Shown in pieces: positions 1-60,605 of a stretch of DNA of 60,605 bases. The notes below the pieces were generated by a model. The model saw only the letters and a list, made by a program, of their open reading frames with translations. It did not search any database and was not told the DNA's origin. Positions within the stretch are counted from its first letter, which is position 1, and each line of letters starts with the position of its first letter. A program made the translations under genes and the position numbers. The stretch is from the IMG/VR virus record IMGVR_UViG_3300036770_004227, positions 1 through 60,605 of that record; one strand, 5' to 3'. The stretch is from a virus.

Positions 1-1
1 C

Positions 2-679
2 AAAAATGCATTAGAAGGAATTAAACTGATAATGAGTATACTGCAGGGTGAACAAGATGTTAAGAGTGTTATTGATAACAGCAAAAAGTTAGATTCTAAC
101 GTTAAAGCAAAACTTGACGCTATCATTGCTGGTGCTGCAAACTTCAAAGAACCCGATCAAGGTGTGGCGGAAGGTGAAGTAGTTCAACCTGATTTCAGCA
201 AACGATTTAAACCATCACTAGGTAGTACAGTAAATAAATCTCCCTACTATAAAAATCCAGACATAGCCGTACCAGCATTTGATAAACGACGAAAGTCAGT
301 GTGGCGTGATGGCGTAAGCAATCCAAAAGACAGAGAAGAATTTCATCACTTTGAAGTTGATTCATTTGGACGTTCATATCAAATTACAGGCATCACTAAA
401 TCAGGTGAAAGAGTTCAAACAAGTACTACACCATCAAAAGAATTAGCAGAAGTATTAGTTAACTCCTACAATCGTGGTGGTTTTACTGATGTAGATATAG
501 AGAAAGTGCCATTCTCAAAATCAAGCAAAGAAAAACCTAATCTCAAATTAGTGAAATCAGATGAAGTCAAAGAAAATACGGCTGGAAGTGTAGCCACCGT
601 AGTTAATCCTAAAGCAAAAGATAGATCAAAGGTTGGCACACTATTTGGCGGCACATATAAACAACGAAAAGATAAATAA
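2..679 (+). CDS. Conserved phage protein of unknown function, probably 5'-truncated by the window
   Basis: The first ATG is at 32, giving 215 residues, but the same frame is open back to base 2 with no stop and reads plausibly as protein (NALEGIKLI before MSILQG). The only purine-rich site, GAAGGA at 15-20, lies about 12 bases from the ATG, which is long. The true start may therefore lie upstream of the window. The product is basic and polar, without membrane segments; its C-terminus is rich in Lys, Gly and Ser. No domain is recognised. It is first in a same-strand run with two other low-complexity proteins and is likely a late or virion-associated protein; that role is inferred only from position. 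Confidence 0.6.
   Translation, partial: KNALEGIKLIMSILQGEQDVKSVIDNSKKLDSNVKAKLDAIIAGAANFKEPDQGVAEGEVVQPDFSKRFKPSLGSTVNKSPYYKNPDIAVPAFDKRRKSVWRDGVSNPKDREEFHHFEVDSFGRSYQITGITKSGERVQTSTTPSKELAEVLVNSYNRGGFTDVDIEKVPFSKSSKEKPNLKLVKSDEVKENTAGSVATVVNPKAKDRSKVGTLFGGTYKQRKDK
671..678 (+). promoter_or_regulatory. T4-type late promoter box GATAAATA
   Basis: The box GATAAATA overlaps the stop codon of the preceding gene and sits 28 bases before the ATG at 706. It matches the NATAAATA late-promoter pattern of T4-like phages (T4 itself uses TATAAATA). The same octamer recurs before several virion genes in this window. Confidence 0.5.
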
Positions 680-705
680 AAGTATATTAAAGAGAAACCA
701 ACAAC

Positions 706-1929
706 ATGAGTGATATTAAAAACATTTTATCTAAACTAGATAATTTATCTAATCAAATAAAATCAATATCTGAATCAAATAAGTTTCCAGGTTATTGGAA
801 AGGAACAGATAGCGCCGACCAGGCTAAGAAAAAGATGGTAGGCACCGAGAATAAAAAAATATCAGAACAAATCATAGAAAGAAAGAAAATCAAAGTAAAA
901 GAAAACGATCTTGATTTCAAGGCCGGTAATCCAGGTCAATGGCCAACAGGACGTACTCCATCACCAACTCGCACTCCATTGCCAACTCGCACATCGTTGC
1001 CATCACCTACAACTAGTTTAGAACCCGATATAGTTTTAGATCCACCCATTAACAGAGAAAATATTCCTGCTGGAACTTCACCTAAAAAACCTACATCTGC
1101 TAAGACTCGCATTTCGTTAAAGCCAGGAGAAACAATGGATCAGGCGATTGCCAGATTAACACCAAAGTCACCAGAACAAATAAGAATGGAAAAACAGGCG
1201 GCTGCTGCTGCAAAGGCTCGGGCGGAAATGTCACCATCAGTATGGAGATCAGCAAGACCCGATTTCTCTAAAGTTCCAACTTTAACCACACCTATAGAAG
1301 AGCCTTCTAAACCATCAGGATGGAGATCAGCAAGACCAGGTGCGGCTAGAGGTCCAGCAGTTCCTTCAACTATTCCAAGTCTAACACCATTTAGTACTAT
1401 GGGTATACCACAAGGTGCTAAGAAGGCAAAGTTTGAGAGTATTAAATCAAAATCAAACAAAGTTAACTCTGAAAACAAAAAAGAAATAAATCGTTTATCT
1501 AGAAAATTTGAAAATTATTTAAACAATAAGTTTGGTCTCATAGAAAGTAACTATGTTCCAAAAAAAAAAGTTAAATTAGAAAATACATTATATCCAAATA
1601 CACAAGACCCAAATATACAGAAAACTAGCACGAATCAACAAAAAGAAAAAGCAGCACAGCAAAAAAATCAAGATCAACGTGTTGATATTGCCACTGCCAA
1701 AAATACTATGGCAGGTCTGAAAAATATATTAGGTCCTAGTTTGGATATAAATCAGGCAGCAAACGCAGTTGTAAAAATAAATGATCAAAAACCACTAACT
1801 GGTCCTGAACAACAAGCAATGAGTGCCATTACTCCGTTAATAGCAAAAGCAGCAGAAACACCACAAACAGCAACTAATTTAAAAACATCATTATCTAATG
1901 CTGGTTATTTGGCCAAGATAGGAAAATAA
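706..1929 (+). CDS. Pro/Thr/Ser-rich conserved phage protein, unknown function
   Basis: The 407-residue product has a short ordered-looking N-terminus (residues 1-70, with FPGYWKGTD), a long disordered middle rich in Pro, Thr, Ser and Arg (about 80-250) and a C-terminal helical segment. The middle carries an imperfect repeat with WRSARP twice (about 179 and 206). The C-terminal 70 residues are Ala-rich and helical (ending NAGYLAKIGK). The start follows AAAGAGA. It lies 2 bases before the next gene and shares its style, so the two probably form a unit behind the late box at 671. No enzymatic motif is seen; a structural or packaged role is a guess. Confidence 0.6.
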   Translation: MSDIKNILSKLDNLSNQIKSISESNKFPGYWKGTDSADQAKKKMVGTENKKISEQIIERKKIKVKENDLDFKAGNPGQWPTGRTPSPTRTPLPTRTSLPSPTTSLEPDIVLDPPINRENIPAGTSPKKPTSAKTRISLKPGETMDQAIARLTPKSPEQIRMEKQAAAAAKARAEMSPSVWRSARPDFSKVPTLTTPIEEPSKPSGWRSARPGAARGPAVPSTIPSLTPFSTMGIPQGAKKAKFESIKSKSNKVNSENKKEINRLSRKFENYLNNKFGLIESNYVPKKKVKLENTLYPNTQDPNIQKTSTNQQKEKAAQQKNQDQRVDIATAKNTMAGLKNILGPSLDINQAANAVVKINDQKPLTGPEQQAMSAITPLIAKAAETPQTATNLKTSLSNAGYLAKIGK

Positions 1930-1931
1930 AA

Positions 1932-4100
1932 ATGAATTTATACGATTTATACTCAAGTAAAAAAATAAATCTTATCGAAAATCCCATTTCTGCTAGTGAC
2001 GTTGAAAAACAAATCATAGATGAAAATCTACACAAATGGTTTAAAGAAAAATGGGTTCGTTTTGGACCAGATGGTAAAATACGAGGAGATTGCGCCAGAG
2101 ATGATGACAGTGAAGGCAAGCCAAAATGCTTACCTCAATCAAAAGCACATAGTTTAGGAAAAAAAGGACGTGCTAGTGCTGCTAGTAGAAAACGCAGAGA
2201 AGATCCTAATCCAGAACGCCGTGGCGCAGCAATAAATGTTGCTACGAAAAAAGAAAGTATCAGTGAAGAAGAATTCTATGAAAAACTGATTATGCTAGAA
2301 TACAAGTTAGCAGAAGCAGAAAAAGCTTCAGACATGGGTACATCTCAGCCTGCAAGTAAAAATCGTGCATCAGAATTAGACAATTTACCTCTGCCGTCTT
2401 CAGCAGTTGTAACTTCACCCATGCCTCGTACAACTCGTTCAGATAATCGTCCAGCAGTTCAAGCAACATCATTGCCACCAGTTGGTAGAGAAATGCCATC
2501 TGCATTGAATACTACTAGATCAGTCAGTTCAAAAAAACCTGCCACTAACGCTATTGCGTCGCCGCCAACACAATCGTCGTACACCGGGCAACGCGGAGAC
2601 ACGAAATATAAACCGAGATCTATATATGATAAAGAAAACGCTGAATGGGAACAAAAAACAAAAAATTTACCTAGACAAAATCCAAAAGATTTACCACAAC
2701 CTAGTAAATTGTCTCGTATCATGGGCGGTGAAAAAATATCTGATGTCTTTATGACTCAACAAGATAAAGAAGATAAAGCAAGACGCATTCGATCTTATGC
2801 TGCACCAGCAAATCCATCATCTTCCGGACGTGTAACTCCTGCTCCATCTGGTAGTATTACACCACCAGAAAAATCAGCACCAGTTGCAAAGCCAAAAAGT
2901 ATTGGTGCTGCACCAACAACTATTCCATCTCGCACCGTATCAAATGCTCCCACTCAGACCAGTACAACAAATTCAAAACAATCCTGGCAAGATATATACA
3001 ACATCAATAAACAAACTATAGGTAAAAATCCAAACCTAATTAAAATAGGTCAAAAATTAAAATTACCAAATGGCAAAATTTATACAGTCGGCAAGGGAGA
3101 TAATCTTTATAACATTGCACGAGGCATATATAAAGGCAAGTTAAGTGAAGATTTTCAATTTAGTCCTGAACAAGAAAAATGGATAGGTTCGGGAGACAAA
3201 CAAAATCCATATATTTTAGCCAGAATGCCTGGCGCTAAACCGCCACCTGAGTATTTCTCAGATCCAAAAAATCAAAAAATTGCACAACAAATATATCAAT
3301 CACAGGACTTAGCGAACAAATGGCAACAATTTCGTCAAAGTGGATCATTGACTAGCAATATATTAAGTAGAGTTCCAGGTGTAAATAAAGCGGCAAACGT
3401 AATAGATATAGGAGCAAACGTCGTTAAGGGAGATTTTGCTGCCGCAGGCAAGCAAGCATTAGGTATGATACCAGCAGCAAAGCCAATTAATTTAGCATTA
3501 CAACAATCTGATGATCTTATTGGAAATATAAAAAAAGGTAATTATATCGGCGCAACAGGTGATGCGTTACGTACTGCTGCCGTAAATAAAATATCAAACA
3601 AATTAAACTTACCAAATCAAATAAAAGAAACAGAAAATACCTGTCCTCAATGTGGCGGTGTCGCATTAGATGATAAAATCTTAGCAGAAAAGAAAGATGC
3701 ATGCTATCACAAAGTAAAAAGCAGATATAAAGTTTGGCCAAGTGCATATGCAAGTGGCGCTCTAGTTAAGTGTCGCAAAAAAGGCGCAAAGAATTGGGGT
3801 AAATCAAAGACAAACGAAGATACAAATCTGTATTTCAACGTGGTGGGAACAGATAAGAAAACATTAATCTCTGAGTTTAAATTACAACACAATGCACGAG
3901 GATGGTACCTAAACGAAAATTCACCATCATCTCTTAAATTAGATGCTGTTCGTGCTTTTGGTATGCCACTTAGCGAAGAAGAATTAAATCCAATCGCATA
4001 TGATGGCACTGCCGCGACCATTGGCACCGACAACGGTAAGAGTCCAGTAGGATCTATACCAAAAAGTCAACACATAAATAAAAGAAGAGGTAAAGTGTAA
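1932..4100 (+). CDS. LysM-containing multidomain phage protein
   Basis: The 722-residue protein has three recognisable parts. Residues about 35-108 form a small basic domain with two Cys (C54, C66) and the run SRKRREDPNPERRG, a type seen repeatedly in aquatic phage proteins. After a disordered Ser/Thr/Pro linker, residues about 350-402 carry LysM-like sequence (YTVGKGDNLYNIARGIY), a fold that binds N-acetylglucosamine polymers. Residues about 568-625 hold a CPQCGG knuckle followed by a Lys/Cys/Tyr-rich domain (YKVWPSAYASGALVKCRKKG). A glycan-binding virion protein, or one that contacts the cell wall at entry or lysis, is possible. No catalytic residues are visible. The last base overlaps the Dps start. 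Confidence 0.6.
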   Translation: MNLYDLYSSKKINLIENPISASDVEKQIIDENLHKWFKEKWVRFGPDGKIRGDCARDDDSEGKPKCLPQSKAHSLGKKGRASAASRKRREDPNPERRGAAINVATKKESISEEEFYEKLIMLEYKLAEAEKASDMGTSQPASKNRASELDNLPLPSSAVVTSPMPRTTRSDNRPAVQATSLPPVGREMPSALNTTRSVSSKKPATNAIASPPTQSSYTGQRGDTKYKPRSIYDKENAEWEQKTKNLPRQNPKDLPQPSKLSRIMGGEKISDVFMTQQDKEDKARRIRSYAAPANPSSSGRVTPAPSGSITPPEKSAPVAKPKSIGAAPTTIPSRTVSNAPTQTSTTNSKQSWQDIYNINKQTIGKNPNLIKIGQKLKLPNGKIYTVGKGDNLYNIARGIYKGKLSEDFQFSPEQEKWIGSGDKQNPYILARMPGAKPPPEYFSDPKNQKIAQQIYQSQDLANKWQQFRQSGSLTSNILSRVPGVNKAANVIDIGANVVKGDFAAAGKQALGMIPAAKPINLALQQSDDLIGNIKKGNYIGATGDALRTAAVNKISNKLNLPNQIKETENTCPQCGGVALDDKILAEKKDACYHKVKSRYKVWPSAYASGALVKCRKKGAKNWGKSKTNEDTNLYFNVVGTDKKTLISEFKLQHNARGWYLNENSPSSLKLDAVRAFGMPLSEEELNPIAYDGTAATIGTDNGKSPVGSIPKSQHINKRRGKV
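4073..4080 (+). promoter_or_regulatory. Late promoter box CATAAATA before Dps
   Basis: CATAAATA lies inside the 3' end of the preceding gene, 19 bases before the Dps ATG, with AGAGG between them as ribosome-binding site. It fits the NATAAATA late pattern and would allow independent late transcription of Dps. Confidence 0.4.
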
Positions 4101-4543
4101 TGGACGAATTAGCAAAAGCAATGAAAATTGCATTCAGTACTGAATTCAGTTTTTATTTAAAATCTCATTTTTATCACTGGAACGTCGAAGGTCCAGACTT
4201 TGATCAATATCATAATTTGTTTAGTAAAATATACGAAGAAGTATATGAAAGCATAGACGCATTTGCCGAAAATATTAGAAAACTAGGAACATATACTCCT
4301 GGTAGTTATACCAGACTTAGTATGTTGTCTCAAATAGATGATGAGTTGACAGTTCCACCAGCATTGGATATGATAAACGATTTATTAAATGACAGTGAAA
4401 AGTGCATTAAAATATTCAAAATGGTATACGATCTTTCAGAACGTGAGGGCGAAGTGGGATTAAGTGACTTCCTAGCGAATAGAATATCGGCTCATAAAAA
4501 ACATAGTTGGATGTTAAAGGCTACATTAAATGAACGAGTCTAA
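4100..4543 (+). CDS. dps: Dps-family ferritin-like DNA-protection protein
   Basis: The 147-residue product matches the Dps family in length and pattern. Dps proteins form 12-subunit shells that oxidise and store iron using peroxide and can coat DNA. The inter-subunit ferroxidase residues are all present with family spacing: H26 (in HWNVEGPDF), H38, D53 and E57, equivalent to E. coli Dps H51, H63, D78 and E82. The Lys-rich N-terminal tail used by E. coli Dps to bind DNA is absent, so iron and peroxide detoxification is the more likely activity. The ATG overlaps the last base of the upstream gene and follows AGAGG. It could protect the infected cell or the phage DNA from oxidative damage; that purpose is inferred. 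Confidence 0.85.
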   Translation: MDELAKAMKIAFSTEFSFYLKSHFYHWNVEGPDFDQYHNLFSKIYEEVYESIDAFAENIRKLGTYTPGSYTRLSMLSQIDDELTVPPALDMINDLLNDSEKCIKIFKMVYDLSEREGEVGLSDFLANRISAHKKHSWMLKATLNERV

Positions 4544-4679
4544 TATTGTCCCAGCATCAGAAGAAACTATAAATACTACAGAAAATCTAGTCAAAGAACT
4601 TATTGTAGAACAAGTTCAATTTACCGATGATCTGGAAAACACAAATATCAATTATTTAAACTATTTAATAATTGGTTAA
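4530..4679 (+). CDS. Small acidic protein of 49 residues, unknown
   Basis: The frame starts with an ATG inside the end of Dps (14-base overlap) and ends at TAA 4677-4679. The product is acidic, rich in Glu, Asn and Thr, and ends with a short hydrophobic stretch (NYLNYLIIG). It stops just before a hairpin region and the antisense nuclease cassette, so it may be the truncated front of a longer gene disrupted by that insertion. Coding is plausible from the overlap and codon pattern but not proved. Confidence 0.4.
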   Translation: MNESNIVPASEETINTTENLVKELIVEQVQFTDDLENTNINYLNYLIIG

Positions 4680-4680
4680 C

Positions 4681-4765
4681 AGTCTTGGCCTTAGGACCGA
4701 GTAGGTCGCCCCATACCTCAATACGATGAATTCGCTACTCAGACTATTCAAAATGGGGCTTTTTT
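4681..4765 (+). terminator. Pseudoknot-capable intrinsic terminator after Dps
   Basis: GCCCCAT (4708-4714) pairs perfectly with ATGGGGC (4753-4759), which is followed by six T. This resembles a rho-independent terminator with a long 38-nt loop. Inside and across it, GAGTAG (4699-4704) pairs with CTACTC (4735-4740), and AGTCT (4681-4685) with AGACT (4741-4745). The two main stems interleave, so they either form an H-type pseudoknot or compete. The 3' arm is also the C-terminal codons of the antisense GIY-YIG gene. Confidence 0.5.
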
Positions 4766-5535
4766 ATAATTTTCCATCTTTTAACATGTGATCTAGTCCC
4801 ATTAATATGAGAACTTAAATTACCTCCACAATTAAACTCTTTACGAAATTCAGAATAAGTTTTATGTATTATTTCTAATGTATCTATGTTTTGAAATGTA
4901 TATAAGGCATTATTATATTTCCAATGATTTTTACCTGAGAATTTTTCTTTAACTTTCGGTCTTGCCCTTGCTCTTGCTATCAACCCATCAGGTCCTTTTA
5001 ATTTTTCAACTATTATTGGATCTAACATTGGATTTTTACCATTGAACAATTTCTTATCTTTATTTTTTTCTCTTTTTGTCCAATGATTTTCTCCTCGCTG
5101 TCTATCTCCTATTTTCTTTTTAGTTTCATTTGTTCTATTAGAACTGGCATTGCCTATATTTTTCTTATGCTCCTCTGACAGTTTTCTTCCAGTTAATGAT
5201 TTCTTCGTATTTTTACTTATTAATTGTCTAACTTCATCAGAAGGATTACTTAGTCCATCGCCTCCATCTGTTGTATTACGAAGTATACCCGTTCCTAAAT
5301 CTTTTCTGCCCCACCATTTTATCAATCTTCTTTCAATAGCCAAGGCACCTATCTCTGTTAAATTTTGTTCCAAAATGTAAATTCTATGTAAATTATTTGG
5401 TAATTTGCCAGAACCTGTATGTTTTACCCATGCTCTTTTATTACTTCCTTTTCCTATGTAATACGGTGTACCGTCATTTCGCAAATAAGCGTAGACATAA
5501 AATCCCGAAGGAGTATAATTTTTACTAAATATCAT
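4744..5535 (-). CDS. Free-standing GIY-YIG homing-type endonuclease
   Basis: The N-terminus holds a GIY-YIG nuclease domain: YVY at 13-15, YIG at 26-28, R34, and a Glu in [11 protein letters not shown] as the likely metal ligand. Residues about 100-190 are Lys/Asn-rich with NUMOD-like helix repeats ([15 protein letters not shown]) as in phage Seg and intron-encoded nucleases, which bind DNA. I take the ATG at 5535 because GGAG lies nine bases before it; ATG 5550 or TTG 5583 are alternatives, the latter inside a leader hairpin. The gene is antisense to its neighbours and carries its own late box, as expected of a mobile cassette. Such enzymes cut alleles lacking the cassette. Confidence 0.8.
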
Positions 5536-5563
5536 TGCTGGTTGCTCCATTTTAGCAATTAGA

Positions 5564-5599
5564 GTAGATGGGCACCCGACCAAAGTTGCCGCGATCTAC
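5564..5599 (-). promoter_or_regulatory. Leader hairpin of the GIY-YIG gene
   Basis: On the minus strand GTAGAT and ATCTAC (5599-5594 and 5569-5564) pair, with inner GGCA/TGCC pairing (5590-5587 and 5574-5571). The hairpin lies between the late box at 5605-5612 and the ATG codons, and contains the TTG codon at 5583. T4 controls its I-TevI gene by late promoters plus RNA structure; the arrangement here is analogous, but function is inferred. Confidence 0.4.
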
Positions 5600-5604
5600 A
5601 CTTT

Positions 5605-5612
5605 TATTTATC
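5605..5612 (-). promoter_or_regulatory. Late promoter box GATAAATA for the GIY-YIG cassette
   Basis: GATAAATA on the minus strand lies about 70 bases before the preferred ATG at 5535 and just upstream of the leader hairpin. It matches the late boxes found before virion genes here. Confidence 0.45.
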
Positions 5613-5670
5613 AAATTTCTTTCATAACAATCTTAAATTTAATAAAATGATATTTTTGAAAGGTAACAGT

Positions 5671-5961
5671 ATGAACAACAAACATACAACTAACGATTAT
5701 GACGGACCTATTACATTCAGCGGCGATCAAAAAATAAAACTTTCACAAATAATTACTGAAGGCATGAATACTTTACACGAAATAGAAACATTAAGAGATG
5801 GATTAAGTGATACTATAAAGGCAATTTCCGAAGAAATGTCCATACCTTCGTCAATTTTAAAAAAAGCAATCAAGGTAGCACACAAGGCAGAATTTCATAA
5901 AACTAAAAAAGATCAAGAATTACTAGAAACAATCTTGGAAACAGTTGGACGAACCCTATAA
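5671..5961 (+). CDS. Small DsbA-like double-stranded DNA-binding protein (tentative)
   Basis: I place the start at the ATG at 5671, ten bases after AAAGG, giving 96 residues rather than an upstream ATG at 5647 without a site. The helical C-terminal two thirds (LRDGLSDTIKAISEEM, then ILKKAIKVAHKAEF) resemble the small helix-turn-helix-like proteins annotated DsbA in T4-like phages, which bind double-stranded DNA and assist late transcription. The resemblance is by memory of the family pattern. The stop codon overlaps the polymerase ATG by one base, so the two are translationally coupled. Confidence 0.45.
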   Translation: MNNKHTTNDYDGPITFSGDQKIKLSQIITEGMNTLHEIETLRDGLSDTIKAISEEMSIPSSILKKAIKVAHKAEFHKTKKDQELLETILETVGRTL

Positions 5962-8903
5962 TGAGTTATATAGACGCTTTTCTTGAAAGAGAAAAAGATG
6001 TTATTCACGTTATAGAACGTGATGAGCACGGCGTTAGGCGTTATATAGACTATCCAACAAACTACGTTTTGTACTACGAAGATCAAAAAGGCAAATACCG
6101 TAGTGTATTCGGTGATAGTTTGAGTAAATTTAGTACCAGAAAGCACAGTGAATTTCAAAAAGAAAAACGTATACTTTCAAACAAAAAGTTATTTGAAAGT
6201 GACGTAAATCCTGTATTCAGATGTCTGGCTGACAATTATCTAGAACGTCCTGCGCCTAAACTACATACGGCATTTTTTGACATTGAATCAGATATGCAAC
6301 CATACGCTTATCCGAACTCACATGTTGTAAAAATTAAATCCATTCAAACAAACGTAATCAAAAATATAACCGTACATGAACTAAGTCACTTACATGGCAA
6401 GGATAACTACGTAGTATATGACACTGACGAACTTCGGTGGGTGAGCATACACGAATCCGCATATCTAAAACTAGGTCCAGGCTTTGCATCTACGTCTGAT
6501 CCATTCAACAAAGTAACTGCTATTACTCTGTACTTGGATTGGCTAGAACAATTAGTTACGTTATGCATTCCGCCAGCACACATTAGCATTGATGAGGCAA
6601 AACTACTTGTCGAAGATATTGAAAATGTTTTTATTTTCGAAAATGAAGTGGAAATGTTTGAAACATTCTTCATGCTGATTGAAGATGCTGATGTTCTTAC
6701 TGGATGGAATAGCGAGAGTTACGATATACCTTATTTGGTAAATCGTGTTATCAGAGTAATGAGTAAGGACGACACTAGAAAGTTCTGTTTACTAGATCAA
6801 CTGCCTAGACAACGAACCATAAATAAGTTCGGAAAAACAGAAACCACATATGATCTTTCCGGACGTGTTCACATGGACTATTTGCAACTGTACAAGAAGT
6901 ACAACTATGAACAACGACACAGTTACAAATTAGACTACATTGGTGAAATGGAAGTCGGAGAAACCAAGACTGCCTACGAAGGAACACTAGATCAACTGTA
7001 CAATCGTGACTGGGCAACTTTCATCAAGTACAACCGTCAAGACACCCTACTAGTATACAAAATTCATGCAAAACTGAAATTTTTAGACTTAGCCAATCAA
7101 CTAGCACACGAAAACACCGTACTCCTAAAAACAGTTATGGGCAGTGTTGCAATGATTGAGCAGGCAGTTATCAACGAAGCACATCAACGAAATTTAATTG
7201 TTCAAAACAAACCCATTGATTATAAGGACGATGACCACTATGAAGATGATGAAGACGAAGAAGATATCACAGCCGCCGGTGCCTTTGTTGCTACGCCCAA
7301 AAGGGGCATGCACGAATGGGTCGCGGCGTGCGACATTAACAGTCTGTACCCATCAGTTATCCGCGCTCTTAACATGGCACCGGAAACCATCGTTGGACAA
7401 CTGCGACAAACTTTAACTGAACGATATATCGAAGACAAGAAGAAAAAATTAGCAAGAGAAAAGAAAAATAAAACAGCCAAAGATATCACTGGACCAGTTC
7501 TATGGGAAGGGTTATTCGGTTCATTAGAATACACAGCAGTAATGAATCAAGAGCGTGATACGCTGATAACGGTAGACTGGGAACGTGGTGGCAGTGACAC
7601 ATACAGCGCCGCTGAACTATGGCAACTAATCTTTGATAGCAATCAACAGTGGATGTTAAGTGCTAATGGAACAATATTCACATACTCACAGGAGGGAGTT
7701 ATTCCGGGTCTACTAAGCAGATGGTATCAAGAACGTAAACAAATTCAAGCAAAGTTGAAACAGGCTACCACAAAAGAAGATCAGGAATTCCTACACAAGC
7801 GTCAGTTAGTTCGAAAGATTTTGCTAAACTCAGCATATGGTGCACTATTAAATCGCCATTGCAAATTCTACGATTTGCGAATAGGCCAAAGCGTTACCTT
7901 GTCTGGACGTCAGATTGTAAAACACATGGGTTCAAAGTTAAATGAACTTATCACTGGCAAGTATGATATTACGGGCGAGTCAGTTATTTACGGCGACACC
8001 GATTCTATTTACTATACTGTATGGCCAATTATCAAGAACAGCGTAAAAGAAAATTCACTGGCATGGTCTAAAGAACGTGCGATTGAAATTTATGATGATC
8101 TTGCCAATGATACTAACGCTAGTTTCCCACAGTTCATGAAAGATGCATTTCACTGTCCATTAAAGAATGGAGAAATCATCAAAGCGGGTAGAGAACTGGT
8201 AGGCGATCGTGCTATTTTCATTACGAAAAAGCGTTATGCAGTTAACATTTACGATCAAGAAGGTAAACGGCTAGATGTAAACGGATCACGTGGCAAGATA
8301 AAGGCTATGGGTCTAGACCTAAAACGCAGTGATACTCCTAAATTTGTTCAAAAATTTCTCTACGATGTTCTAGACAATGTATTAGCAGGTAAAGATAGAG
8401 AATCGATCATTGAACAAATTAAGAAGTTCAAAGAAGAGTTGTCTAATATGGAAAGTTGGCAAAAGGGTAGTCCCAAATCGGTAAACAATTTAACACTGTA
8501 CGCCAACAAGGCCAAATCAAATTCACTGAAAGTTGACACACATCTGTTTCAAATGGCAGAACTACGCGGCGATGCTAATATGCCTGGGCATGTTCGTGCT
8601 AGTCTAAACTGGAATTATTTGCGTAGTATGAATAAAGATAACTACAGTATGCAGATAGTTGATGGTATGCGAGTTGTTATATGTAAGTTGAAATCGAATC
8701 AATACAACTTTACAAGTATAGCCTATCCAACTGATGAGCTGCGATTACCAGAATGGTTCTTATCACTACCATTTGATGATGAAGGCATGGAAAACACACT
8801 CGTAGACGAGAAGATAGATAATCTACTATCAGTATTGAATTGGAATCTCAAAGATGCCACAAAAATAAACGACGATTTTGCCGAATTATTTGAATTTGTA
8901 TAA
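5961..8903 (+). CDS. 43: Family B DNA polymerase (T4 gp43)
   Basis: This is the replicative polymerase, with 3'-5' proofreading exonuclease and 5'-3' polymerase domains. At 980 residues it is slightly longer than T4 gp43 (about 900). Visible motifs in order: Exo I FFDIESD (about 104-110), Exo II NSESYDIPYLV (about 250), motif A DINSLYPSVI (about 456), motif B KILLNSAYG (about 618) and motif C YGDTDS (about 677). All catalytic Asp are intact, so both activities are expected. An acidic Asp/Glu-rich insertion (about 418-435) precedes motif A. The sliding clamp follows directly, but no clamp-loader genes (gp44/gp62) appear in this window. Confidence 0.97.
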   Translation: MSYIDAFLEREKDVIHVIERDEHGVRRYIDYPTNYVLYYEDQKGKYRSVFGDSLSKFSTRKHSEFQKEKRILSNKKLFESDVNPVFRCLADNYLERPAPKLHTAFFDIESDMQPYAYPNSHVVKIKSIQTNVIKNITVHELSHLHGKDNYVVYDTDELRWVSIHESAYLKLGPGFASTSDPFNKVTAITLYLDWLEQLVTLCIPPAHISIDEAKLLVEDIENVFIFENEVEMFETFFMLIEDADVLTGWNSESYDIPYLVNRVIRVMSKDDTRKFCLLDQLPRQRTINKFGKTETTYDLSGRVHMDYLQLYKKYNYEQRHSYKLDYIGEMEVGETKTAYEGTLDQLYNRDWATFIKYNRQDTLLVYKIHAKLKFLDLANQLAHENTVLLKTVMGSVAMIEQAVINEAHQRNLIVQNKPIDYKDDDHYEDDEDEEDITAAGAFVATPKRGMHEWVAACDINSLYPSVIRALNMAPETIVGQLRQTLTERYIEDKKKKLAREKKNKTAKDITGPVLWEGLFGSLEYTAVMNQERDTLITVDWERGGSDTYSAAELWQLIFDSNQQWMLSANGTIFTYSQEGVIPGLLSRWYQERKQIQAKLKQATTKEDQEFLHKRQLVRKILLNSAYGALLNRHCKFYDLRIGQSVTLSGRQIVKHMGSKLNELITGKYDITGESVIYGDTDSIYYTVWPIIKNSVKENSLAWSKERAIEIYDDLANDTNASFPQFMKDAFHCPLKNGEIIKAGRELVGDRAIFITKKRYAVNIYDQEGKRLDVNGSRGKIKAMGLDLKRSDTPKFVQKFLYDVLDNVLAGKDRESIIEQIKKFKEELSNMESWQKGSPKSVNNLTLYANKAKSNSLKVDTHLFQMAELRGDANMPGHVRASLNWNYLRSMNKDNYSMQIVDGMRVVICKLKSNQYNFTSIAYPTDELRLPEWFLSLPFDDEGMENTLVDEKIDNLLSVLNWNLKDATKINDDFAELFEFV

Positions 8904-8920
8904 ATTTATTGCTTTCAAAC

Positions 8921-8949
8921 TTGACATTCTGTCATTGTTTATCTAAAAT
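8921..8949 (+). promoter_or_regulatory. Sigma70-like promoter for the sliding clamp
   Basis: TTGACA (8921-8926), a 17-base spacer, then TAAAAT (8944-8949), 24 bases before the clamp ATG at 8974. Consensus -35 and near-consensus -10 point to recognition by the host housekeeping RNA polymerase. Confidence 0.7.
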
Positions 8950-8973
8950 AATCCCAAACAACATAGGAAAAAT

Positions 8974-9702
8974 ATGAAAGATATTCTCAAAGATATTATT
9001 GAACATACATTGCCAACAAAGTCTCCTATCATAAAAGTTTCTGGCACAGACACAGAAACTAATATATCTTCAATTTCTGAAGATCGGTATGTAATCACGA
9101 ATGCTAAGTTGAAAACTCCATTACCGGAACTCAAGGGTGTTTTTGGCATTTCAGCGTTAAGTACACTACTTTCTATCGTCAAATCAGATGACGAATATGA
9201 AGAAGGCTCTAAGATTGTAATTACCAGTGAAGACAAGGACGGCGTATCTACACCATCAACGATTTACTTTAAAAGTAAAGACGGTGATTTTGAAAATACG
9301 TTCAGACTTGTTTCTAAATCATTCGCCGAAGAAGCGGTACCTGTAATGGTATTCAAGGGAGCAACATGGAATGTTGATTTCATCCCAACAAATCTAGGAA
9401 TTTCTAGACTTAAAAAGCAAGCAAGTATTTACAAAGATGAAGAAGTATTTTCAATATTTTCAGAAAATAACTCATTGATTATAACATTTGGCTTGCCTTC
9501 GTCTCACACTGGACGATTTGTATTTCATACAGGAGTCACAGGTAATCTAGGAAAAGCACTGAATATTCCAGTACAATCATTTATTTCTGTTATGGATTTA
9601 GTAGGTGACAAGAGAGTTTACATCACAAGCCAGGGCGCTATTCGTGTAACGTTAGACAGTGGTCTAGCCGATTACGAATATTTCATTCGTCCAGTAAAAT
9701 AA
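8974..9702 (+). CDS. 45: Sliding clamp (T4 gp45)
   Basis: The 242-residue product fits gp45 (228 in T4), a trimeric ring that tethers polymerase to DNA and, in T4, activates late transcription through gp55 and gp33. The overall pattern is that of phage clamps: a beta-rich protein with no enzymatic motifs, two similar halves, and a C-terminus ending DYEYFIRPVK. It lies directly behind gp43 but has its own strong promoter, which allows higher expression than the polymerase. Confidence 0.85.
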   Translation: MKDILKDIIEHTLPTKSPIIKVSGTDTETNISSISEDRYVITNAKLKTPLPELKGVFGISALSTLLSIVKSDDEYEEGSKIVITSEDKDGVSTPSTIYFKSKDGDFENTFRLVSKSFAEEAVPVMVFKGATWNVDFIPTNLGISRLKKQASIYKDEEVFSIFSENNSLIITFGLPSSHTGRFVFHTGVTGNLGKALNIPVQSFISVMDLVGDKRVYITSQGAIRVTLDSGLADYEYFIRPVK

Positions 9703-9713
9703 GAGGTAATAAC

Positions 9714-9974
9714 ATGAATTCCGATTCAAATGAAATCGATGATATCATTGAATGGCCACCAGAATTTTATGATAAACACTGGCAAAATATGCCTACCTAT
9801 AATCAACCAGACAATGGCGCTTATAGACAACTGATTATCAACTTTCAAAATGAAGAAGCAGTAAAAAACTTTGCTCAATTAGTTAACCAACCACTAACGA
9901 AAAAAACCAAAAGTATCTGGTTTCCTCACCGTGAACAAAATAACGTAAGTGATCTATTCTGGATTGAAGAATGA
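9714..9974 (+). CDS. Small partner protein of the DNA glycosyltransferase
   Basis: The 86-residue protein has EWPPEFYDKHW near the N-terminus and KTKSIWFPHRE near the C-terminus, a combination that I recall in small proteins beside modification-type glycosyltransferases or ParB-like proteins in phages. No catalytic residues are evident. Its stop overlaps the start of the glycosyltransferase by four bases, and AGAGG precedes its own ATG. A role in guiding or regulating base modification is inferred from this linkage only. Confidence 0.6.
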   Translation: MNSDSNEIDDIIEWPPEFYDKHWQNMPTYNQPDNGAYRQLIINFQNEEAVKNFAQLVNQPLTKKTKSIWFPHREQNNVSDLFWIEE

Positions 9975-10867
9975 GTAATCCTCAATTTCCAATTTATATC
10001 GTCAGTAAAGGGCGTGCTGATAGTAGACTAACTAGTAAAGCACTTAATCTTATGAAAGTGCCACACTATATGGTGGTTGAACCACAAGAATATGACATCT
10101 ACTCTGAAGCATGCAAGGACACTACTGCCACTGTACTAACTCTTGACATGGACTATAAAAATCAGTATGATTGTTTTGACAATTTAGGCTTGACTAAGTC
10201 CACTGGCCCTGGGCCAGCAAGAAATTTTGCATGGGATCATAGTATTGCCAGTGGCTATGACTGGCATTGGGTAATGGATGACAATATTGCAGAATTTTTG
10301 AGGCTAACTGATAACAAAAAAATTCGTTTCGGTGATGGTACATGTTTCAGAATTATGGAAGATTTTGTACTACGATACGAAAACATCGGAATGGCGGGAC
10401 CCCAGTATCGTGCCTTTGCACCACAGAATTCTAAAATACCACCGTTCGTCGCTAATACACGAATTTATAGTTGCAATTTAATTCGTAATGATACACCTTT
10501 CAGGTGGCGTGGCAGATATAACGAAGACACTGATCTTAGTTTGCGTATGCTCAAGGCTGGCTGGGCTACTGTTCAGTTCAATGCATTTTTACAGGATAAA
10601 CTACGTACACAAGTACTAGGAGGTGGCAACACTGCTGAATTTTATGCAAAAGAAGGCACCGCTGCCAAGAGTCAAATGCAAGTAGATATGCATCCAGATG
10701 TTAGTCGTTTAACATGGAAGTTTGGACGAATACATCACGAAGTAAATTATAATCCATTCAAAAACATTCCGTTATTGTTTAAGTCCGACTACGTTAGAGT
10801 AGAAGGCGTAAATGATTACGGATTATCTCTTAAATCTGGATGGAAGAGAGTCAAAAATAATATATGA
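9971..10867 (+). CDS. TET-associated-type glycosyltransferase (DNA base modification)
   Basis: The 298-residue protein matches the TAGT family described alongside phage TET/JBP hydroxylases and other DNA-modification systems. Visible features: an N-terminal strand and turn (IYIVSKGRADSRLTSKAL, residues 8-25), VVEPQEYDIY (35-44), the ARN segment at about 83-85, and VMDDN (101-105), which corresponds to the DXD-type metal and nucleotide-sugar site. A second acidic site YNEDTDLSLRML follows at about 180. It likely transfers a sugar to a modified base in phage DNA, shielding it from restriction. No base-hydroxylating or hydroxymethyl-forming partner is seen in this window. Confidence 0.75.
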   Translation: MSNPQFPIYIVSKGRADSRLTSKALNLMKVPHYMVVEPQEYDIYSEACKDTTATVLTLDMDYKNQYDCFDNLGLTKSTGPGPARNFAWDHSIASGYDWHWVMDDNIAEFLRLTDNKKIRFGDGTCFRIMEDFVLRYENIGMAGPQYRAFAPQNSKIPPFVANTRIYSCNLIRNDTPFRWRGRYNEDTDLSLRMLKAGWATVQFNAFLQDKLRTQVLGGGNTAEFYAKEGTAAKSQMQVDMHPDVSRLTWKFGRIHHEVNYNPFKNIPLLFKSDYVRVEGVNDYGLSLKSGWKRVKNNI

Positions 10868-11157
10868 GATTATATCCTATTACTATAGACATAGAAAATC
10901 TCACAGATGATATGATAGTATGGGCCACCGCCCAGGGTGCGGATATTTTTTATCAACATTCAGAATTAAGAACCGTAATCAAGTTCCCACACAGCAAGCC
11001 ATCAGCACCAGTAGGTCGTACAGGAATGAGATTACATTTCAATAATACTCAACGAGGCCAAGCACTTTTGTTCTTACTATCCTTTTCCAATTATGTAATA
11101 AAACATAATATAGAAGAAATCAATAATGGAGTAAAAAACCTGTATGCTACAACGTGA
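10864..11157 (+). CDS. Unknown protein, 97 residues
   Basis: The ATG overlaps the glycosyltransferase stop by four bases (ATGA), so it belongs to the same operon. The product is a mixed alpha/beta protein with a central charged region and a hydrophobic helix (GQALLFLLSFSNYVI) near the C-terminus, too short of charge-free length to be a clear membrane span. No family is recognised. Co-transcription with the base-modification genes is the only clue to function. Confidence 0.6.
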   Translation: MRLYPITIDIENLTDDMIVWATAQGADIFYQHSELRTVIKFPHSKPSAPVGRTGMRLHFNNTQRGQALLFLLSFSNYVIKHNIEEINNGVKNLYATT

Positions 11158-11512
11158 ACAATCACTTTATGAACAACGTAAACGAATTATCAAAGCATCT
11201 GATAAGAAATTTTGGATTGAGATTGATAAGCAATTAAATAATCAAAAACTAAAATTCAAAATATGGATAGATATAAGTACTGTATCAATGAACGCTTCAC
11301 TATGTGAAGTAAAAGAATGGGTAGAGAATTTATATATTAGTGGTAAACTAACTCTGGAAAACAAGAAATATGAATTTTTAGCAGATGAGTTATACGAAGC
11401 AATCTCAGAAGAATATCCAGATAAAAATATATGGATAAGTATTAAGTCAGACGATCTTGGGCTTTTAGCAAAATACGAAACTAGAACACCAAGTACTTTT
11501 TTAAAAATTTAA
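11144..11512 (+). CDS. Unknown protein, 122 residues
   Basis: The start lies 14 bases inside the preceding gene. The product is Lys- and Glu-rich with several Trp residues (FWIEI, FKIWIDI, NIWISI), suggesting a compact alpha/beta fold. No recognised motif or membrane segment. It is part of the same tightly packed small-gene run. Confidence 0.6.
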   Translation: MLQREQSLYEQRKRIIKASDKKFWIEIDKQLNNQKLKFKIWIDISTVSMNASLCEVKEWVENLYISGKLTLENKKYEFLADELYEAISEEYPDKNIWISIKSDDLGLLAKYETRTPSTFLKI

Positions 11513-11522
11513 AGGAAAAATA

Positions 11523-11702
11523 ATGGCAACTCCAAAATATATCGAACGTCATCTAACTATGAAACCAGAAGTAAAAAAGATTTTTGAAGATCTAGAGTCT
11601 TACAAGGACTATTGCAGGGATAATATGTTGAAGTTTGACGAACGTGATTTATACAAGTCAGATCAATACAAAAAGTTTGAAAAACATACATATCAACGTT
11701 GA
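11523..11702 (+). CDS. Small conserved T4-like phage protein, 59 residues
   Basis: A frame with strong ribosome-binding site AAAGGA encodes a 59-residue basic protein beginning MATPKYIERH and containing MKPEVKKIFEDLESYKDY. This opening and spacing recur in small proteins of aquatic T4-like phages. Function is unknown. It sits between two other short genes with gaps of only a few bases. Confidence 0.65.
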   Translation: MATPKYIERHLTMKPEVKKIFEDLESYKDYCRDNMLKFDERDLYKSDQYKKFEKHTYQR

Positions 11703-11706
11703 AAAA

Positions 11707-11979
11707 ATGTTAAGTAAAATCAAAAATATATTTACCAAAAATATTCCTCAAATCAGAGAAGAAAAATTAGAGGTAGCCGTTTCAGACATTAATCACGAAT
11801 TTTCTCGTCATCCATTTCATATTACAGTACATTATGCCTCCGGTGGCATAATCATAAATACTCGACAATATAATAGAAAAATAGATGAGTATGAAATATC
11901 TAACTATGTTGTTCACGATGGCGACGAAATATCAAAAACAATAGAAAAAATCATATTCATTGAACAGTTAAAACAATAA
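11707..11979 (+). CDS. Unknown protein, 90 residues
   Basis: I use the ATG at 11707, four bases after the previous stop, because the frame upstream of it overlaps the 59-residue gene. The product starts with a short basic helix (MLSKIKNIFTKN), followed by a beta-rich region with FHITVHYASGGIIINTRQY. No family is recognised. Confidence 0.55.
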   Translation: MLSKIKNIFTKNIPQIREEKLEVAVSDINHEFSRHPFHITVHYASGGIIINTRQYNRKIDEYEISNYVVHDGDEISKTIEKIIFIEQLKQ

Positions 11980-11981
11980 AA

Positions 11982-12110
11982 ATGTTTGATAATTTAATTT
12001 ATCTATTAATACCTTCTTCAATATTATTAATTTCATACATACTTGGTACCAAAAAATTTCATAAATTTTTATTGAGAGTTTCTTCTAAAATAAATAGAAG
12101 CAATCAATAA
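11982..12110 (+). CDS. Short single-span membrane protein, 42 residues
   Basis: ATG 11982 follows the previous stop by two bases; TAA is at 12108-12110. Residues about 4-21 (NLIYLLIPSSILLISYIL) form one transmembrane helix, followed by a basic tail (KKFHKFLLRVSSKINR) expected to stay in the cytoplasm. Function is unknown; such tiny membrane proteins are common among phage early genes. Confidence 0.5.
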   Translation: MFDNLIYLLIPSSILLISYILGTKKFHKFLLRVSSKINRSNQ

Positions 12111-12121
12111 AAGTTATACAT

Positions 12122-12349
12122 ATGTTAGATCCAATGGCACTAGATTATATAGATTTAATAACTCCCTACTTAAAACATGTAAAAAATTGGAACTTGCATT
12201 TTTGCATACTACCAAGAAAATGCTATCTAACTAGTAAAATCATTTGGATGAATCATTGTTATTTTGGATCGAGGATCGTCGCTGATAATATTGTAGAAGA
12301 GTTCTATATTGATAAAAACGAATTTCTTATTTGGTCACTAAAAAACTAA
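12122..12349 (+). CDS. Small conserved phage protein, 75 residues
   Basis: Rich in aromatic residues, with NWNLHFCILPRKCYLTSK and a C-terminal YIDKNEFLIWSL. This pattern recurs in small proteins of T4-like phages with no known function. Two Cys twelve residues apart do not form a convincing zinc site. Confidence 0.55.
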   Translation: MLDPMALDYIDLITPYLKHVKNWNLHFCILPRKCYLTSKIIWMNHCYFGSRIVADNIVEEFYIDKNEFLIWSLKN

Positions 12350-12353
12350 CATC

Positions 12354-12794
12354 ATGCTAGACATTATTAAAAAACTACTTAACAATCAACCTGCTGACGA
12401 ACCTGTGATTACTGAAAAGCCAGCACAAATAAAAGTTGAACCTAAAAAACCAGTAGAACGAAAGAAGAAACCTAAACCACCAGTGATCAAATCACAGAAA
12501 GATATCGCAACAGAAAAGCATGAACCATATGTCAATATCATCAAAGTTGATTTAGATCCAGAAAATATAGGGGCAGGCTCTTTCGAACTTGATTGGAATG
12601 AATATTTCATTGCTAAACTAATCAGGTCTGGATATAAAGGGGCGGATGATTCTCAAATCGTAGATCAATGGTTTCAAGATGTATGCAGGAACGTTGTGTT
12701 AGAAACGTTTGAACAATACGAGGCGAACAATCCTAGACCCGTTTCTGGTGTTCAACGTAAAGACATAGGTTCTGGTAGATCAGAAATTTCATGA
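12354..12794 (+). CDS. Conserved phage protein with basic Pro/Lys linker, unknown
   Basis: The 146-residue protein has a disordered Pro/Lys-rich N-terminal half (about 13-55, including KKPVERKKKPKPP), then a folded domain (SFELDWNEYFIAKLI and VDQWFQDVCRNVVL, about 75-125). The folded part is a pattern I associate with conserved proteins of aquatic T4-like phages. Function is unknown; the basic linker suggests contact with nucleic acid. Confidence 0.6.
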   Translation: MLDIIKKLLNNQPADEPVITEKPAQIKVEPKKPVERKKKPKPPVIKSQKDIATEKHEPYVNIIKVDLDPENIGAGSFELDWNEYFIAKLIRSGYKGADDSQIVDQWFQDVCRNVVLETFEQYEANNPRPVSGVQRKDIGSGRSEIS

Positions 12795-12798
12795 ACAC

Positions 12799-12827
12799 TT
12801 GACATTTTTTAGGTTTGCTACTATAAT
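12799..12827 (+). promoter_or_regulatory. Consensus sigma70 promoter for RNase H
   Basis: TTGACA (12799-12804), 17 bases, TATAAT (12822-12827): a perfect consensus match at optimum spacing, 32 bases before the RNase H ATG. It is the strongest-looking promoter in the window. Confidence 0.85.
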
Positions 12828-12859
12828 TAGAGCGTATACCAACCAACTTCAATATAGAA

Positions 12860-13855
12860 ATGAAATACGCATTAATTGACACCGCAAACACTTTTTTTCG
12901 TGCCAGGTACATTGCATCAAAGAACAGCGATGTAAATGAAAAACTTGGCATGGCACTTCATATTACACTATCTTCAGTAAATCAGGTAGTCAGAAATCAC
13001 GGAATTAATCACGTGATTTTTTGTCTTGAGGGACGTAGTTGGCGTAAAGATTTTTACGAACCATATAAGAAAAATCGTGCTGTGGCTAAAGCAGCATTGA
13101 CTGAACGAGAACTTGAAGAAGACAAACTGTTTTGGGAAACATTTGAAAATCTGAAAGATTTTCTCATTGAAAAGACCAATTGCACCGTTCTACGTCACGA
13201 TAATCTAGAAGCAGATGATCTTATCAGTGGATGGATTCAATCTCATCCACAAGATCAACACGTAATTGTCAGCAGTGATACAGATTTTCATCAACTACTG
13301 GCTGACAATGTTTCACAGTACAACGGCATTACTGAAGAACTTCACACGATCAAAGGGATCTTGGATAAAAACAAGAAAATCGTGATCGATAAGAAAACCA
13401 AAGAACCTAAGACTATTCCTAACCCAGAATGGCTTCTGTTTGAAAAATGCATGCGAGGCGATAGTTCTGACAATGTTTTCAGTGCTTATCCTGGTGTTCG
13501 TACAAAAGGCTCAAAGACAAAAGTAGGACTGATTGAAGCGTTTGATGATAGAAATTCTCGTGGTTATTCATGGAACAATCTTATGCTTCAACGCTGGACT
13601 GATCATAATAACGTTGAACATCGAGTGATGGATGACTACGAACGTAATCGCACACTTATTGATTTGAAGGCTCAGCCGGAGCATGTAAAGGTATGGATTA
13701 ATGAAACCATCGATGCTGGCAAAACTCCAAAGAACAAGCAAATGATCGGCATTCAGTTTATGAAGTTCTGTGGCAAATATGACTTAGTTCGCCTTAGCGA
13801 AATGGCAAATAATTTCGCAGACATTTTTTCATCATCATATGAACTCAAAAAATAA
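12860..13855 (+). CDS. rnh: RNase H / 5'-3' exonuclease of the FEN family (T4 Rnh)
   Basis: This 331-residue protein belongs to the FEN-like 5' nucleases that remove RNA primers from lagging-strand fragments; T4 Rnh has 305 residues. Acidic metal-site motifs in order: LIDTAN with D7, LEADDLISGW (about 114-123), SSDTDFHQLL (about 134-143) and RGDSSDNV (about 198-205), followed by a helix-hairpin-like Gly/Lys stretch. All expected Asp and Glu are present. There is no clear ribosome-binding site before the ATG, so the start is chosen from homology of the N-terminal strand. It overlaps the next gene by 17 bases. Confidence 0.9.
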   Translation: MKYALIDTANTFFRARYIASKNSDVNEKLGMALHITLSSVNQVVRNHGINHVIFCLEGRSWRKDFYEPYKKNRAVAKAALTERELEEDKLFWETFENLKDFLIEKTNCTVLRHDNLEADDLISGWIQSHPQDQHVIVSSDTDFHQLLADNVSQYNGITEELHTIKGILDKNKKIVIDKKTKEPKTIPNPEWLLFEKCMRGDSSDNVFSAYPGVRTKGSKTKVGLIEAFDDRNSRGYSWNNLMLQRWTDHNNVEHRVMDDYERNRTLIDLKAQPEHVKVWINETIDAGKTPKNKQMIGIQFMKFCGKYDLVRLSEMANNFADIFSSSYELKK

Positions 13856-14318
13856 CCAAGACGTTATCGCTAAACCACTTATTTCAAATAAGTATTGGAT
13901 ACTTGAATCGGATGGTAAGAAAGTAGGCACTATTCAGGCCATAGAGGCAGGTGGCTATTCTTTAGTCAAGAATCAAGAACGAAAGAGATATAGCACAATA
14001 AAGGTACTAGGTGAAGAGAACAACATAATTTTTGATAATAAAAAAATCAAAAAGCCATCTTCTACTAATAGTTTAATTGGCAAGTTTCCAATATCTGGCA
14101 AAGCATACAACATTATATGGAATGTCAGACATAAGTTCGCCGCTTACACTAAGACAAAAAACAGTAAGTGTCATTATTGTGCTGGTTATTTCTTAGTAAA
14201 GATTCAAAATACATGGAGTGTGATGTTCTGTCCTAAACTCATTCTGATTAATCGATATCAGTTTAAGGGTCCATTTACTTCCAAATCAGAAGCGGAAAAA
14301 CTTCAAAATGAATGTTAA
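13839..14318 (+). CDS. Conserved phage protein with Cys cluster, unknown
   Basis: The 159-residue protein starts inside RNase H. The C-terminal half holds CHYCAGYFLVKI and VMFCPKLILI, so three Cys and a His could bind zinc. The N-terminal half contains a glycine-containing beta hairpin (KVGTIQAIEAGGYSLV). Function unknown; its coupling to RNase H suggests a replication-time role. Confidence 0.6.
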   Translation: MNSKNNQDVIAKPLISNKYWILESDGKKVGTIQAIEAGGYSLVKNQERKRYSTIKVLGEENNIIFDNKKIKKPSSTNSLIGKFPISGKAYNIIWNVRHKFAAYTKTKNSKCHYCAGYFLVKIQNTWSVMFCPKLILINRYQFKGPFTSKSEAEKLQNEC

Positions 14319-14532
14319 TTTAACGCTTCACATCAAAAAGTTCAATGACAAACTCAAAATCATGAATCAATCCAGTGCAAGAGATTTAACTCTTACTGCA
14401 CAGGAAGCCCGTGGACTTCAATCAGATATATTTGAGTTACTTAACATGATAGCAAATCTTTCAAATAAGACTGTCAATATTGAAGAAGACAAACCAGTTC
14501 AGGTATTGATGTCTGGAGGCAGTTTCAAGTAA
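14308..14532 (+). CDS. Small helical protein, 74 residues, unknown
   Basis: Overlaps the previous gene by 11 bases. Residues 10-52 are predicted helical with a heptad-like pattern (SARDLTLTAQEARGLQSDIF), so a dimer is likely. The C-terminal tail ends in GGSFK. Its size and position downstream of RNase H recall the T4 region encoding small transcription co-regulators, but sequence similarity to gp33 is not visible. Confidence 0.55.
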   Translation: MNVNLTLHIKKFNDKLKIMNQSSARDLTLTAQEARGLQSDIFELLNMIANLSNKTVNIEEDKPVQVLMSGGSFK

Positions 14533-14552
14533 TTTTAATTTCTTTCAATTTT

Positions 14553-14560
14553 GATAAATA
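14553..14560 (+). promoter_or_regulatory. Late promoter box GATAAATA
   Basis: GATAAATA lies 42 bases before the ATG at 14602, inside the only short gap in this small-gene run. Matches the late boxes elsewhere in the window. Confidence 0.45.
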
Positions 14561-14601
14561 TATTAGCACATTAAGATGAATTATCAAAATTGAGGAATGA
14601 A

Positions 14602-14901
14602 ATGAGTAGACCTAAGCCTAATATATTAACTGAATATGTAAATAAACATACATATAAAACTGAGCAGATTCTAAGTAGTGAGGGAATTTGGGCGGTTTTT
14701 TACGAGGGTCAGCCATTCAATTTAAAATCTAGCAATATGCTAGTTAATTATCCCGGGCCAAAGTACAAAAAAGTAGCCTTTTCAAATAAAGGACATGCTA
14801 TTAATTTGGCAAAAAAACTTAATGTTTTGTTTAAAACTGACAAGTTTGAGGTGTTATTATTGAAACATGGCGAAAAAATATACCCAAACTCAGTTGAATA
14901 A
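14602..14901 (+). CDS. Conserved phage protein, 99 residues, unknown
   Basis: The ATG at 14602 is preceded by GAGGA five bases upstream, which decides it over the in-frame TTG at 14590. The protein has AVFYEGQPFNLKSSN and YPGPKYKKVAFSNKGHA, a pattern typical of a small conserved family in aquatic T4-like phages. Likely a compact beta fold. Function is not known. Confidence 0.6.
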   Translation: MSRPKPNILTEYVNKHTYKTEQILSSEGIWAVFYEGQPFNLKSSNMLVNYPGPKYKKVAFSNKGHAINLAKKLNVLFKTDKFEVLLLKHGEKIYPNSVE

Positions 14902-15229
14902 GATATTTTCTATTCAATCAAATACACCAGTATCTAAATTTAAAAATATTATTTGGTATAACAATAGCAATAGTAATAGTTTACGATTGACTCTTGCTGG
15001 GTATAATTTTCTTGTAAAAGAGTGTAAATTACAATCATACTCTTTCAAATTAGGTAGTCCGATAACCAATAAACTGGTATTACAGTTGGAAAGATATTAT
15101 CCAACTTTTTACTTTTTATTGCCTGTAAATTACATTTTTACTGTCTTCGAGGACGAAACCACCACTATGCTAACTTTGCTTAATGGTGATTTAAAAAAAT
15201 TACTATCTGACTACGAAAATTTTTCTTAA
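14867..15229 (+). CDS. Conserved phage protein, 120 residues, unknown
   Basis: Overlaps the preceding gene by 35 bases. The sequence SLRLTLAGYNFLVKE followed by KLVLQLERYYPTFYFLL resembles a winged-helix-like arrangement in small phage proteins of unknown role. It ends convergent with, and overlapping by four bases, the minus-strand membrane gene. Confidence 0.55.
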   Translation: MAKKYTQTQLNKIFSIQSNTPVSKFKNIIWYNNSNSNSLRLTLAGYNFLVKECKLQSYSFKLGSPITNKLVLQLERYYPTFYFLLPVNYIFTVFEDETTTMLTLLNGDLKKLLSDYENFS

Positions 15230-15525
15230 TCTTTGCAGTTCTTTTTACCGTCGTCTTTGCCTCCAGACAGAATAAATCCGCTGAGTGTACCTGTTAAAAA
15301 CGTAGCGATAGGAATAATTAGTTCAAAAAACTTTGCATCTATTGGACTAATTGCATCAAGTGGCTGTGTGACAAATATTATACTGTAAAGCACTACGAAT
15401 ACGATTCCCATTAAAGTTAGTGCTAAACAACTTACAATAATTGCTTTAACTCTGGCATTTAACTCTTCTATAGTTAGTTTACTTTTAGATTTTACTTCTT
15501 GAGATTCTGCGGTATCTTCGGACAT
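15226..15525 (-). CDS. Two-span membrane protein, candidate holin
   Basis: The 99-residue protein has a charged N-terminus, transmembrane segment 1 at about 27-52 (SCLALTLMGIVFVVLYSIIF), segment 2 at about 67-87 (ELIIPIATFLTGTLSGFIL) and a Lys-rich C-terminus. Two spans with charged ends fit a class II holin, which would trigger lysis by making holes in the inner membrane. The gene overlaps a lipoprotein gene upstream, which strengthens a lysis reading. Other small membrane roles cannot be excluded. Confidence 0.55.
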   Translation of the reverse strand: MSEDTAESQEVKSKSKLTIEELNARVKAIIVSCLALTLMGIVFVVLYSIIFVTQPLDAISPIDAKFFELIIPIATFLTGTLSGFILSGGKDDGKKNCKD

Positions 15526-15671
15526 GTTCTAGTTTCCTCACAAATTTCTGGCTTGCATTCATCTGAGTGTATTTTTGCTGGGTCTTGACAAGGATATCTA
15601 TATCGTTCTTGACATCCAGAAAATACTATAATACTAAGCATCAATAATAAGTATTTAGTGATATTTTTCAT
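15492..15671 (-). CDS. Small outer-membrane-type lipoprotein, candidate o-spanin
   Basis: ATG at 15671-15669 on the minus strand opens a 59-residue frame ending at TAA 15494-15492. Residues 1-19 form a lipoprotein signal (MKNITKYLLLMLSIIVFSG) with lipobox Cys at 20. The mature part is short and Cys-rich (C28, C39, C44, C50) with YRYPCQDP. It overlaps the candidate holin by 34 bases. Small lipoproteins embedded next to holins are typical outer-membrane spanins of phages infecting Gram-negative hosts; the assignment is by features and context. Confidence 0.6.
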   Translation of the reverse strand: MKNITKYLLLMLSIIVFSGCQERYRYPCQDPAKIHSDECKPEICEETRTCPKIPQNLKK

Positions 15672-15689
15672 AGTTAAAAACTCCTTTAT

Positions 15690-16211
15690 TTACCATCTAC
15701 CAGATGTTATACCAGCATCATAAATCATTATTACAATTATATAAATTAAGTAGATTGATGGAATCAAGATCAAACTTGATAATATCAAATCTTTTACGGT
15801 CTTAATGAAATTCATTTTTGCTCTCATTTGTTCATATATCATTTTTTCTCTTTTTGCTTTAATGTTTCTACGCATTTGTATAAATTCTTTATAACCATCT
15901 GAACCCAAATGTTGCAATGCGCCATATGTAAACATATGATGAATTTCTTTTTCCATCTCAACTATTTTTTGTTTTGCAATAAATGTATCAAATGCCTCCT
16001 TTGTTTCGGATTTCTGAAATCCAATCTTCTCAAATAGTCCTGGCTTTTTATTCTCAATCTGAGATATGGATTCCTGCAAATCGCTTATCGCACCTGCCCA
16101 TTGACTAAGTTGTGAATAAACATCCTGCACTTCTCTACCAACTTCTACTACCTTTTTAATGCCATTAAACGCTGCGGTAGCAACAGAAAATGCTGTAAAT
16201 GGATCAATCAT
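15690..16211 (-). CDS. C-terminally anchored coiled-coil protein, phage conserved
   Basis: The 173-residue protein opens with IDPFTAFSVATAAFNGIKK, a pattern shared with a conserved protein family of aquatic T4-like phages. A coiled-coil region (about 35-135) is followed by one transmembrane segment at about 142-165 (ILSSLILIPSIYLIYIIVIM). AGGGAAAA precedes the ATG. It is first in a three-gene minus-strand set with the lipoprotein and two-span protein, so an inner-membrane lysis or spanin-like partner is possible, although classical i-spanins are N-terminally anchored. An imperfect late box, CATAAATC, lies upstream on the minus strand. Confidence 0.55.
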   Translation of the reverse strand: MIDPFTAFSVATAAFNGIKKVVEVGREVQDVYSQLSQWAGAISDLQESISQIENKKPGLFEKIGFQKSETKEAFDTFIAKQKIVEMEKEIHHMFTYGALQHLGSDGYKEFIQMRRNIKAKREKMIYEQMRAKMNFIKTVKDLILSSLILIPSIYLIYIIVIMIYDAGITSGRW

Positions 16212-16324
16212 AAAATTTTCCCTATAAAAATGAGGATTTATGGAAAAACAATGTGATTGATAAAATAACCTTTCCTCTTTAACAGTTGTATTTACTTGAA
16301 AGTTGAAATTTTAAAGTGCTAGTT

Positions 16325-16353
16325 TTGACAAAAAATACGACCTGTCGTACAAT
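16325..16353 (+). promoter_or_regulatory. Sigma70-like promoter upstream of the MoxR/VWA operon
   Basis: TTGACA (16325-16330), 17 bases, TACAAT (16348-16353). It would start transcription about 30 bases before the ATG at 16388 and probably also feeds the MoxR and VWA genes. Confidence 0.75.
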
Positions 16354-16387
16354 CTTTTCATGCCTCAACAAAGGAACTTTTTCTAAA

Positions 16388-16585
16388 ATGAACTCTCTAA
16401 CCGTTCGGGTCAACACACTGATCAACAATTTTCCGCCTGAATACAGGATTCCTATCGTCAACGCACTACGTGCAAGTGATGGCACTTATCTTAGTTTTCA
16501 CAGTGAACTGATTGGAGCCACATGGGATTTTCCAGATCTACCCGTTGAGGAAATAATCGAAGAAATTTGTTGGGATGTTGCTTAA
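16388..16585 (+). CDS. Small acidic protein, 65 residues, leader gene of MoxR/VWA operon
   Basis: I use the ATG at 16388 because the promoter lies just upstream; an earlier frame start would fall before the transcription start. AAAGGA precedes it at slightly long spacing. The product ends with an acidic, Trp-containing tail (PVEEIIEEICWDVA). No known family. It is the first gene behind the promoter and 69 bases before MoxR, so it may be part of the same system. Confidence 0.5.
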   Translation: MNSLTVRVNTLINNFPPEYRIPIVNALRASDGTYLSFHSELIGATWDFPDLPVEEIIEEICWDVA

Positions 16586-16654
16586 AAACAACACACAAAA
16601 ATCGTTCATAGTCTATAATTCATAAATCGCAATTCACTTTTATTGGAGAAAAAA

Positions 16655-17764
16655 ATGGCAAAAGAATCTATCACCGAACATCGTACCGTTACCGCACCAA
16701 CCGCCCGTCGTACTATCCTCGCCTGTTTCAAGCATAAGCGTCCCGTATTTCTGTGGGGTCCTCCTGGTATCGGCAAGAGTGAGGTTGTGGCTGATATCGC
16801 CACTGAACTAAATGGTGCATTCATTGACCTTCGCCTTGCGCAAATGGAACCTACTGATCTTCGTGGTATTCCATATTTCAACAAGGATCTGGGTAAGATG
16901 GACTGGGCACCACCAGTTGATCTACCAGACGAAGAATTTGCCAGTCAGCATCCAATTGTTGTTCTTTTTCTGGACGAAATGAATCAGGCTGCACCCAGCA
17001 TTCAGGCCGCGGCATACCAACTGATTCTTAATCGTAGGATTGGCAAGTATAAGTTGCCAGACAATGTGGTAGTGGTTGCTGCTGGTAATCGTGAAAGTGA
17101 TAAGGGTGTCACATTCCGTATGCCTGCACCTCTGGCTAATCGATTTATTCACATTGAAATGCGAGTTGATCATGCCAGTTGGGAAACATGGGCTACCAAG
17201 AATCGTATCCATAAGGACGTAGTTGGTTATGTCGGCTTCGCAAAGCAGGATCTAAACGACTTTGATCCACGTAGTTCTAGCCGTAGTTTCGCTACACCAC
17301 GTAGTTGGACCTTCGTCAGTGATCTACTCCATGACAATACTATCTCTGAAAGTGACCTTACCGATCTAATCGCCGGCACAGTAGGCGAGGGTATTGCTAT
17401 CAAGTTCATGGCACATCGGAAAATTTCTGAGCATCTGCCTCTTCCAGAAGATGTACTGTCTGGCAAAGTTACTACACTGAAGACAAAAGAAATCAGTGCT
17501 ATGTATTCACTGGCGGTATCATTGTGCTATACTCTACAGGATTCACTGAAGCATCTAAATAATAAGCCAAATGATGATTGGCATGCAATGCTTGACAATT
17601 TCCTCAAGTTTTGCATGGACAACTTTACTACCGAACTAACAGTTATGAGTGCCCGAATTGCAGTGGTAAACTACTCATTGCCCTTCATTACCAATAAATT
17701 GAAGAACTTCCAAGAGTTTTACAGCCGATTTGGTAAGTACATCATGAATGCAAACAACAACTGA
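16655..17764 (+). CDS. MoxR-type AAA+ ATPase
   Basis: The ATG at 16655 follows TTGGAG at good spacing and gives 369 residues. Walker A is GPPGIGKS (35-42) and Walker B is VVLFLDEMN (102-110); AGNRES (about 143) fits sensor 1 and an Arg-rich ANRF segment follows. MoxR proteins are hexameric chaperone-like ATPases that act with a VWA protein to insert cofactors or remodel a target. Here the VWA partner is the next gene, eight bases downstream. Base composition is higher in GC than the surrounding small genes. The phage target is not known. Confidence 0.85.
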   Translation: MAKESITEHRTVTAPTARRTILACFKHKRPVFLWGPPGIGKSEVVADIATELNGAFIDLRLAQMEPTDLRGIPYFNKDLGKMDWAPPVDLPDEEFASQHPIVVLFLDEMNQAAPSIQAAAYQLILNRRIGKYKLPDNVVVVAAGNRESDKGVTFRMPAPLANRFIHIEMRVDHASWETWATKNRIHKDVVGYVGFAKQDLNDFDPRSSSRSFATPRSWTFVSDLLHDNTISESDLTDLIAGTVGEGIAIKFMAHRKISEHLPLPEDVLSGKVTTLKTKEISAMYSLAVSLCYTLQDSLKHLNNKPNDDWHAMLDNFLKFCMDNFTTELTVMSARIAVVNYSLPFITNKLKNFQEFYSRFGKYIMNANNN

Positions 17765-17772
17765 GAATTATC

Positions 17773-19053
17773 ATGGCAACAACAAATTCATCAAAAAAGA
17801 AGACAGGTGGTAAACTTACGGAGACGGTAAATGCCGCTGCCGATGCGGCGGCACGTGAAAAGTTGATTACTGCCAGAATTTCTTTACTACTGAAGTCTCC
17901 ATTTTTCGGAAATCTTGCAACTAGGCTTAAACTAGTAAACGCAGATGAGTGGCTGCCTACCGCTGCCACGGATGGACGTAGTTTTTACTACAACTCCGAG
18001 TTCGTGAATAATCTTTCACCCGGAGAACTGCGTTTTCTATTTGGTCACGAAGTACTACACAATGTGTATGATCACATTGGACGAACAGGCGAACATCGTG
18101 ATAGGATGTTGTTTAATTGTGCTGCCGATTATTGTGTAAATGCTGACCTTATCAATCAGAACATCGGCACAAAAATTAATCCTTGCCTGTACGATAAGAA
18201 GTATGATGGCTGGAGTGCTGAAGAAGTTTATGACGATCTTTATCAAAATGCCAAAAAAATCGATATTCAATCGCTAATCGATCAGATGCTTGACGAGCAT
18301 CTGGAAAGTGATGAAACAAACTCAGATGGTGAAGGCTCTGGCTCCAAATCCGAGAGTGAAAAGTCGGCCAAGAGAAAAATGTCCGAGGAAGAACGCTCTC
18401 AGTTGCGTGACGAAATTCGACAGGCTGTTATGCAGGCTGCGCAGAATTCAAGCGCAGGAGACATTCCAGCAGGTGTCAAGCGTCTGATCAAAGATCTAAC
18501 TAAGCCCGTAGTCAACTGGAAAGAACTGCTACAGCAACAAATTCAATCTACAGTTAAAGATGATTTTAGTTGGCTAAAGCCAAATCGTCGTGGATGGCAC
18601 ATGGACGCAATTATGCCTGGGATGAAGCCAGGTACTCAAATTGATATCTGTGTAGCTATTGATACGTCTGGCAGTATTGGTGAAAGTGATATCAAGGCCT
18701 TCCTAAGTGAAATCAAAGGGATCATGGAATCCTACGATGAATATCGTATTCAAGTTTGGAGTTTTGATACCAGTATCTATAATCATGCCACATTCACTAG
18801 TGAGAATGGTGAAGACATTTCTGAATACACCCCGATGGGTGGCGGCGGCACTGACTTCATGTCCAATTGGAAATACATGAAAGAAAACAATATTGAGCCA
18901 AAGAAGTTCATTATGTTCACTGATGGCTACCCGTATTCATCATGGGGCGATCCTGATTACTGTGATACCGTATTCGTTATCAAGGGAAATGAAAATGCAG
19001 AGCCACCATTTGGTGTCTGGGCGATCTATGAACAGGCAGCGGCACTAGCATAA
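17773..19053 (+). CDS. Zincin-like metallopeptidase/VWA protein, MoxR partner
   Basis: The 426-residue protein has an N-terminal zinc-protease-like domain with HEVLH at 92-96 plus H101 (the pattern HExxHxxxxH), an acidic Ser/Glu linker (about 176-215), and a C-terminal VWA domain with MIDAS DTSGS at 297-301, a Thr/Gly site GGGGTDF (about 356) and MFTDG (about 383). This is the layout of the DUF2201 type: putative metallopeptidase then VWA-like domain. Paired with MoxR it could form a switchable protease or remodelling machine acting on host or phage proteins. Catalysis is predicted only from the zinc motif. Confidence 0.8.
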   Translation: MATTNSSKKKTGGKLTETVNAAADAAAREKLITARISLLLKSPFFGNLATRLKLVNADEWLPTAATDGRSFYYNSEFVNNLSPGELRFLFGHEVLHNVYDHIGRTGEHRDRMLFNCAADYCVNADLINQNIGTKINPCLYDKKYDGWSAEEVYDDLYQNAKKIDIQSLIDQMLDEHLESDETNSDGEGSGSKSESEKSAKRKMSEEERSQLRDEIRQAVMQAAQNSSAGDIPAGVKRLIKDLTKPVVNWKELLQQQIQSTVKDDFSWLKPNRRGWHMDAIMPGMKPGTQIDICVAIDTSGSIGESDIKAFLSEIKGIMESYDEYRIQVWSFDTSIYNHATFTSENGEDISEYTPMGGGGTDFMSNWKYMKENNIEPKKFIMFTDGYPYSSWGDPDYCDTVFVIKGNENAEPPFGVWAIYEQAAALA

Positions 19054-19057
19054 AGCC

Positions 19058-19336
19058 ATGTTAAAATACGGAATTATTAATCCGCTGAATGTTCATGGTT
19101 TGCGTCAAGTAAAATTTTGTCCTCCACACTTTACAAAGTTTTACTTTGACGCTAAAACTACTGATGATCGTTACATCATATGCTGGATTCTAGAAAATCT
19201 AGAAAGTAGATTTTTCATCGAGTCGTTAGCATCTGATTCACACATTAGAAAATGTGTGGCTTTTGAAGATTCATCTGAAGCAGCATTATTTGCTCTTCAG
19301 TTGGACAAAATTAACGTTCAAGAGAATTTTTTTTAA
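19058..19336 (+). CDS. Unknown protein, 92 residues
   Basis: Starts five bases after the VWA gene and is likely cotranscribed. Aromatic-rich with KFCPPHFTKFYFD and a C-terminal acidic part. No recognised family or membrane segment. Confidence 0.5.
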   Translation: MLKYGIINPLNVHGLRQVKFCPPHFTKFYFDAKTTDDRYIICWILENLESRFFIESLASDSHIRKCVAFEDSSEAALFALQLDKINVQENFF

Positions 19337-19344
19337 TGACTTCT

Positions 19345-19366
19345 CTTTTACGTAAATAAGTAAAAG
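19345..19366 (+). promoter_or_regulatory. Hairpin covering a ribosome-binding site
   Basis: CTTTTAC (19345-19351) and GTAAAAG (19360-19366) are perfect inverted repeats with an eight-base loop. The right arm runs directly into the AAGGAG ribosome-binding site of the gene at 19375. In the mRNA the site would be partly paired, so translation could depend on melting the hairpin. Confidence 0.4.
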
Positions 19367-19374
19367 GAGAAAAA

Positions 19375-19569
19375 ATGCCAGACACCGAAGAAAGTAATCA
19401 AATACAACTTCCAGCGGCAGAAATAGTAAATCTACTTAGTGCTATTCAACTAGCAAGCACTAGGGGAGCATTTAGGCCAGAAGAATTTGTAGGCATAGGT
19501 ACTGCATATGAAAGAGTATTTTCATTTCTGGCAGACATGGGCGTATTAAAAAACAATAACGCTCAATAA
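19375..19569 (+). CDS. Small conserved phage protein, 64 residues
   Basis: Helical protein with LPAAEIVNLLSAIQLASTRG and EEFVGIGTAYERV, a pattern seen in small conserved proteins of aquatic T4-like phages. Strong ribosome-binding site AAAAGGAG. Function unknown. Confidence 0.6.
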   Translation: MPDTEESNQIQLPAAEIVNLLSAIQLASTRGAFRPEEFVGIGTAYERVFSFLADMGVLKNNNAQ

Positions 19570-19589
19570 CAATTTTAAGGAAAACTCTA

Positions 19590-20267
19590 ATGATAAAACA
19601 TGTGGGAAAACACAATAACAAACGTGTAGTAGTTCTATTCAAAACGGTACCTGGCGAAGATCATATGTGTCTTGTACTATATCCAGAAGTTTTACCAAAG
19701 CATATTCATGACGACGTGATGAAGGCATTGGAAAGCGAAGCCGGACAGCAAGCCAAGGAATTTAGTGATTATCTGTTCAGATATACACTAAGCGATGGCA
19801 ACAATGCACTAGAAACATTGCACAAAGAAGGAATGATTAAGAAAGTTCCTACTAATCAAGTGATCATCACTCCAAACGCAAAAAGCACTGTTAGATTGGA
19901 TGAACTAAATGGTATTCTACTGAAATTAGATCAAGGCGAAGAAGCAATTAAAGAACTAGCAGAGTTGGATGCTGCTGCTGGGTTGAGTGGCAAAAGACGG
20001 ATTAGAGAACGTGATTTAGGCGAAGTTCGTGCTCCTAAAGAAAGCAGAAGTCAACCAGCAGAAGTCAATACATCGGTAAATATGTCGGATGTACTATCTG
20101 ACGAGGATTTGGCAAAACAACGCTTGGTTCAAGCCAAACGTATGCAGGATGAAGCAAAGGCATTACTGGCTGAAGCACAAAGATTAGAAAAAGAAGCCAA
20201 CGAACTAGGCGGAGTAGTTAAAGAAAATGCCATCAAATCCAAGAAAAGCAAAGTCAAAGAAACTTAA
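19590..20267 (+). CDS. Conserved phage protein with coiled-coil tail, unknown
   Basis: The 225-residue protein has a folded N-terminal domain (about 1-110) opening MIKHVGKHNNKRVVVLFK and containing DHMCLVLYPEVLP, and a C-terminal Glu/Lys/Ala-rich coiled coil (about 165-205). The pattern is conserved among aquatic T4-like phages, with no known activity. AAGGA precedes the start. It overlaps the next gene by 41 bases. Confidence 0.6.
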   Translation: MIKHVGKHNNKRVVVLFKTVPGEDHMCLVLYPEVLPKHIHDDVMKALESEAGQQAKEFSDYLFRYTLSDGNNALETLHKEGMIKKVPTNQVIITPNAKSTVRLDELNGILLKLDQGEEAIKELAELDAAAGLSGKRRIRERDLGEVRAPKESRSQPAEVNTSVNMSDVLSDEDLAKQRLVQAKRMQDEAKALLAEAQRLEKEANELGGVVKENAIKSKKSKVKET

Positions 20268-20559
20268 TATTAGTTCTAAGAAAAGGTGGCAGGAAATTCT
20301 AAAAGACGTAGAGAAGCAAGAAGTTCCTATACATGTACTTGATCGTCTGGTAATAAATCTGACTGACGGAACTTCCATAGTAATTGAAATCAAAAACTTG
20401 ATTGAAGACGGTATAGACCCAGAAGTAATAGAAGATCAAATTTCAGAACATCTTGAAAATCTTTCGGAAAATGTCTACAATGTAGACTTTTTCGTTGATG
20501 TAAAATTAGTAGAAAAAACTGTTCAACCAGAAACTGACAAACTCTTATCAAAACTATGA
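20227..20559 (+). CDS. Unknown protein, 110 residues
   Basis: Begins with a Lys/Ser-rich tail, then acidic mixed alpha/beta sequence (LVINLTDGTSIVIEIKNL). Its end overlaps the DHFR start by four bases (ATGA), so it belongs to the nucleotide-metabolism operon. No recognised family. Confidence 0.55.
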   Translation: MPSNPRKAKSKKLNISSKKRWQEILKDVEKQEVPIHVLDRLVINLTDGTSIVIEIKNLIEDGIDPEVIEDQISEHLENLSENVYNVDFFVDVKLVEKTVQPETDKLLSKL

Positions 20560-21062
20560 TTAAATCGATTTTTGCAGTAGATTACTGGGGTAATCTAGGC
20601 TACAAAGGATCATTGCCATGGCCTCATCTAAAAGAAGACATGAAGTATTTCAAAGAACTAACAACAGGTCACGTAGTTGTTATGGGCCGAAAAACATGGG
20701 ATGATCCAAAATTTCCTAAACCACTTCCAGATAGAATTAACTATGTAATAACAAGTAAGCCACTACATGGCTACGATACAGTGAGAACAATCAGTGGCGA
20801 TATCAACGCCGAGATAAAGAAATTAGAACAAATTCATCCATCAAAAATCATATGGATTATAGGCGGTGCTAAAATCATAGAGGACACTAAAGATTTAGTT
20901 GATGAGGCACATATTACACATATCAAAGGACAATATCGTGCGGATACCAGAGTTGATTTAAAAACTTATCTGCGATGGTTTAGGGCAACCAGTGCATGTC
21001 CATCAACTGATGGAAGATGTAATTGGACTAGTTACAAGAACATTGATATTTTTAGAAAATAA
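20556..21062 (+). CDS. frd: Dihydrofolate reductase
   Basis: The 168-residue protein shows DHFR features: LPW at about 20-22, catalytic Asp28 in HLKEDMKYFKELT (equivalent to E. coli D27), VVVMGRKTWDD (about 41-51) and IIGGAKI (about 105-111) for NADPH. It regenerates tetrahydrofolate consumed by the thymidylate synthase encoded one base downstream, the same pairing as T4 frd-td. Confidence 0.92.
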   Translation: MIKSIFAVDYWGNLGYKGSLPWPHLKEDMKYFKELTTGHVVVMGRKTWDDPKFPKPLPDRINYVITSKPLHGYDTVRTISGDINAEIKKLEQIHPSKIIWIIGGAKIIEDTKDLVDEAHITHIKGQYRADTRVDLKTYLRWFRATSACPSTDGRCNWTSYKNIDIFRK

Positions 21063-21063
21063 C

Positions 21064-21987
21064 ATGAAGCAATATCACGACGCACTTGAATATGTACTAA
21101 AAAATGGTACTACCGCAGTAGATCGTACAGGTGTAGGTACCATAAGAACATTTGGGCAACAATTAACTTTTGATTTATCAGAAGGATTCCCAGCAGTAAC
21201 TACTAAAAAGTTAGCATGGAAATCAGTAGTCAGTGAACTTCTATGGTTTATCGAAGGCAGTGATGATGATAAGCGATTGAAAGAAATCCTACACGGCGAT
21301 CGTAATAGTACAAAAAATACCATATGGACTGCCAATGCTAATGCCCCGTACTGGAAAAGTAAAAGTAAGTTTGAGGGCGATCTTGGTAGAATTTATGGTG
21401 TACAGTGGAGACACTGGCGAAAGTATATCCCAAGAGATTTAGACATATATAAAGACGAGTTTGGTAATGTGTATCATCGTACTAGTACCACTCAAGTGGT
21501 GGAAATAGATCAACTGAAACAACTTGTTTTCAATCTACAAAACGATCCATTCAGTAGACGACATATCCTAACTGCATGGAATGTAGGTGAACTAGACCAG
21601 ATGGCATTACCTCCATGTCATTGTTTTGCTCAATTTTTCGTAGAGCAAGACGGCGACGATTACAAACTGAGTTGTCAGATGTATCAACGTAGTTGTGATC
21701 TATTTCTAGGTGTTCCATTCAATATTGCCAGTTATAGTCTTCTCACGCATATGATTGCTCAAGTATGTGATATGAAAGTTGGCAAATTTATTCACATACT
21801 AGGCGATTCTCACATTTATCTTAATCACGTTGATCAAGTAAAAGAACAACTATCAAGAGAACACTATAACTTGCCAACATTAAAATTAAATCCTGATATC
21901 AAAGATATTGATAAATTCAAGATGTCAGATATAGAACTCGTAAATTATGTGAGTCACCCATCTATATCCGCGGCAATGGCTGTTTAA
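21064..21987 (+). CDS. td: Thymidylate synthase
   Basis: I use the ATG at 21064, directly after the DHFR stop, giving 307 residues. The active-site nucleophile is C185 in LPPCHC; R21 in DRTGVG and the QRSCDLFLGVPFNIASY block are intact. N220 in FNIASY is the residue that selects dUMP; phage dCMP hydroxymethylases carry Asp there, so this enzyme should make ordinary dTMP. The gene is uninterrupted, unlike the intron-containing T4 td. It ends convergent with dCMP deaminase, overlapping by four bases. Confidence 0.95.
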   Translation: MKQYHDALEYVLKNGTTAVDRTGVGTIRTFGQQLTFDLSEGFPAVTTKKLAWKSVVSELLWFIEGSDDDKRLKEILHGDRNSTKNTIWTANANAPYWKSKSKFEGDLGRIYGVQWRHWRKYIPRDLDIYKDEFGNVYHRTSTTQVVEIDQLKQLVFNLQNDPFSRRHILTAWNVGELDQMALPPCHCFAQFFVEQDGDDYKLSCQMYQRSCDLFLGVPFNIASYSLLTHMIAQVCDMKVGKFIHILGDSHIYLNHVDQVKEQLSREHYNLPTLKLNPDIKDIDKFKMSDIELVNYVSHPSISAAMAV

Positions 21988-22478
21988 ACTTTAGTGACTT
22001 TGATATTACAGCGATTTAAGAAGTTTACACCATCAACAGTTCTATACTCTGATTTGTAGAAAACTTCTTTAATACCTGCACCAAAGATACTTTTAGCACA
22101 CTCTAAACATGGCGCATGTGTTATGAACATATATGCGCCATTTCCACCATCTGTACCTTTTGCTAATTTGTCTAATGCATTACGTTCAGCATGCATTACT
22201 TCTGGCTTAGTCTTTAATTGATATCTGCCATTTTCGTCAGTGAATGGGAATTGCTTTTCAAATTCATCTGGATGTTGTTCAAAATCTCCAAGTAATGCAT
22301 CTGGATATACCTTATCCTCACAGAGATTGTCCCAACCGGCGGGTGTGCCGTTATATCCAATAGAAATTATTCTACTGTCTTTAACAACGATAGCCCCAAC
22401 TTTTAATTTTTTAGCAGTGCTTAATTCCGCAAAAATGCCTGCGGTTTTCATGTAAGCATCAATAAACTTTTCTTTCAT
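21984..22478 (-). CDS. cd: dCMP deaminase
   Basis: The 164-residue protein converts dCMP to dUMP, feeding the adjacent thymidylate synthase. Zinc and catalytic residues are present: HAE at 96-98 and PCLEC at 123-127. GYNGTP (41-46) fits the substrate loop. It is transcribed on the opposite strand from its own promoter, just behind a long inverted repeat. Confidence 0.93.
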   Translation of the reverse strand: MKEKFIDAYMKTAGIFAELSTAKKLKVGAIVVKDSRIISIGYNGTPAGWDNLCEDKVYPDALLGDFEQHPDEFEKQFPFTDENGRYQLKTKPEVMHAERNALDKLAKGTDGGNGAYMFITHAPCLECAKSIFGAGIKEVFYKSEYRTVDGVNFLNRCNIKVTKV

Positions 22479-22516
22479 ATGTTAGTATCCATCAAAATTG
22501 CGTGGATACTAACATA
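22478..22516. promoter_or_regulatory. Perfect 14-bp inverted repeat at the dCMP deaminase start
   Basis: TATGTTAGTATCCA (22478-22491) and its exact complement TGGATACTAACATA (22503-22516) flank an 11-base spacer. The repeat overlaps the -10 element and touches the ATG, so it could be an operator for a dimeric repressor or form an mRNA hairpin that blocks translation initiation. Confidence 0.6.
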
Positions 22517-22534
22517 CATACTCAAAAATGTCAA
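22506..22534 (-). promoter_or_regulatory. Sigma70-like promoter of dCMP deaminase
   Basis: On the minus strand TTGACA (22534-22529), 17 bases, TAGTAT (22511-22506). The -10 element lies inside an arm of the inverted repeat. The -35 element overlaps the end of the tail-fibre gene. Confidence 0.6.
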
Positions 22535-24264
22535 CTGTTAATTATAACTAATGCCTTAACTTGACCTATATCTGGTGTTTCTTTATCTTCTAAGGCTCTG
22601 CCTATCACGGTGAATGGTTTAATCTCATCAATGTTTGCTGATCTTGCCATTCCATTGCCAGCACTAACTAAGCGATCATGTTTCTTGATCTTGCCAACAA
22701 CTTTAACGGGAACCCTACCGCTGATGGCAACTGCTGGATGTGTTGCATTTGACCCTGCACCAGCGTTCATTAAATACGCGGCTGAATCTGATATTACTCC
22801 AAAAACATCAGTGCTTAACTCATCTCTTACTGCGGTTATTTCTTTATCTCCACCGAACTGTACTACCGTACCAGCATCGTACATTTGATCGGCTTCAAAT
22901 CTTTCCGCCAAGTCGGCGTATGTCGCTTGAAGTTTTGAACCAGCAGTTAACGTCCAATTTCCAGTAATTGATCCTACTGTACTAGAACTTCCAGTAGTTA
23001 TTACAACTCCTGTTAAATTTCCTGTGACGTTACCGATGACATTACCGTTTATGTTACCGTAAAATCCTTGTGTTGCTATTACATTACCCGATGTCCATAC
23101 ATTACCGCCTAGACCCATGCCACCACTTACTACAATGTCGCCAGTTGCAGCACTGGTTGCTTGTACACCACCGGTAGCACGTATTTGTCTGGATATACTT
23201 ATGTTGCCAGCAGTGATGTTGGAGGTAGTAATAACATTTCCAGAATAAACGTTTGCAGTAGTAAACACGTTACCAGATAAACCAATACCACCGACTACTC
23301 TTATTGCTCCAGTAGTCGTACTGGTGGCAGCATCTCCTTGTGACGTACTGATAAATCCTGTTGTCTGAAATGCTCCAGATGTTTGTAAATTTGCTATAAT
23401 GGTACTACCATAATTACCATCTATGGTAACGGCAGTAGTTAATGACCCAGCAACGTTTGCTATTATCGCAATATTAGCATTGTTAACATTGTTAACCAAT
23501 CTGGTCAATGATCCACTGTGGCCTACTGTGAAATTGTTACTTGTTCCAACAGTTAAGCCAGCAGCACTTGCAACATTTACTGTGTTGTTAAAAGTGGTTC
23601 CAGTATCTGTTCTAGCATAACTAGCCGCAGCGACTGATCCTAATGCATCAGCATTAGTAGCAGATCCAACAAATTTATTGTTACTGATCGCAGTTGATAG
23701 ATTAAATCCTGGTTTGACATTAGCAAAGCCAGAAATCACAGACTGAGGAGTATACTCTGTATCTTTACTTATTATACCAACTAGTGTGTTTTCTACATAC
23801 ACATTAACTGCCACATGACTTGCGGCTAAATTATCTATAATCGTGCCAACAATTGTTCCACTCTGACCTGTACTACTAGTAAATGCTGGCCCAACTAAAA
23901 CCCAACTAGATCCATTATATACATTTAATTGTTGATTGAATGTATCCCACCATGAACTGCCAGTTACGGATGATGTAGGGGCAGATGAACTAGACGTCAT
24001 TGTACTTAAAGTTTGCCATATGGAACCGGTATAAACCTTTAAGTTACCTGCACTGTCCCACCACAATTGACCAGTGAGAGGAGTAGTGGGCGCACTACTA
24101 TCTGCGAAATTTTCGATTGTATGAATGAAATTTTCATTCAAGAAGTCGCCGTAGCCAGCGTAATTTTTTCCTATCAACGTTAAACTAGATGCAGTACTGT
24201 TTACTGTACCGTCAGCCACCGTTGTCAGAATTGTGCCATTTGTTAAATTTATTGTATAAGCCAT
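22531..24264 (-). CDS. Tail-fibre-like virion protein
   Basis: The 577-residue protein has an N-terminal domain common in aquatic T4-like fibre proteins (NLTNGTILTTVADGTVN, then PLTGQLWWDSAGNLKVY), a long beta-rich Gly/Asn/Val repeat middle (about 150-430) as in trimeric beta-helical fibres, and a C-terminal domain starting YADLAERFEAD (about 448). The C-terminal domain recurs at ends of phage fibre and appendage proteins. It likely forms or decorates a tail appendage that touches the host. Low-complexity repeats make receptor assignment impossible. It has its own late box. Confidence 0.75.
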   Translation of the reverse strand: MAYTINLTNGTILTTVADGTVNSTASSLTLIGKNYAGYGDFLNENFIHTIENFADSSAPTTPLTGQLWWDSAGNLKVYTGSIWQTLSTMTSSSSAPTSSVTGSSWWDTFNQQLNVYNGSSWVLVGPAFTSSTGQSGTIVGTIIDNLAASHVAVNVYVENTLVGIISKDTEYTPQSVISGFANVKPGFNLSTAISNNKFVGSATNADALGSVAAASYARTDTGTTFNNTVNVASAAGLTVGTSNNFTVGHSGSLTRLVNNVNNANIAIIANVAGSLTTAVTIDGNYGSTIIANLQTSGAFQTTGFISTSQGDAATSTTTGAIRVVGGIGLSGNVFTTANVYSGNVITTSNITAGNISISRQIRATGGVQATSAATGDIVVSGGMGLGGNVWTSGNVIATQGFYGNINGNVIGNVTGNLTGVVITTGSSSTVGSITGNWTLTAGSKLQATYADLAERFEADQMYDAGTVVQFGGDKEITAVRDELSTDVFGVISDSAAYLMNAGAGSNATHPAVAISGRVPVKVVGKIKKHDRLVSAGNGMARSANIDEIKPFTVIGRALEDKETPDIGQVKALVIINS

Positions 24265-24284
24265 TGTTAATTATCCGTTTTAAC

Positions 24285-24292
24285 TATTTATC
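24285..24292 (-). promoter_or_regulatory. Late promoter box GATAAATA of the tail-fibre gene
   Basis: GATAAATA on the minus strand, 20 bases before the tail-fibre start at 24264, abutting the stop of the upstream gene. Confidence 0.5.
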
Positions 24293-24886
24293 TTATAAGT
24301 TAGTACTAAGATTGGTAAGTGTTTGAATTCGTATGGTATAATCTATCTGAATCAAACGATTAAGTGATTTTTGAATTGGATGAAATATAACATGAGTTAA
24401 CAATCTACCAGTCTCACTAATTAATCCTAATTCATCAAATACGAAAGTACCTGACATCGTAGCACTATTATCAAATGCTTGTTGTCCAGATGGCTCAGTG
24501 TAATTGAGCAAACAACTTACATATATATCGGTATAAATTACACCAGGAGTATGTCTAACTTCTATGAAATTCTTAGAAGGATCAGTATTTAATGCACTGG
24601 TATTATCTACGATTTTACTATATGTTTGATTATACAAACTAGCATTCTGCCCGAAAGTATTTGTAGGTAAATATGTGATAACACCAGTACTATCGACCGC
24701 TGTTGCACCATTACCAAAAGCCATACGTTCTATGTAACCAGATCCTTTATTTGATATACTCTGAGCCAATGCTTCACTCATATTTTCATAGTGAATTGCA
24801 TTATATTTATCAAGTAACACCTGACCATTTTCTGGGTCATAGATTTTAACATGTCCCTTAATAAAAGTATTATTTTTATCTATCAT
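24293..24886 (-). CDS. Virion structural protein, tail appendage-associated
   Basis: The 197-residue protein begins FIKGHVKIYDPENGQVLLDKYNAI, and its middle has ERMAFGNGATAVDSTG and a beta-rich C-terminal half. The pattern occurs in conserved structural proteins of aquatic T4-like phages near tail fibres. A short upstream protein repeats its N-terminal motif. Probably an adaptor or small fibre component; this is from context. Confidence 0.6.
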   Translation of the reverse strand: MIDKNNTFIKGHVKIYDPENGQVLLDKYNAIHYENMSEALAQSISNKGSGYIERMAFGNGATAVDSTGVITYLPTNTFGQNASLYNQTYSKIVDNTSALNTDPSKNFIEVRHTPGVIYTDIYVSCLLNYTEPSGQQAFDNSATMSGTFVFDELGLISETGRLLTHVIFHPIQKSLNRLIQIDYTIRIQTLTNLSTNL

Positions 24887-24896
24887 ATATTACCTA

Positions 24897-25058
24897 TCAA
24901 TCAGCCGTATGTAACAGAACGTCACCACTTTCTGGATCAATTATCTTCACGAATCCTCTAATGTAGATTCCAGAAGACTCATTAACTAGAGGTTTATCGT
25001 TATTTAAGTTCTTATTCATTTGGCTTTGCTGACTATCTTTAGTATTTATCATGTTCAT
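24897..25058 (-). CDS. Short paralogue of the downstream structural protein N-terminus
   Basis: A 53-residue frame from ATG 25058-25056 to TGA 24899-24897. Its last 24 residues (GIYIRGFVKIIDPESGDVLL) match the N-terminal motif of the next gene, and then it stops. It is either a genuine mini-protein or a truncated duplicate. A GATAAATA box (25043-25050, minus strand) lies inside the first codons, so the ATG at 25019 may be the real start, giving 40 residues. Confidence 0.45.
   Translation of the reverse strand: MNMINTKDSQQSQMNKNLNNDKPLVNESSGIYIRGFVKIIDPESGDVLLHTAD
25043..25050 (-). promoter_or_regulatory. Possible late promoter box GATAAATA
   Basis: Matches the late octamer on the minus strand behind the giant structural gene and ahead of the fibre-adaptor genes. 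It overlaps the start of the 53-residue frame, so it may serve the shorter 40-residue version or the next gene. Confidence 0.35.
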
Positions 25059-25071
25059 AAAATGCTCACTT

Positions 25072-28000
25072 TTATATGCCTTCCTTCAAGAATTGAACTT
25101 GTATGGTGTTAGCCATAAACAAACCTCTTCCGTCAGTTGCTGTACCTGTTCCAGTAGAATACCACAAATTACTACGCAAATATGAAGTATTAGAGTAGAA
25201 GGTATAAGAAACATTTGGCGAATATTCAAATGTTGAATTCGTTGCATTTATTCCTGGCGTAGATACGACAGATACGTTAGTATCAGAATTAATCGCACTT
25301 ACTACTCCGGTATATATGTTATCAATTAATATATTACCACCAATATATAGTTCAGAAGTGAATAGTGTATTAGTGCCTATAATATGATTACTACTTGTTG
25401 ATACATTTATCGTTCCAGTACCTATTGCATTATACCATTTGCTTATAATTATATTTGCGGAATATTCAAACTCAGCATCTAACGCATTTACAGCAGAATT
25501 TTGCTCTAATGTTACGTCAGTGTCTGTATTGATAACACTTACAACACCAACATATCTTCCATCACTAAGGAAAATATTACCACCGATTGTTAGTTCGGTT
25601 TCAAATGAAGTTCCTGTTCCTATGACCGTAGTACTGTTCATTGACACATTGATAGTTCCAGTTCCAACATTACCTGCATACCACTCTCTTACATCACTGT
25701 TAATAACTATTTGAGATTGGCTGCCATCAACTACAGTGTCTCCTATAGTGTGATTTTTTATACCTGTTCCACCAGTGCCTCTGCGCAGTTGTCCCAATAT
25801 GTTACTAGTGTTATTCTTATAGAAGTAAACTATTCGTTCACCATTGATATAAACCACACCAGGCTGAGCTCCGCTAGGCGCTGGCTCAGGCAACTTGGAT
25901 GCATCAGTTACATATATAACGGTATCATTATATGACACATTTGCATTTAGTGTAGTTGTTGCACTAGAATCCAATCTCAAGAATGTATAATTATCATTCA
26001 TGTCTTTGAATACTCTGTACGACATCAATGCGTATGGATCAGAAGATGATGGTGCATCTGTAGGAGTCATGACTGCTACTGCTACAATTGGCTCAATATT
26101 AGCACCAGTTACTATCACATTTGGAGTTGTTGTATAGCCTTCTCCAGCATTGACTATCGTCGCTGAAATTGCTGAACCATTTGTATTAAGTGTTATCTGT
26201 GCTTCGGCTTGAGTTGAAGGAGAACCTCCATCTATGAGTACAGAAATAGTATTACCAGAATAGCCAAGACCAGAAGAAACAAATACGATTTCACCTACTT
26301 TGAATGCCGAAGTATCGACCCAATCAGTGTACTCTGATCCATCTCCTCTTACCGCAAATGTTGATACCGTTATGTCTAATGTATCGTAGACTCTACCCGT
26401 TACTAATTCTTCTGGACCATGACTTGCGTATGGCCCAATATTGTAAATAGAAAGATTTGAAGTTGTAAATGTATTTCCAGAAGTGTATGGCACTACAGTG
26501 TACCATATACGATTGTTGTAGTATACTAAATCTCCTTTATTGTATACGGTGTTCGCTGTCCACTCACGATACGTATCGTATACATAAGGTCCGCCATCTA
26601 CAATGATATCTTCCGGCTTTATTCCTAATGTGTTATCACCGAACGAACTTGTAATCTTCGTGTCAAGTAAACTTTCACTTAACAAGAAAGTGCCATCAGA
26701 ATCTATTTCAGTAGGATCAAACACAGTTGCATCAAACCCGATACCGTCGAAGCCTGTACTTGCACCATAGTCTGCACCTTCTATTTTTACTCCAGGATAA
26801 TCAATACCTTTCTGTAGTAAGGAAAATTCCTTATCTGGCATTTGATCAGTAGGCTGATAATATGCCTGAATTCTGTCATTTGCGGTATTGAAATTGTTAA
26901 CAGAATACGGTGTCAAATTGTTTTCATTAAACACAGCATTAGACTTAAAATCGGTGTTAACTACATACGCTTTACCTTGTTGTGCTATAATTGTTCCTTG
27001 CACAAACGCGGTTTTCGGCTGCCATTCAACCACATTTGATCCGTATGTAATACGATCGTAAACTATAGAAGTTTTGAAACTTCTTATCAGTTTGTTAGAC
27101 AAGTTTACTTTTAATTGCAATCCCGTGCCGTTTCCACCGTTAATAGTTAAAACTGGATCAGTGATGTAATTTGTGCCACCATACAATAATATTGCTCTGG
27201 TTACTACACCGGCATTTACTAAAACTCTTATTATTGCGTCGTTACCAGTGGTGCTACCTGTAACTTTTATATCTGGTGCCACAGTATATCCAGATCCACC
27301 AGATAATATCTGCACGGATTCAATACTATAACTATAGTTGGTTAACCAATCTAAGTATTCAGGCCTAGTCAATGCATTTGCATCATTTAAGAATTCTCCA
27401 CTAGGACTACGTGAAAGTTTTAATACTTCATCGTAGTACGGTGGTACATCAAAGTCGGTAACATATCCAGTATAATTATCTACATAGTTATAACCTACTA
27501 TATAATCACGCAATGTTGTTTTATAAGGTTTAACCTCCTGTATGTACTGTAAGTAAAAATCTTGATTTTCTTTATAGTAAATTTGAGGCTTAATTGTTCC
27601 ACTGAATTTCTGCAAAACATCAATGAAACTTGTCTTGAACAACCAATCGACACTCTTTTGTTCGCTAAGGACGTAATTAACAAATACAAAGAATAATTTT
27701 AAGAATTCTCCATCAAGATCATTTACGAATATGTCATTCTTTAATGAATTAATTATCTGTCTGATTTCTATACTTGGATTCTGATCGTAACGTAAACTAT
27801 CAAAGTTATCATTATCGAATCCCATACCATATGCTGGCAAATCATAAAGATTATCTCTGAACTCTATCGTGCCGTCCTGGATTGCTATGGTATTCACTGT
27901 GTTTGAAAACACTTGAATAATGTACCATTTGCCTTGACCATTATTAAGTATTTTAACAGTATCACCATTTCTTAAACGAAGATTAGTTATTTGACTATTA

Positions 28001-31000
28001 TTGTCAATTACATATCTAGGTTTTATAGTGCTATCATATCCGTCAGCATACCAATCTTTGAATTGCCAATATTCTGGCACACTGTAACTCTGAACTCTAA
28101 TTAATTTCCATTCATTAGTAGAAACAAATATTGTTATATTACTGTTGTTGAACTCAGCACCACTGGTGAATGTATTTGTGACTACATACGCAATATCATT
28201 TCTAATAATGTACTGACCACGTTTATAGAGTGTATTTGGACTCCATTGAACTACTTCAGTATCCTTTACATATATTGTCCACAAATTGTTTACAGTTGAG
28301 TCATTCAATACCAATATCTTATATCCTGTAGGTAATACCTCGATATTAATAAACGACAACTCTTCTAAATTATTGACTATTTCATTGTAATTCTGTGAAT
28401 CATTGACTGGTATTGGCTCTCCGCCTAATAAAGTCGATAGATTGAATCCTCTAGAAACTACGAATTTCGATAGAATTTGATTTACATATACGATTATTTC
28501 CTTCAATGCTTGTATACGATCAACCACCATTGTTTGGCGTGGTCTGATGTCTATACCATAACGTGATTGTGGTGGCAGTGTAGCATCAGGAACTTGATTG
28601 CCAAATAGATCAACACCACTCAAACTGTCAACAAGTTTTGCAAATATTGTATTAGGAATTTCTCGTGATTTACTTCCTTGTTCAGATAGTATCGCATATT
28701 CATTGTGAATGATATTGCTATCTAGAACTTTCTTGTAATTCAAATGCAATACAACTTCACTGGCAACAACATCCTCCACTACATTGTACACTGTTAATGC
28801 AGATGAGCTTATCGCAGCAAAATATTTTATGCCACTGGATTTAGGATTTCTTATATAATTCGCAATAGATACAACAGGCACAGTTCTTTCATCTAGACTT
28901 ACATCTAACGTTATTTTATTCTTTACCCAGAAATAGTACTTTACTACTGCAAAGTTAGTATTAGGATCTATATAACTTTCCGTTACAAATGCTTCGTTAT
29001 TTGTGTACTTAGGAATTCCATCTCCGCCAGAAGATACATACTGACTAGGTGGATACAAACTTTCAACCCACTCGTATACATCAATACTGCTACCAGGGAA
29101 GGTATTACCCCAATTAGTTGAACGATATTTTGTAGATCCTTGTTCGTACTCTATATATCGAACAGTACTCAAATCCCACCAAACTTTTCCTACTTTATCA
29201 CTACCCCAGCACAAATCACTATTGTTTGCTACATCCGCTATAGTGGTATTGTTATATACTGCTGGATCATAATCTACCTTGTAAGAAATATTTTGTTCTG
29301 CAATTCCTAATATCTTACCTTTCACAGGATCTATATAATCAAAATAATCTAATATATTTTGGGTTTTAGTATCATATGTATAACAATTGATTATGCCGTT
29401 GATATCAACTTTCGGTGTTTCACTACGATATGTATCCCATCCTATCAGATTGTCCTGATTAACAAAACGATATACAGCACCTGCATTTATATTCAGTGCT
29501 GCATTATTCTTGGCACCAACGTATAATTCAAAATCGTTAATTGCGATACTGCTTCCGAATCCATCATTTGTTTTTATAGATGACCCTACTAGTACCGAGT
29601 TCAATTGCTGAATGTATACAAAATTGCCTGGATTTTGTATATTAGAAATGTTACTAGGCAAATAACCATAAATCCAAACAGCACCACTATTATCTATCGG
29701 CTCAACAAAACTAGTAGATTGTGAATCAAAAGTAGTAGTGTCACTATCAAAAATGGTCTTTTCAAGTGTGGCTGCTATATCACTGGCAACAATTAGTACA
29801 TCACTTGAGTTGTTTATCTTTACAACTTTTCCAAAATAATCATATGCTTTTTCATAAGCATTATTAATTATTTCAACTTGCTTGAATACTTCTAATCCAA
29901 GATCACTTATAGCAGTACCATTTCCAGGCAAAATTCTTAATTTATCAGAATTTATTTCAGAGTTACTGACTATACGCAAATAATTGTTGAAATTAGATGC
30001 GGTGACGCCTGGTATATTTGCATCGTTAATCGCTTTAATTATGTTTGTTAAATTCGTATCAGCAAATGTGATCAAGAAATTATTAATACGTATTTGATCA
30101 CCCGAGTTAACTGTTGGGTTCAATACTGTACCGGTTATTTCACCATAAACACGTCCTTGATTCAAATATCTATACACCGCTCCGCTGAATGTATTCGTTA
30201 CACTCTGATATGGCGCACCTACAAAAATGCTACAGTTATATCTACAGATATCGGCACTATATCCAAACAATTGATCAGTGTAGGGCAATGCCGGAGATAA
30301 ATCTTGTAATTTTTGAAACTGATTAGTTTCTATTTTTACAATTTTTCCCTTGCCTGGAGGCGTTAAGAATCGTACTATTTTCTCCGTAAATGCTATCCAA
30401 TCTTCATCTACTCCACGAACTTGTTCACTGTTGTCAATGTATACTCTTGTGAATTCGGTTATGTCTGTAGTCAATTCAAAGTAAACCTGCGCATCATCTT
30501 TGGCTATGAACGAATCAATCGAACGATTGTAGATAGATATATTTCCAGATGAAGTATATGTATCTGAGTTTACTGTGACATTTGCATATGGAGATGATAT
30601 CAATATTTGTTCACCATCTGATGTACATGTTACGTTATAACCAAATTTACCCTGGGCATTGCCTTGAATTATATCATAAAGTTTATAGCCCGGTAGTTGT
30701 TGAACAACAATACTACCAGCAGTAGGAGTAACCGCAAAAGTTATTTGATCGCCGCTTAGTGTATAGTCTTGATGCGGCATCAATATTTCCGAGTTAGAGG
30801 CGAATCTAACAAAAATATTTTCCTCGCTCACCGGAGTAAAATTTAATGTGTATGATGATTCGATTCCATCGGCAACAACGACATTTGAAAATGTGTCAAT
30901 CGTGCTACTTAGAGCATACACATACACATTACCCGCATCTGGTGCACCTATATACAGCCATCTGCCGTCGTTACTCATCGCAATACTGCTACCGAATGAT

Positions 31001-34000
31001 GCAGATGAAGTAACGTTAGGAGCAAGAATCTGCACATCAGACAGTGTGCCACCGCCTAAGTTTCGTTTATACACATATGCATAGCCTATATTTCCATAAC
31101 TTGTAGGCGCACCTACAACCGCATATGTATTAGTAGTCGCTAGGGCTGATCCGAAACCAGAAGATGCGTTTACTAATGAAATCAACGTTACATCTTCTAC
31201 CAAATCGTTATTGAAGTTAAGAACAAAGTTGCTTACTGAACCTTCGTTATTGTTAAACGTAGGCTGACCTATGAGTGCAAAATTGTTATCCGCAGTCACA
31301 GATATAGAACTGCCGAATCTACTATTCGCTGATATACTGCCTATGCGTAATTTGTCAGAAAAATCCCATGGCTCAGATTTGTTATATACTTCCCACAAGC
31401 CAGTTGTGCTTGTATTTTCAATCCATACTTTGTTATTATTTTTCCACTGAGTTTGTGTTTTCAGTGTTAAAATATTACTAGGTGAATCAACCTTCAATGA
31501 TTTTAACTTGTATATGCTACCCATGAAATCTTGACTGTTGAATCCACTCAAGCGTGAAGATACATCAATAGTAAATGTATTAAGCGATGTTACGCTAACT
31601 ATTTTATAGAATCCGTCGAATCTATCTACCATGGACAGCATGACAACATCACTGGTTGTAAGTCCATGGAATTTGTCGGTAGTAACGCTTACACGTTGAT
31701 TTAGTGCGTTTGCTATTTTTATTACTACACATCTAATATCTTCAAGTGTATAGATATTCCACTCTAGATTGTAATCTTTAGCAACCCATATTGTGCTGTT
31801 GGTTCCTATATTTGATATACTATCATTTAGAGTACTTATGTCGTTAATGTCAAATACAGTGTAATCAACATCTTCAACGTTAACGAACCCTGCTGTTTTT
31901 ATATCCTGTGTTGTATCGCTATTTTCATTTCTTGTTAACAAAAATGGTGCAGTCCAATTAGGCGTAGAAGTCTTATATAAGCCATTTGAAATAAATTGTG
32001 ATTCATATGAAACACTATTATTAGGCAATACTTCTATACTAGAAGGATTACTAATCATATATCTTTCGTCTAAAACTATCTCTACGTATCTATTAGTATC
32101 GGTACTACCATAAGATGCTATTCTAAATGCCCAGTCTTCATACATTGATAACTGAGATTGTTGCTGATTAACAATAACATTTCCTAGTGCATTTATAGCA
32201 TTGATTGTGCCCTTTTCTTTAATAAACCCTTGATAGAATTTTACTTGCGAAACGTCGTCTAAGCCTATGTTTTTCAAATAATCTCTATTCTTGTATCCTA
32301 TCAAAGACAGAGCATACAAATCAAAATCATTTTCTAGATTTATTTGATTTACATCGTAGAATGTTTCAAGTATCTCTGCGTTTCTTGAGAAACTGTTTAA
32401 TAAACCAGTTTTTATTCTATTTTTATCGACTGGTTTCCAGTCACTGAATTGAAACTCAGTGGTTGCTGGTAGATCACTTATTGCACTATAATAAAAACCT
32501 TTGTAGTCAACTAGGTCGCCCTTGCGATAATCAACACCGGATAACCATTGATCAACTCTTTCTGTATTGAACATGAATCCAGGAGCGTATACTGATCCAT
32601 TCCATTCTGCTGTTCTTGAACCAACAATCTTCAATCTATATTGTCTTTGTCCCATGACTGGATTGTAAATAACATCATTGAAAACTGTGTTGTTATTGAA
32701 TATCAAAGAATGTTCGTTTTGTACTAAATCAATCTCTAAGTAACCTATCAAATCTTTTTGATTCAATATTCTAATAGAAAAATTGTTACCATCACGCATT
32801 ACAGAATATCTATCAGAATTTAGTATTTTTCCATCTTTGTTTATTATCTTGCTGCCATAGAAAGAATTCTGTATCTTATCTGCAATAGCAACAGAATTGA
32901 AATACTTGATAGAACTACCTACCGGACTTAATGCAATTATATTGTTGATTTTCCAACCTTGTTGAATCCAGGTTAAAAACTCTCTTACGCTTAATTCCCA
33001 ATTTTTTACTTGTTGTAAATTGCCATCGTATTCGTCAAATACAAATCCCTGAAATTCTAGATATCTACCATAACCAGACAAAAAGTTAGACACTTGCTGT
33101 GTATTTGAAAATACAGTATTGTACGGTATATTAATTTTATATCTGGTATACTCTGTATAATAATTTACAACACCATCAAGTATTTTTATTGTTATAAATT
33201 TACCAGTGGTATCAGGTGGTATTACACTAAAGTATGGCTTATTTTTATCATATCCAGATATCTTAAAGCCTGCGTCCACACGCTCTATTATTACACCGCT
33301 ATATCTAGCATTCAATATAGGGGTTGATTTATTGATAACTAAATTATAATCATTATCTGGTATCAAAACACTTTCGTTAGTACTGTTTGGACTGTATTGT
33401 TCTGCTAGAACTTTAATAAAGTTCTTATCAGTATAACCAGCCATGCGATAACTTAACTGAACATTATAGTATCTAATGAAATTATATAATTCAGACTTAT
33501 CTAAAATTCCAAGACCAGTAAGATAATCACTAATGTAATTCAAATATCCAGTTGCCCTGACTACTTGACCATTAACAGTATGGCCATTTATATCTATATC
33601 ATTCTGTGTTATTCTGTTATTTGTGCCATAAATTAAATACTGATCTAATTCAGCATTATAGCGATACTTGTTAGTGTTTATTCCATATGAGAAGTACTTG
33701 GCTGGCTTGAATATAGCCATTACCAACTGCAATGCATATGGATAATCACTGCTGTTGCGCCAGGCAGTTTCTGTTGGGCTGTACTGGCCTATGTTCCAAG
33801 TACGACTGAATGTGTTTGCATCAAACTTGTTAGTTAACAATGAAAGTGGTGGTATCAATTTTCCATTTTCGTTTGCTGGTATGATGCCACTCAATCCTGG
33901 ACGTGCAAATAGCGGATCAAATCCTGCTCTAGGACCACGTGCTATATATCCATTTTCTAAATCAGTCCAAAGTATGGTATTACCAGATGTATATGGCGCT

Positions 34001-37000
34001 GGACCGTAAACTTCTTCCCACCAGTCAGGCTTTATCGTGAAGCCTAACATTTTCCAAGGACTTAGATGCGGATCTTGACAATCGTAAAAATACTGATAGC
34101 AGGCACGCCATGATCCAGGCAGTAACTCATTATTGATCTTGTCGTATGCTAATGCATAGTTATAAGAAAATGCATTATCATTTTCAAAAGTATCATTTTT
34201 TATGTAATCTAGGTTGTTTTGAGATGTCCAACGCAAGTAAGACGCCGCTAACGCTGCATTGAACTCTGATAATCTGAATCCAGTATCTCTGAATTTACCT
34301 GGTATAGTTTCAAAAATATTAACTAACTTATCGCTATATTCAACTTTTAGATTGTTGTAAATACGCTTCTCAAGTTCTAACAGTAGATTATCTCTATAAT
34401 CACCAAAAACGGGCATTACGCTGCCATCATGTCCGCGTAACATTGTTTGTGGTGTGTTGTAGGTACGATCTACGAAAATCTCTGGTATAAATTTAGGATA
34501 CAGTCCCAACTTCGTAGGTGTTTCCGGTATGTAACAACCGTCTGTGCTATCATATTCAACAATAGTTAATGTATCGTTAGTCTGTAGAGTTACAGCATCC
34601 GTAATTCTAACACCAGTTGAATCAGTTAAGAAAACATAATCTCTGCCAACAACTAATTGATTTCTATTCAAGTAGATCAGTATCGCTTTACTTGATAGTT
34701 CAGATAAACTGAAAATAGAAGTAATTTCATAGTCACGTTGAAAAACGTTGAATATTGTATATGTTATTACATTCTTTGTTCCTTGATATGGAACCATATC
34801 ACTATAATACCAAGGAAACTTTATGGTTTTAACTTGATTAATGATCTGAAGAATACTGTTTACTGAATTTTCTATATTTGATACATTTGTTGCTGGAACA
34901 GTTCCAGCAAGATTTAAGAATTTGCTCTTAAATTTATTGTATTCACTTTGAGCATACAATATACTGTTTATCGCACTGAACTTTTCACTGTTAAGGAACA
35001 TATTGGAAAATGTTACCGGAGCACTGTGTTGCAGCATTATTCCAGATTGATTTTCAATTTGTAAATCTCTGAGATTACTTCTACCAGGGTAATTACCTGC
35101 AAAAAATAAACTATTTTGAGCAACAGTTCCGATATGATTTCGTAATTCTCCAAGTGTAGGATTATCAAGAATTAAATTCTGTGAATTATAATTCAAATTA
35201 TCAGGTATCTGATAAAATCCTATGTTACTTGTTTTTGTACTATTATACACTAATATATCTATACGATCATTTTTATTGATTTCAGTTTTATCTATTGTTA
35301 TTAATAGAAAATCATTAGGTATATTGTATAATTGGAATTTATTAATGTCTAATTTTCTATAATTTACATAAACTATAAAATTTGGTTTAATCGTTGCTAA
35401 GTCTGGTTTTATATCTATTCTAAATGAATTATCAACACCATCGTAAACAAATGAAATGTCTTGCATTTGACGTGTTGGTGTGTTTGTATTTGTCCAAACA
35501 TTCAATTTTTGGAATGTTCCATCAGCATTGTTTTTATGCAAGAAACCAGAATTTATTTTTTTATCAATAACTCTATTATCAGATGAATATTGGAAATTAT
35601 CTACATCAAAATAATTCGTAAATTGTATATCACCTATATTATTGAGATTTTTGTATGCTAATGGGAATCCAAGTACTGGATCACTTGCTCCTGTGCCTAA
35701 TTTATATCCAAATAATTTTGTTCCTGCGAATCTAGTACTTGTTTTTACGGATGGATATTTTGTTAAATCAGAAAAACTATTATCAGTATCATCAAAGACA
35801 TCAAAGTAAGGCGTTTGATTTATAGTGGTTTTTGCCTGTCCCTCACGCCATACGTTATCCAGCAACCAAAAACTTTTGCCTACATTCGTTACACCGTTAA
35901 ACGCAGATACAACATCATAATCGCTAATATCGGCGTCTTCGGCTTCTACCAGATGTATAATCTTGTCAGTGGATGTACTATCGTCCTGATCTATGAAAGT
36001 TACTTGCCAAATTTTATTTCTTGTAAGCGGATCATTGTCCAGGCTGAATACAACACGCATTCCTTCTACTAGCAGTCTACCGTCAATATAAAAGCCCAGT
36101 TTTCCTTGAACATCTAAAAACGGTTTAGATATCAATGTATCGAATAAGTCTACTGGACGTTTTGCTTTTTTGCCAAAATTTAACAATTGCAAATCCGCAT
36201 CAAATTCGATGATAGGACGCTTGGCTCTAGAATCCGAATCAAGTATCAATGGCGTATTGTTGTATGCACTAGATATCTCTAAAACATTTTGATGGAACCA
36301 ACGATTACGTCTGGTCCAAGGATTCAAATCTTGACTTGCTCTGTTAATTACTATATAATCGGGATCACTCAAACTGCTATTTGTATCCACTGTAGTGTCG
36401 CCATAATATGACGGACCAATTATATATGGATATGTCTCAGTTATAAAATATGCATATGTTCCATTAGGAAATTCCGGCGTGACGCAATATCTTCCATTGT
36501 ACTGATCCAATCTTCCTAGACCAGGAACATATTCATAATCTTCAATAAATGATCCATATAAAAATTCAAATTTAAGTGAATCACCCACATTTACTGTAAC
36601 ATTTGAACTCAACTTGATTTGATTTATTGATCCAGAAAATTCAGGCAGTCCATTAACTGTTTTAAGAGAATTATCAATCACCCAAACGTTGCCTGAAGTT
36701 ATGCCAGCAGTGTTTAAAGTTATTCTCATTCCTGGATTGATACCGAAAGAACTATTAACCGTTATAAGATTAAAAGAACTTACGTTAGATGTAACTGTAC
36801 GTATTACGTACTTAGGTCTTGAAGGAGAAGTAATTTCTGACGAGAACTGATAAGAACTAGTCATTGGCACTGCTCCGCTACCAGCGTCAGTAGGATTTAG
36901 ATATCCGAATGGTCCATATATAGGATATCCATCAGCACTGAATCCTATTAACTTACTATGCCCGGTTGCTGGATCTATGTAACCAGATGAAAAGCCAGAT

Positions 37001-38868
37001 ACATTTCCCCATGCATTCGCTGTTATGAATTTACCATTCGTGTAAACATAATTACCATCGTCTATTGTCTGACCACCATACTGATCTTGTCCATTTATCA
37101 ACGTTTGATTAGTGTCGTAATGCCAAACGGTATCATTGATACCATTGATTGTTACACCATTTCCAACACCGTTAATCAATATTCCAGGTAGTGTTACACC
37201 TATCGTCTCTCCGCTAAAACGTATACTTTGATGTATACCAGATAAGTTGCCACCAGCACGATATGGATACTTAAATGTCAAATCTTGCTGTGATATAGCG
37301 ATGTCGTTATATTGATTAGGAAAATTCCCAGTTAGTACAGTCTGTCCATCTGGAAAATTAGTAGTAGAGATGGTAATTTGATCGGCTGCTTGATTTAATC
37401 TAGCATTAGCATAAACACTGAATGTTTCTTGAGGTCGATAGTTATTTTTTTCAACTGGTGCATTAATAACTAAATCATCTACGCTGATTAATTTAATACT
37501 AGTTCCAACACCTTCTACATAAAATTCTTTATTGCTATATGATTCAGGTAATACCGCAGTATCAAATGCTATCTTTAATCCATTTGTAAATGTAATGCCA
37601 TTTGGGCTAACATAATTAGTTTTACCTATAATCTCTGTATCAACGTTTATAACGTTGTTATCTGGCTCAACTAATCGTATAACTCCATACTGTTCTGCAT
37701 TCACACCATCTTGATAGTACAATGTATTCAGTGTGGCAGTTATTACTGGTATTTGCTCTAATTGTTGATTGCTGTTAGTATACCATTCAGTATTGCCGTA
37801 CTCAACACCAGATAGTATTATAACTTTGTTATTTACTGGGATAGATATATACGGAACTAAGTTTATAGTAAAATCTGATCCAGTAGAAACTAACAATATC
37901 TGCCATATGCCATAACGTTGTGATACTGGAACTACGGTACTACCACTTGTCCAATCCGCGGTGTTAGTAGAATATGATCCAAATATTAAATATTTTCCGC
38001 CTAAGTTTGATACCTGTCCATCTATTCCGTTGTATTGACTAGTGATTTCTGATAGGAGTTTACCTTGTAGATTTGCATAACTTATAGTTGATACTAAATC
38101 AACTGTTTGCAATACAGGCATTGTTATGTAAAAATCTTGTGCTATAGTAGTTGGCACATTGAAAGTAATTACACCAACATCTATACCGTTGTTTGTTACA
38201 CCTAGAATTTGTCTAGAACTAAGATTAGTTCTAGAACTTTTGCCGTTCAAACCTGGTTCCGTTTGTATCCAAAATGGCTTGCCTGGTTGATTTACAACGA
38301 ATTGATACGATCCTTTTCTTCCCAAAACTATATCTGGACTGGGAGTTATTCCATAACTACTAACGTTGTATGTTTTTACATTGTTGTCTGGATAGATATA
38401 GAACTTTTTTTCTAACTCTATATTCCCTGCAAACACATTTACTGCGTCTGGACCATTTGGTACCCAGTAATACTGACTGAAGTTTATGAAAGCATCTGCA
38501 TTAAATCTTGGATTATAACTGTAGTAATCACTTTGCCATAAGTTATTTTGATTTACTACGTTACCGCCGAAATATGCTATTTTTTGTAGAGTTTCCGGAT
38601 ATGTTTTTGAAAATTCTACTGTTTCAGTATCTGGATTTTTGTAAACTACAGTTGGCTCTAACTGATAATCAGCACGATATGCTGAATTTTCTTTTACGTA
38701 AGTATCTATGCCACTATAACCAGGAGCAAATTTTCTACCAACATATCCATTAATAGGAGACAGATTGGATTCGGTCGTCAATTGATCCAGTGTTGCTCCT
38801 AAGAATTTTTTATTTGCATCCGTTTGAAATACGGTAGGTAAAAAATTTGATGTTTTAGTTACTGCCAT
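25072..38868 (-). CDS. Giant virion structural protein, 4598 residues
   Basis: One uninterrupted frame of 13.8 kb, about 0.5 MDa. Recognisable parts: an N-terminal region (FLPTVFQTDANKKFLGATL) of a type found in very large structural proteins of aquatic T4-like phages; a YHYH-type domain at about 565-665 (TVWHYDTNQTL, GFSADGYPIYGPFG); FG-GAP-like propeller repeats at about 2515-2655 and 3100 (FGSSIAMSNDGRWLYIGAP); GGSGYT..P repeats at about 3846-3923 and 4193-4266; and two 81-residue tandem repeats near the C-terminus. Position between gp6 and fibre genes suggests a baseplate-attached appendage or adhesin. It contains no obvious enzyme motif. It is cotranscribed with gp6 (14-base gap). Confidence 0.85.
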   Translation of the reverse strand: MAVTKTSNFLPTVFQTDANKKFLGATLDQLTTESNLSPINGYVGRKFAPGYSGIDTYVKENSAYRADYQLEPTVVYKNPDTETVEFSKTYPETLQKIAYFGGNVVNQNNLWQSDYYSYNPRFNADAFINFSQYYWVPNGPDAVNVFAGNIELEKKFYIYPDNNVKTYNVSSYGITPSPDIVLGRKGSYQFVVNQPGKPFWIQTEPGLNGKSSRTNLSSRQILGVTNNGIDVGVITFNVPTTIAQDFYITMPVLQTVDLVSTISYANLQGKLLSEITSQYNGIDGQVSNLGGKYLIFGSYSTNTADWTSGSTVVPVSQRYGIWQILLVSTGSDFTINLVPYISIPVNNKVIILSGVEYGNTEWYTNSNQQLEQIPVITATLNTLYYQDGVNAEQYGVIRLVEPDNNVINVDTEIIGKTNYVSPNGITFTNGLKIAFDTAVLPESYSNKEFYVEGVGTSIKLISVDDLVINAPVEKNNYRPQETFSVYANARLNQAADQITISTTNFPDGQTVLTGNFPNQYNDIAISQQDLTFKYPYRAGGNLSGIHQSIRFSGETIGVTLPGILINGVGNGVTINGINDTVWHYDTNQTLINGQDQYGGQTIDDGNYVYTNGKFITANAWGNVSGFSSGYIDPATGHSKLIGFSADGYPIYGPFGYLNPTDAGSGAVPMTSSYQFSSEITSPSRPKYVIRTVTSNVSSFNLITVNSSFGINPGMRITLNTAGITSGNVWVIDNSLKTVNGLPEFSGSINQIKLSSNVTVNVGDSLKFEFLYGSFIEDYEYVPGLGRLDQYNGRYCVTPEFPNGTYAYFITETYPYIIGPSYYGDTTVDTNSSLSDPDYIVINRASQDLNPWTRRNRWFHQNVLEISSAYNNTPLILDSDSRAKRPIIEFDADLQLLNFGKKAKRPVDLFDTLISKPFLDVQGKLGFYIDGRLLVEGMRVVFSLDNDPLTRNKIWQVTFIDQDDSTSTDKIIHLVEAEDADISDYDVVSAFNGVTNVGKSFWLLDNVWREGQAKTTINQTPYFDVFDDTDNSFSDLTKYPSVKTSTRFAGTKLFGYKLGTGASDPVLGFPLAYKNLNNIGDIQFTNYFDVDNFQYSSDNRVIDKKINSGFLHKNNADGTFQKLNVWTNTNTPTRQMQDISFVYDGVDNSFRIDIKPDLATIKPNFIVYVNYRKLDINKFQLYNIPNDFLLITIDKTEINKNDRIDILVYNSTKTSNIGFYQIPDNLNYNSQNLILDNPTLGELRNHIGTVAQNSLFFAGNYPGRSNLRDLQIENQSGIMLQHSAPVTFSNMFLNSEKFSAINSILYAQSEYNKFKSKFLNLAGTVPATNVSNIENSVNSILQIINQVKTIKFPWYYSDMVPYQGTKNVITYTIFNVFQRDYEITSIFSLSELSSKAILIYLNRNQLVVGRDYVFLTDSTGVRITDAVTLQTNDTLTIVEYDSTDGCYIPETPTKLGLYPKFIPEIFVDRTYNTPQTMLRGHDGSVMPVFGDYRDNLLLELEKRIYNNLKVEYSDKLVNIFETIPGKFRDTGFRLSEFNAALAASYLRWTSQNNLDYIKNDTFENDNAFSYNYALAYDKINNELLPGSWRACYQYFYDCQDPHLSPWKMLGFTIKPDWWEEVYGPAPYTSGNTILWTDLENGYIARGPRAGFDPLFARPGLSGIIPANENGKLIPPLSLLTNKFDANTFSRTWNIGQYSPTETAWRNSSDYPYALQLVMAIFKPAKYFSYGINTNKYRYNAELDQYLIYGTNNRITQNDIDINGHTVNGQVVRATGYLNYISDYLTGLGILDKSELYNFIRYYNVQLSYRMAGYTDKNFIKVLAEQYSPNSTNESVLIPDNDYNLVINKSTPILNARYSGVIIERVDAGFKISGYDKNKPYFSVIPPDTTGKFITIKILDGVVNYYTEYTRYKINIPYNTVFSNTQQVSNFLSGYGRYLEFQGFVFDEYDGNLQQVKNWELSVREFLTWIQQGWKINNIIALSPVGSSIKYFNSVAIADKIQNSFYGSKIINKDGKILNSDRYSVMRDGNNFSIRILNQKDLIGYLEIDLVQNEHSLIFNNNTVFNDVIYNPVMGQRQYRLKIVGSRTAEWNGSVYAPGFMFNTERVDQWLSGVDYRKGDLVDYKGFYYSAISDLPATTEFQFSDWKPVDKNRIKTGLLNSFSRNAEILETFYDVNQINLENDFDLYALSLIGYKNRDYLKNIGLDDVSQVKFYQGFIKEKGTINAINALGNVIVNQQQSQLSMYEDWAFRIASYGSTDTNRYVEIVLDERYMISNPSSIEVLPNNSVSYESQFISNGLYKTSTPNWTAPFLLTRNENSDTTQDIKTAGFVNVEDVDYTVFDINDISTLNDSISNIGTNSTIWVAKDYNLEWNIYTLEDIRCVVIKIANALNQRVSVTTDKFHGLTTSDVVMLSMVDRFDGFYKIVSVTSLNTFTIDVSSRLSGFNSQDFMGSIYKLKSLKVDSPSNILTLKTQTQWKNNNKVWIENTSTTGLWEVYNKSEPWDFSDKLRIGSISANSRFGSSISVTADNNFALIGQPTFNNNEGSVSNFVLNFNNDLVEDVTLISLVNASSGFGSALATTNTYAVVGAPTSYGNIGYAYVYKRNLGGGTLSDVQILAPNVTSSASFGSSIAMSNDGRWLYIGAPDAGNVYVYALSSTIDTFSNVVVADGIESSYTLNFTPVSEENIFVRFASNSEILMPHQDYTLSGDQITFAVTPTAGSIVVQQLPGYKLYDIIQGNAQGKFGYNVTCTSDGEQILISSPYANVTVNSDTYTSSGNISIYNRSIDSFIAKDDAQVYFELTTDITEFTRVYIDNSEQVRGVDEDWIAFTEKIVRFLTPPGKGKIVKIETNQFQKLQDLSPALPYTDQLFGYSADICRYNCSIFVGAPYQSVTNTFSGAVYRYLNQGRVYGEITGTVLNPTVNSGDQIRINNFLITFADTNLTNIIKAINDANIPGVTASNFNNYLRIVSNSEINSDKLRILPGNGTAISDLGLEVFKQVEIINNAYEKAYDYFGKVVKINNSSDVLIVASDIAATLEKTIFDSDTTTFDSQSTSFVEPIDNSGAVWIYGYLPSNISNIQNPGNFVYIQQLNSVLVGSSIKTNDGFGSSIAINDFELYVGAKNNAALNINAGAVYRFVNQDNLIGWDTYRSETPKVDINGIINCYTYDTKTQNILDYFDYIDPVKGKILGIAEQNISYKVDYDPAVYNNTTIADVANNSDLCWGSDKVGKVWWDLSTVRYIEYEQGSTKYRSTNWGNTFPGSSIDVYEWVESLYPPSQYVSSGGDGIPKYTNNEAFVTESYIDPNTNFAVVKYYFWVKNKITLDVSLDERTVPVVSIANYIRNPKSSGIKYFAAISSSALTVYNVVEDVVASEVVLHLNYKKVLDSNIIHNEYAILSEQGSKSREIPNTIFAKLVDSLSGVDLFGNQVPDATLPPQSRYGIDIRPRQTMVVDRIQALKEIIVYVNQILSKFVVSRGFNLSTLLGGEPIPVNDSQNYNEIVNNLEELSFINIEVLPTGYKILVLNDSTVNNLWTIYVKDTEVVQWSPNTLYKRGQYIIRNDIAYVVTNTFTSGAEFNNSNITIFVSTNEWKLIRVQSYSVPEYWQFKDWYADGYDSTIKPRYVIDNNSQITNLRLRNGDTVKILNNGQGKWYIIQVFSNTVNTIAIQDGTIEFRDNLYDLPAYGMGFDNDNFDSLRYDQNPSIEIRQIINSLKNDIFVNDLDGEFLKLFFVFVNYVLSEQKSVDWLFKTSFIDVLQKFSGTIKPQIYYKENQDFYLQYIQEVKPYKTTLRDYIVGYNYVDNYTGYVTDFDVPPYYDEVLKLSRSPSGEFLNDANALTRPEYLDWLTNYSYSIESVQILSGGSGYTVAPDIKVTGSTTGNDAIIRVLVNAGVVTRAILLYGGTNYITDPVLTINGGNGTGLQLKVNLSNKLIRSFKTSIVYDRITYGSNVVEWQPKTAFVQGTIIAQQGKAYVVNTDFKSNAVFNENNLTPYSVNNFNTANDRIQAYYQPTDQMPDKEFSLLQKGIDYPGVKIEGADYGASTGFDGIGFDATVFDPTEIDSDGTFLLSESLLDTKITSSFGDNTLGIKPEDIIVDGGPYVYDTYREWTANTVYNKGDLVYYNNRIWYTVVPYTSGNTFTTSNLSIYNIGPYASHGPEELVTGRVYDTLDITVSTFAVRGDGSEYTDWVDTSAFKVGEIVFVSSGLGYSGNTISVLIDGGSPSTQAEAQITLNTNGSAISATIVNAGEGYTTTPNVIVTGANIEPIVAVAVMTPTDAPSSSDPYALMSYRVFKDMNDNYTFLRLDSSATTTLNANVSYNDTVIYVTDASKLPEPAPSGAQPGVVYINGERIVYFYKNNTSNILGQLRRGTGGTGIKNHTIGDTVVDGSQSQIVINSDVREWYAGNVGTGTINVSMNSTTVIGTGTSFETELTIGGNIFLSDGRYVGVVSVINTDTDVTLEQNSAVNALDAEFEYSANIIISKWYNAIGTGTINVSTSSNHIIGTNTLFTSELYIGGNILIDNIYTGVVSAINSDTNVSVVSTPGINATNSTFEYSPNVSYTFYSNTSYLRSNLWYSTGTGTATDGRGLFMANTIQVQFLKEGI
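25207..25665 (-). repeat. In-gene tandem repeat, 243-bp period
   Basis: Two copies of a 72-residue unit beginning GTGTINVS and ending FEYSxN, spaced 81 residues (243 bases) apart, at 25450-25665 and 25207-25422. Sequence has diverged (for example IGGNIFLSDGRYVGVVSVIN against IGGNILIDNIYTGVVSAIN), so the duplication is old and encodes repeated beta domains at the C-terminus of the giant protein. Confidence 0.75.
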
Positions 38869-38882
38869 AGTATTATCTTCTG

Positions 38883-41800
38883 TTAAATTAAAGTATCAAT
38901 AGTTAGTGCCTGTAAATTTAATTGCGACGCTGTTATAGATGATATTATTTGAATATTATCTACGGTAGCGCAACTTATTAAAATTTCATTTGGTTCACTG
39001 CCTATTTGTTGTAATGAACCATATGCTTGTCCAACACTATTTGGAACTATGATTATACTTGATATGTTTGGTGCTAGACTTTGTTGTATAAATGTGGCCA
39101 ATTCTGTAAAATAAAATGTTTCTCCGAAGTCCCAATTTCCTGAAGAGAAAAATACATTTATGAAAGAAATAACTCTACTCTTTATCTCCGTGTCTGATAA
39201 ATTTATATTCTGATTCTTAATAACTTTGAATGTTGCTTGTAATTCAGGTGCTGCTTTATTTCCAAATAGAGGCTTAAATTTAGCAGAGTTATAGATTATA
39301 GAATCACTTACTGATTTAAATTGCTCAATGTCTGAGAATGATATCTTTAACTGCGTAGCAGTAGGCATTTCTGGCTCAGATACTGTGCCAGTATTATCCA
39401 ATATCCATGCTCTGTAACTTGTTTCGTACTCTTTAGTTAATATGTACATGTCTATCAAGTTACTTGGACTTGGATCTATTCTTCTACTGCCAGGGGCATT
39501 ATGTCTATACTGAAAATATAGATCATTTCTTCCAATTCTGACCAAATACTGATCGCTAACCACTAGATTTCTAATGCCTTCTTGAACAGTTATTACGTAA
39601 AATATTGATTCATCGTAAGCATAGAAAATTTGGCCGTCAACGTAATTGTTAATATTTTGTAGTATATCCGTTCTTGTAGCAAAACTATCATTTACAATGC
39701 CATCCTCAAGTGGATCATATGTAACAAAGTTATTGTATGAAAAATTTTTAACGAAATAAACAAACTTATTACCTGGATAAGATATAGATTGCAATGTTTT
39801 ATTTCCAGAACTCAAAACTATCTCATAGTATATAGTAGAAGGTGGAGTTGTAGTGTTATCTACAATTGAAAATGTTTGTCCTACTTCAAAAGTGTTTATA
39901 ATACTTTTAATAGCATCAACACTGGTGTATGTGTCTATTATAGGCTGCACAATAGTATTGAAAATATCAGGATCGTCTGGAATATCATTTACGTTATCAT
40001 CACTATATGAAACTAAAACTTTTCGTGGATCTATATATCCGTCTGATTCTGGTGTTTGACTGTATATGTTGAGTATTAAATCGTTGGTTAATGGTATACC
40101 TGTATTGGCATTGCCATTAACTTTAAGAATTTTTACATTGTCATTAATTGTTTTACCCGTAACTGGATCATATATTTTAGTCTGTTCATCAAAGTAGAAA
40201 CTAGTTTCCTCTGTGCTTTCAAAAATATAGTTTAATCCACGAACATCAACTGTATATACAAGATTACTTACAGTGAATAGCACTAACCAACTTGAGTTTT
40301 TACTTGTTCCATCTGTATTTTCTTCGGATGCTTGGCTAAATTCACCTGTAGATATATCCTGTGAATTAATTATTTTCCAATTACGTGATTTTTGATCATA
40401 GCGTATACCGAAATTATTATAATTACTAATTAACGTAATTAATTGTGTGATAAACTCAGTAGAAAATTGATTACTAAATGCTGGTATTACCGCTATTACT
40501 TCTGTACCTGATGGTAGATTTACGCTAAGATTTACGGAACCCTGTCCGTTAGACAATCGAGTCTGACTACCATTGCCCACCAAGTTAGTCACTGACACGT
40601 AAATTAAAGTTTTTCCGTTTTGTGGTACTTGACCATTACTTGGTAATGATAGTATTTCATTTGATGAATTAAAATATTTTCCGCTACCTGGACTTAGAAT
40701 CAATATAGATCCCTCGTTAATGTATTGGCGATTGTCTACCTGTCCAACACCTACTGATGCAGCAGTGCCAGCAGTAGTAGAAGTTGAAAAATATCCAGAA
40801 CTTGATCCAGAGCCAGATGTTACACGAATCCAATATAAGTTAGATATTGAAAATCTTTTAAAATAGTAGTAGTAATAGTGTAATAGTGGATTACCTCTGA
40901 TGTATGTTAATACTTGATTTTGAATTATTCTATTAATATCAGCAGTGGTATTAAAAGTAAAACTGAAACTACTTGACCCGTCTTCTTTGTAAAATATTCC
41001 ATCCTGTGCGAATATATTTGTACTGCTATATCTACCGGTAGTGTCATTGACGTCTAAATATCTGCTTACACCACTGCTGGTACGATTCACTGCTTTAACT
41101 TTGCTTATTGAACTGTAGTTAGCGTATGGAAATATATTGTAGTCTTCGCCTGTTATCATACGATTTTGTGTATAATACAGTTGTGGCGCCTTTGTTTTTA
41201 TTTCTGCCAAACTTTCACGTGGCAATGAATTTGCAACGGTGTACTTTAAACTAGCCACTACCGTTAGTGTTTCAAGACGTCCTAATCTGCTTACGTATGG
41301 AATTCCAAACGTGATATTGCTCATTTCGTCTGGTGTTATTCTATAGTTAAGTCCTACGCTGGTTCTGTAGTATGTTCTGAACGTACCGGTTGGTATTTGA
41401 GCGTAAGTACCGTCTCCGAAAATTAAATCTATTTGATCGCCAGCACGTGTACTTACTTGAAAACTTTTTCTAGCGGCGTTATCGTTGTATATGATGTTCG
41501 TGCCGTTGACACTTGGTATTTTTGTCCATTGTTCTATCGCTTGACCTATACTGTTGAGTTCATACAGCCAAACGTCACTGTTGTTTATATTGTTTATGTT
41601 TATATTTGCAATATTGTTAGGTATACTCTCAGGAAATGAGAACGTGGTATTACCTAGCGAACCCTGCTTGAAATACAAAAAGAACCCAGTATTGTTACTA
41701 GCATTACCTAGATTGTCATTACGATACAATATGTTCAGTGGTCTACCTGGCAGTGGAGATGCTTCATACACAAAATCTTGATTTGCTATAGTAGGACTTA

Positions 41801-42443
41801 CTATTTCAAAATTCAAAGATGTATTATCTATTTGAACTGAAAATGGCAGTATAGGCAATGTACCTTGAACAGAGTTTAAATTGTATTCACTTACCTCAAT
41901 TCCATCTATTGTTTTTGATCCAGCAGGATTACCTACACTTTGATTAGATGCCAGTGCAGAGTTTAGTACTATGGTGAACTGCTCGTACCAGTCTGGGTTG
42001 GTCGAATCATTCCAAGTAATAATAGAGTTTGTGATATCATTACCAACAATATCACGAAGTGACTGTGTTGATTGTACACTTTCTATTTTTAGATAACCCG
42101 TGGCCGCTATATTTCTACTTGAATTATAACTAATTAAGCGTGCTAGTTTTAAAACACTGTCACGACGTTCTGCGGTATCAATGAAGTTTTCTCTAGCATT
42201 CAAATCGGTTCTGAATGCTAAACTTTGACCCAAAAATGCAATTAAATCTATTAACGCTATGTATTCGCTAGACTCGATAAAATCATTGAAATTTTCTGGA
42301 TAATAGATTTTTAAATAATCTATCATTGTTTTTCTTAACGTCTGAAAATCATAACTTTGAAAATCAGCGTTTCTAAAACTTTGATATATTTTTGTCCAGT
42401 CCTGATTAATAATCAGATTATTTTGTCGTTCAGTAATAGCCAT
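38883..42443 (-). CDS. 6: Baseplate wedge protein (T4 gp6)
   Basis: The N-terminal 120 residues closely follow gp6: DFIESSEYIALIDLIAFLGQ, FRTDLNARENFIDTAERRD, LKLARLISYN. gp6 forms the ring linking baseplate wedges and is related to phage P2 gpJ. At 1186 residues it is nearly twice T4 gp6 (660), the extra length being beta-rich in the middle. It follows gp25 and precedes the giant protein on the same strand. A late box precedes it. Confidence 0.9.
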   Translation of the reverse strand: MAITERQNNLIINQDWTKIYQSFRNADFQSYDFQTLRKTMIDYLKIYYPENFNDFIESSEYIALIDLIAFLGQSLAFRTDLNARENFIDTAERRDSVLKLARLISYNSSRNIAATGYLKIESVQSTQSLRDIVGNDITNSIITWNDSTNPDWYEQFTIVLNSALASNQSVGNPAGSKTIDGIEVSEYNLNSVQGTLPILPFSVQIDNTSLNFEIVSPTIANQDFVYEASPLPGRPLNILYRNDNLGNASNNTGFFLYFKQGSLGNTTFSFPESIPNNIANININNINNSDVWLYELNSIGQAIEQWTKIPSVNGTNIIYNDNAARKSFQVSTRAGDQIDLIFGDGTYAQIPTGTFRTYYRTSVGLNYRITPDEMSNITFGIPYVSRLGRLETLTVVASLKYTVANSLPRESLAEIKTKAPQLYYTQNRMITGEDYNIFPYANYSSISKVKAVNRTSSGVSRYLDVNDTTGRYSSTNIFAQDGIFYKEDGSSSFSFTFNTTADINRIIQNQVLTYIRGNPLLHYYYYYFKRFSISNLYWIRVTSGSGSSSGYFSTSTTAGTAASVGVGQVDNRQYINEGSILILSPGSGKYFNSSNEILSLPSNGQVPQNGKTLIYVSVTNLVGNGSQTRLSNGQGSVNLSVNLPSGTEVIAVIPAFSNQFSTEFITQLITLISNYNNFGIRYDQKSRNWKIINSQDISTGEFSQASEENTDGTSKNSSWLVLFTVSNLVYTVDVRGLNYIFESTEETSFYFDEQTKIYDPVTGKTINDNVKILKVNGNANTGIPLTNDLILNIYSQTPESDGYIDPRKVLVSYSDDNVNDIPDDPDIFNTIVQPIIDTYTSVDAIKSIINTFEVGQTFSIVDNTTTPPSTIYYEIVLSSGNKTLQSISYPGNKFVYFVKNFSYNNFVTYDPLEDGIVNDSFATRTDILQNINNYVDGQIFYAYDESIFYVITVQEGIRNLVVSDQYLVRIGRNDLYFQYRHNAPGSRRIDPSPSNLIDMYILTKEYETSYRAWILDNTGTVSEPEMPTATQLKISFSDIEQFKSVSDSIIYNSAKFKPLFGNKAAPELQATFKVIKNQNINLSDTEIKSRVISFINVFFSSGNWDFGETFYFTELATFIQQSLAPNISSIIIVPNSVGQAYGSLQQIGSEPNEILISCATVDNIQIISSITASQLNLQALTIDTLI

Positions 42444-42459
42444 AAATGTCTCTTTTTGT

Positions 42460-42467
42460 TATTTATC
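42460..42467 (-). promoter_or_regulatory. Late promoter box GATAAATA of gp6
   Basis: GATAAATA on the minus strand, 16 bases before the gp6 start, in the only gap within this part of the baseplate block. Confidence 0.5.
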
Positions 42468-42486
42468 AAAAAAATATATGCTACTA

Positions 42487-42858
42487 TTAAAGATTTGTAG
42501 TTGATGTTTGGCTATTTCTTTCGAATTGCAGTTCTAGTGTATCTACTTTTCCAGTTGAAATATATATTAATTCCAATTCTATTTGTATTCCACGATCATA
42601 TTGAGTTACTATTACATTTTTGGCAGATATTCTAGGATCATTCGCCACTATCTTTTTTATATCTTGGACTATTAAATTTTTTGTTTCCTGCGTGAGAGGT
42701 TCAAATAACATGTCCCAAATTATTGTACCAAAATTTGGGTTCATTAATTTTTCACCCTTTCTAATATAGAAATGATTCTGCAAATCTCGTTTAACTAATT
42801 CAAAATCAGTTAAACTAAATTTTTTGCCAGTGGTTATGGAACTAAAACCTTTGTACAT
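42487..42858 (-). CDS. 25: Baseplate wedge protein (T4 gp25)
   Basis: The 123-residue protein matches the gp25/GPW family in length (132 in T4) and pattern: HFYIRKGEKLMNPNFGTIIWD and then a helix before DPRISAKNVIV. This family has a lysozyme-like fold without catalysis and is the most conserved wedge component in contractile injection systems. It sits between gp5 and gp6. Confidence 0.9.
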   Translation of the reverse strand: MYKGFSSITTGKKFSLTDFELVKRDLQNHFYIRKGEKLMNPNFGTIIWDMLFEPLTQETKNLIVQDIKKIVANDPRISAKNVIVTQYDRGIQIELELIYISTGKVDTLELQFERNSQTSTTNL

Positions 42859-42865
42859 AATATAG

Positions 42866-42873
42866 TATTTATT
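42866..42873 (-). promoter_or_regulatory. Possible late promoter box AATAAATA of gp25
   Basis: AATAAATA on the minus strand overlaps the gp5 stop and lies seven bases before the gp25 ATG. It fits NATAAATA but is unusually close to the start, so the call is weak. Confidence 0.3.
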
Positions 42874-45052
42874 GCTCGTCGGTATATAAGTCAGTTTGCG
42901 TTAAACTAAATTTACCACGATTAAAATAATCTGTAGCACTAAATCCAGGAGCATCTGTACCAAATCTGCCTGTTTTAAACCATGTGGTTGCTCCTGCTGC
43001 GCCGGCTAAATGAGCGACTGACAACAGTCCAGATATGACATCTTTGGGTGTGCTCTTTGTTATGGCACCAGTTGCTTGTAAAGTAGCATAGTTATCTTTG
43101 GCTAAATTAAATATGGCCTGCTCCTGTAACTCAGGTGAACTAAGAAACTCATCTAGATTCGCTATATTGTCTTTGCTGATCCAATTGTTTGGATTACTAA
43201 GTGTTTCAATAGTCGAATCGAGACCTTCCTTGATATAGCCTAATTTTTGAAGATCCTCCGCACTGAATTGATATTTACCGACGAAGCCTGCTTCTTCTAT
43301 CTTACTGTACAGACCACCACTTTCAGCATCTCCTAGTTGTGCAAACATTGCTCTTACTTCGGTTGATGCTAACTCTCCGATGCCATCAACTGGTATTGGT
43401 TGACTTATAAATGCAGCAGGTGTCGCAGCATTTACTAGATCCGCTGCCTCGGCTATCTTAGGTCCTTCTGGATTAACTATCGTTTGTGGAGATATAGGAT
43501 TACCATCTATGTCAATATCAAATACATCCGCTTGTGCTTGTAATTCTTCTATCGCCTGTTCAATTCCCTGTCTAAAGTATGGTTCATGTGTTGGCACTTT
43601 GTAGTTAGTAGTGAACAATGCTCCATCAAATACTACTTGTTGTACCACTGATCCATTGGGAACTGCTGCTACATCAGGCAAAGTGTATTTCTGCAATAAA
43701 ACTGGATTTTCTATGTTCGGACTATTTCCACTGCCATTAAGAGCAATGGTACTACCGTTAATAGCCATTTTACCAGATGCTTTTATTCGCATAGCAGATG
43801 AAGCCACCATGTCTAGCGTACTTGCACTTTTTGTTTCTATCTTCTTGCCAAACGATTTCAGTTTAACCAATGCTGTATGATTTATTTCCTGTGCCTCTAC
43901 GTTGAAATTTTTGGTAGTAGCAAAGTTTATATTTTCTCTAGCAAAAAAACTTATGTTCTTGTCACTGTGCATCATCAAATTACCAGATGTTCGCACTGAC
44001 ATATCTCTGGCTCCGTAAATTAGTATGTCGCCTTCCTTTGTTAATTCAACCCAGGCTGACCCAGCAGCATTACTAATGTAAATAATGCCTTCAGTGTCAT
44101 GTAATAGCACTTGATGGCCAGCAGAGGATTTAAGACGAACTAGATTATCTTTGCCGTAAATATCTCCATCGTCCATGATTAGGCTATGTCCGCCAACCCT
44201 AGTACTGACTATATAATTATTGGCATTAAAATTGCCCGTTGCTAACTTTGTTGCTAGATTGCTATCCAATGCTGGATCTTGAGGTGGTATAGGTCGTCCT
44301 GGAGTACTGACGCCAAACACTGAACTAGTTGGGTCTCGTTGACTACTACTCGTAATAGTACCACGAACTTCATCTCCATCTAAACCCTGTATCAATAGTT
44401 GTGCAGTTTTATATACGTGAAGTGGCTTTTTTACTTCCTTTACTGGTTGTGAATACCCAGATTTCAAATTTTCATTCCACTCACCAACGGGATATTTTTT
44501 GTTAGGATCTAATATAAATCCAGATTGTTCTATACTGTATTGATCAATGTACTTATAGTCAGTAGCACCTATTGCAGGTGTCATGTATATACTGGCACTT
44601 TTGTTAATACATGCAAACCAATAACCCTCAACCGATCCCTCTAAAAAGCAACATAAAACTTGATTGCCTACATCAGGTGGGATCATAAAAAACCCATAAG
44701 TTTGTGTGGTTTTCAAGAATGTATTAGCATCACGTGTTTCTGCCGGCGAGAATTCTGACCCTCTGATACCACTAGTTTGTCCGAAATATGGGCTAGCATA
44801 TGACACTAATTTCCAATTAACTGAATTATCAGGTTCTGGTCCGCCTAATTGTTTTATGTACACCCATAAACGTCCTGTTCTTGTGGACGTATCAAGTTTT
44901 TTTACAATACCAACGTAAATTCCAGATTGTGATGGTATTTCTTGACCAGATTTATCAAGAATGGATGGAGTTCTTGATCCAATAATAGGTCTACTTAATG
45001 AAGTCAATTTATATTTCCTATATTCCAGAGCCGGGCAATACACCCCAATCAA
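42869..45052 (-). CDS. 5: Baseplate hub/spike protein (T4 gp5-like) with C-terminal peptidoglycan-hydrolase domain
   Basis: The 727-residue protein opens with a gp5-type OB-fold (about 40-160: GIYVGIVKKLDTSTRTGRLW, MIPPDVGNQVLC). A beta-rich spike region follows (about 295-440) with repeats such as GDILIYGARDMSV and KNINFAT-like strands, as in VgrG/gp5 needles. Residues about 565-727 resemble lytic transglycosylases or muramidases (ESGGLYSKIEEAGFVGKYQF, with a Glu in ESGG as likely acid catalyst). In T4 gp5 the lysozyme is internal; here the hydrolase is C-terminal. It would pierce the peptidoglycan at injection. Confidence 0.8.
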   Translation of the reverse strand: MIGVYCPALEYRKYKLTSLSRPIIGSRTPSILDKSGQEIPSQSGIYVGIVKKLDTSTRTGRLWVYIKQLGGPEPDNSVNWKLVSYASPYFGQTSGIRGSEFSPAETRDANTFLKTTQTYGFFMIPPDVGNQVLCCFLEGSVEGYWFACINKSASIYMTPAIGATDYKYIDQYSIEQSGFILDPNKKYPVGEWNENLKSGYSQPVKEVKKPLHVYKTAQLLIQGLDGDEVRGTITSSSQRDPTSSVFGVSTPGRPIPPQDPALDSNLATKLATGNFNANNYIVSTRVGGHSLIMDDGDIYGKDNLVRLKSSAGHQVLLHDTEGIIYISNAAGSAWVELTKEGDILIYGARDMSVRTSGNLMMHSDKNISFFARENINFATTKNFNVEAQEINHTALVKLKSFGKKIETKSASTLDMVASSAMRIKASGKMAINGSTIALNGSGNSPNIENPVLLQKYTLPDVAAVPNGSVVQQVVFDGALFTTNYKVPTHEPYFRQGIEQAIEELQAQADVFDIDIDGNPISPQTIVNPEGPKIAEAADLVNAATPAAFISQPIPVDGIGELASTEVRAMFAQLGDAESGGLYSKIEEAGFVGKYQFSAEDLQKLGYIKEGLDSTIETLSNPNNWISKDNIANLDEFLSSPELQEQAIFNLAKDNYATLQATGAITKSTPKDVISGLLSVAHLAGAAGATTWFKTGRFGTDAPGFSATDYFNRGKFSLTQTDLYTDEQ

Positions 45053-47864
45053 CGTCTAAAACTTGCTGCGCCACTTGTGTGGGCGCCTGAGTATTTGTTT
45101 GCCCAACTGTACTTATATTGTCAAAAAGACCTCCAACATTTCTTCTGATTACACTTACACCTTGATTCACGGCATCAGAGGTTAATCTACCAGCAGTTTG
45201 TGTTACAGTATTTAATCCAAAATTCAACAAGTCACTTCCACTGCCACTGCCTAATCCAAAGTTGGTAAGTAGTTGTGCATTTACTGAGTTTGCGTCAGCA
45301 AGAAATTCTGTTTGAGATGGTACATTAAATCTAAATGAACGTTGTTGAGCGACAACAAGAGAAGTAGATATACTTTTTACTTGTTCTTGACGTAATGCAC
45401 TGTACTCTATGCCTATCTGATCAAACAATACTTTTGCCATTCTCAACGTTTGTTCAAATTTACCTCTACTGAATACGGAATCGACCGTAATTAGTTTGTA
45501 TACTCCACTGAAATTGCTATAGCCTAGCGATTTTGCTTCAATGAGAGATTCTGGTCCTAGTATCTCATTTGCTTTTATTGGTGCCAATCCTAGCGTTTCG
45601 TCGTAATCTGTCGGACTCAAAAAGTTAACAAATATATACAATTCACCAGTGTCCATGAATAGACTTTTATTAGCGGTCAATGCGGAATCTTGACCACCAG
45701 TGGGGCGATTATAAAAAAAGTCATCTTGTTTGATAAATAGCGGGTCACCTAGTATTCTTAGTTCCAGTTCAATCATGTCGGCACGTGCATCAATTAGCAG
45801 AGAATTTTTTAAGTCACCTGATGCTATTGCTTTCTGGGTATTACCACCGATCAAGGTAGTAGTATTCGAATTTCCAGTCACAGGGGCGACGCCAGGCGTA
45901 GCCACTGGATCGCCCGTAACAGGCAATGCTTGAGTAACCTTTGTATTGATAGGATCTGCGGCCGGACCTGCTGGATTTAATCCACTGCCAGTTGATCCTT
46001 GCACTGATTTGTTTAATGCAGCAGTTACTGCTAGAAGATATAAAGTATTGAAAGAGATATTCCAATCAAGTATATCACGATTTCTACCAGTGAACATATA
46101 ATCATATTTCTTTACATAACCCTCAACTCTGCCTCTAGGAGCGTATGGATATTTTGAAGAGATGGTGAATTTTTTAACGTGAAAAATTATTTGCTCTGGT
46201 ACATATCTTCCTAATGAATCATCCCATGATCCGATTTTTAGTGTAGGGACTATTTTGTACCAATTAAGAGGTCTACTAAACTTTTGAACTATTGTTTCAA
46301 TATTGGAACCACTCTGTACATCATTTTTTATTTGAGTAGCCAATTGTTGTTGATCAGGCAATACTATCTGATCTAGAATATAGTCACTCTGACGAACTAT
46401 GAAATCAATCAAACTAGTCATTGATGAGCCAGCAGGAACATTAATTACCCCAGATCTATAAGATAGACTATTTCCTTTTGCTGCGCCTCCCGCTGTCTGA
46501 GCATCCGTAGATGAATTTGATGCATTTGGATTAGAGCCAGCGATTGATGCGTCTGTTGGTTGAGGACCACTGAATAACTTTGCTCTACCTATTTCCTCAT
46601 CAAAAATTACAGCGTATTTAGTTGCATATTTTATATCGCCTTTATCCTTCAATGCGCTATAATAATCGTTAAATGCCTTAGAAATAGAATTTACATCTAC
46701 CGTAGTACTGGTTATTTTTTTAAGATTTGCAGCAGCAGTTGCTAAACGTGTATCTACATCACTTAGATTAGTTATACTGTCTACATCTTGTCCACCTGTT
46801 TGCACTATTTGCTCACGTAATCTAGTTAATTGACTAACTTCACGTTGAGCACTTGTTTGCTCATCTATTATGTTGGTAAAGGCATTAGCAGTTTCATAAT
46901 CATTAACATCTGGATTAAAAGCAGATGCAACTGTACTTGCATTAATTGTAGTACCAAAAGGCAAAGTAGAATTTAACTCAGATAATGCTTGATGATTGTA
47001 CGGCACTGCCTCTACTCTATATTCTGCACCTGACTGTTTTACTTGAGTTTCCACATTTATGATTCTTATAGGTATAATTTTCGTCAGATCGGTTATTTTT
47101 TCAGGTTTTGAATCTGCCGTATCTTTATAGCCAAAGAAATCTATCTGTAATACGTATGCCATTTGTATATATGCACCAGGTGCATTAACACTTCTTGAGT
47201 TAATCTCATCTGCCGCTGCAATCATCCGGTTAATTAATGTGAAGCCGTTTGGCTCTATTATAGTAAAAGAACACTCTATTAGATTTGAGTTAGTGTTACG
47301 TTTAGTCGGCAAAATGACGGTTTGCATTTTAAAGTCTTCAAAATAGAAGTCCTCTTTAAAATGTCTATTTCTCTTGAAATTTTCGTCATTATATCTACCA
47401 GCACTACTTATGATAACGTTTTTAGCAACATACGGTGATGGATTAGAATTAAAGTAATTTGCATTAATAACATTATTGTAATCTTCATTGGATAGCATAT
47501 GAAGACTGAGATTGTATGTGTATGAAGCGTATGCATGTAATGGATTATCAACAGGTTTTTGTATTTTCGGAGCGCCATTAATTTCGTAACTAAGTGGTCC
47601 AGTATATCCCTCAGTTCCCTGTTTATTTGGATTATATGCACTGGTTGTTGCAAGTAACACACTTTCATCTATATATGTCGATTCATCTAACGTTTGTCGC
47701 ACCCTCTGTGTTTCTGTTTGTATATCTACTAAACGCTGTCTGTCTTCTGCTGACAGTGGAGCACTAGTGTCAGATAATTGACCAGTTAATGCAGGTATAC
47801 CATCACCCAACGGGGTGGTAAGAGGATCTACAGCGAATGGTAATATATTTCCATCAACACTCAT
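45018..47864 (-). CDS. Large baseplate hub protein, gp27-position
   Basis: The 948-residue protein lies directly upstream of gp5 and overlaps it by 35 bases, the place where the hub partner gp27 is expected, but T4 gp27 has only 391 residues and direct sequence similarity is not obvious. Features include an N-terminal disordered region, ECSFTIIEPNGFTLINRM (about 205), and a late domain with RADMIELELRILGDPLFIKQ (about 695) and a beta-rich end. Patterns of this type occur in large structural proteins of aquatic T4-like phages. Hub role is inferred from position. Confidence 0.55.
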   Translation of the reverse strand: MSVDGNILPFAVDPLTTPLGDGIPALTGQLSDTSAPLSAEDRQRLVDIQTETQRVRQTLDESTYIDESVLLATTSAYNPNKQGTEGYTGPLSYEINGAPKIQKPVDNPLHAYASYTYNLSLHMLSNEDYNNVINANYFNSNPSPYVAKNVIISSAGRYNDENFKRNRHFKEDFYFEDFKMQTVILPTKRNTNSNLIECSFTIIEPNGFTLINRMIAAADEINSRSVNAPGAYIQMAYVLQIDFFGYKDTADSKPEKITDLTKIIPIRIINVETQVKQSGAEYRVEAVPYNHQALSELNSTLPFGTTINASTVASAFNPDVNDYETANAFTNIIDEQTSAQREVSQLTRLREQIVQTGGQDVDSITNLSDVDTRLATAAANLKKITSTTVDVNSISKAFNDYYSALKDKGDIKYATKYAVIFDEEIGRAKLFSGPQPTDASIAGSNPNASNSSTDAQTAGGAAKGNSLSYRSGVINVPAGSSMTSLIDFIVRQSDYILDQIVLPDQQQLATQIKNDVQSGSNIETIVQKFSRPLNWYKIVPTLKIGSWDDSLGRYVPEQIIFHVKKFTISSKYPYAPRGRVEGYVKKYDYMFTGRNRDILDWNISFNTLYLLAVTAALNKSVQGSTGSGLNPAGPAADPINTKVTQALPVTGDPVATPGVAPVTGNSNTTTLIGGNTQKAIASGDLKNSLLIDARADMIELELRILGDPLFIKQDDFFYNRPTGGQDSALTANKSLFMDTGELYIFVNFLSPTDYDETLGLAPIKANEILGPESLIEAKSLGYSNFSGVYKLITVDSVFSRGKFEQTLRMAKVLFDQIGIEYSALRQEQVKSISTSLVVAQQRSFRFNVPSQTEFLADANSVNAQLLTNFGLGSGSGSDLLNFGLNTVTQTAGRLTSDAVNQGVSVIRRNVGGLFDNISTVGQTNTQAPTQVAQQVLDVDWGVLPGSGI

Positions 47865-47868
47865 CGTA

Positions 47869-48171
47869 TTAACCTATTATTCCAGTGAGTGTTGATTTTT
47901 TAGGTAAGTAGATTTTTGAGCCTATCCGCATATCAAATATTGGATCCCGAACAGAATTGGGATTTCGTAGAGCAAATACCCACCATAAGTTTGCATCACC
48001 ATACAAGTCATATGCTAGTAAGTCTGGACGATACTGATAAGTCCTGTTAATTTCAAAAATCACATCATCTGCATTTTTTGGTATATCTGGAAAATTTGCT
48101 AAGTCTAAGAAATTTCCGTAAAATTGTGTTTTGCCGTATGGACTATTTCTAGCGTATGTAACTTGTGCCAT
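47869..48171 (-). CDS. 53: Baseplate wedge protein (T4 gp53-like), short form
   Basis: The 100-residue protein holds the gp53 core pattern: YQYRPDLLAYDLYGDANLWW, then FALRNPNSVRDPIFDMRIG and KIYLPK. gp53 clamps baseplate wedges together in T4 (196 residues) and has a LysM-like part. This one is about half length, retaining the core. Its start overlaps the stop of the gene upstream by one base. Confidence 0.75.
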   Translation of the reverse strand: MAQVTYARNSPYGKTQFYGNFLDLANFPDIPKNADDVIFEINRTYQYRPDLLAYDLYGDANLWWVFALRNPNSVRDPIFDMRIGSKIYLPKKSTLTGIIG

Positions 48172-49085
48172 TATATGAATCCTCCTTCAGGACTATTTCC
48201 ACCTCGTATTGTTTCTCCTCTCGCATATTTCTCCAACGTGAACTTGGCTACGTTACTTCTACTATAGACTGGTTGCAGACTCACTGAAATAGTGCTACTC
48301 GTAGGCAAACGAACAACACCGCCATACGAATCTTTAGGTGACGGAGGACCAACCGGTAACTGCCCGCTTGAACCTATATCAACTCCTATCGGTACTTGAA
48401 CATAGTCAACGTCACCTGACATCGTGTGTGAAAACTGTGTCACTACACATGGAATATGAGGCAAGTAAGCATCGCCATATCCATCCAAGAAAACAAGTGG
48501 CGGTGGACTGCCCGCATATTCGTCAGCACCAAAAAACATTTTTGTACATATTCTAAAGAACTGAATTGCTGCCATTAGATACTGGCCTTCTTTAACATTC
48601 TGAACAGTAAACTCACCATTTATTTGTATTGATCCAATTTCACTGCCTTCGTAAAAATAACTATTGTAGTTAGAATGGGTTAAAACTTGAGAACCATATC
48701 GTGCTGTATGACTCAATGTTATTGTTGGCGTATATGGAAATACTACCCCAGAAGTACCTGTTCTACTGTTTAATGCTCTAAGTAATGCGTTTGCAGGATT
48801 ATCATAAAACATGTTAGCAACAGTATTACTCATGCTAATTCTGACTCGCCAATCATTCTCTGGGCTTATTTCAGATCCATCAGAACTTTGAAAATTTATG
48901 TTAAATACACTACCGGCTATATCTTTAAGTAACCCATTTGCACCAGCAGTTAATCCTGCTTGCGCTAAACGTGCTCCACTTGAATCAGCGAAACTTAAAT
49001 TGTTAGCCAGTGCAGGTATACCAGATGAAGATGATATGTTTCTAGCAACACCCCCTTCTTCAAAATCACTTTCAAGGCCAGTCAT
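48171..49085 (-). CDS. Baseplate/tail-tube junction protein (tentative)
   Basis: The 304-residue protein contains NDWRVRISM (about 78), VVFPYTPTITLSHTARYGSQ (about 115) and NYNSYFYEGSEIG (about 142), a strongly recurring pattern in aquatic contractile phages for a tube- or hub-associated virion protein. It is the first gene of the long minus-strand baseplate block, behind a late box. It is probably equivalent to gp48 or gp54, the tube-initiating proteins; which one is not decidable by eye. Confidence 0.6.
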   Translation of the reverse strand: MTGLESDFEEGGVARNISSSSGIPALANNLSFADSSGARLAQAGLTAGANGLLKDIAGSVFNINFQSSDGSEISPENDWRVRISMSNTVANMFYDNPANALLRALNSRTGTSGVVFPYTPTITLSHTARYGSQVLTHSNYNSYFYEGSEIGSIQINGEFTVQNVKEGQYLMAAIQFFRICTKMFFGADEYAGSPPPLVFLDGYGDAYLPHIPCVVTQFSHTMSGDVDYVQVPIGVDIGSSGQLPVGPPSPKDSYGGVVRLPTSSTISVSLQPVYSRSNVAKFTLEKYARGETIRGGNSPEGGFI

Positions 49086-49107
49086 AATAATCCATAGTTA
49101 ATAAAAT

Positions 49108-49115
49108 TATTTATC
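49108..49115 (-). promoter_or_regulatory. Late promoter box GATAAATA heading the baseplate block
   Basis: GATAAATA on the minus strand, 22 bases before the first baseplate gene. It is well placed to drive the block down to gp5 and beyond. Confidence 0.55.
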
Positions 49116-49142
49116 ATATAATAATATGTGTTTATTATGTTG

Positions 49143-49172
49143 TTGACTTTCAATCACATTTTATGCTATTAT
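49143..49172 (+). promoter_or_regulatory. Sigma70-like promoter of the late sigma factor
   Basis: TTGACT (49143-49148), 18 bases, TATTAT (49167-49172), just before an AAAGGAG site at 49181. It is divergent from the late box of the baseplate block, so host-type polymerase makes gp55, and gp55 then drives the opposite strand. Confidence 0.6.
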
Positions 49173-49194
49173 ATTTTATCAAAGGAGAATAGCC

Positions 49195-50058
49195 ATTAAA
49201 ACAAACTATCTAAACAATAAAGACATTTTGAAAGAAATTCATAAAAGCAAAAATTCATATTGCTGCTATTTGGATTCCAGTTGCGAAGATTATGACATAA
49301 TATTAACAAGTGTTGATGCGATTGACGAAAATATAATTGCAGAGGCAACCAAGAATCGTGCAGAACGATTGTGTAAGATCGAATACGATCGTAGTTTACT
49401 AGAATCAGGCGAGAAGAAAAAATTAGATGATTTCAGTATTGACGAATCTGAGATATCATATACCGATTTAGTTTTTCGTGTAATGTCGTGGGAACATGTA
49501 CCGTCAGACTTATCTAAGTCGGCTAAAGCAAAAGAGCCTCAATTAGATGAGGATGCCGAGATTATACACACAGAATACGACGAGGAAGATGTAAAGCCTA
49601 ACAAATATATCAAAGTAAATTTCCCACCATTTTTACACTACAAGTTAGATGCTAATAAGACACCATACGTAGTCGGTAAAAGTCATTGGAAAGGGTCACT
49701 GGACAACGGATATTTCAGCAAAGATCATGGGAAAATGACTAATAAACTGGCTCATATGTTCATAAAATTGTGTGAACGATATGCTACTCGTAGCAACTGG
49801 CGTGGCTATACATACAACGATGAAATGCGTAGCCAAGCATTACTTCAGTTAAGTCAAATAGGACTTCAGTTTGACGAGAGTAAGAGTCTAAATCCATTTG
49901 CGTACTATACAGCGGCAATAACAAACGCTTTCACCAGAGTGTTAAATATAGAAAAACGAAATCAAAATTTACGGGATGACATCTTAGAATTGAACAACTT
50001 GAATCCAAGTTATACCCGACAGAATATGTTCACTGGCGGTGGTGGTTACGAAGAATGA
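49195..50058 (+). CDS. 55: Late-transcription sigma factor (T4 gp55), probable AUU start
   Basis: This is the phage sigma-like factor that directs host RNA polymerase to TATAAATA-type late promoters, with the gp45 clamp as coactivator. The C-terminal core NAFTRVLNIEKRNQNLRDD and KLAHMFIKLCERYATRSNW match T4-like gp55. The first NTG codon, TTG at 49228, has no ribosome-binding site. AAAGGAG (49181-49187) is seven bases before ATT at 49195, in frame, and translation from there restores NYLNNKDILKEI, matching NYVNNKELLQAI near the T4 gp55 N-terminus. Hence 287 residues, longer than T4 (185), with an acidic middle insertion. The 3' end is duplicated downstream. Confidence 0.85.
   Translation: MKTNYLNNKDILKEIHKSKNSYCCYLDSSCEDYDIILTSVDAIDENIIAEATKNRAERLCKIEYDRSLLESGEKKKLDDFSIDESEISYTDLVFRVMSWEHVPSDLSKSAKAKEPQLDEDAEIIHTEYDEEDVKPNKYIKVNFPPFLHYKLDANKTPYVVGKSHWKGSLDNGYFSKDHGKMTNKLAHMFIKLCERYATRSNWRGYTYNDEMRSQALLQLSQIGLQFDESKSLNPFAYYTAAITNAFTRVLNIEKRNQNLRDDILELNNLNPSYTRQNMFTGGGGYEE
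50017..50058 (+). repeat. Direct repeat, copy 1 (gp55 3' end)
   Basis: 42 bases ending with the gp55 stop, beginning CGACAGAA. By eye 39 of 42 bases match copy 2 at 50716-50757. Encodes the gp55 tail RQNMFTGGGGYEE and also supplies the stop codon of the antisense methyltransferase. Confidence 0.9.
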
Positions 50059-50633
50059 ACCTTTAATTCATCAGCAAATGAAAATATAGGCAATTTACTT
50101 TTATTCAATAGAAATTCAGACCATGTTTTTATGGATTTTTCCATAAGAACTGGTTCCTGAAATCCCTTACGAACTACTCCAACACCGTAATCTTCTTTGT
50201 ATATCTTGAATGTTATATCACTACGTTTAATTAAATCAAAACCTAACTTCCATACATCGCCTGTCCACGGTCCTCTCATAAACGGAGTTAATGGAACTAT
50301 TTGTTCTATTTCGTTATTTGGAAGCATATCATGTATTAAAATCGTTCCATTATCATTTAAGAATCTTAATGAATTTTTTAAATCCAATGATACTTGATCA
50401 TAGTAGTGAAGACCATCTATAAATATTAGATCAAAACGCTGAGTGTTATACTTAAAAAATTCATCACTAGTTAATCTGATATTTCCTCCACTATTTGGAT
50501 CAACTCCTATTTTGAATGGACAAGATACGTAATTGAAAGTTTCGTTATTTTCACATCCTATTTCCAAATATGTTTTATAGTTGTGTTTTTTAGCAAAATG
50601 CTGAATTATGTCTTTATGTTTAATGTCTATCAT
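50046..50633 (-). CDS. Class I SAM-dependent methyltransferase, inserted cassette gene
   Basis: The 195-residue protein has motif I YLEIGCENNETF (residues 22-33) and FDLIFIDGLHYYDQVSLDL (about 67-85), fitting a Rossmann methyltransferase of the Methyltransf_24 type, often acting on sugars or small molecules. Substrate is unknown. The gene runs antisense between gp55 and gp47, and its stop codon (TAA at 50048-50046) lies inside the gp55 coding end. It is bracketed by a 42-base direct repeat, indicating insertion as a cassette. No ribosome-binding site is visible before the ATG. Confidence 0.75.
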   Translation of the reverse strand: MIDIKHKDIIQHFAKKHNYKTYLEIGCENNETFNYVSCPFKIGVDPNSGGNIRLTSDEFFKYNTQRFDLIFIDGLHYYDQVSLDLKNSLRFLNDNGTILIHDMLPNNEIEQIVPLTPFMRGPWTGDVWKLGFDLIKRSDITFKIYKEDYGVGVVRKGFQEPVLMEKSIKTWSEFLLNKSKLPIFSFADELKVHSS

Positions 50634-50638
50634 GGAAA

Positions 50639-50646
50639 TATTTATA
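50639..50646 (-). promoter_or_regulatory. Late promoter box TATAAATA of the methyltransferase
   Basis: An exact T4 late octamer on the minus strand only five bases before the methyltransferase ATG. Transcription would start at or just after the ATG, implying leaderless mRNA or a chance match. Confidence 0.35.
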
Positions 50647-50715
50647 TTTAAGATAAGTGTTTTATTTTTTATCCGTTGTCTACGCTGTCTGAACGACTTT
50701 AATTTTAGTTATTTA

Positions 50716-50757
50716 CGACAGAACATGTTCACTGACGGTGGTGGTTACGAAGAATAA
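50716..50757 (+). repeat. Direct repeat, copy 2 (remnant of gp55 3' end)
   Basis: Matches copy 1 at 39 of 42 positions, including the stop position (TAA instead of TGA), but it is no longer joined to a gene. It lies in the 225-base gap between the methyltransferase start and gp47. The similarity continues a few bases upstream as AGTTAT in both copies. Confidence 0.9.
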
Positions 50758-50795
50758 TCGTATTTTTGTTACTCTGGTCTGTTTGATCAAAAAAA

Positions 50796-50824
50796 TTTAC
50801 AAATCTCCAGTGAATTGATAAAAT
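50796..50824 (+). promoter_or_regulatory. Sigma70-like promoter of gp47-gp46
   Basis: TTTACA (50796-50801), 17 bases, TAAAAT (50819-50824), 34 bases before the gp47 start. Confidence 0.6.
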
Positions 50825-50858
50825 AGTAAACCACATAATCATATCATTGGAGATTTAA

Positions 50859-51872
50859 TTGAATTTGTTCAAAAAAGCAATAGTATTCACTGACCTCCAT
50901 TTCGGCCTAAAGTCCAACAGTCAACTTCATAACGAGGATTGTTTGTCGTTCATTAAATGGGCTACCGAAATGGGCAAGAAAAATGGCTGTGACACCGCAT
51001 TATTTTTGGGTGATTGGAACAACAATCGTGCATCAATAAACATCCTGACACTAAACTATAGCATTAAAGCCCTAGAACATCTTAATGCTAATTTTGACCG
51101 GGTGTTTTTCATACCTGGCAATCACGATCTTTACTATCGTGATAAGCGTGACGTTCAAAGTGTAGAGTGGGCAAAACATCTAAAGAATGTCACTATCTGT
51201 AATGATTGGGTTAACGAGGGTGACGTCATCATTGCACCTTGGTTAGTAGGTGATGATCATAAGAAAATATCAAAACTTCGTGGTCGGTATACATTCGGTC
51301 ATTTTGAACTACCGCACTTCTTAATGAATGCTATGGTAGCCATGCCTGATCATAGCGAAATCAAGCGTGAACATTTTTCACATTTTGATCATGTGTTCAG
51401 CGGACATTTTCATAAACGACAAACTTCTAACAACATAACCTATATCGGTAATTGTTTCCCACATAATTATGCTGACGCAGGTGATGATGAACGTGGAGCA
51501 ATGATTCTTGAATGGGGTGGTAAACCAGAATATCATTCGTGGCCAGATCAACCAACATATCGTGTGCTATCTCTTAGCGATCTACTGAATCGCACTGACG
51601 AAGTTCTGAAGCCAAAGATGCATGTTAGAGTAAACATTGATATTGACATTTCTTACGAAGAGGCCAACTTCATCAAAGAGACTTTCGTCAAGTCTCATGA
51701 TTTGCGAGAAATTTCTATTCTACGAAACAAAAACACAGACATGGATCAATACGAAATGAAGGGCAATGTAAACTTCCAGACCGTTGATCAGATTGTTACT
51801 AATCAACTTAACTTAATAACCAGTGAACAGTATGACTCATCACTATTGTTGGATCTATATCGAGGACTATAA
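50859..51872 (+). CDS. 47: Recombination endonuclease subunit (T4 gp47, Mre11-like)
   Basis: The 337-residue metallophosphoesterase shows all nuclease motifs: D12 and H14 in TDLHFG, GDWNN (51-55), GNHD (87-90), H148 in FGHFE, and GHFH (182-185). With gp46 it resects DNA ends for recombination-dependent replication and host DNA degradation. The start codon is TTG, supported by GGAG six bases before it. gp46 follows after seven bases. Confidence 0.95.
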   Translation: MNLFKKAIVFTDLHFGLKSNSQLHNEDCLSFIKWATEMGKKNGCDTALFLGDWNNNRASINILTLNYSIKALEHLNANFDRVFFIPGNHDLYYRDKRDVQSVEWAKHLKNVTICNDWVNEGDVIIAPWLVGDDHKKISKLRGRYTFGHFELPHFLMNAMVAMPDHSEIKREHFSHFDHVFSGHFHKRQTSNNITYIGNCFPHNYADAGDDERGAMILEWGGKPEYHSWPDQPTYRVLSLSDLLNRTDEVLKPKMHVRVNIDIDISYEEANFIKETFVKSHDLREISILRNKNTDMDQYEMKGNVNFQTVDQIVTNQLNLITSEQYDSSLLLDLYRGL

Positions 51873-51879
51873 GTAATCT

Positions 51880-53658
51880 ATGTTGAAAATAAAAAATATC
51901 ACTGCGAAGAACTTCTTATCTATTGGCAATCAAACGCAGGCAGTTAACTTTGACAGAGAAAATTTAACATTAGTTCTAGGTAGCAACATAGACTTAGGCG
52001 GCGATGATGCTGGTAGTAGAAATGGCACTGGAAAGACTGCTATCATCAATGCTATAAGTTATGCTTTCTACGGGCAAGCCCTGACTAACATCAAGAAAGA
52101 TAACCTAATTAACAAAACTAACGGTAAAAACATGTTAGTTACAGTTGATTTTGAATGCGGTAATATCTCATATCGTATTGAGCGCGGCAGAAAGCCCAAT
52201 GTGTTGAAGTTTTTTGTCAATAATCAAGAGGTAGAGAGTTCGGACGATAATAGCCAGGGTGATAGCAGAGAAACCCAGCATGAGATAGAAAAACTCATCA
52301 ACATGAAGCACGATATGTTCAAGCATATTGTAGCACTTAACACATACACTGAACCATTCTTGAGTTTACGGGCAAATGATCAGCGAACAATCATTGAACA
52401 ACTTTTGGGTATTACCCTATTGAGTGAGAAGGCAGAATCTCTTAAGGAACAGGTACGAATCACAAAAGATGCCATACAGCAAGAAGAATTTAGGATCAAA
52501 GCAGTCAAGGATGCTAACACCCGTATCCAGGATCAGATTGATTCTACAAAGCGACGTCAGAAATTGTGGCTACAAAAGCATAAAGAAGATCTACAGGCAC
52601 TGACTACTGCATACGAAGAGTTATTAAAGTTAGACATTGATGAAGAGTTGGCAGCACATAAGTCCCTACAACTCTATACTGACAAGTCTAAAAAGTTAAA
52701 AGATCTAGAAAAGACCAAGAAGTCTCATGATAAAGATTTACTTCGTGAACAAAAATCACTGAAGCAATTGAATGTTGACATCAAAGCAATCAAAGATCAC
52801 AAGTGCCATAGTTGTGGTCAAGCACTACATGATGATAATCACGAAAAATTACTACAATCTAAGTCCGAGGAACTAGCAAAAGTAGAGAAGGCCATAGAGA
52901 AAATTGAATCTGAAATCAGTGATATAAATCAAAAAATTGAAAAGATCGGTGATTTAGGTGATGAACCTACTGTTTTTTACAGCAAAGAAAGTGAAGCGGT
53001 AACTCATAAGAGTAGCCTAGATCATCTACTTACGCAGATAGAAACTAAAAAGTCTGAGTCTGATCCTTATGCTGATCAGATTGCCGAGATGGAAAAGGAT
53101 GGTATAGAGGAAATTTCCTATGACTTGATTAATGGATTAGTGAAAGTACGTGATCATCAAGAATTTTTGCTTAAACTGTTAACCAACAAGGATAGTTTCA
53201 TCCGTAAGCAGATTATAGATCAGAATTTGAACTTCCTGAATGCCAGACTGGCTTTTTATCTAAACGACATTGAACTACCACACACTGTCAAGTTCAACAA
53301 CGATTTGTCTGTCAGTATTGAGGAGTTGGGACGAGAGCTAGACTTTGATTCACTGAGTCGTGGTGAACGGAACAGGCTTATTTTAAGTTTAAGTTGGGCA
53401 TTCCGTGATGTATGGGAAAGTTTATATCAACCAATCAATTTGTTATTCATTGATGAATTAGTTGACTCTGGTATGGACAGTGCAGGTGTAGAAAACTCAT
53501 TAAAGATTTTGAAAAAAATGTCACGTGCTGGTGGTAAATCTGTATGGTTAATTAGCCATAAAGATGAATTATTGAGTAGAGTTAATAATATAATGTACGT
53601 AGTAAAAGAAAGTGGCTTCACACGATATAGTTCTGACGTTGAGGTGGTAAAAAATTAA
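51880..53658 (+). CDS. 46: Recombination endonuclease subunit (T4 gp46, Rad50/SbcC-like)
   Basis: The 592-residue SMC-like ATPase has Walker A NGTGKT (48-53), a Q-rich N-lobe, two coiled coils (about 180-300 and 325-420) around a zinc hook CHSCG at 309-313, signature LSRGERNR (about 492-499) and Walker B LLFIDEL (about 520-526). The length is close to T4 gp46 (560). Partner of gp47. It is coding to the end with no interruption by the nuclease gene that follows. Confidence 0.95.
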   Translation: MLKIKNITAKNFLSIGNQTQAVNFDRENLTLVLGSNIDLGGDDAGSRNGTGKTAIINAISYAFYGQALTNIKKDNLINKTNGKNMLVTVDFECGNISYRIERGRKPNVLKFFVNNQEVESSDDNSQGDSRETQHEIEKLINMKHDMFKHIVALNTYTEPFLSLRANDQRTIIEQLLGITLLSEKAESLKEQVRITKDAIQQEEFRIKAVKDANTRIQDQIDSTKRRQKLWLQKHKEDLQALTTAYEELLKLDIDEELAAHKSLQLYTDKSKKLKDLEKTKKSHDKDLLREQKSLKQLNVDIKAIKDHKCHSCGQALHDDNHEKLLQSKSEELAKVEKAIEKIESEISDINQKIEKIGDLGDEPTVFYSKESEAVTHKSSLDHLLTQIETKKSESDPYADQIAEMEKDGIEEISYDLINGLVKVRDHQEFLLKLLTNKDSFIRKQIIDQNLNFLNARLAFYLNDIELPHTVKFNNDLSVSIEELGRELDFDSLSRGERNRLILSLSWAFRDVWESLYQPINLLFIDELVDSGMDSAGVENSLKILKKMSRAGGKSVWLISHKDELLSRVNNIMYVVKESGFTRYSSDVEVVKN

Positions 53659-53674
53659 TTGATCATTTTACCGT

Positions 53675-53682
53675 CATAAATA
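53675..53682 (+). promoter_or_regulatory. Possible late promoter box CATAAATA
   Basis: CATAAATA lies four bases before the GTG start of the second GIY-YIG gene. It fits NATAAATA, but closeness to the start leaves little room for a leader. Confidence 0.3.
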
Positions 53683-53686
53683 CAAT

Positions 53687-54103
53687 GTGACGTGGCTTTT
53701 TGAAGACAAAATTATTGAGACACTACCAGACGATGTAGTTGGGTTTGTATATATAATAACCAACAAGTTGTCTGGACGAAAATATATAGGCAAAAAATTA
53801 TCTAAATTCAAGAAAATAAGACTAAAAACATCAAGGTTAAAAAACGGCACTAAAAAGAAATCAAAAATTAGATATGAAATCGATAGTGACTGGCAAATTT
53901 ATTATGGTTCAAACTCGGTATTATCAGAAGAAGTAAAAAATTTAGGCTCAGAAAATTTTAAAAGAGAAATATTAAGGTATTGTTATTCAAAAAATGAATT
54001 AAATTATTACGAAGCAAAGTATCAATTTGATTATGGTGTTTTGCTTAGTGGTGACTGGTACAACGAATGGATATCGGTCAAAGTACGTAAACTAAAGATT
54101 TAA
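53687..54103 (+). CDS. Small GIY-YIG superfamily nuclease
   Basis: The 138-residue protein has GFVYIITN (19-26) and RKYIGKK (31-37), the GIY and YIG strands, and a later Glu in LNYYEAKYQFDYG as possible metal ligand. It opens MTWLFEDKIIETLP, a pattern seen in a small GIY-YIG family of T4-like phages lacking extra DNA-binding modules. The start appears to be GTG at 53687; no ATG is available before the domain. It sits between gp46 and the structured non-coding region and may be linked with the RNA as a mobile unit. Confidence 0.75.
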   Translation: MTWLFEDKIIETLPDDVVGFVYIITNKLSGRKYIGKKLSKFKKIRLKTSRLKNGTKKKSKIRYEIDSDWQIYYGSNSVLSEEVKNLGSENFKREILRYCYSKNELNYYEAKYQFDYGVLLSGDWYNEWISVKVRKLKI

Positions 54104-54115
54104 TTCACATCAAGG

Positions 54116-54698
54116 TTATTATAGCGACGCACCGCAAACTGCGACATCTACAGGCAAAATCTCAAACAGTGTATGGCTAGCATCGGCCTAAATTCGGATG
54201 CTCTAAACCTGGACCTCGGGTCGCAGGGACGAAAACCTTGGCGCTGTACCAAGAACTCAATCACTATCCTTTACAGGACGAAGATCGCCAATCCCGCGGT
54301 TTGATTGTTTGAACAGGTTTTATGGGTAAAAAGACGTGATAGCGATATCACACGGTTATATCAAAGGACAGCATCATTGATATAGCCCGCCGTTGTAAGA
54401 AAGACTGGATGAGTAGGTACCGGATAACCGCCTGCGTTACATTTCCTGTGTGTCAAAACACAGATGTTGTTGTAGTCCTGATGCTGTGTGGTTGTCAACT
54501 CAGATGAAAACACCACTTCATAGTAGAAATACTATGATTTTTTTCGCCCTTCGTGGGCGAAAGAGAGGCAGTAATCTAGATGAATGGTATCTCTTCTGAT
54601 TGGTTAATAATTATTCTTTAAGAAAAGATCGTCTAGTTAATTGAAGGAGCGATAGCGACTGAAAATTAACGACGACGATATGGGTGCGCCGCACCCAT
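54116..54698 (+). ncRNA. Candidate large ornate non-coding RNA, about 580 nt
   Basis: No credible reading frame lies between the GIY-YIG stop and 54702, yet the region is about 44% GC by hand count, clearly above its neighbours. Perfect stems: GTGATA/TATCAC with GCGA loop (54336-54351); 11-bp GGTTATATCAA with TTGATATAGCC (54354-54387); CTGTGT/ACACAG (54446-54463); TCATAGTA/TACTATGA with GAAA loop (54518-54537); TTTCGCCC/GGGCGAAA (54542-54562); GTTAATT/AATTAAC (54636-54670); ATGGGTGC/GCACCCAT (54680-54698). Loop bases ACAGCATCA (54368-54376) pair with TGATGCTGT (54479-54487), a pseudoknot. The GNRA loops exist only on the plus strand, which sets orientation. Size and phage location recall GOLLD and ROOL RNAs; class unassigned. 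Confidence 0.7.
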
Positions 54699-54701
54699 CA
54701 A

Positions 54702-54920
54702 TTATATGAATAACAATCCAGATTTATTGGTCTTTTCAATATTCTCTTCAATTATCTTATTGATAATTTCTCTATCCTGATAACCTATTTCAAATGCTTG
54801 ATCTAGTGTTACTCCACCTCGCATATACCAAACCAATTTATATATGTATGATCTTAACGCCTTTGACTCTTTTTCGTATGAATTTATTAATTCAACTACT
54901 TCTTCATTTGTTAGAGTCAA
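54702..54920 (-). CDS. Small conserved protein next to gp26
   Basis: The 72-residue helical protein (LTNEEVVELINSYEKESKAL, then YMRGGVTLDQAFEIGYQDRE) belongs to a small family that recurs beside the gp26 gene in aquatic T4-like phages. It may assist hub assembly, as T4 gp51 does, but no direct match to gp51 is seen. It starts five bases after gp26 on the same strand. Confidence 0.6.
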   Translation of the reverse strand: MTLTNEEVVELINSYEKESKALRSYIYKLVWYMRGGVTLDQAFEIGYQDREIINKIIEENIEKTNKSGLLFI

Positions 54921-54925
54921 AAGCG

Positions 54926-55768
54926 TTAAACGAAAAAATTAGACATCTCAAATGTTAAGGGTGTTTCAAATTCCTTCTTACATGATTCACATGTTAAAGA
55001 AAGCAAATTTGCTTTATTTTCTTTTATTATGTTATTAATTTCTTCCTTAACGGCGTTCCATATTTTTCTATCGCAGTTTTTAAAAAAATCATTTATGAAA
55101 AGTTCGTTTTCCACTACTACATTATTATCTAATTTTATGTAAGAAATATTGCCAGATATTTCTCCTACTTTTAGTGTTAGTAGTTTATTAAATAGATCTT
55201 TGAACTTAGTAAATTTTTCTTCTTCTGGTAAATTATTTTGATTTAAAAGTTGTAATGTTCTTTGTTCCTCGAACATTATTATTGCCTTTTTATTAAACGA
55301 TTTATAATTTTCGGCTTTTAAACATATCTCAAGATTTTCAACATTAATTATTCTATGATAGTTTGGAATGTTATGATATCTTTCCATCAACATTTGTAAA
55401 TCAAGGGTCATTTCGTTTTTATGATTACAATGCGGACAAACACTTATAAAATCCATTTTATTACCGTATGTTGCCAAACGTATTGCCAATAATATTAGGT
55501 CAATATCACATATAGGTGTGTCCCATGCATCTTTGATATTAGGTATACAACTTTGTATTACTTCAACAGTGGACTGGCCATTTAATAATGCGTCTGGAGT
55601 TTTAAGCATCAACTCGTCTTTTGCGGTCATTGCGAAAACAGGATATTCTTCCGTTACAGTACGTTGCAAAGATCCCTCTGGCCACCATTGCCCATTACTT
55701 GGAAATTTTATGTATAGTTGAGGCTGACGATAGAATTTTGATAGTGGATTTTCTGTTTCTTTGTTCAT
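54926..55768 (-). CDS. 26: Baseplate hub assembly protein (T4 gp26)
   Basis: The 280-residue protein matches the T4 gp26 baseplate family: FPSNGQWWPEGSL near the N-terminus, MTAKDELMLKTPDALLNGQS (about 48-67) and CDIDLILLAIRLATYG. Two zinc-type knuckles, CPHCNHKNE (about 110) and CESCKKEFE near the C-terminus, are visible. T4 gp26 is shorter (208). It is needed for hub formation. The gene is divergent from the tape-measure candidate. Confidence 0.85.
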   Translation of the reverse strand: MNKETENPLSKFYRQPQLYIKFPSNGQWWPEGSLQRTVTEEYPVFAMTAKDELMLKTPDALLNGQSTVEVIQSCIPNIKDAWDTPICDIDLILLAIRLATYGNKMDFISVCPHCNHKNEMTLDLQMLMERYHNIPNYHRIINVENLEICLKAENYKSFNKKAIIMFEEQRTLQLLNQNNLPEEEKFTKFKDLFNKLLTLKVGEISGNISYIKLDNNVVVENELFINDFFKNCDRKIWNAVKEEINNIIKENKANLLSLTCESCKKEFETPLTFEMSNFFV

Positions 55769-55778
55769 AATAGTTATT

Positions 55779-55786
55779 GATAAATA
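55779..55786 (+). promoter_or_regulatory. Late promoter box GATAAATA, rightward
   Basis: GATAAATA 41 bases before the ATG at 55828, in the divergent gap shared with gp26. Confidence 0.5.
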
Positions 55787-55793
55787 TCTTATA

Positions 55794-55801
55794 GTATTTA
55801 G
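55794..55801 (-). promoter_or_regulatory. Late-type box CTAAATAC, leftward for gp26
   Basis: CTAAATAC on the minus strand, 25 bases before the gp26 start. It is one base off the NATAAATA pattern. Together with the rightward box it forms a compact divergent late promoter pair. Confidence 0.35.
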
Positions 55802-55827
55802 TGAATTTTTATAACTAGTTAGAATAT

Positions 55828-57909
55828 ATGATTAACGCTGCCACAGAAGAATTAACGGAATTTGCATCCAGAATGGGTATTACTAATGCCGCTGCCGCTG
55901 ATTTGATAAACAGGCTAAGCGAATTAAGTAGGACTTCGGATCGTACATCCAATGCTATCGACGTTAATAGAACTGCAACAGAGAGAATAGCAAATAGTCA
56001 AAATTCTGCGGCTGATTCAGCGATAAATTTTGGTAAAAGTTTATATTCAACCACTAAAAGTTTGGCTAGTGTTCCTCAGCAAATTGCTAATTCTACAGCA
56101 GCAGTTACTTCCATATCTCCAATAATAACTGGCATTACTCAAATGGGTGCTAGTTTGGCGCAAGTGGGTGGACCATTGGCAGCATTGATGGGCACTGCTG
56201 CCGGCGGACCATTGGCTGGTTTGGTTGCTGGTGTGCTTGGTTCAGTCGTCAGCGATATCACGGCAGAAGCAATAACTGCTGTTGGTAGCACAGTAAATTT
56301 TTTCTTACAACAAGTTCAGGTAGTTATTGACTCATTCACACAACTCAGTAGTGTTGGTGCAACTTTCGGAGGTAGTTTAGAATCACTTAAAGATCTTTCC
56401 AAAGATACTGGGTTAAGTCTTGAAACTTTGTCTAAAATTGCCGTCAATAATGCTGAAAACATGGCACTATTAGGTGGTGGCACCCAGGGTGCATTAAAAC
56501 TAGTAACCAGAACATCAAGAGATTTAGGCAATACCTTATTGGCATTATATGGAGGGTTTGAAAATCTTAATAAAGAAACAGCAGAATATATGGCATTGCG
56601 TAGACTTCAAGGCGTGTCAGAAATGGCTACAGGTCAAGCCTTAACTAATCAAACTGCTGAATATCTATACATGATTAAAGAGTTAAGTGCGTTAACTGGA
56701 AAAAATGCCAGTCAGTTAAAAAATGAAATGGCTGAGAGAGCAAAAAATGCTGCTGCTCAGTATGCAATAGATAGCATGAGCGAAGAAGAACGTTTGAAAT
56801 TTCAATATCAACTTAGTTTGCTGCCAGAATATTTGAAGGGAGCATTTATGGAAAAAGTTGTCAACAAAAAAATTGGAAGTGATTTACTTAGTAGAGAAAC
56901 TTTGATGCTTGAGGCAACATTGCCCGGCATAGGAAATAAATTAAGTCGTGCTGTCGATACGATGACTCAGCCAATGGAAACTATGAAAGAAAATTTTGGC
57001 AAAGAATTGACGGGATTAGCTGCTGACACCAAGAGATATAGAGAAACAAACAAAGATTTAATGAATGTGTATGCTAAGGGATATGCACAAAATCCAGTTT
57101 TAAAAGTAATTAATGACACATTAGTAAGTGCAGGCACTGAATTAGGCAGACTTAGCACAATAGCAAAAGATATAAAAACTTTTTCAGAACAAACAACTGC
57201 GTTAAAAGACAATGCAGGTACGTTCGTTGATGAAGTTGGCAAAATTAATAAAGAGCAAGAAAAAATTAGAATGGCACTGAACAGATTTGCCACGGAGGGA
57301 GAACGATTTGCTCTGGCATTAGATGTAACATCTTTTGTGTTGGAAGTTACAGAGGAATTAATAGAAGGGGTAAATAGAATATTACCTAACTTTCAAAAGA
57401 ATCGCCGTGAAACCAATATGCAAACAGAGCCTGTTGAGAATACACGGGCTGGAGCACAATTAAAAATACTTGAAGAACAACGAGAAAGATTTTTGCGCAG
57501 AGAGTTAAATTTAGATTTGTCTAGAGAAGATATACAAAATCTTAGATCAGAACAATTACAATTGAACGAAACGCAGCGAAGAAAACTTGAATTTTTAGAG
57601 AATAGAATTAAAGAACAACAAGAAAGAATTAATCAAATAAATAACCCATCGCAAAATAACAATACTAGTAATCAGCAGCCCGTTAGTGAAACGGATGTAT
57701 CAAAATTAGATTCAACAGATCTAGCAATGGCATCTAGGGGAATATTCATAAAAACTGATGCTGATACTAAATTAAACATAAATTTATCTGAATTTATGGA
57801 TATTTTAACGATGATGTTTAATGATCAAAAAAGAACAAATAATTATCTCGCTGATGCAATGAAAGATAATGCATACAATTTTAAAAGACTTTTGGATAGA
57901 ATTACATAG
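55828..57909 (+). CDS. Probable tape-measure or internal virion protein
   Basis: The 693-residue protein is mostly helical with a long hydrophobic Gly/Ala-rich segment at about 95-165 (GGPLAALMGTAAGGPLAGLV, VAGVLGSVVSDI), as in tape measures that span the tail tube and later enter the membrane. Flanking regions are amphipathic and coiled-coil-like (about 540-610 is Glu/Arg/Gln-rich). T4 gp29 has 590 residues, so length fits a slightly longer tail. It lies just before the portal gene and behind a late box. No direct sequence match to gp29 is claimed. Confidence 0.5.
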   Translation: MINAATEELTEFASRMGITNAAAADLINRLSELSRTSDRTSNAIDVNRTATERIANSQNSAADSAINFGKSLYSTTKSLASVPQQIANSTAAVTSISPIITGITQMGASLAQVGGPLAALMGTAAGGPLAGLVAGVLGSVVSDITAEAITAVGSTVNFFLQQVQVVIDSFTQLSSVGATFGGSLESLKDLSKDTGLSLETLSKIAVNNAENMALLGGGTQGALKLVTRTSRDLGNTLLALYGGFENLNKETAEYMALRRLQGVSEMATGQALTNQTAEYLYMIKELSALTGKNASQLKNEMAERAKNAAAQYAIDSMSEEERLKFQYQLSLLPEYLKGAFMEKVVNKKIGSDLLSRETLMLEATLPGIGNKLSRAVDTMTQPMETMKENFGKELTGLAADTKRYRETNKDLMNVYAKGYAQNPVLKVINDTLVSAGTELGRLSTIAKDIKTFSEQTTALKDNAGTFVDEVGKINKEQEKIRMALNRFATEGERFALALDVTSFVLEVTEELIEGVNRILPNFQKNRRETNMQTEPVENTRAGAQLKILEEQRERFLRRELNLDLSREDIQNLRSEQLQLNETQRRKLEFLENRIKEQQERINQINNPSQNNNTSNQQPVSETDVSKLDSTDLAMASRGIFIKTDADTKLNINLSEFMDILTMMFNDQKRTNNYLADAMKDNAYNFKRLLDRIT

Positions 57910-57917
57910 TATAAATA
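57910..57917 (+). promoter_or_regulatory. Late promoter box TATAAATA of the portal gene
   Basis: An exact T4 late octamer overlapping the end of the preceding gene; AGAGGA (57921-57926) follows, then the portal ATG at 57933. Confidence 0.6.
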
Positions 57918-57932
57918 TACAGAGGATTATTC

Positions 57933-59651
57933 ATGACCTGGAAAAAATATTTTCGTGTTGCTAATTTATCTGGATCTGTTAGTCCGATAAATGGATCTAC
58001 TGGCAACCATTTTACATATAGAAATTATCAAAGTAATTTACCTGAAGTTTATATAGGCCATCCAAATCGTGTTGAACGTTACAATCAATATGAACAAATG
58101 GATCAAGACAGTGAAGTTAATGCCGCCCTTGATATATTAAGTGAGTTCAGTACACAAATAAATGAAGAAAACGGTACTGCTTTTAAGTTTGTATGGAAAG
58201 AAAAACCAACCGACAACGAAATAAATATAATCAAAGAACAACTAAATCAATGGGTTAGTTTGAATGAACTTAACAAACGTATATTTAAAATATTTAGAAA
58301 CACCATAAAGTATGGTGATCAGGTCTTTATTCGTGATCCAGAAACATTCAAGTTATTCTGGGTAGAGATGAGTAAGGTTGTCAAAGTTATCGTAAACGAA
58401 GCCGAAGGCAAAAAACCAGAACAATACATCGTCAAAGAACTTGCGCCTAACTTTGAAAACTTGACCGCCACTGCGTTAAACAGCAGTGATGTAAGTGTCA
58501 ATCATCCACAAGTAGGTGGACCAAATGGAGCCTACATACAGCCAAAAACACCATACAGCGGTGGTTCAAGATTCAGCAAAGCACAGAATGAACAGGCAAT
58601 TAATGCTGAACATATAGTTCATTTGAGTTTGACTGAAGGTCTTGATTTCAGTTGGCCATTCGGTAACAGTGTACTTGAAAATGTCTTCAAAGTATTCAAA
58701 CAAAAGGAATTACTAGAGGATGCTATCATCATTTATCGTGTGCAACGTGCACCAGAACGTAGAATTTTCTACATAGATGTTGGTAACATGCCTAGTCATA
58801 TGGCTATGGCTTTCGTTGAGCGAGTCAAAAACGAAGTACATCAACGTAGAATTCCAACACAGGCAGGTGGTGGTCAGAATATGATGGATGCTACCTATAA
58901 TCCATTGTCAACCAATGAAGACTATTTCTTCCCTCAAACGGCTGATGGCAGAGGAAGTAAAGTTGATACCCTGGCAGGTGGTTCAAATCTAGGTGAAATA
59001 ACTGACTTGCATTTCTTTACTAATAAGTTGTTTAGAGGTTTGAGAATTCCTGCTAGTTATTTACCTACTGGATTAGATGACGGCACAAGTAATCCGAATA
59101 CTTTCAGTGACGGCAGAGTAGGTACAGCACTAATACAGGAATGGCGTTTCAATCAGTATTGTATCAGATTACAGAGATCCGTTGCTGAAAAATTAGATCA
59201 AGAATTTAAGATGTTTATGCGTTGGCGCGGCATAAACATAGATGGTGGATTATTTGAACTTCAATTTAATGAACCACAAAACTTTGCTAGTTATCGTCAA
59301 GCGGAAGTTGACAGTGCTCGTATAACAAGTTTCACACAATTAGAGGCATATCCTTATTTGAGTAAGAGGTTTTTGTTATCTAGATTCTTGGGTCTTACAG
59401 AAGAAGAGATGTCTGAAAATGAAATGTTGTGGACTCAAGAACAGGGTGATGCACAAACATCTAAACCAGATCAGGTTGGATTGCGTAGTGTAGGTATTAG
59501 TCCAGGTGGGTTAGACATGGGTATTGAAGCAGCGGATGCAGCAGCATTGCCACCTGGTGGTGAAGCAGGTGCACTGGGCGCAGAGATGCCAGCAACACCG
59601 GCTCCAGGTCCTATTACAGCATCTCCGGCTGGCGCTGGTCCAGCATTATAA
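57933..59651 (+). CDS. 20: Portal vertex protein (T4 gp20)
   Basis: The 572-residue protein has the gp20 signatures: RVERYNQYEQMDQDSEVNAA (about 49-68), YGDQVFIRDPETFKLFWVE, YRVQRAPERRIFYIDVGNMP, FFTNKLFRGLRIPASYLPTG and FNQYCIRLQRSVAEKLD. gp20 forms the twelve-subunit ring for DNA entry and exit and nucleates the prohead. Length is near T4 gp20 (524); the extra C-terminal tail is Ala/Gly/Pro-rich. It starts the head gene set. Confidence 0.95.
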   Translation: MTWKKYFRVANLSGSVSPINGSTGNHFTYRNYQSNLPEVYIGHPNRVERYNQYEQMDQDSEVNAALDILSEFSTQINEENGTAFKFVWKEKPTDNEINIIKEQLNQWVSLNELNKRIFKIFRNTIKYGDQVFIRDPETFKLFWVEMSKVVKVIVNEAEGKKPEQYIVKELAPNFENLTATALNSSDVSVNHPQVGGPNGAYIQPKTPYSGGSRFSKAQNEQAINAEHIVHLSLTEGLDFSWPFGNSVLENVFKVFKQKELLEDAIIIYRVQRAPERRIFYIDVGNMPSHMAMAFVERVKNEVHQRRIPTQAGGGQNMMDATYNPLSTNEDYFFPQTADGRGSKVDTLAGGSNLGEITDLHFFTNKLFRGLRIPASYLPTGLDDGTSNPNTFSDGRVGTALIQEWRFNQYCIRLQRSVAEKLDQEFKMFMRWRGINIDGGLFELQFNEPQNFASYRQAEVDSARITSFTQLEAYPYLSKRFLLSRFLGLTEEEMSENEMLWTQEQGDAQTSKPDQVGLRSVGISPGGLDMGIEAADAAALPPGGEAGALGAEMPATPAPGPITASPAGAGPAL

Positions 59652-59659
59652 GATAAATA
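59652..59659 (+). promoter_or_regulatory. Late promoter box GATAAATA
   Basis: GATAAATA directly after the portal stop and five bases before the ATG at 59665; the closeness to the start lowers confidence. Confidence 0.35.
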
Positions 59660-59664
59660 AAATC

Positions 59665-59895
59665 ATGAACTTGATGGAATTATTAGAACCAACACCTAGT
59701 GGCTATAGAACCGAAAAAGAGGATAATACCTCTATAAAGTTATCTGATACTAGAAAACTTCGTTTATCATTGGATCGTCTTAATAAATTAAGAAAAATGA
59801 ATGATACACGAAAACTTGAACATGAACTAAAACTAGAAAAATTATCTAAGCAATATAAACCAGCCGCTGCTCCTGGTGGTCTGCCTGGATTATAA
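59665..59895 (+). CDS. Small basic prohead-type protein, gp67 position
   Basis: I use the ATG at 59665 just after the portal gene, giving 76 residues. The sequence is highly charged and helical (LSDTRKLRLSLDRLNKLRKM) and ends in Ala/Pro/Gly (AAAPGGLPGL). In T4 the portal gene is followed by gp67, a small prohead-core protein; position and character agree, though direct similarity is not clear. A strong terminator follows. Confidence 0.55.
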   Translation: MNLMELLEPTPSGYRTEKEDNTSIKLSDTRKLRLSLDRLNKLRKMNDTRKLEHELKLEKLSKQYKPAAAPGGLPGL

Positions 59896-59916
59896 ATTAT
59901 ATACACATAAATCATC

Positions 59917-59945
59917 AAAAAGTGCTCATTATGAGCACTTTTTTT
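59917..59945 (+). terminator. Intrinsic terminator after the portal operon
   Basis: GTGCTCA and TGAGCAC pair around a TTA loop (59922-59938), extended by A/T pairs, and are followed by seven T. A classical rho-independent terminator, the clearest in the window. Confidence 0.85.
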
Positions 59946-59999
59946 ATTATTGTCTTAAATAATTATACTTAATTAGATATTTTTATAAAGGAATAAAAA

Positions 60000-60605
60000 A
60001 TGTCAAAATACGAAAAATTAATTGAATATATCGTTAATGAACAAGACGAGAAAGCACGTGAACTTTTCCACCAATTAGTTGTTGAACGTTCACGCCAGAT
60101 TTATGAGTCATTAATTGACGAAGAAGATCTTGCTGAAATTGGCGGCGATGAAGTAGAAGACTTAGTTGACGAAATTTCAACTGATGAAGAAGGCATGTTG
60201 GAAGCAGAAGACGAGGATGAAGATGCTGAAATGGACATGGATGATGCCGAAGATGACATGGACGACGCTGAAATGGACATGGATGATGCCGAAGATGACA
60301 TGGACGACGCTGAAATGGACATGGATGACCATCATGCTGACATGGGTGGCAACGAAGAATTAGAAGATCGTATCATGGATCTAGAAGATTCTTTGGATGA
60401 ACTTAAGCGTGAATTCGAAGAATTAATGGGTCAAGGCGATGACGACATGGGCGGTGACATGGACATGGACATGGATGCAGACGCTGACATGGGCGGTGAC
60501 ATGGACATGGATGCAGACGCTGACATGGGTGATGATGAAATGAATCCAATGCCAGAAGAAATGCAAATGTACGAAGCCAAGAAAGTCAAAAAAGAAGAAA
60601 TGCTT
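60000..60605 (+). CDS. Acidic repetitive prohead scaffold-like protein, 3' end outside window
   Basis: The frame opens at ATG 60000 behind AAAGGA and is open for 202 codons to the window edge. The N-terminus YEKLIEYIVNEQDEKARELF and VVERSRQIYESL is a pattern I recall from prohead-core proteins near gp21-gp23 in aquatic T4-like phages. The middle is extremely rich in Asp, Glu and Met (AEMDMDDAEDDMDD repeats), with a coiled coil LEDRIMDLEDSLDELKREF at about 121-139. Acidic, helical, repetitive character suits a scaffold that is later degraded by the prohead protease. Confidence 0.65.
   Translation, partial: MSKYEKLIEYIVNEQDEKARELFHQLVVERSRQIYESLIDEEDLAEIGGDEVEDLVDEISTDEEGMLEAEDEDEDAEMDMDDAEDDMDDAEMDMDDAEDDMDDAEMDMDDHHADMGGNEELEDRIMDLEDSLDELKREFEELMGQGDDDMGGDMDMDMDADADMGGDMDMDADADMGDDEMNPMPEEMQMYEAKKVKKEEML
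60225..60328 (+). repeat. 42-bp tandem repeat in the scaffold-like gene
   Basis: Two identical 42-base units (60225-60266 and 60267-60308) plus a 20-base partial third, encoding AEMDMDDAEDDMDD. A second, shorter Asp/Met repeat follows at about 60440-60530. Identical copies indicate recent expansion and probable length variation between relatives. Confidence 0.9.

Follow-up and report, generated by a model that had tools for sequence, protein, structure and literature searches.

Our analysis strongly supports the presence of a large structured noncoding RNA on the plus strand of the viral record IMGVR_UViG_3300036770_004227 (positions 1-60,605, the whole stretch of 60,605 nt analysed, hereafter the window). 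The RNA is ~550 nt long and occupies ~54150-54700 (+), both ends being approximate, with a conserved AGGCAAA at its 5' start and a terminator-like hairpin at its 3' end. The first quarter corresponds to an orphan motif already on record, Polynucleobacter-1; most of the molecule appears to have gone undescribed.

The RNA lies in a gene-free segment (54104-54701) between a SegE-like ORF (53687-54103, +) and a small convergent ORF (54702-54920, -), the latter followed by a baseplate-hub gene (54926-55768, -; PHROG 150). The preliminary description had reported a gene-free stretch of raised GC content in a packed genome, and each of these points held: ORFs of at least 75 aa cover 94.7% of the window, the longest stretch without one is this segment (822 nt, the runner-up being 271 nt), and the GC content of the segment is 0.438 compared with 0.358 for the window, at the 98.8th percentile of equal windows. 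The limits given for it, 54116-54698, did not stand, the conserved sequence running from near 54150 and the 3' tail to near 54700. The folding energy of 54150-54700 was -169.5 kcal/mol compared with -143.1 ± 5.4 kcal/mol for 100 dinucleotide shuffles (z = -4.9), none of which reached the value of the native sequence. A conserved protein frame, weighed against an RNA in the preliminary description, was looked for in 93 loci and none was found; no locus had a frame open over 360 nt, and a protein-coding reading was rejected because the longest ORFs match those of shuffled sequence.

A search of Rfam gave one strong match, RF01718 (Polynucleobacter-1), at 54175-54310 (+, 136 nt), with 114.7 bits (gathering cut-off 37), an E-value of 4.6e-25 and full-length coverage of model positions 1-141. 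Polynucleobacter-1 is an orphan motif that entered the literature in 2010 as a candidate RNA of Burkholderiales and fresh water or estuary, marked 'y' as an RNA and 'y' in the cis-reg column by Weinberg et al. (PMC2864571), the only paper naming it in the literature searched. The 141-nt model does not bound the RNA, as significant covarying helices reach 54697, with additional pairs at 54166-54169, and the conserved structure extends ~390 nt past the model. Rfam has no entry for the remaining three quarters, and no earlier description of the longer RNA was found in the literature searched, most subscription papers and supplementary files lying outside it. The covariance-model scan suggested at the outset returned RF01718 as its one strong match: neither GOLLD nor ROOL matched at E ≤ 5, and the group I and group II intron, RNase P and tmRNA models did not match the window RNA. 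A divergent member of GOLLD or ROOL, as had been proposed, therefore finds no support from either model, and the other proposal, a new class, was too strong for an RNA whose first quarter is a full-length RF01718 match.

A search pattern from the Rfam part retrieved 30 viral contigs, and one built on the conserved GGUAC.GG...ACCGCC core in mid-segment, outside the Rfam model, retrieved at least 120; the match in L112 was judged to be chance. We aligned 93 non-redundant homologues from uncultivated phages, in which conserved blocks begin near 54150 and continue as far as the terminal hairpin (54698). Some carrier contigs exceed 200 kb (L136, 269,730 nt; L085, 229,675 nt), so at least some of the carrier phages are large. 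The phage contigs appear to be of freshwater origin, judging from the listing of the family and not from sample records. Two RNA queries showed no DNA similarity to any of 50,697 phage records, and a pattern scan of genome contigs gave matches only in scattered, unrelated genomes, which were judged to be chance. Two natural deletions were observed, one in L087 that removes the C-terminal end of SegE together with the 5' portion of the RNA, and one in L033 that removes repeat 1 (see below), one pseudoknot strand and a hairpin. Among cultured phages, the jumbo phage PA5oct group has the closest gp46 (49.5% identity). The syntenic gp46-gp26 interval of PA5oct (L281:9590-10560; NC_071039 about 76240-77210) contains a ~900-nt gene-poor gap with strong hairpins, parts of which match three places in the genome. 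The tail of this gap is similar (stem-GAG...CGAA-stem, then GTGAAC..GTTCAC), and its homology to the RNA is putative; neither a twin 7-mer nor an Rfam match was found in the gap.

Relatives also occur in chromosomes. RF01718 was found in 4/399 Burkholderiales genomes, three of them above the cut-off, and the core pattern in 19/186 genomes of one genus, putatively Polynucleobacter. These loci keep the full RNA architecture and lack SegE, and a DUF6641 gene divergently adjoins the RNA in all 21 (re-fetched ones counted). Six loci with longer flanks mostly had tyrosine recombinase genes and an AAA ATPase nearby, and the L286 element is bounded by 46-bp repeats at tRNA-Phe; the Burkholderiales copies lie in integrative elements. 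DUF6641 is absent from the phage records, the viral loci and the window, which ruled it out as a general partner, and no viral contig was found to carry the core of the chromosomal type. Other DUF6641 loci (L327:2300-2720, L329:2380-2740 and L336, reverse complement, 2330-2730) carry between their genes another RNA of structured appearance, which has the same tail (GAGCG..AGCGA plus a terminal hairpin) and did not match Rfam; it may represent a second, related class.

Covariation was analysed in the 93 sequences by a G-test with average-product correction, using a custom R-scape-like script rather than the program R-scape; for the null, each column was simulated on a FastTree tree at its own rate, and the threshold was set at an expected 0.05 false pairs. 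With 100 simulations 83 column pairs were significant (100 pairs with 40 simulations), 38 of which were Watson-Crick (at least 85% canonical) compared with 0.8% of random variable-column pairs. The alignments were sequence-based and weak in the variable parts, and some of the non-canonical significant pairs may represent alignment or subclass effects. As a control, the SegE coding sequence of the same loci gave two significant pairs by the same procedure, neither of them canonical. In an independent test on nine non-redundant loci found via the SegE protein and unused before, 82% of the cells were canonical compared with 30-45% with slid partners, and 55 double compensatory changes were present at covarying pairs. 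Thus the covariation check foreseen in the preliminary description came out in favour of its large plus-strand structured RNA with a pseudoknot, which is strongly supported across the 93 loci.

Table 1. Features of the RNA and of the gene directly upstream, in window coordinates
Feature	Position	Strand	Evidence or remark
SegE-like GIY-YIG protein gene	53687-54103	+	Directly upstream; PF19835, E 1.7e-28
Pseudoknot A	54166-54169 with 54244-54247, loop of hairpin 54237-54241/54249-54253	+	Significant pairs 54166-54247, 54168-54245, 54169-54244, 88-97% canonical; 5' strand outside Rfam model
H-type pseudoknot B	54175-54201: 54175-54177/54186-54188 crossing 54180-54184/54197-54201	+	Covariation; pairs 54176-54187 (98% canonical), 54182-54199 (100%), 54184-54197 (90%)
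Hairpin	54208-54215/54219-54227	+	Significant pairs 54210-54225, 54214-54220
Helix	54258-54263/54302-54307, around hairpins 54264-54280 and 54283-54301	+	Covariation; four significant pairs, 94-99% canonical; enclosed hairpins: 54264-54280, 54286-54298
GCGA (GNRA) tetraloop hairpin	54336-54351; loop 54342-54345, stem 54336-54341/54346-54351	+	54337-54350 94% canonical
Long hairpin	54354-54387; loop 54367-54374 is a strand of pseudoknot C	+	54357-54385, 54364-54377, 54366-54375
Pseudoknot C (of the preliminary description)	54368-54374 with 54481-54487	+	Six of seven conserved pairs above threshold, 97-100% canonical
Pseudoknot D	GUUGU 54392-54396 with hairpin loop AUAAC 54424-54428	+	Covariation; pairs 54394-54426 (100% canonical), 54395-54425 (100%), 54396-54424 (97%)
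Helix	54407-54411/54474-54478, around hairpin 54413-54417/54431-54435 with conserved GGUAC.GG...ACCGCC core	+	Covariation
7-mer repeat 1, AGATGAA after ACTC	54502-54508	+	Identical to repeat 2 in 92/92 loci
GAAA hairpin	54519-54536	+	Seen in window and L018
Inter-repeat hairpin, UUUCGCCC/GGGCGAAA	54542-54562	+	Sequence; conserved
7-mer repeat 2, AGATGAA after ATCT	54578-54584	+	Identical to repeat 1 in 92/92 loci
3' tail hairpin, conserved GAGCG..AGCGA internal motif	54628-54679	+	Pairs 54649-54656, 54650-54655
Terminal hairpin, terminator-like	54680-54698	+	54686-54696 92% canonical

The RNA holds at least four pseudoknots (A-D; Table 1), pseudoknot C being the one already proposed and now confirmed. 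Its two strands, ACAGCATCA (54368-54376) and TGATGCTGT (54479-54487), are exact complements as stated before; the conserved, covarying length in the 93 loci is 7 bp rather than 9 bp, and base 54375 usually has its partner inside the hairpin instead of in the pseudoknot. In the chromosomal homologues the same contact reads CCACTTA/TAAGTGG or GCACTTCGG/CCGAAGTGC. The many hairpins claimed for the segment are present. As for the two GNRA loops, the GCGA loop is conserved and covarying. The GAAA loop was seen in the window and its near relative L018; the segment holding it is shorter in most loci, with a repeat spacing of 47-65 instead of 76. The 3' tail belongs to the RNA because its GAGCG..AGCGA motif is concentrated in RNA tails, with 87 copies on this strand compared with two elsewhere in 1.2 Mb. 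The window copy of the terminal hairpin is without a clear U run.

Two 7-nt repeats, ACTC-N7 and ATCT-N7, lie on either side of the inter-repeat hairpin and gave significant pairs of identity, not of complementarity (A/A and G/G at 54502/54578 and 54506/54582; A/A and U/U at 54508/54584). In a search in which words were restricted to the consensus class and identity was not imposed, all 92 phage loci had identical 7-mers within the molecule, with nine different words between them, compared with a mean of 18.8 and a maximum of 32 after label shuffling; L316 and L317, read by eye, have GCATGAT twice each. The four flanking bases stay different (ACTC vs ATCT or GTCT), and copying of a longer tract is therefore no explanation for the identity. 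Among the chromosomal homologues, 17/20 loci have identical 7-mers with six words of their own, and the other three are unequal (AACAAAA/TCCAAAA twice, GGCGAAA/AGCGAAA once). Such differing 7-mers were seen in L289 (about 10200-10300), L340, L346 and L345, possibly decayed copies. The idea of an att site was rejected, since the 46-bp direct repeats of the L286 element lack the 7-mer. Taken together, the pattern suggests that the twin 7-mers may be two copies of one putative recognition element. Complements of the 7-mers were not enriched within 3 kb, nor were third copies nearby, so the partner is probably elsewhere, and the simplest reading is that both copies would meet the same partner in trans.

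A SegE-type GIY-YIG gene is present upstream of the RNA in 88/93 loci, and the order gp47-gp46-(variable)-SegE-RNA-(variable)-gp26 is kept in many phages with variable cargo. When loci were found via SegE alone, 28/37 had the RNA (one cut by the contig end, two divergent) and the nine more distant ones did not. Homologues of the SegE-like protein are tagged 'NAD synthetase' in many phage records (PHROG 447), which looks like a propagated misannotation. Genes 3' of the RNA vary in identity and strand while the RNA stays. In five loci of another phage lineage (L065, L126, L132, L275 and L276) a near-consensus sigma70 promoter (TTGACA/TAGACA-17-TATAAT) lies just upstream of the RNA, and a search in three of these five loci found no SegE upstream. 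L126, L132 and L276 carry tRNA genes and a permuted tmRNA on the strand of the RNA, whereas the window has no tRNA genes; the permuted tmRNA (RF04321, 75-93 bits) lies among the tRNA genes at L126:10841-11140 (-), L132:11818-12088 (+) and L276:5968-6267 (-). The own promoter and the tRNA/tmRNA company argue for what may be an independent gene of the stable-RNA type. No sigma70 promoter was evident just 5' of the RNA in the SegE lineages, and since most loci are without a strong promoter between SegE and the RNA, the RNA may there be cut from a longer transcript. A T4-late-promoter-like box, CATAAATA, lies just upstream of the window SegE gene (53675-53682); similar boxes follow the RNA tail in 49/93 other loci. 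Late-promoter control of segE was rejected, because ATAAATA precedes the gene in only 3/84 loci.

The conserved structure, its strand and extent, its independence from neighbouring genes and the concerted variation of the 7-mers are directly supported by these results. The explanation we favour, which we regard as probable by a modest degree, is that the phage makes a trans-acting scaffold RNA of ~550 nt whose twin 7-nt recognition elements bind one partner twice or as a dimer. A free-standing RNA would be transcribed and be stable during infection; at least four pseudoknots would fold it into a compact scaffold displaying the same 7-nt element on each side of a hairpin; both copies would bind the same partner, protein or other RNA, and the whole assembly would be the functional unit. 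Action in trans is suggested because downstream genes change identity and strand while the RNA stays, and because five loci have their own promoter and the chromosomal relatives lack SegE. Several observations count against the scaffold reading: no single protein accompanies the RNA everywhere (its neighbour is SegE in phages and DUF6641 in chromosomes), most loci are without a strong promoter between SegE and the RNA, three chromosomal loci have unequal 7-mers, and L033 carries its deletion. A more ambitious version is doubtful as a whole: a new type of RNA machine, common to freshwater phages and Burkholderiales integrative elements, whose two identical 7-nt segments coevolve and serve as guides or docking sites for a partner that differs from lineage to lineage. 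On this view the chromosomal copies, always beside DUF6641, could represent this machine in the hands of a satellite or rival element.

A serious rival, possible although less than probable, is that the RNA alone forms a multimer like those of GOLLD and ROOL, a cage or ring in which some of the 'pseudoknots' would join different chains and the twin 7-mers would lie in a quaternary interface. The size, complexity and phage-borne nature of the RNA fit this, as do the tRNA and tmRNA genes alongside it in one lineage, which are typical of GOLLD and ROOL, several of whose covarying contacts proved to be intermolecular (PMC12286853). However, there is no sequence or model match to either, and identity between two 7-mers is no base-pairing signature. 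Rather unlikely is a base-pairing regulatory RNA whose 7-mers would be twin seeds for one host or phage mRNA target differing by lineage: the 7-mers do not fall within the covarying helices, and in phage and chromosomal forms alike they change together, but their complements are not enriched within 3 kb and so elaborate a scaffold would be unusual for a seed RNA. We consider it quite unlikely that the SegE-type enzyme and the RNA form one nuclease-associated mobile unit, analogous to HEARO/omegaRNA or an intron, with SegE guided by the RNA. The adjacency in 88/93 loci and the 28/37 SegE-found loci with RNA favour it, but gp47-gp46-X-SegE-RNA-Y-gp26 is inherited as a block, so the linkage may reflect synteny; moreover, other genes can separate SegE and the RNA, no intron model matched, and the obligate linkage expected of HEARO or a nuclease-guide RNA was not found, the RNA existing without SegE in the other phage lineage and in chromosomes and nine SegE loci existing without the RNA. 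Most unlikely of all is that the RNA regulates a neighbouring gene in cis or forms part of its 3' UTR. The cis-reg mark of 2010 (PMC2864571) and the position closely 3' of segE speak for this, but the genes downstream are not constant and in many loci, the window included, run convergently, five loci have their own promoter, the tail closes with a terminal hairpin, and the RNA is far larger than known cis elements.

A motif left orphan in 2010 is thus the first quarter of a large ornate RNA present in over a hundred phage contigs, which places it with OLE, GOLLD and ROOL among the few giant RNAs of bacteria and phages with open functions. Function can be approached directly via the twin 7-mers, since double-swap experiments are simple to design, and the chromosomal form beside DUF6641 in Burkholderiales may lead to bacteria that can be cultured.

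HEARO and omegaRNA are structured RNAs beside a nuclease gene, an arrangement resembling that of the RNA and SegE; here, however, the enzyme is GIY-YIG instead of HNH, the RNA persists without the nuclease, and no model matched. GOLLD and ROOL are phage-borne and lie near tRNA islands (PMC12286853). The present RNA is similar to GOLLD, which forms an RNA nanocage, in being phage-borne, large, rich in pseudoknots and, in one lineage, near tRNA genes, but it does not match the model, is ~550 nt compared with ~800 nt, and differs in sequence and layout. With ROOL it shares a similar size, a phage-borne nature, pseudoknots and the lack of a known protein partner; again there is no model match, and the RNA appears to lie mostly outside tRNA islands. 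Polynucleobacter-1 is the closest: the 141-nt model matches at full length, the freshwater and Burkholderiales distribution appears to be the same, and chromosomal members found with RF01718 show the same larger architecture. The RNA described here is, however, ~4-fold longer and adds four pseudoknots, two of which (A and B) fall within or next to the part covered by Rfam but are missing from the structure line of the model, together with the twin 7-mers and the 3' tail, and most of the members found here are phage-borne.
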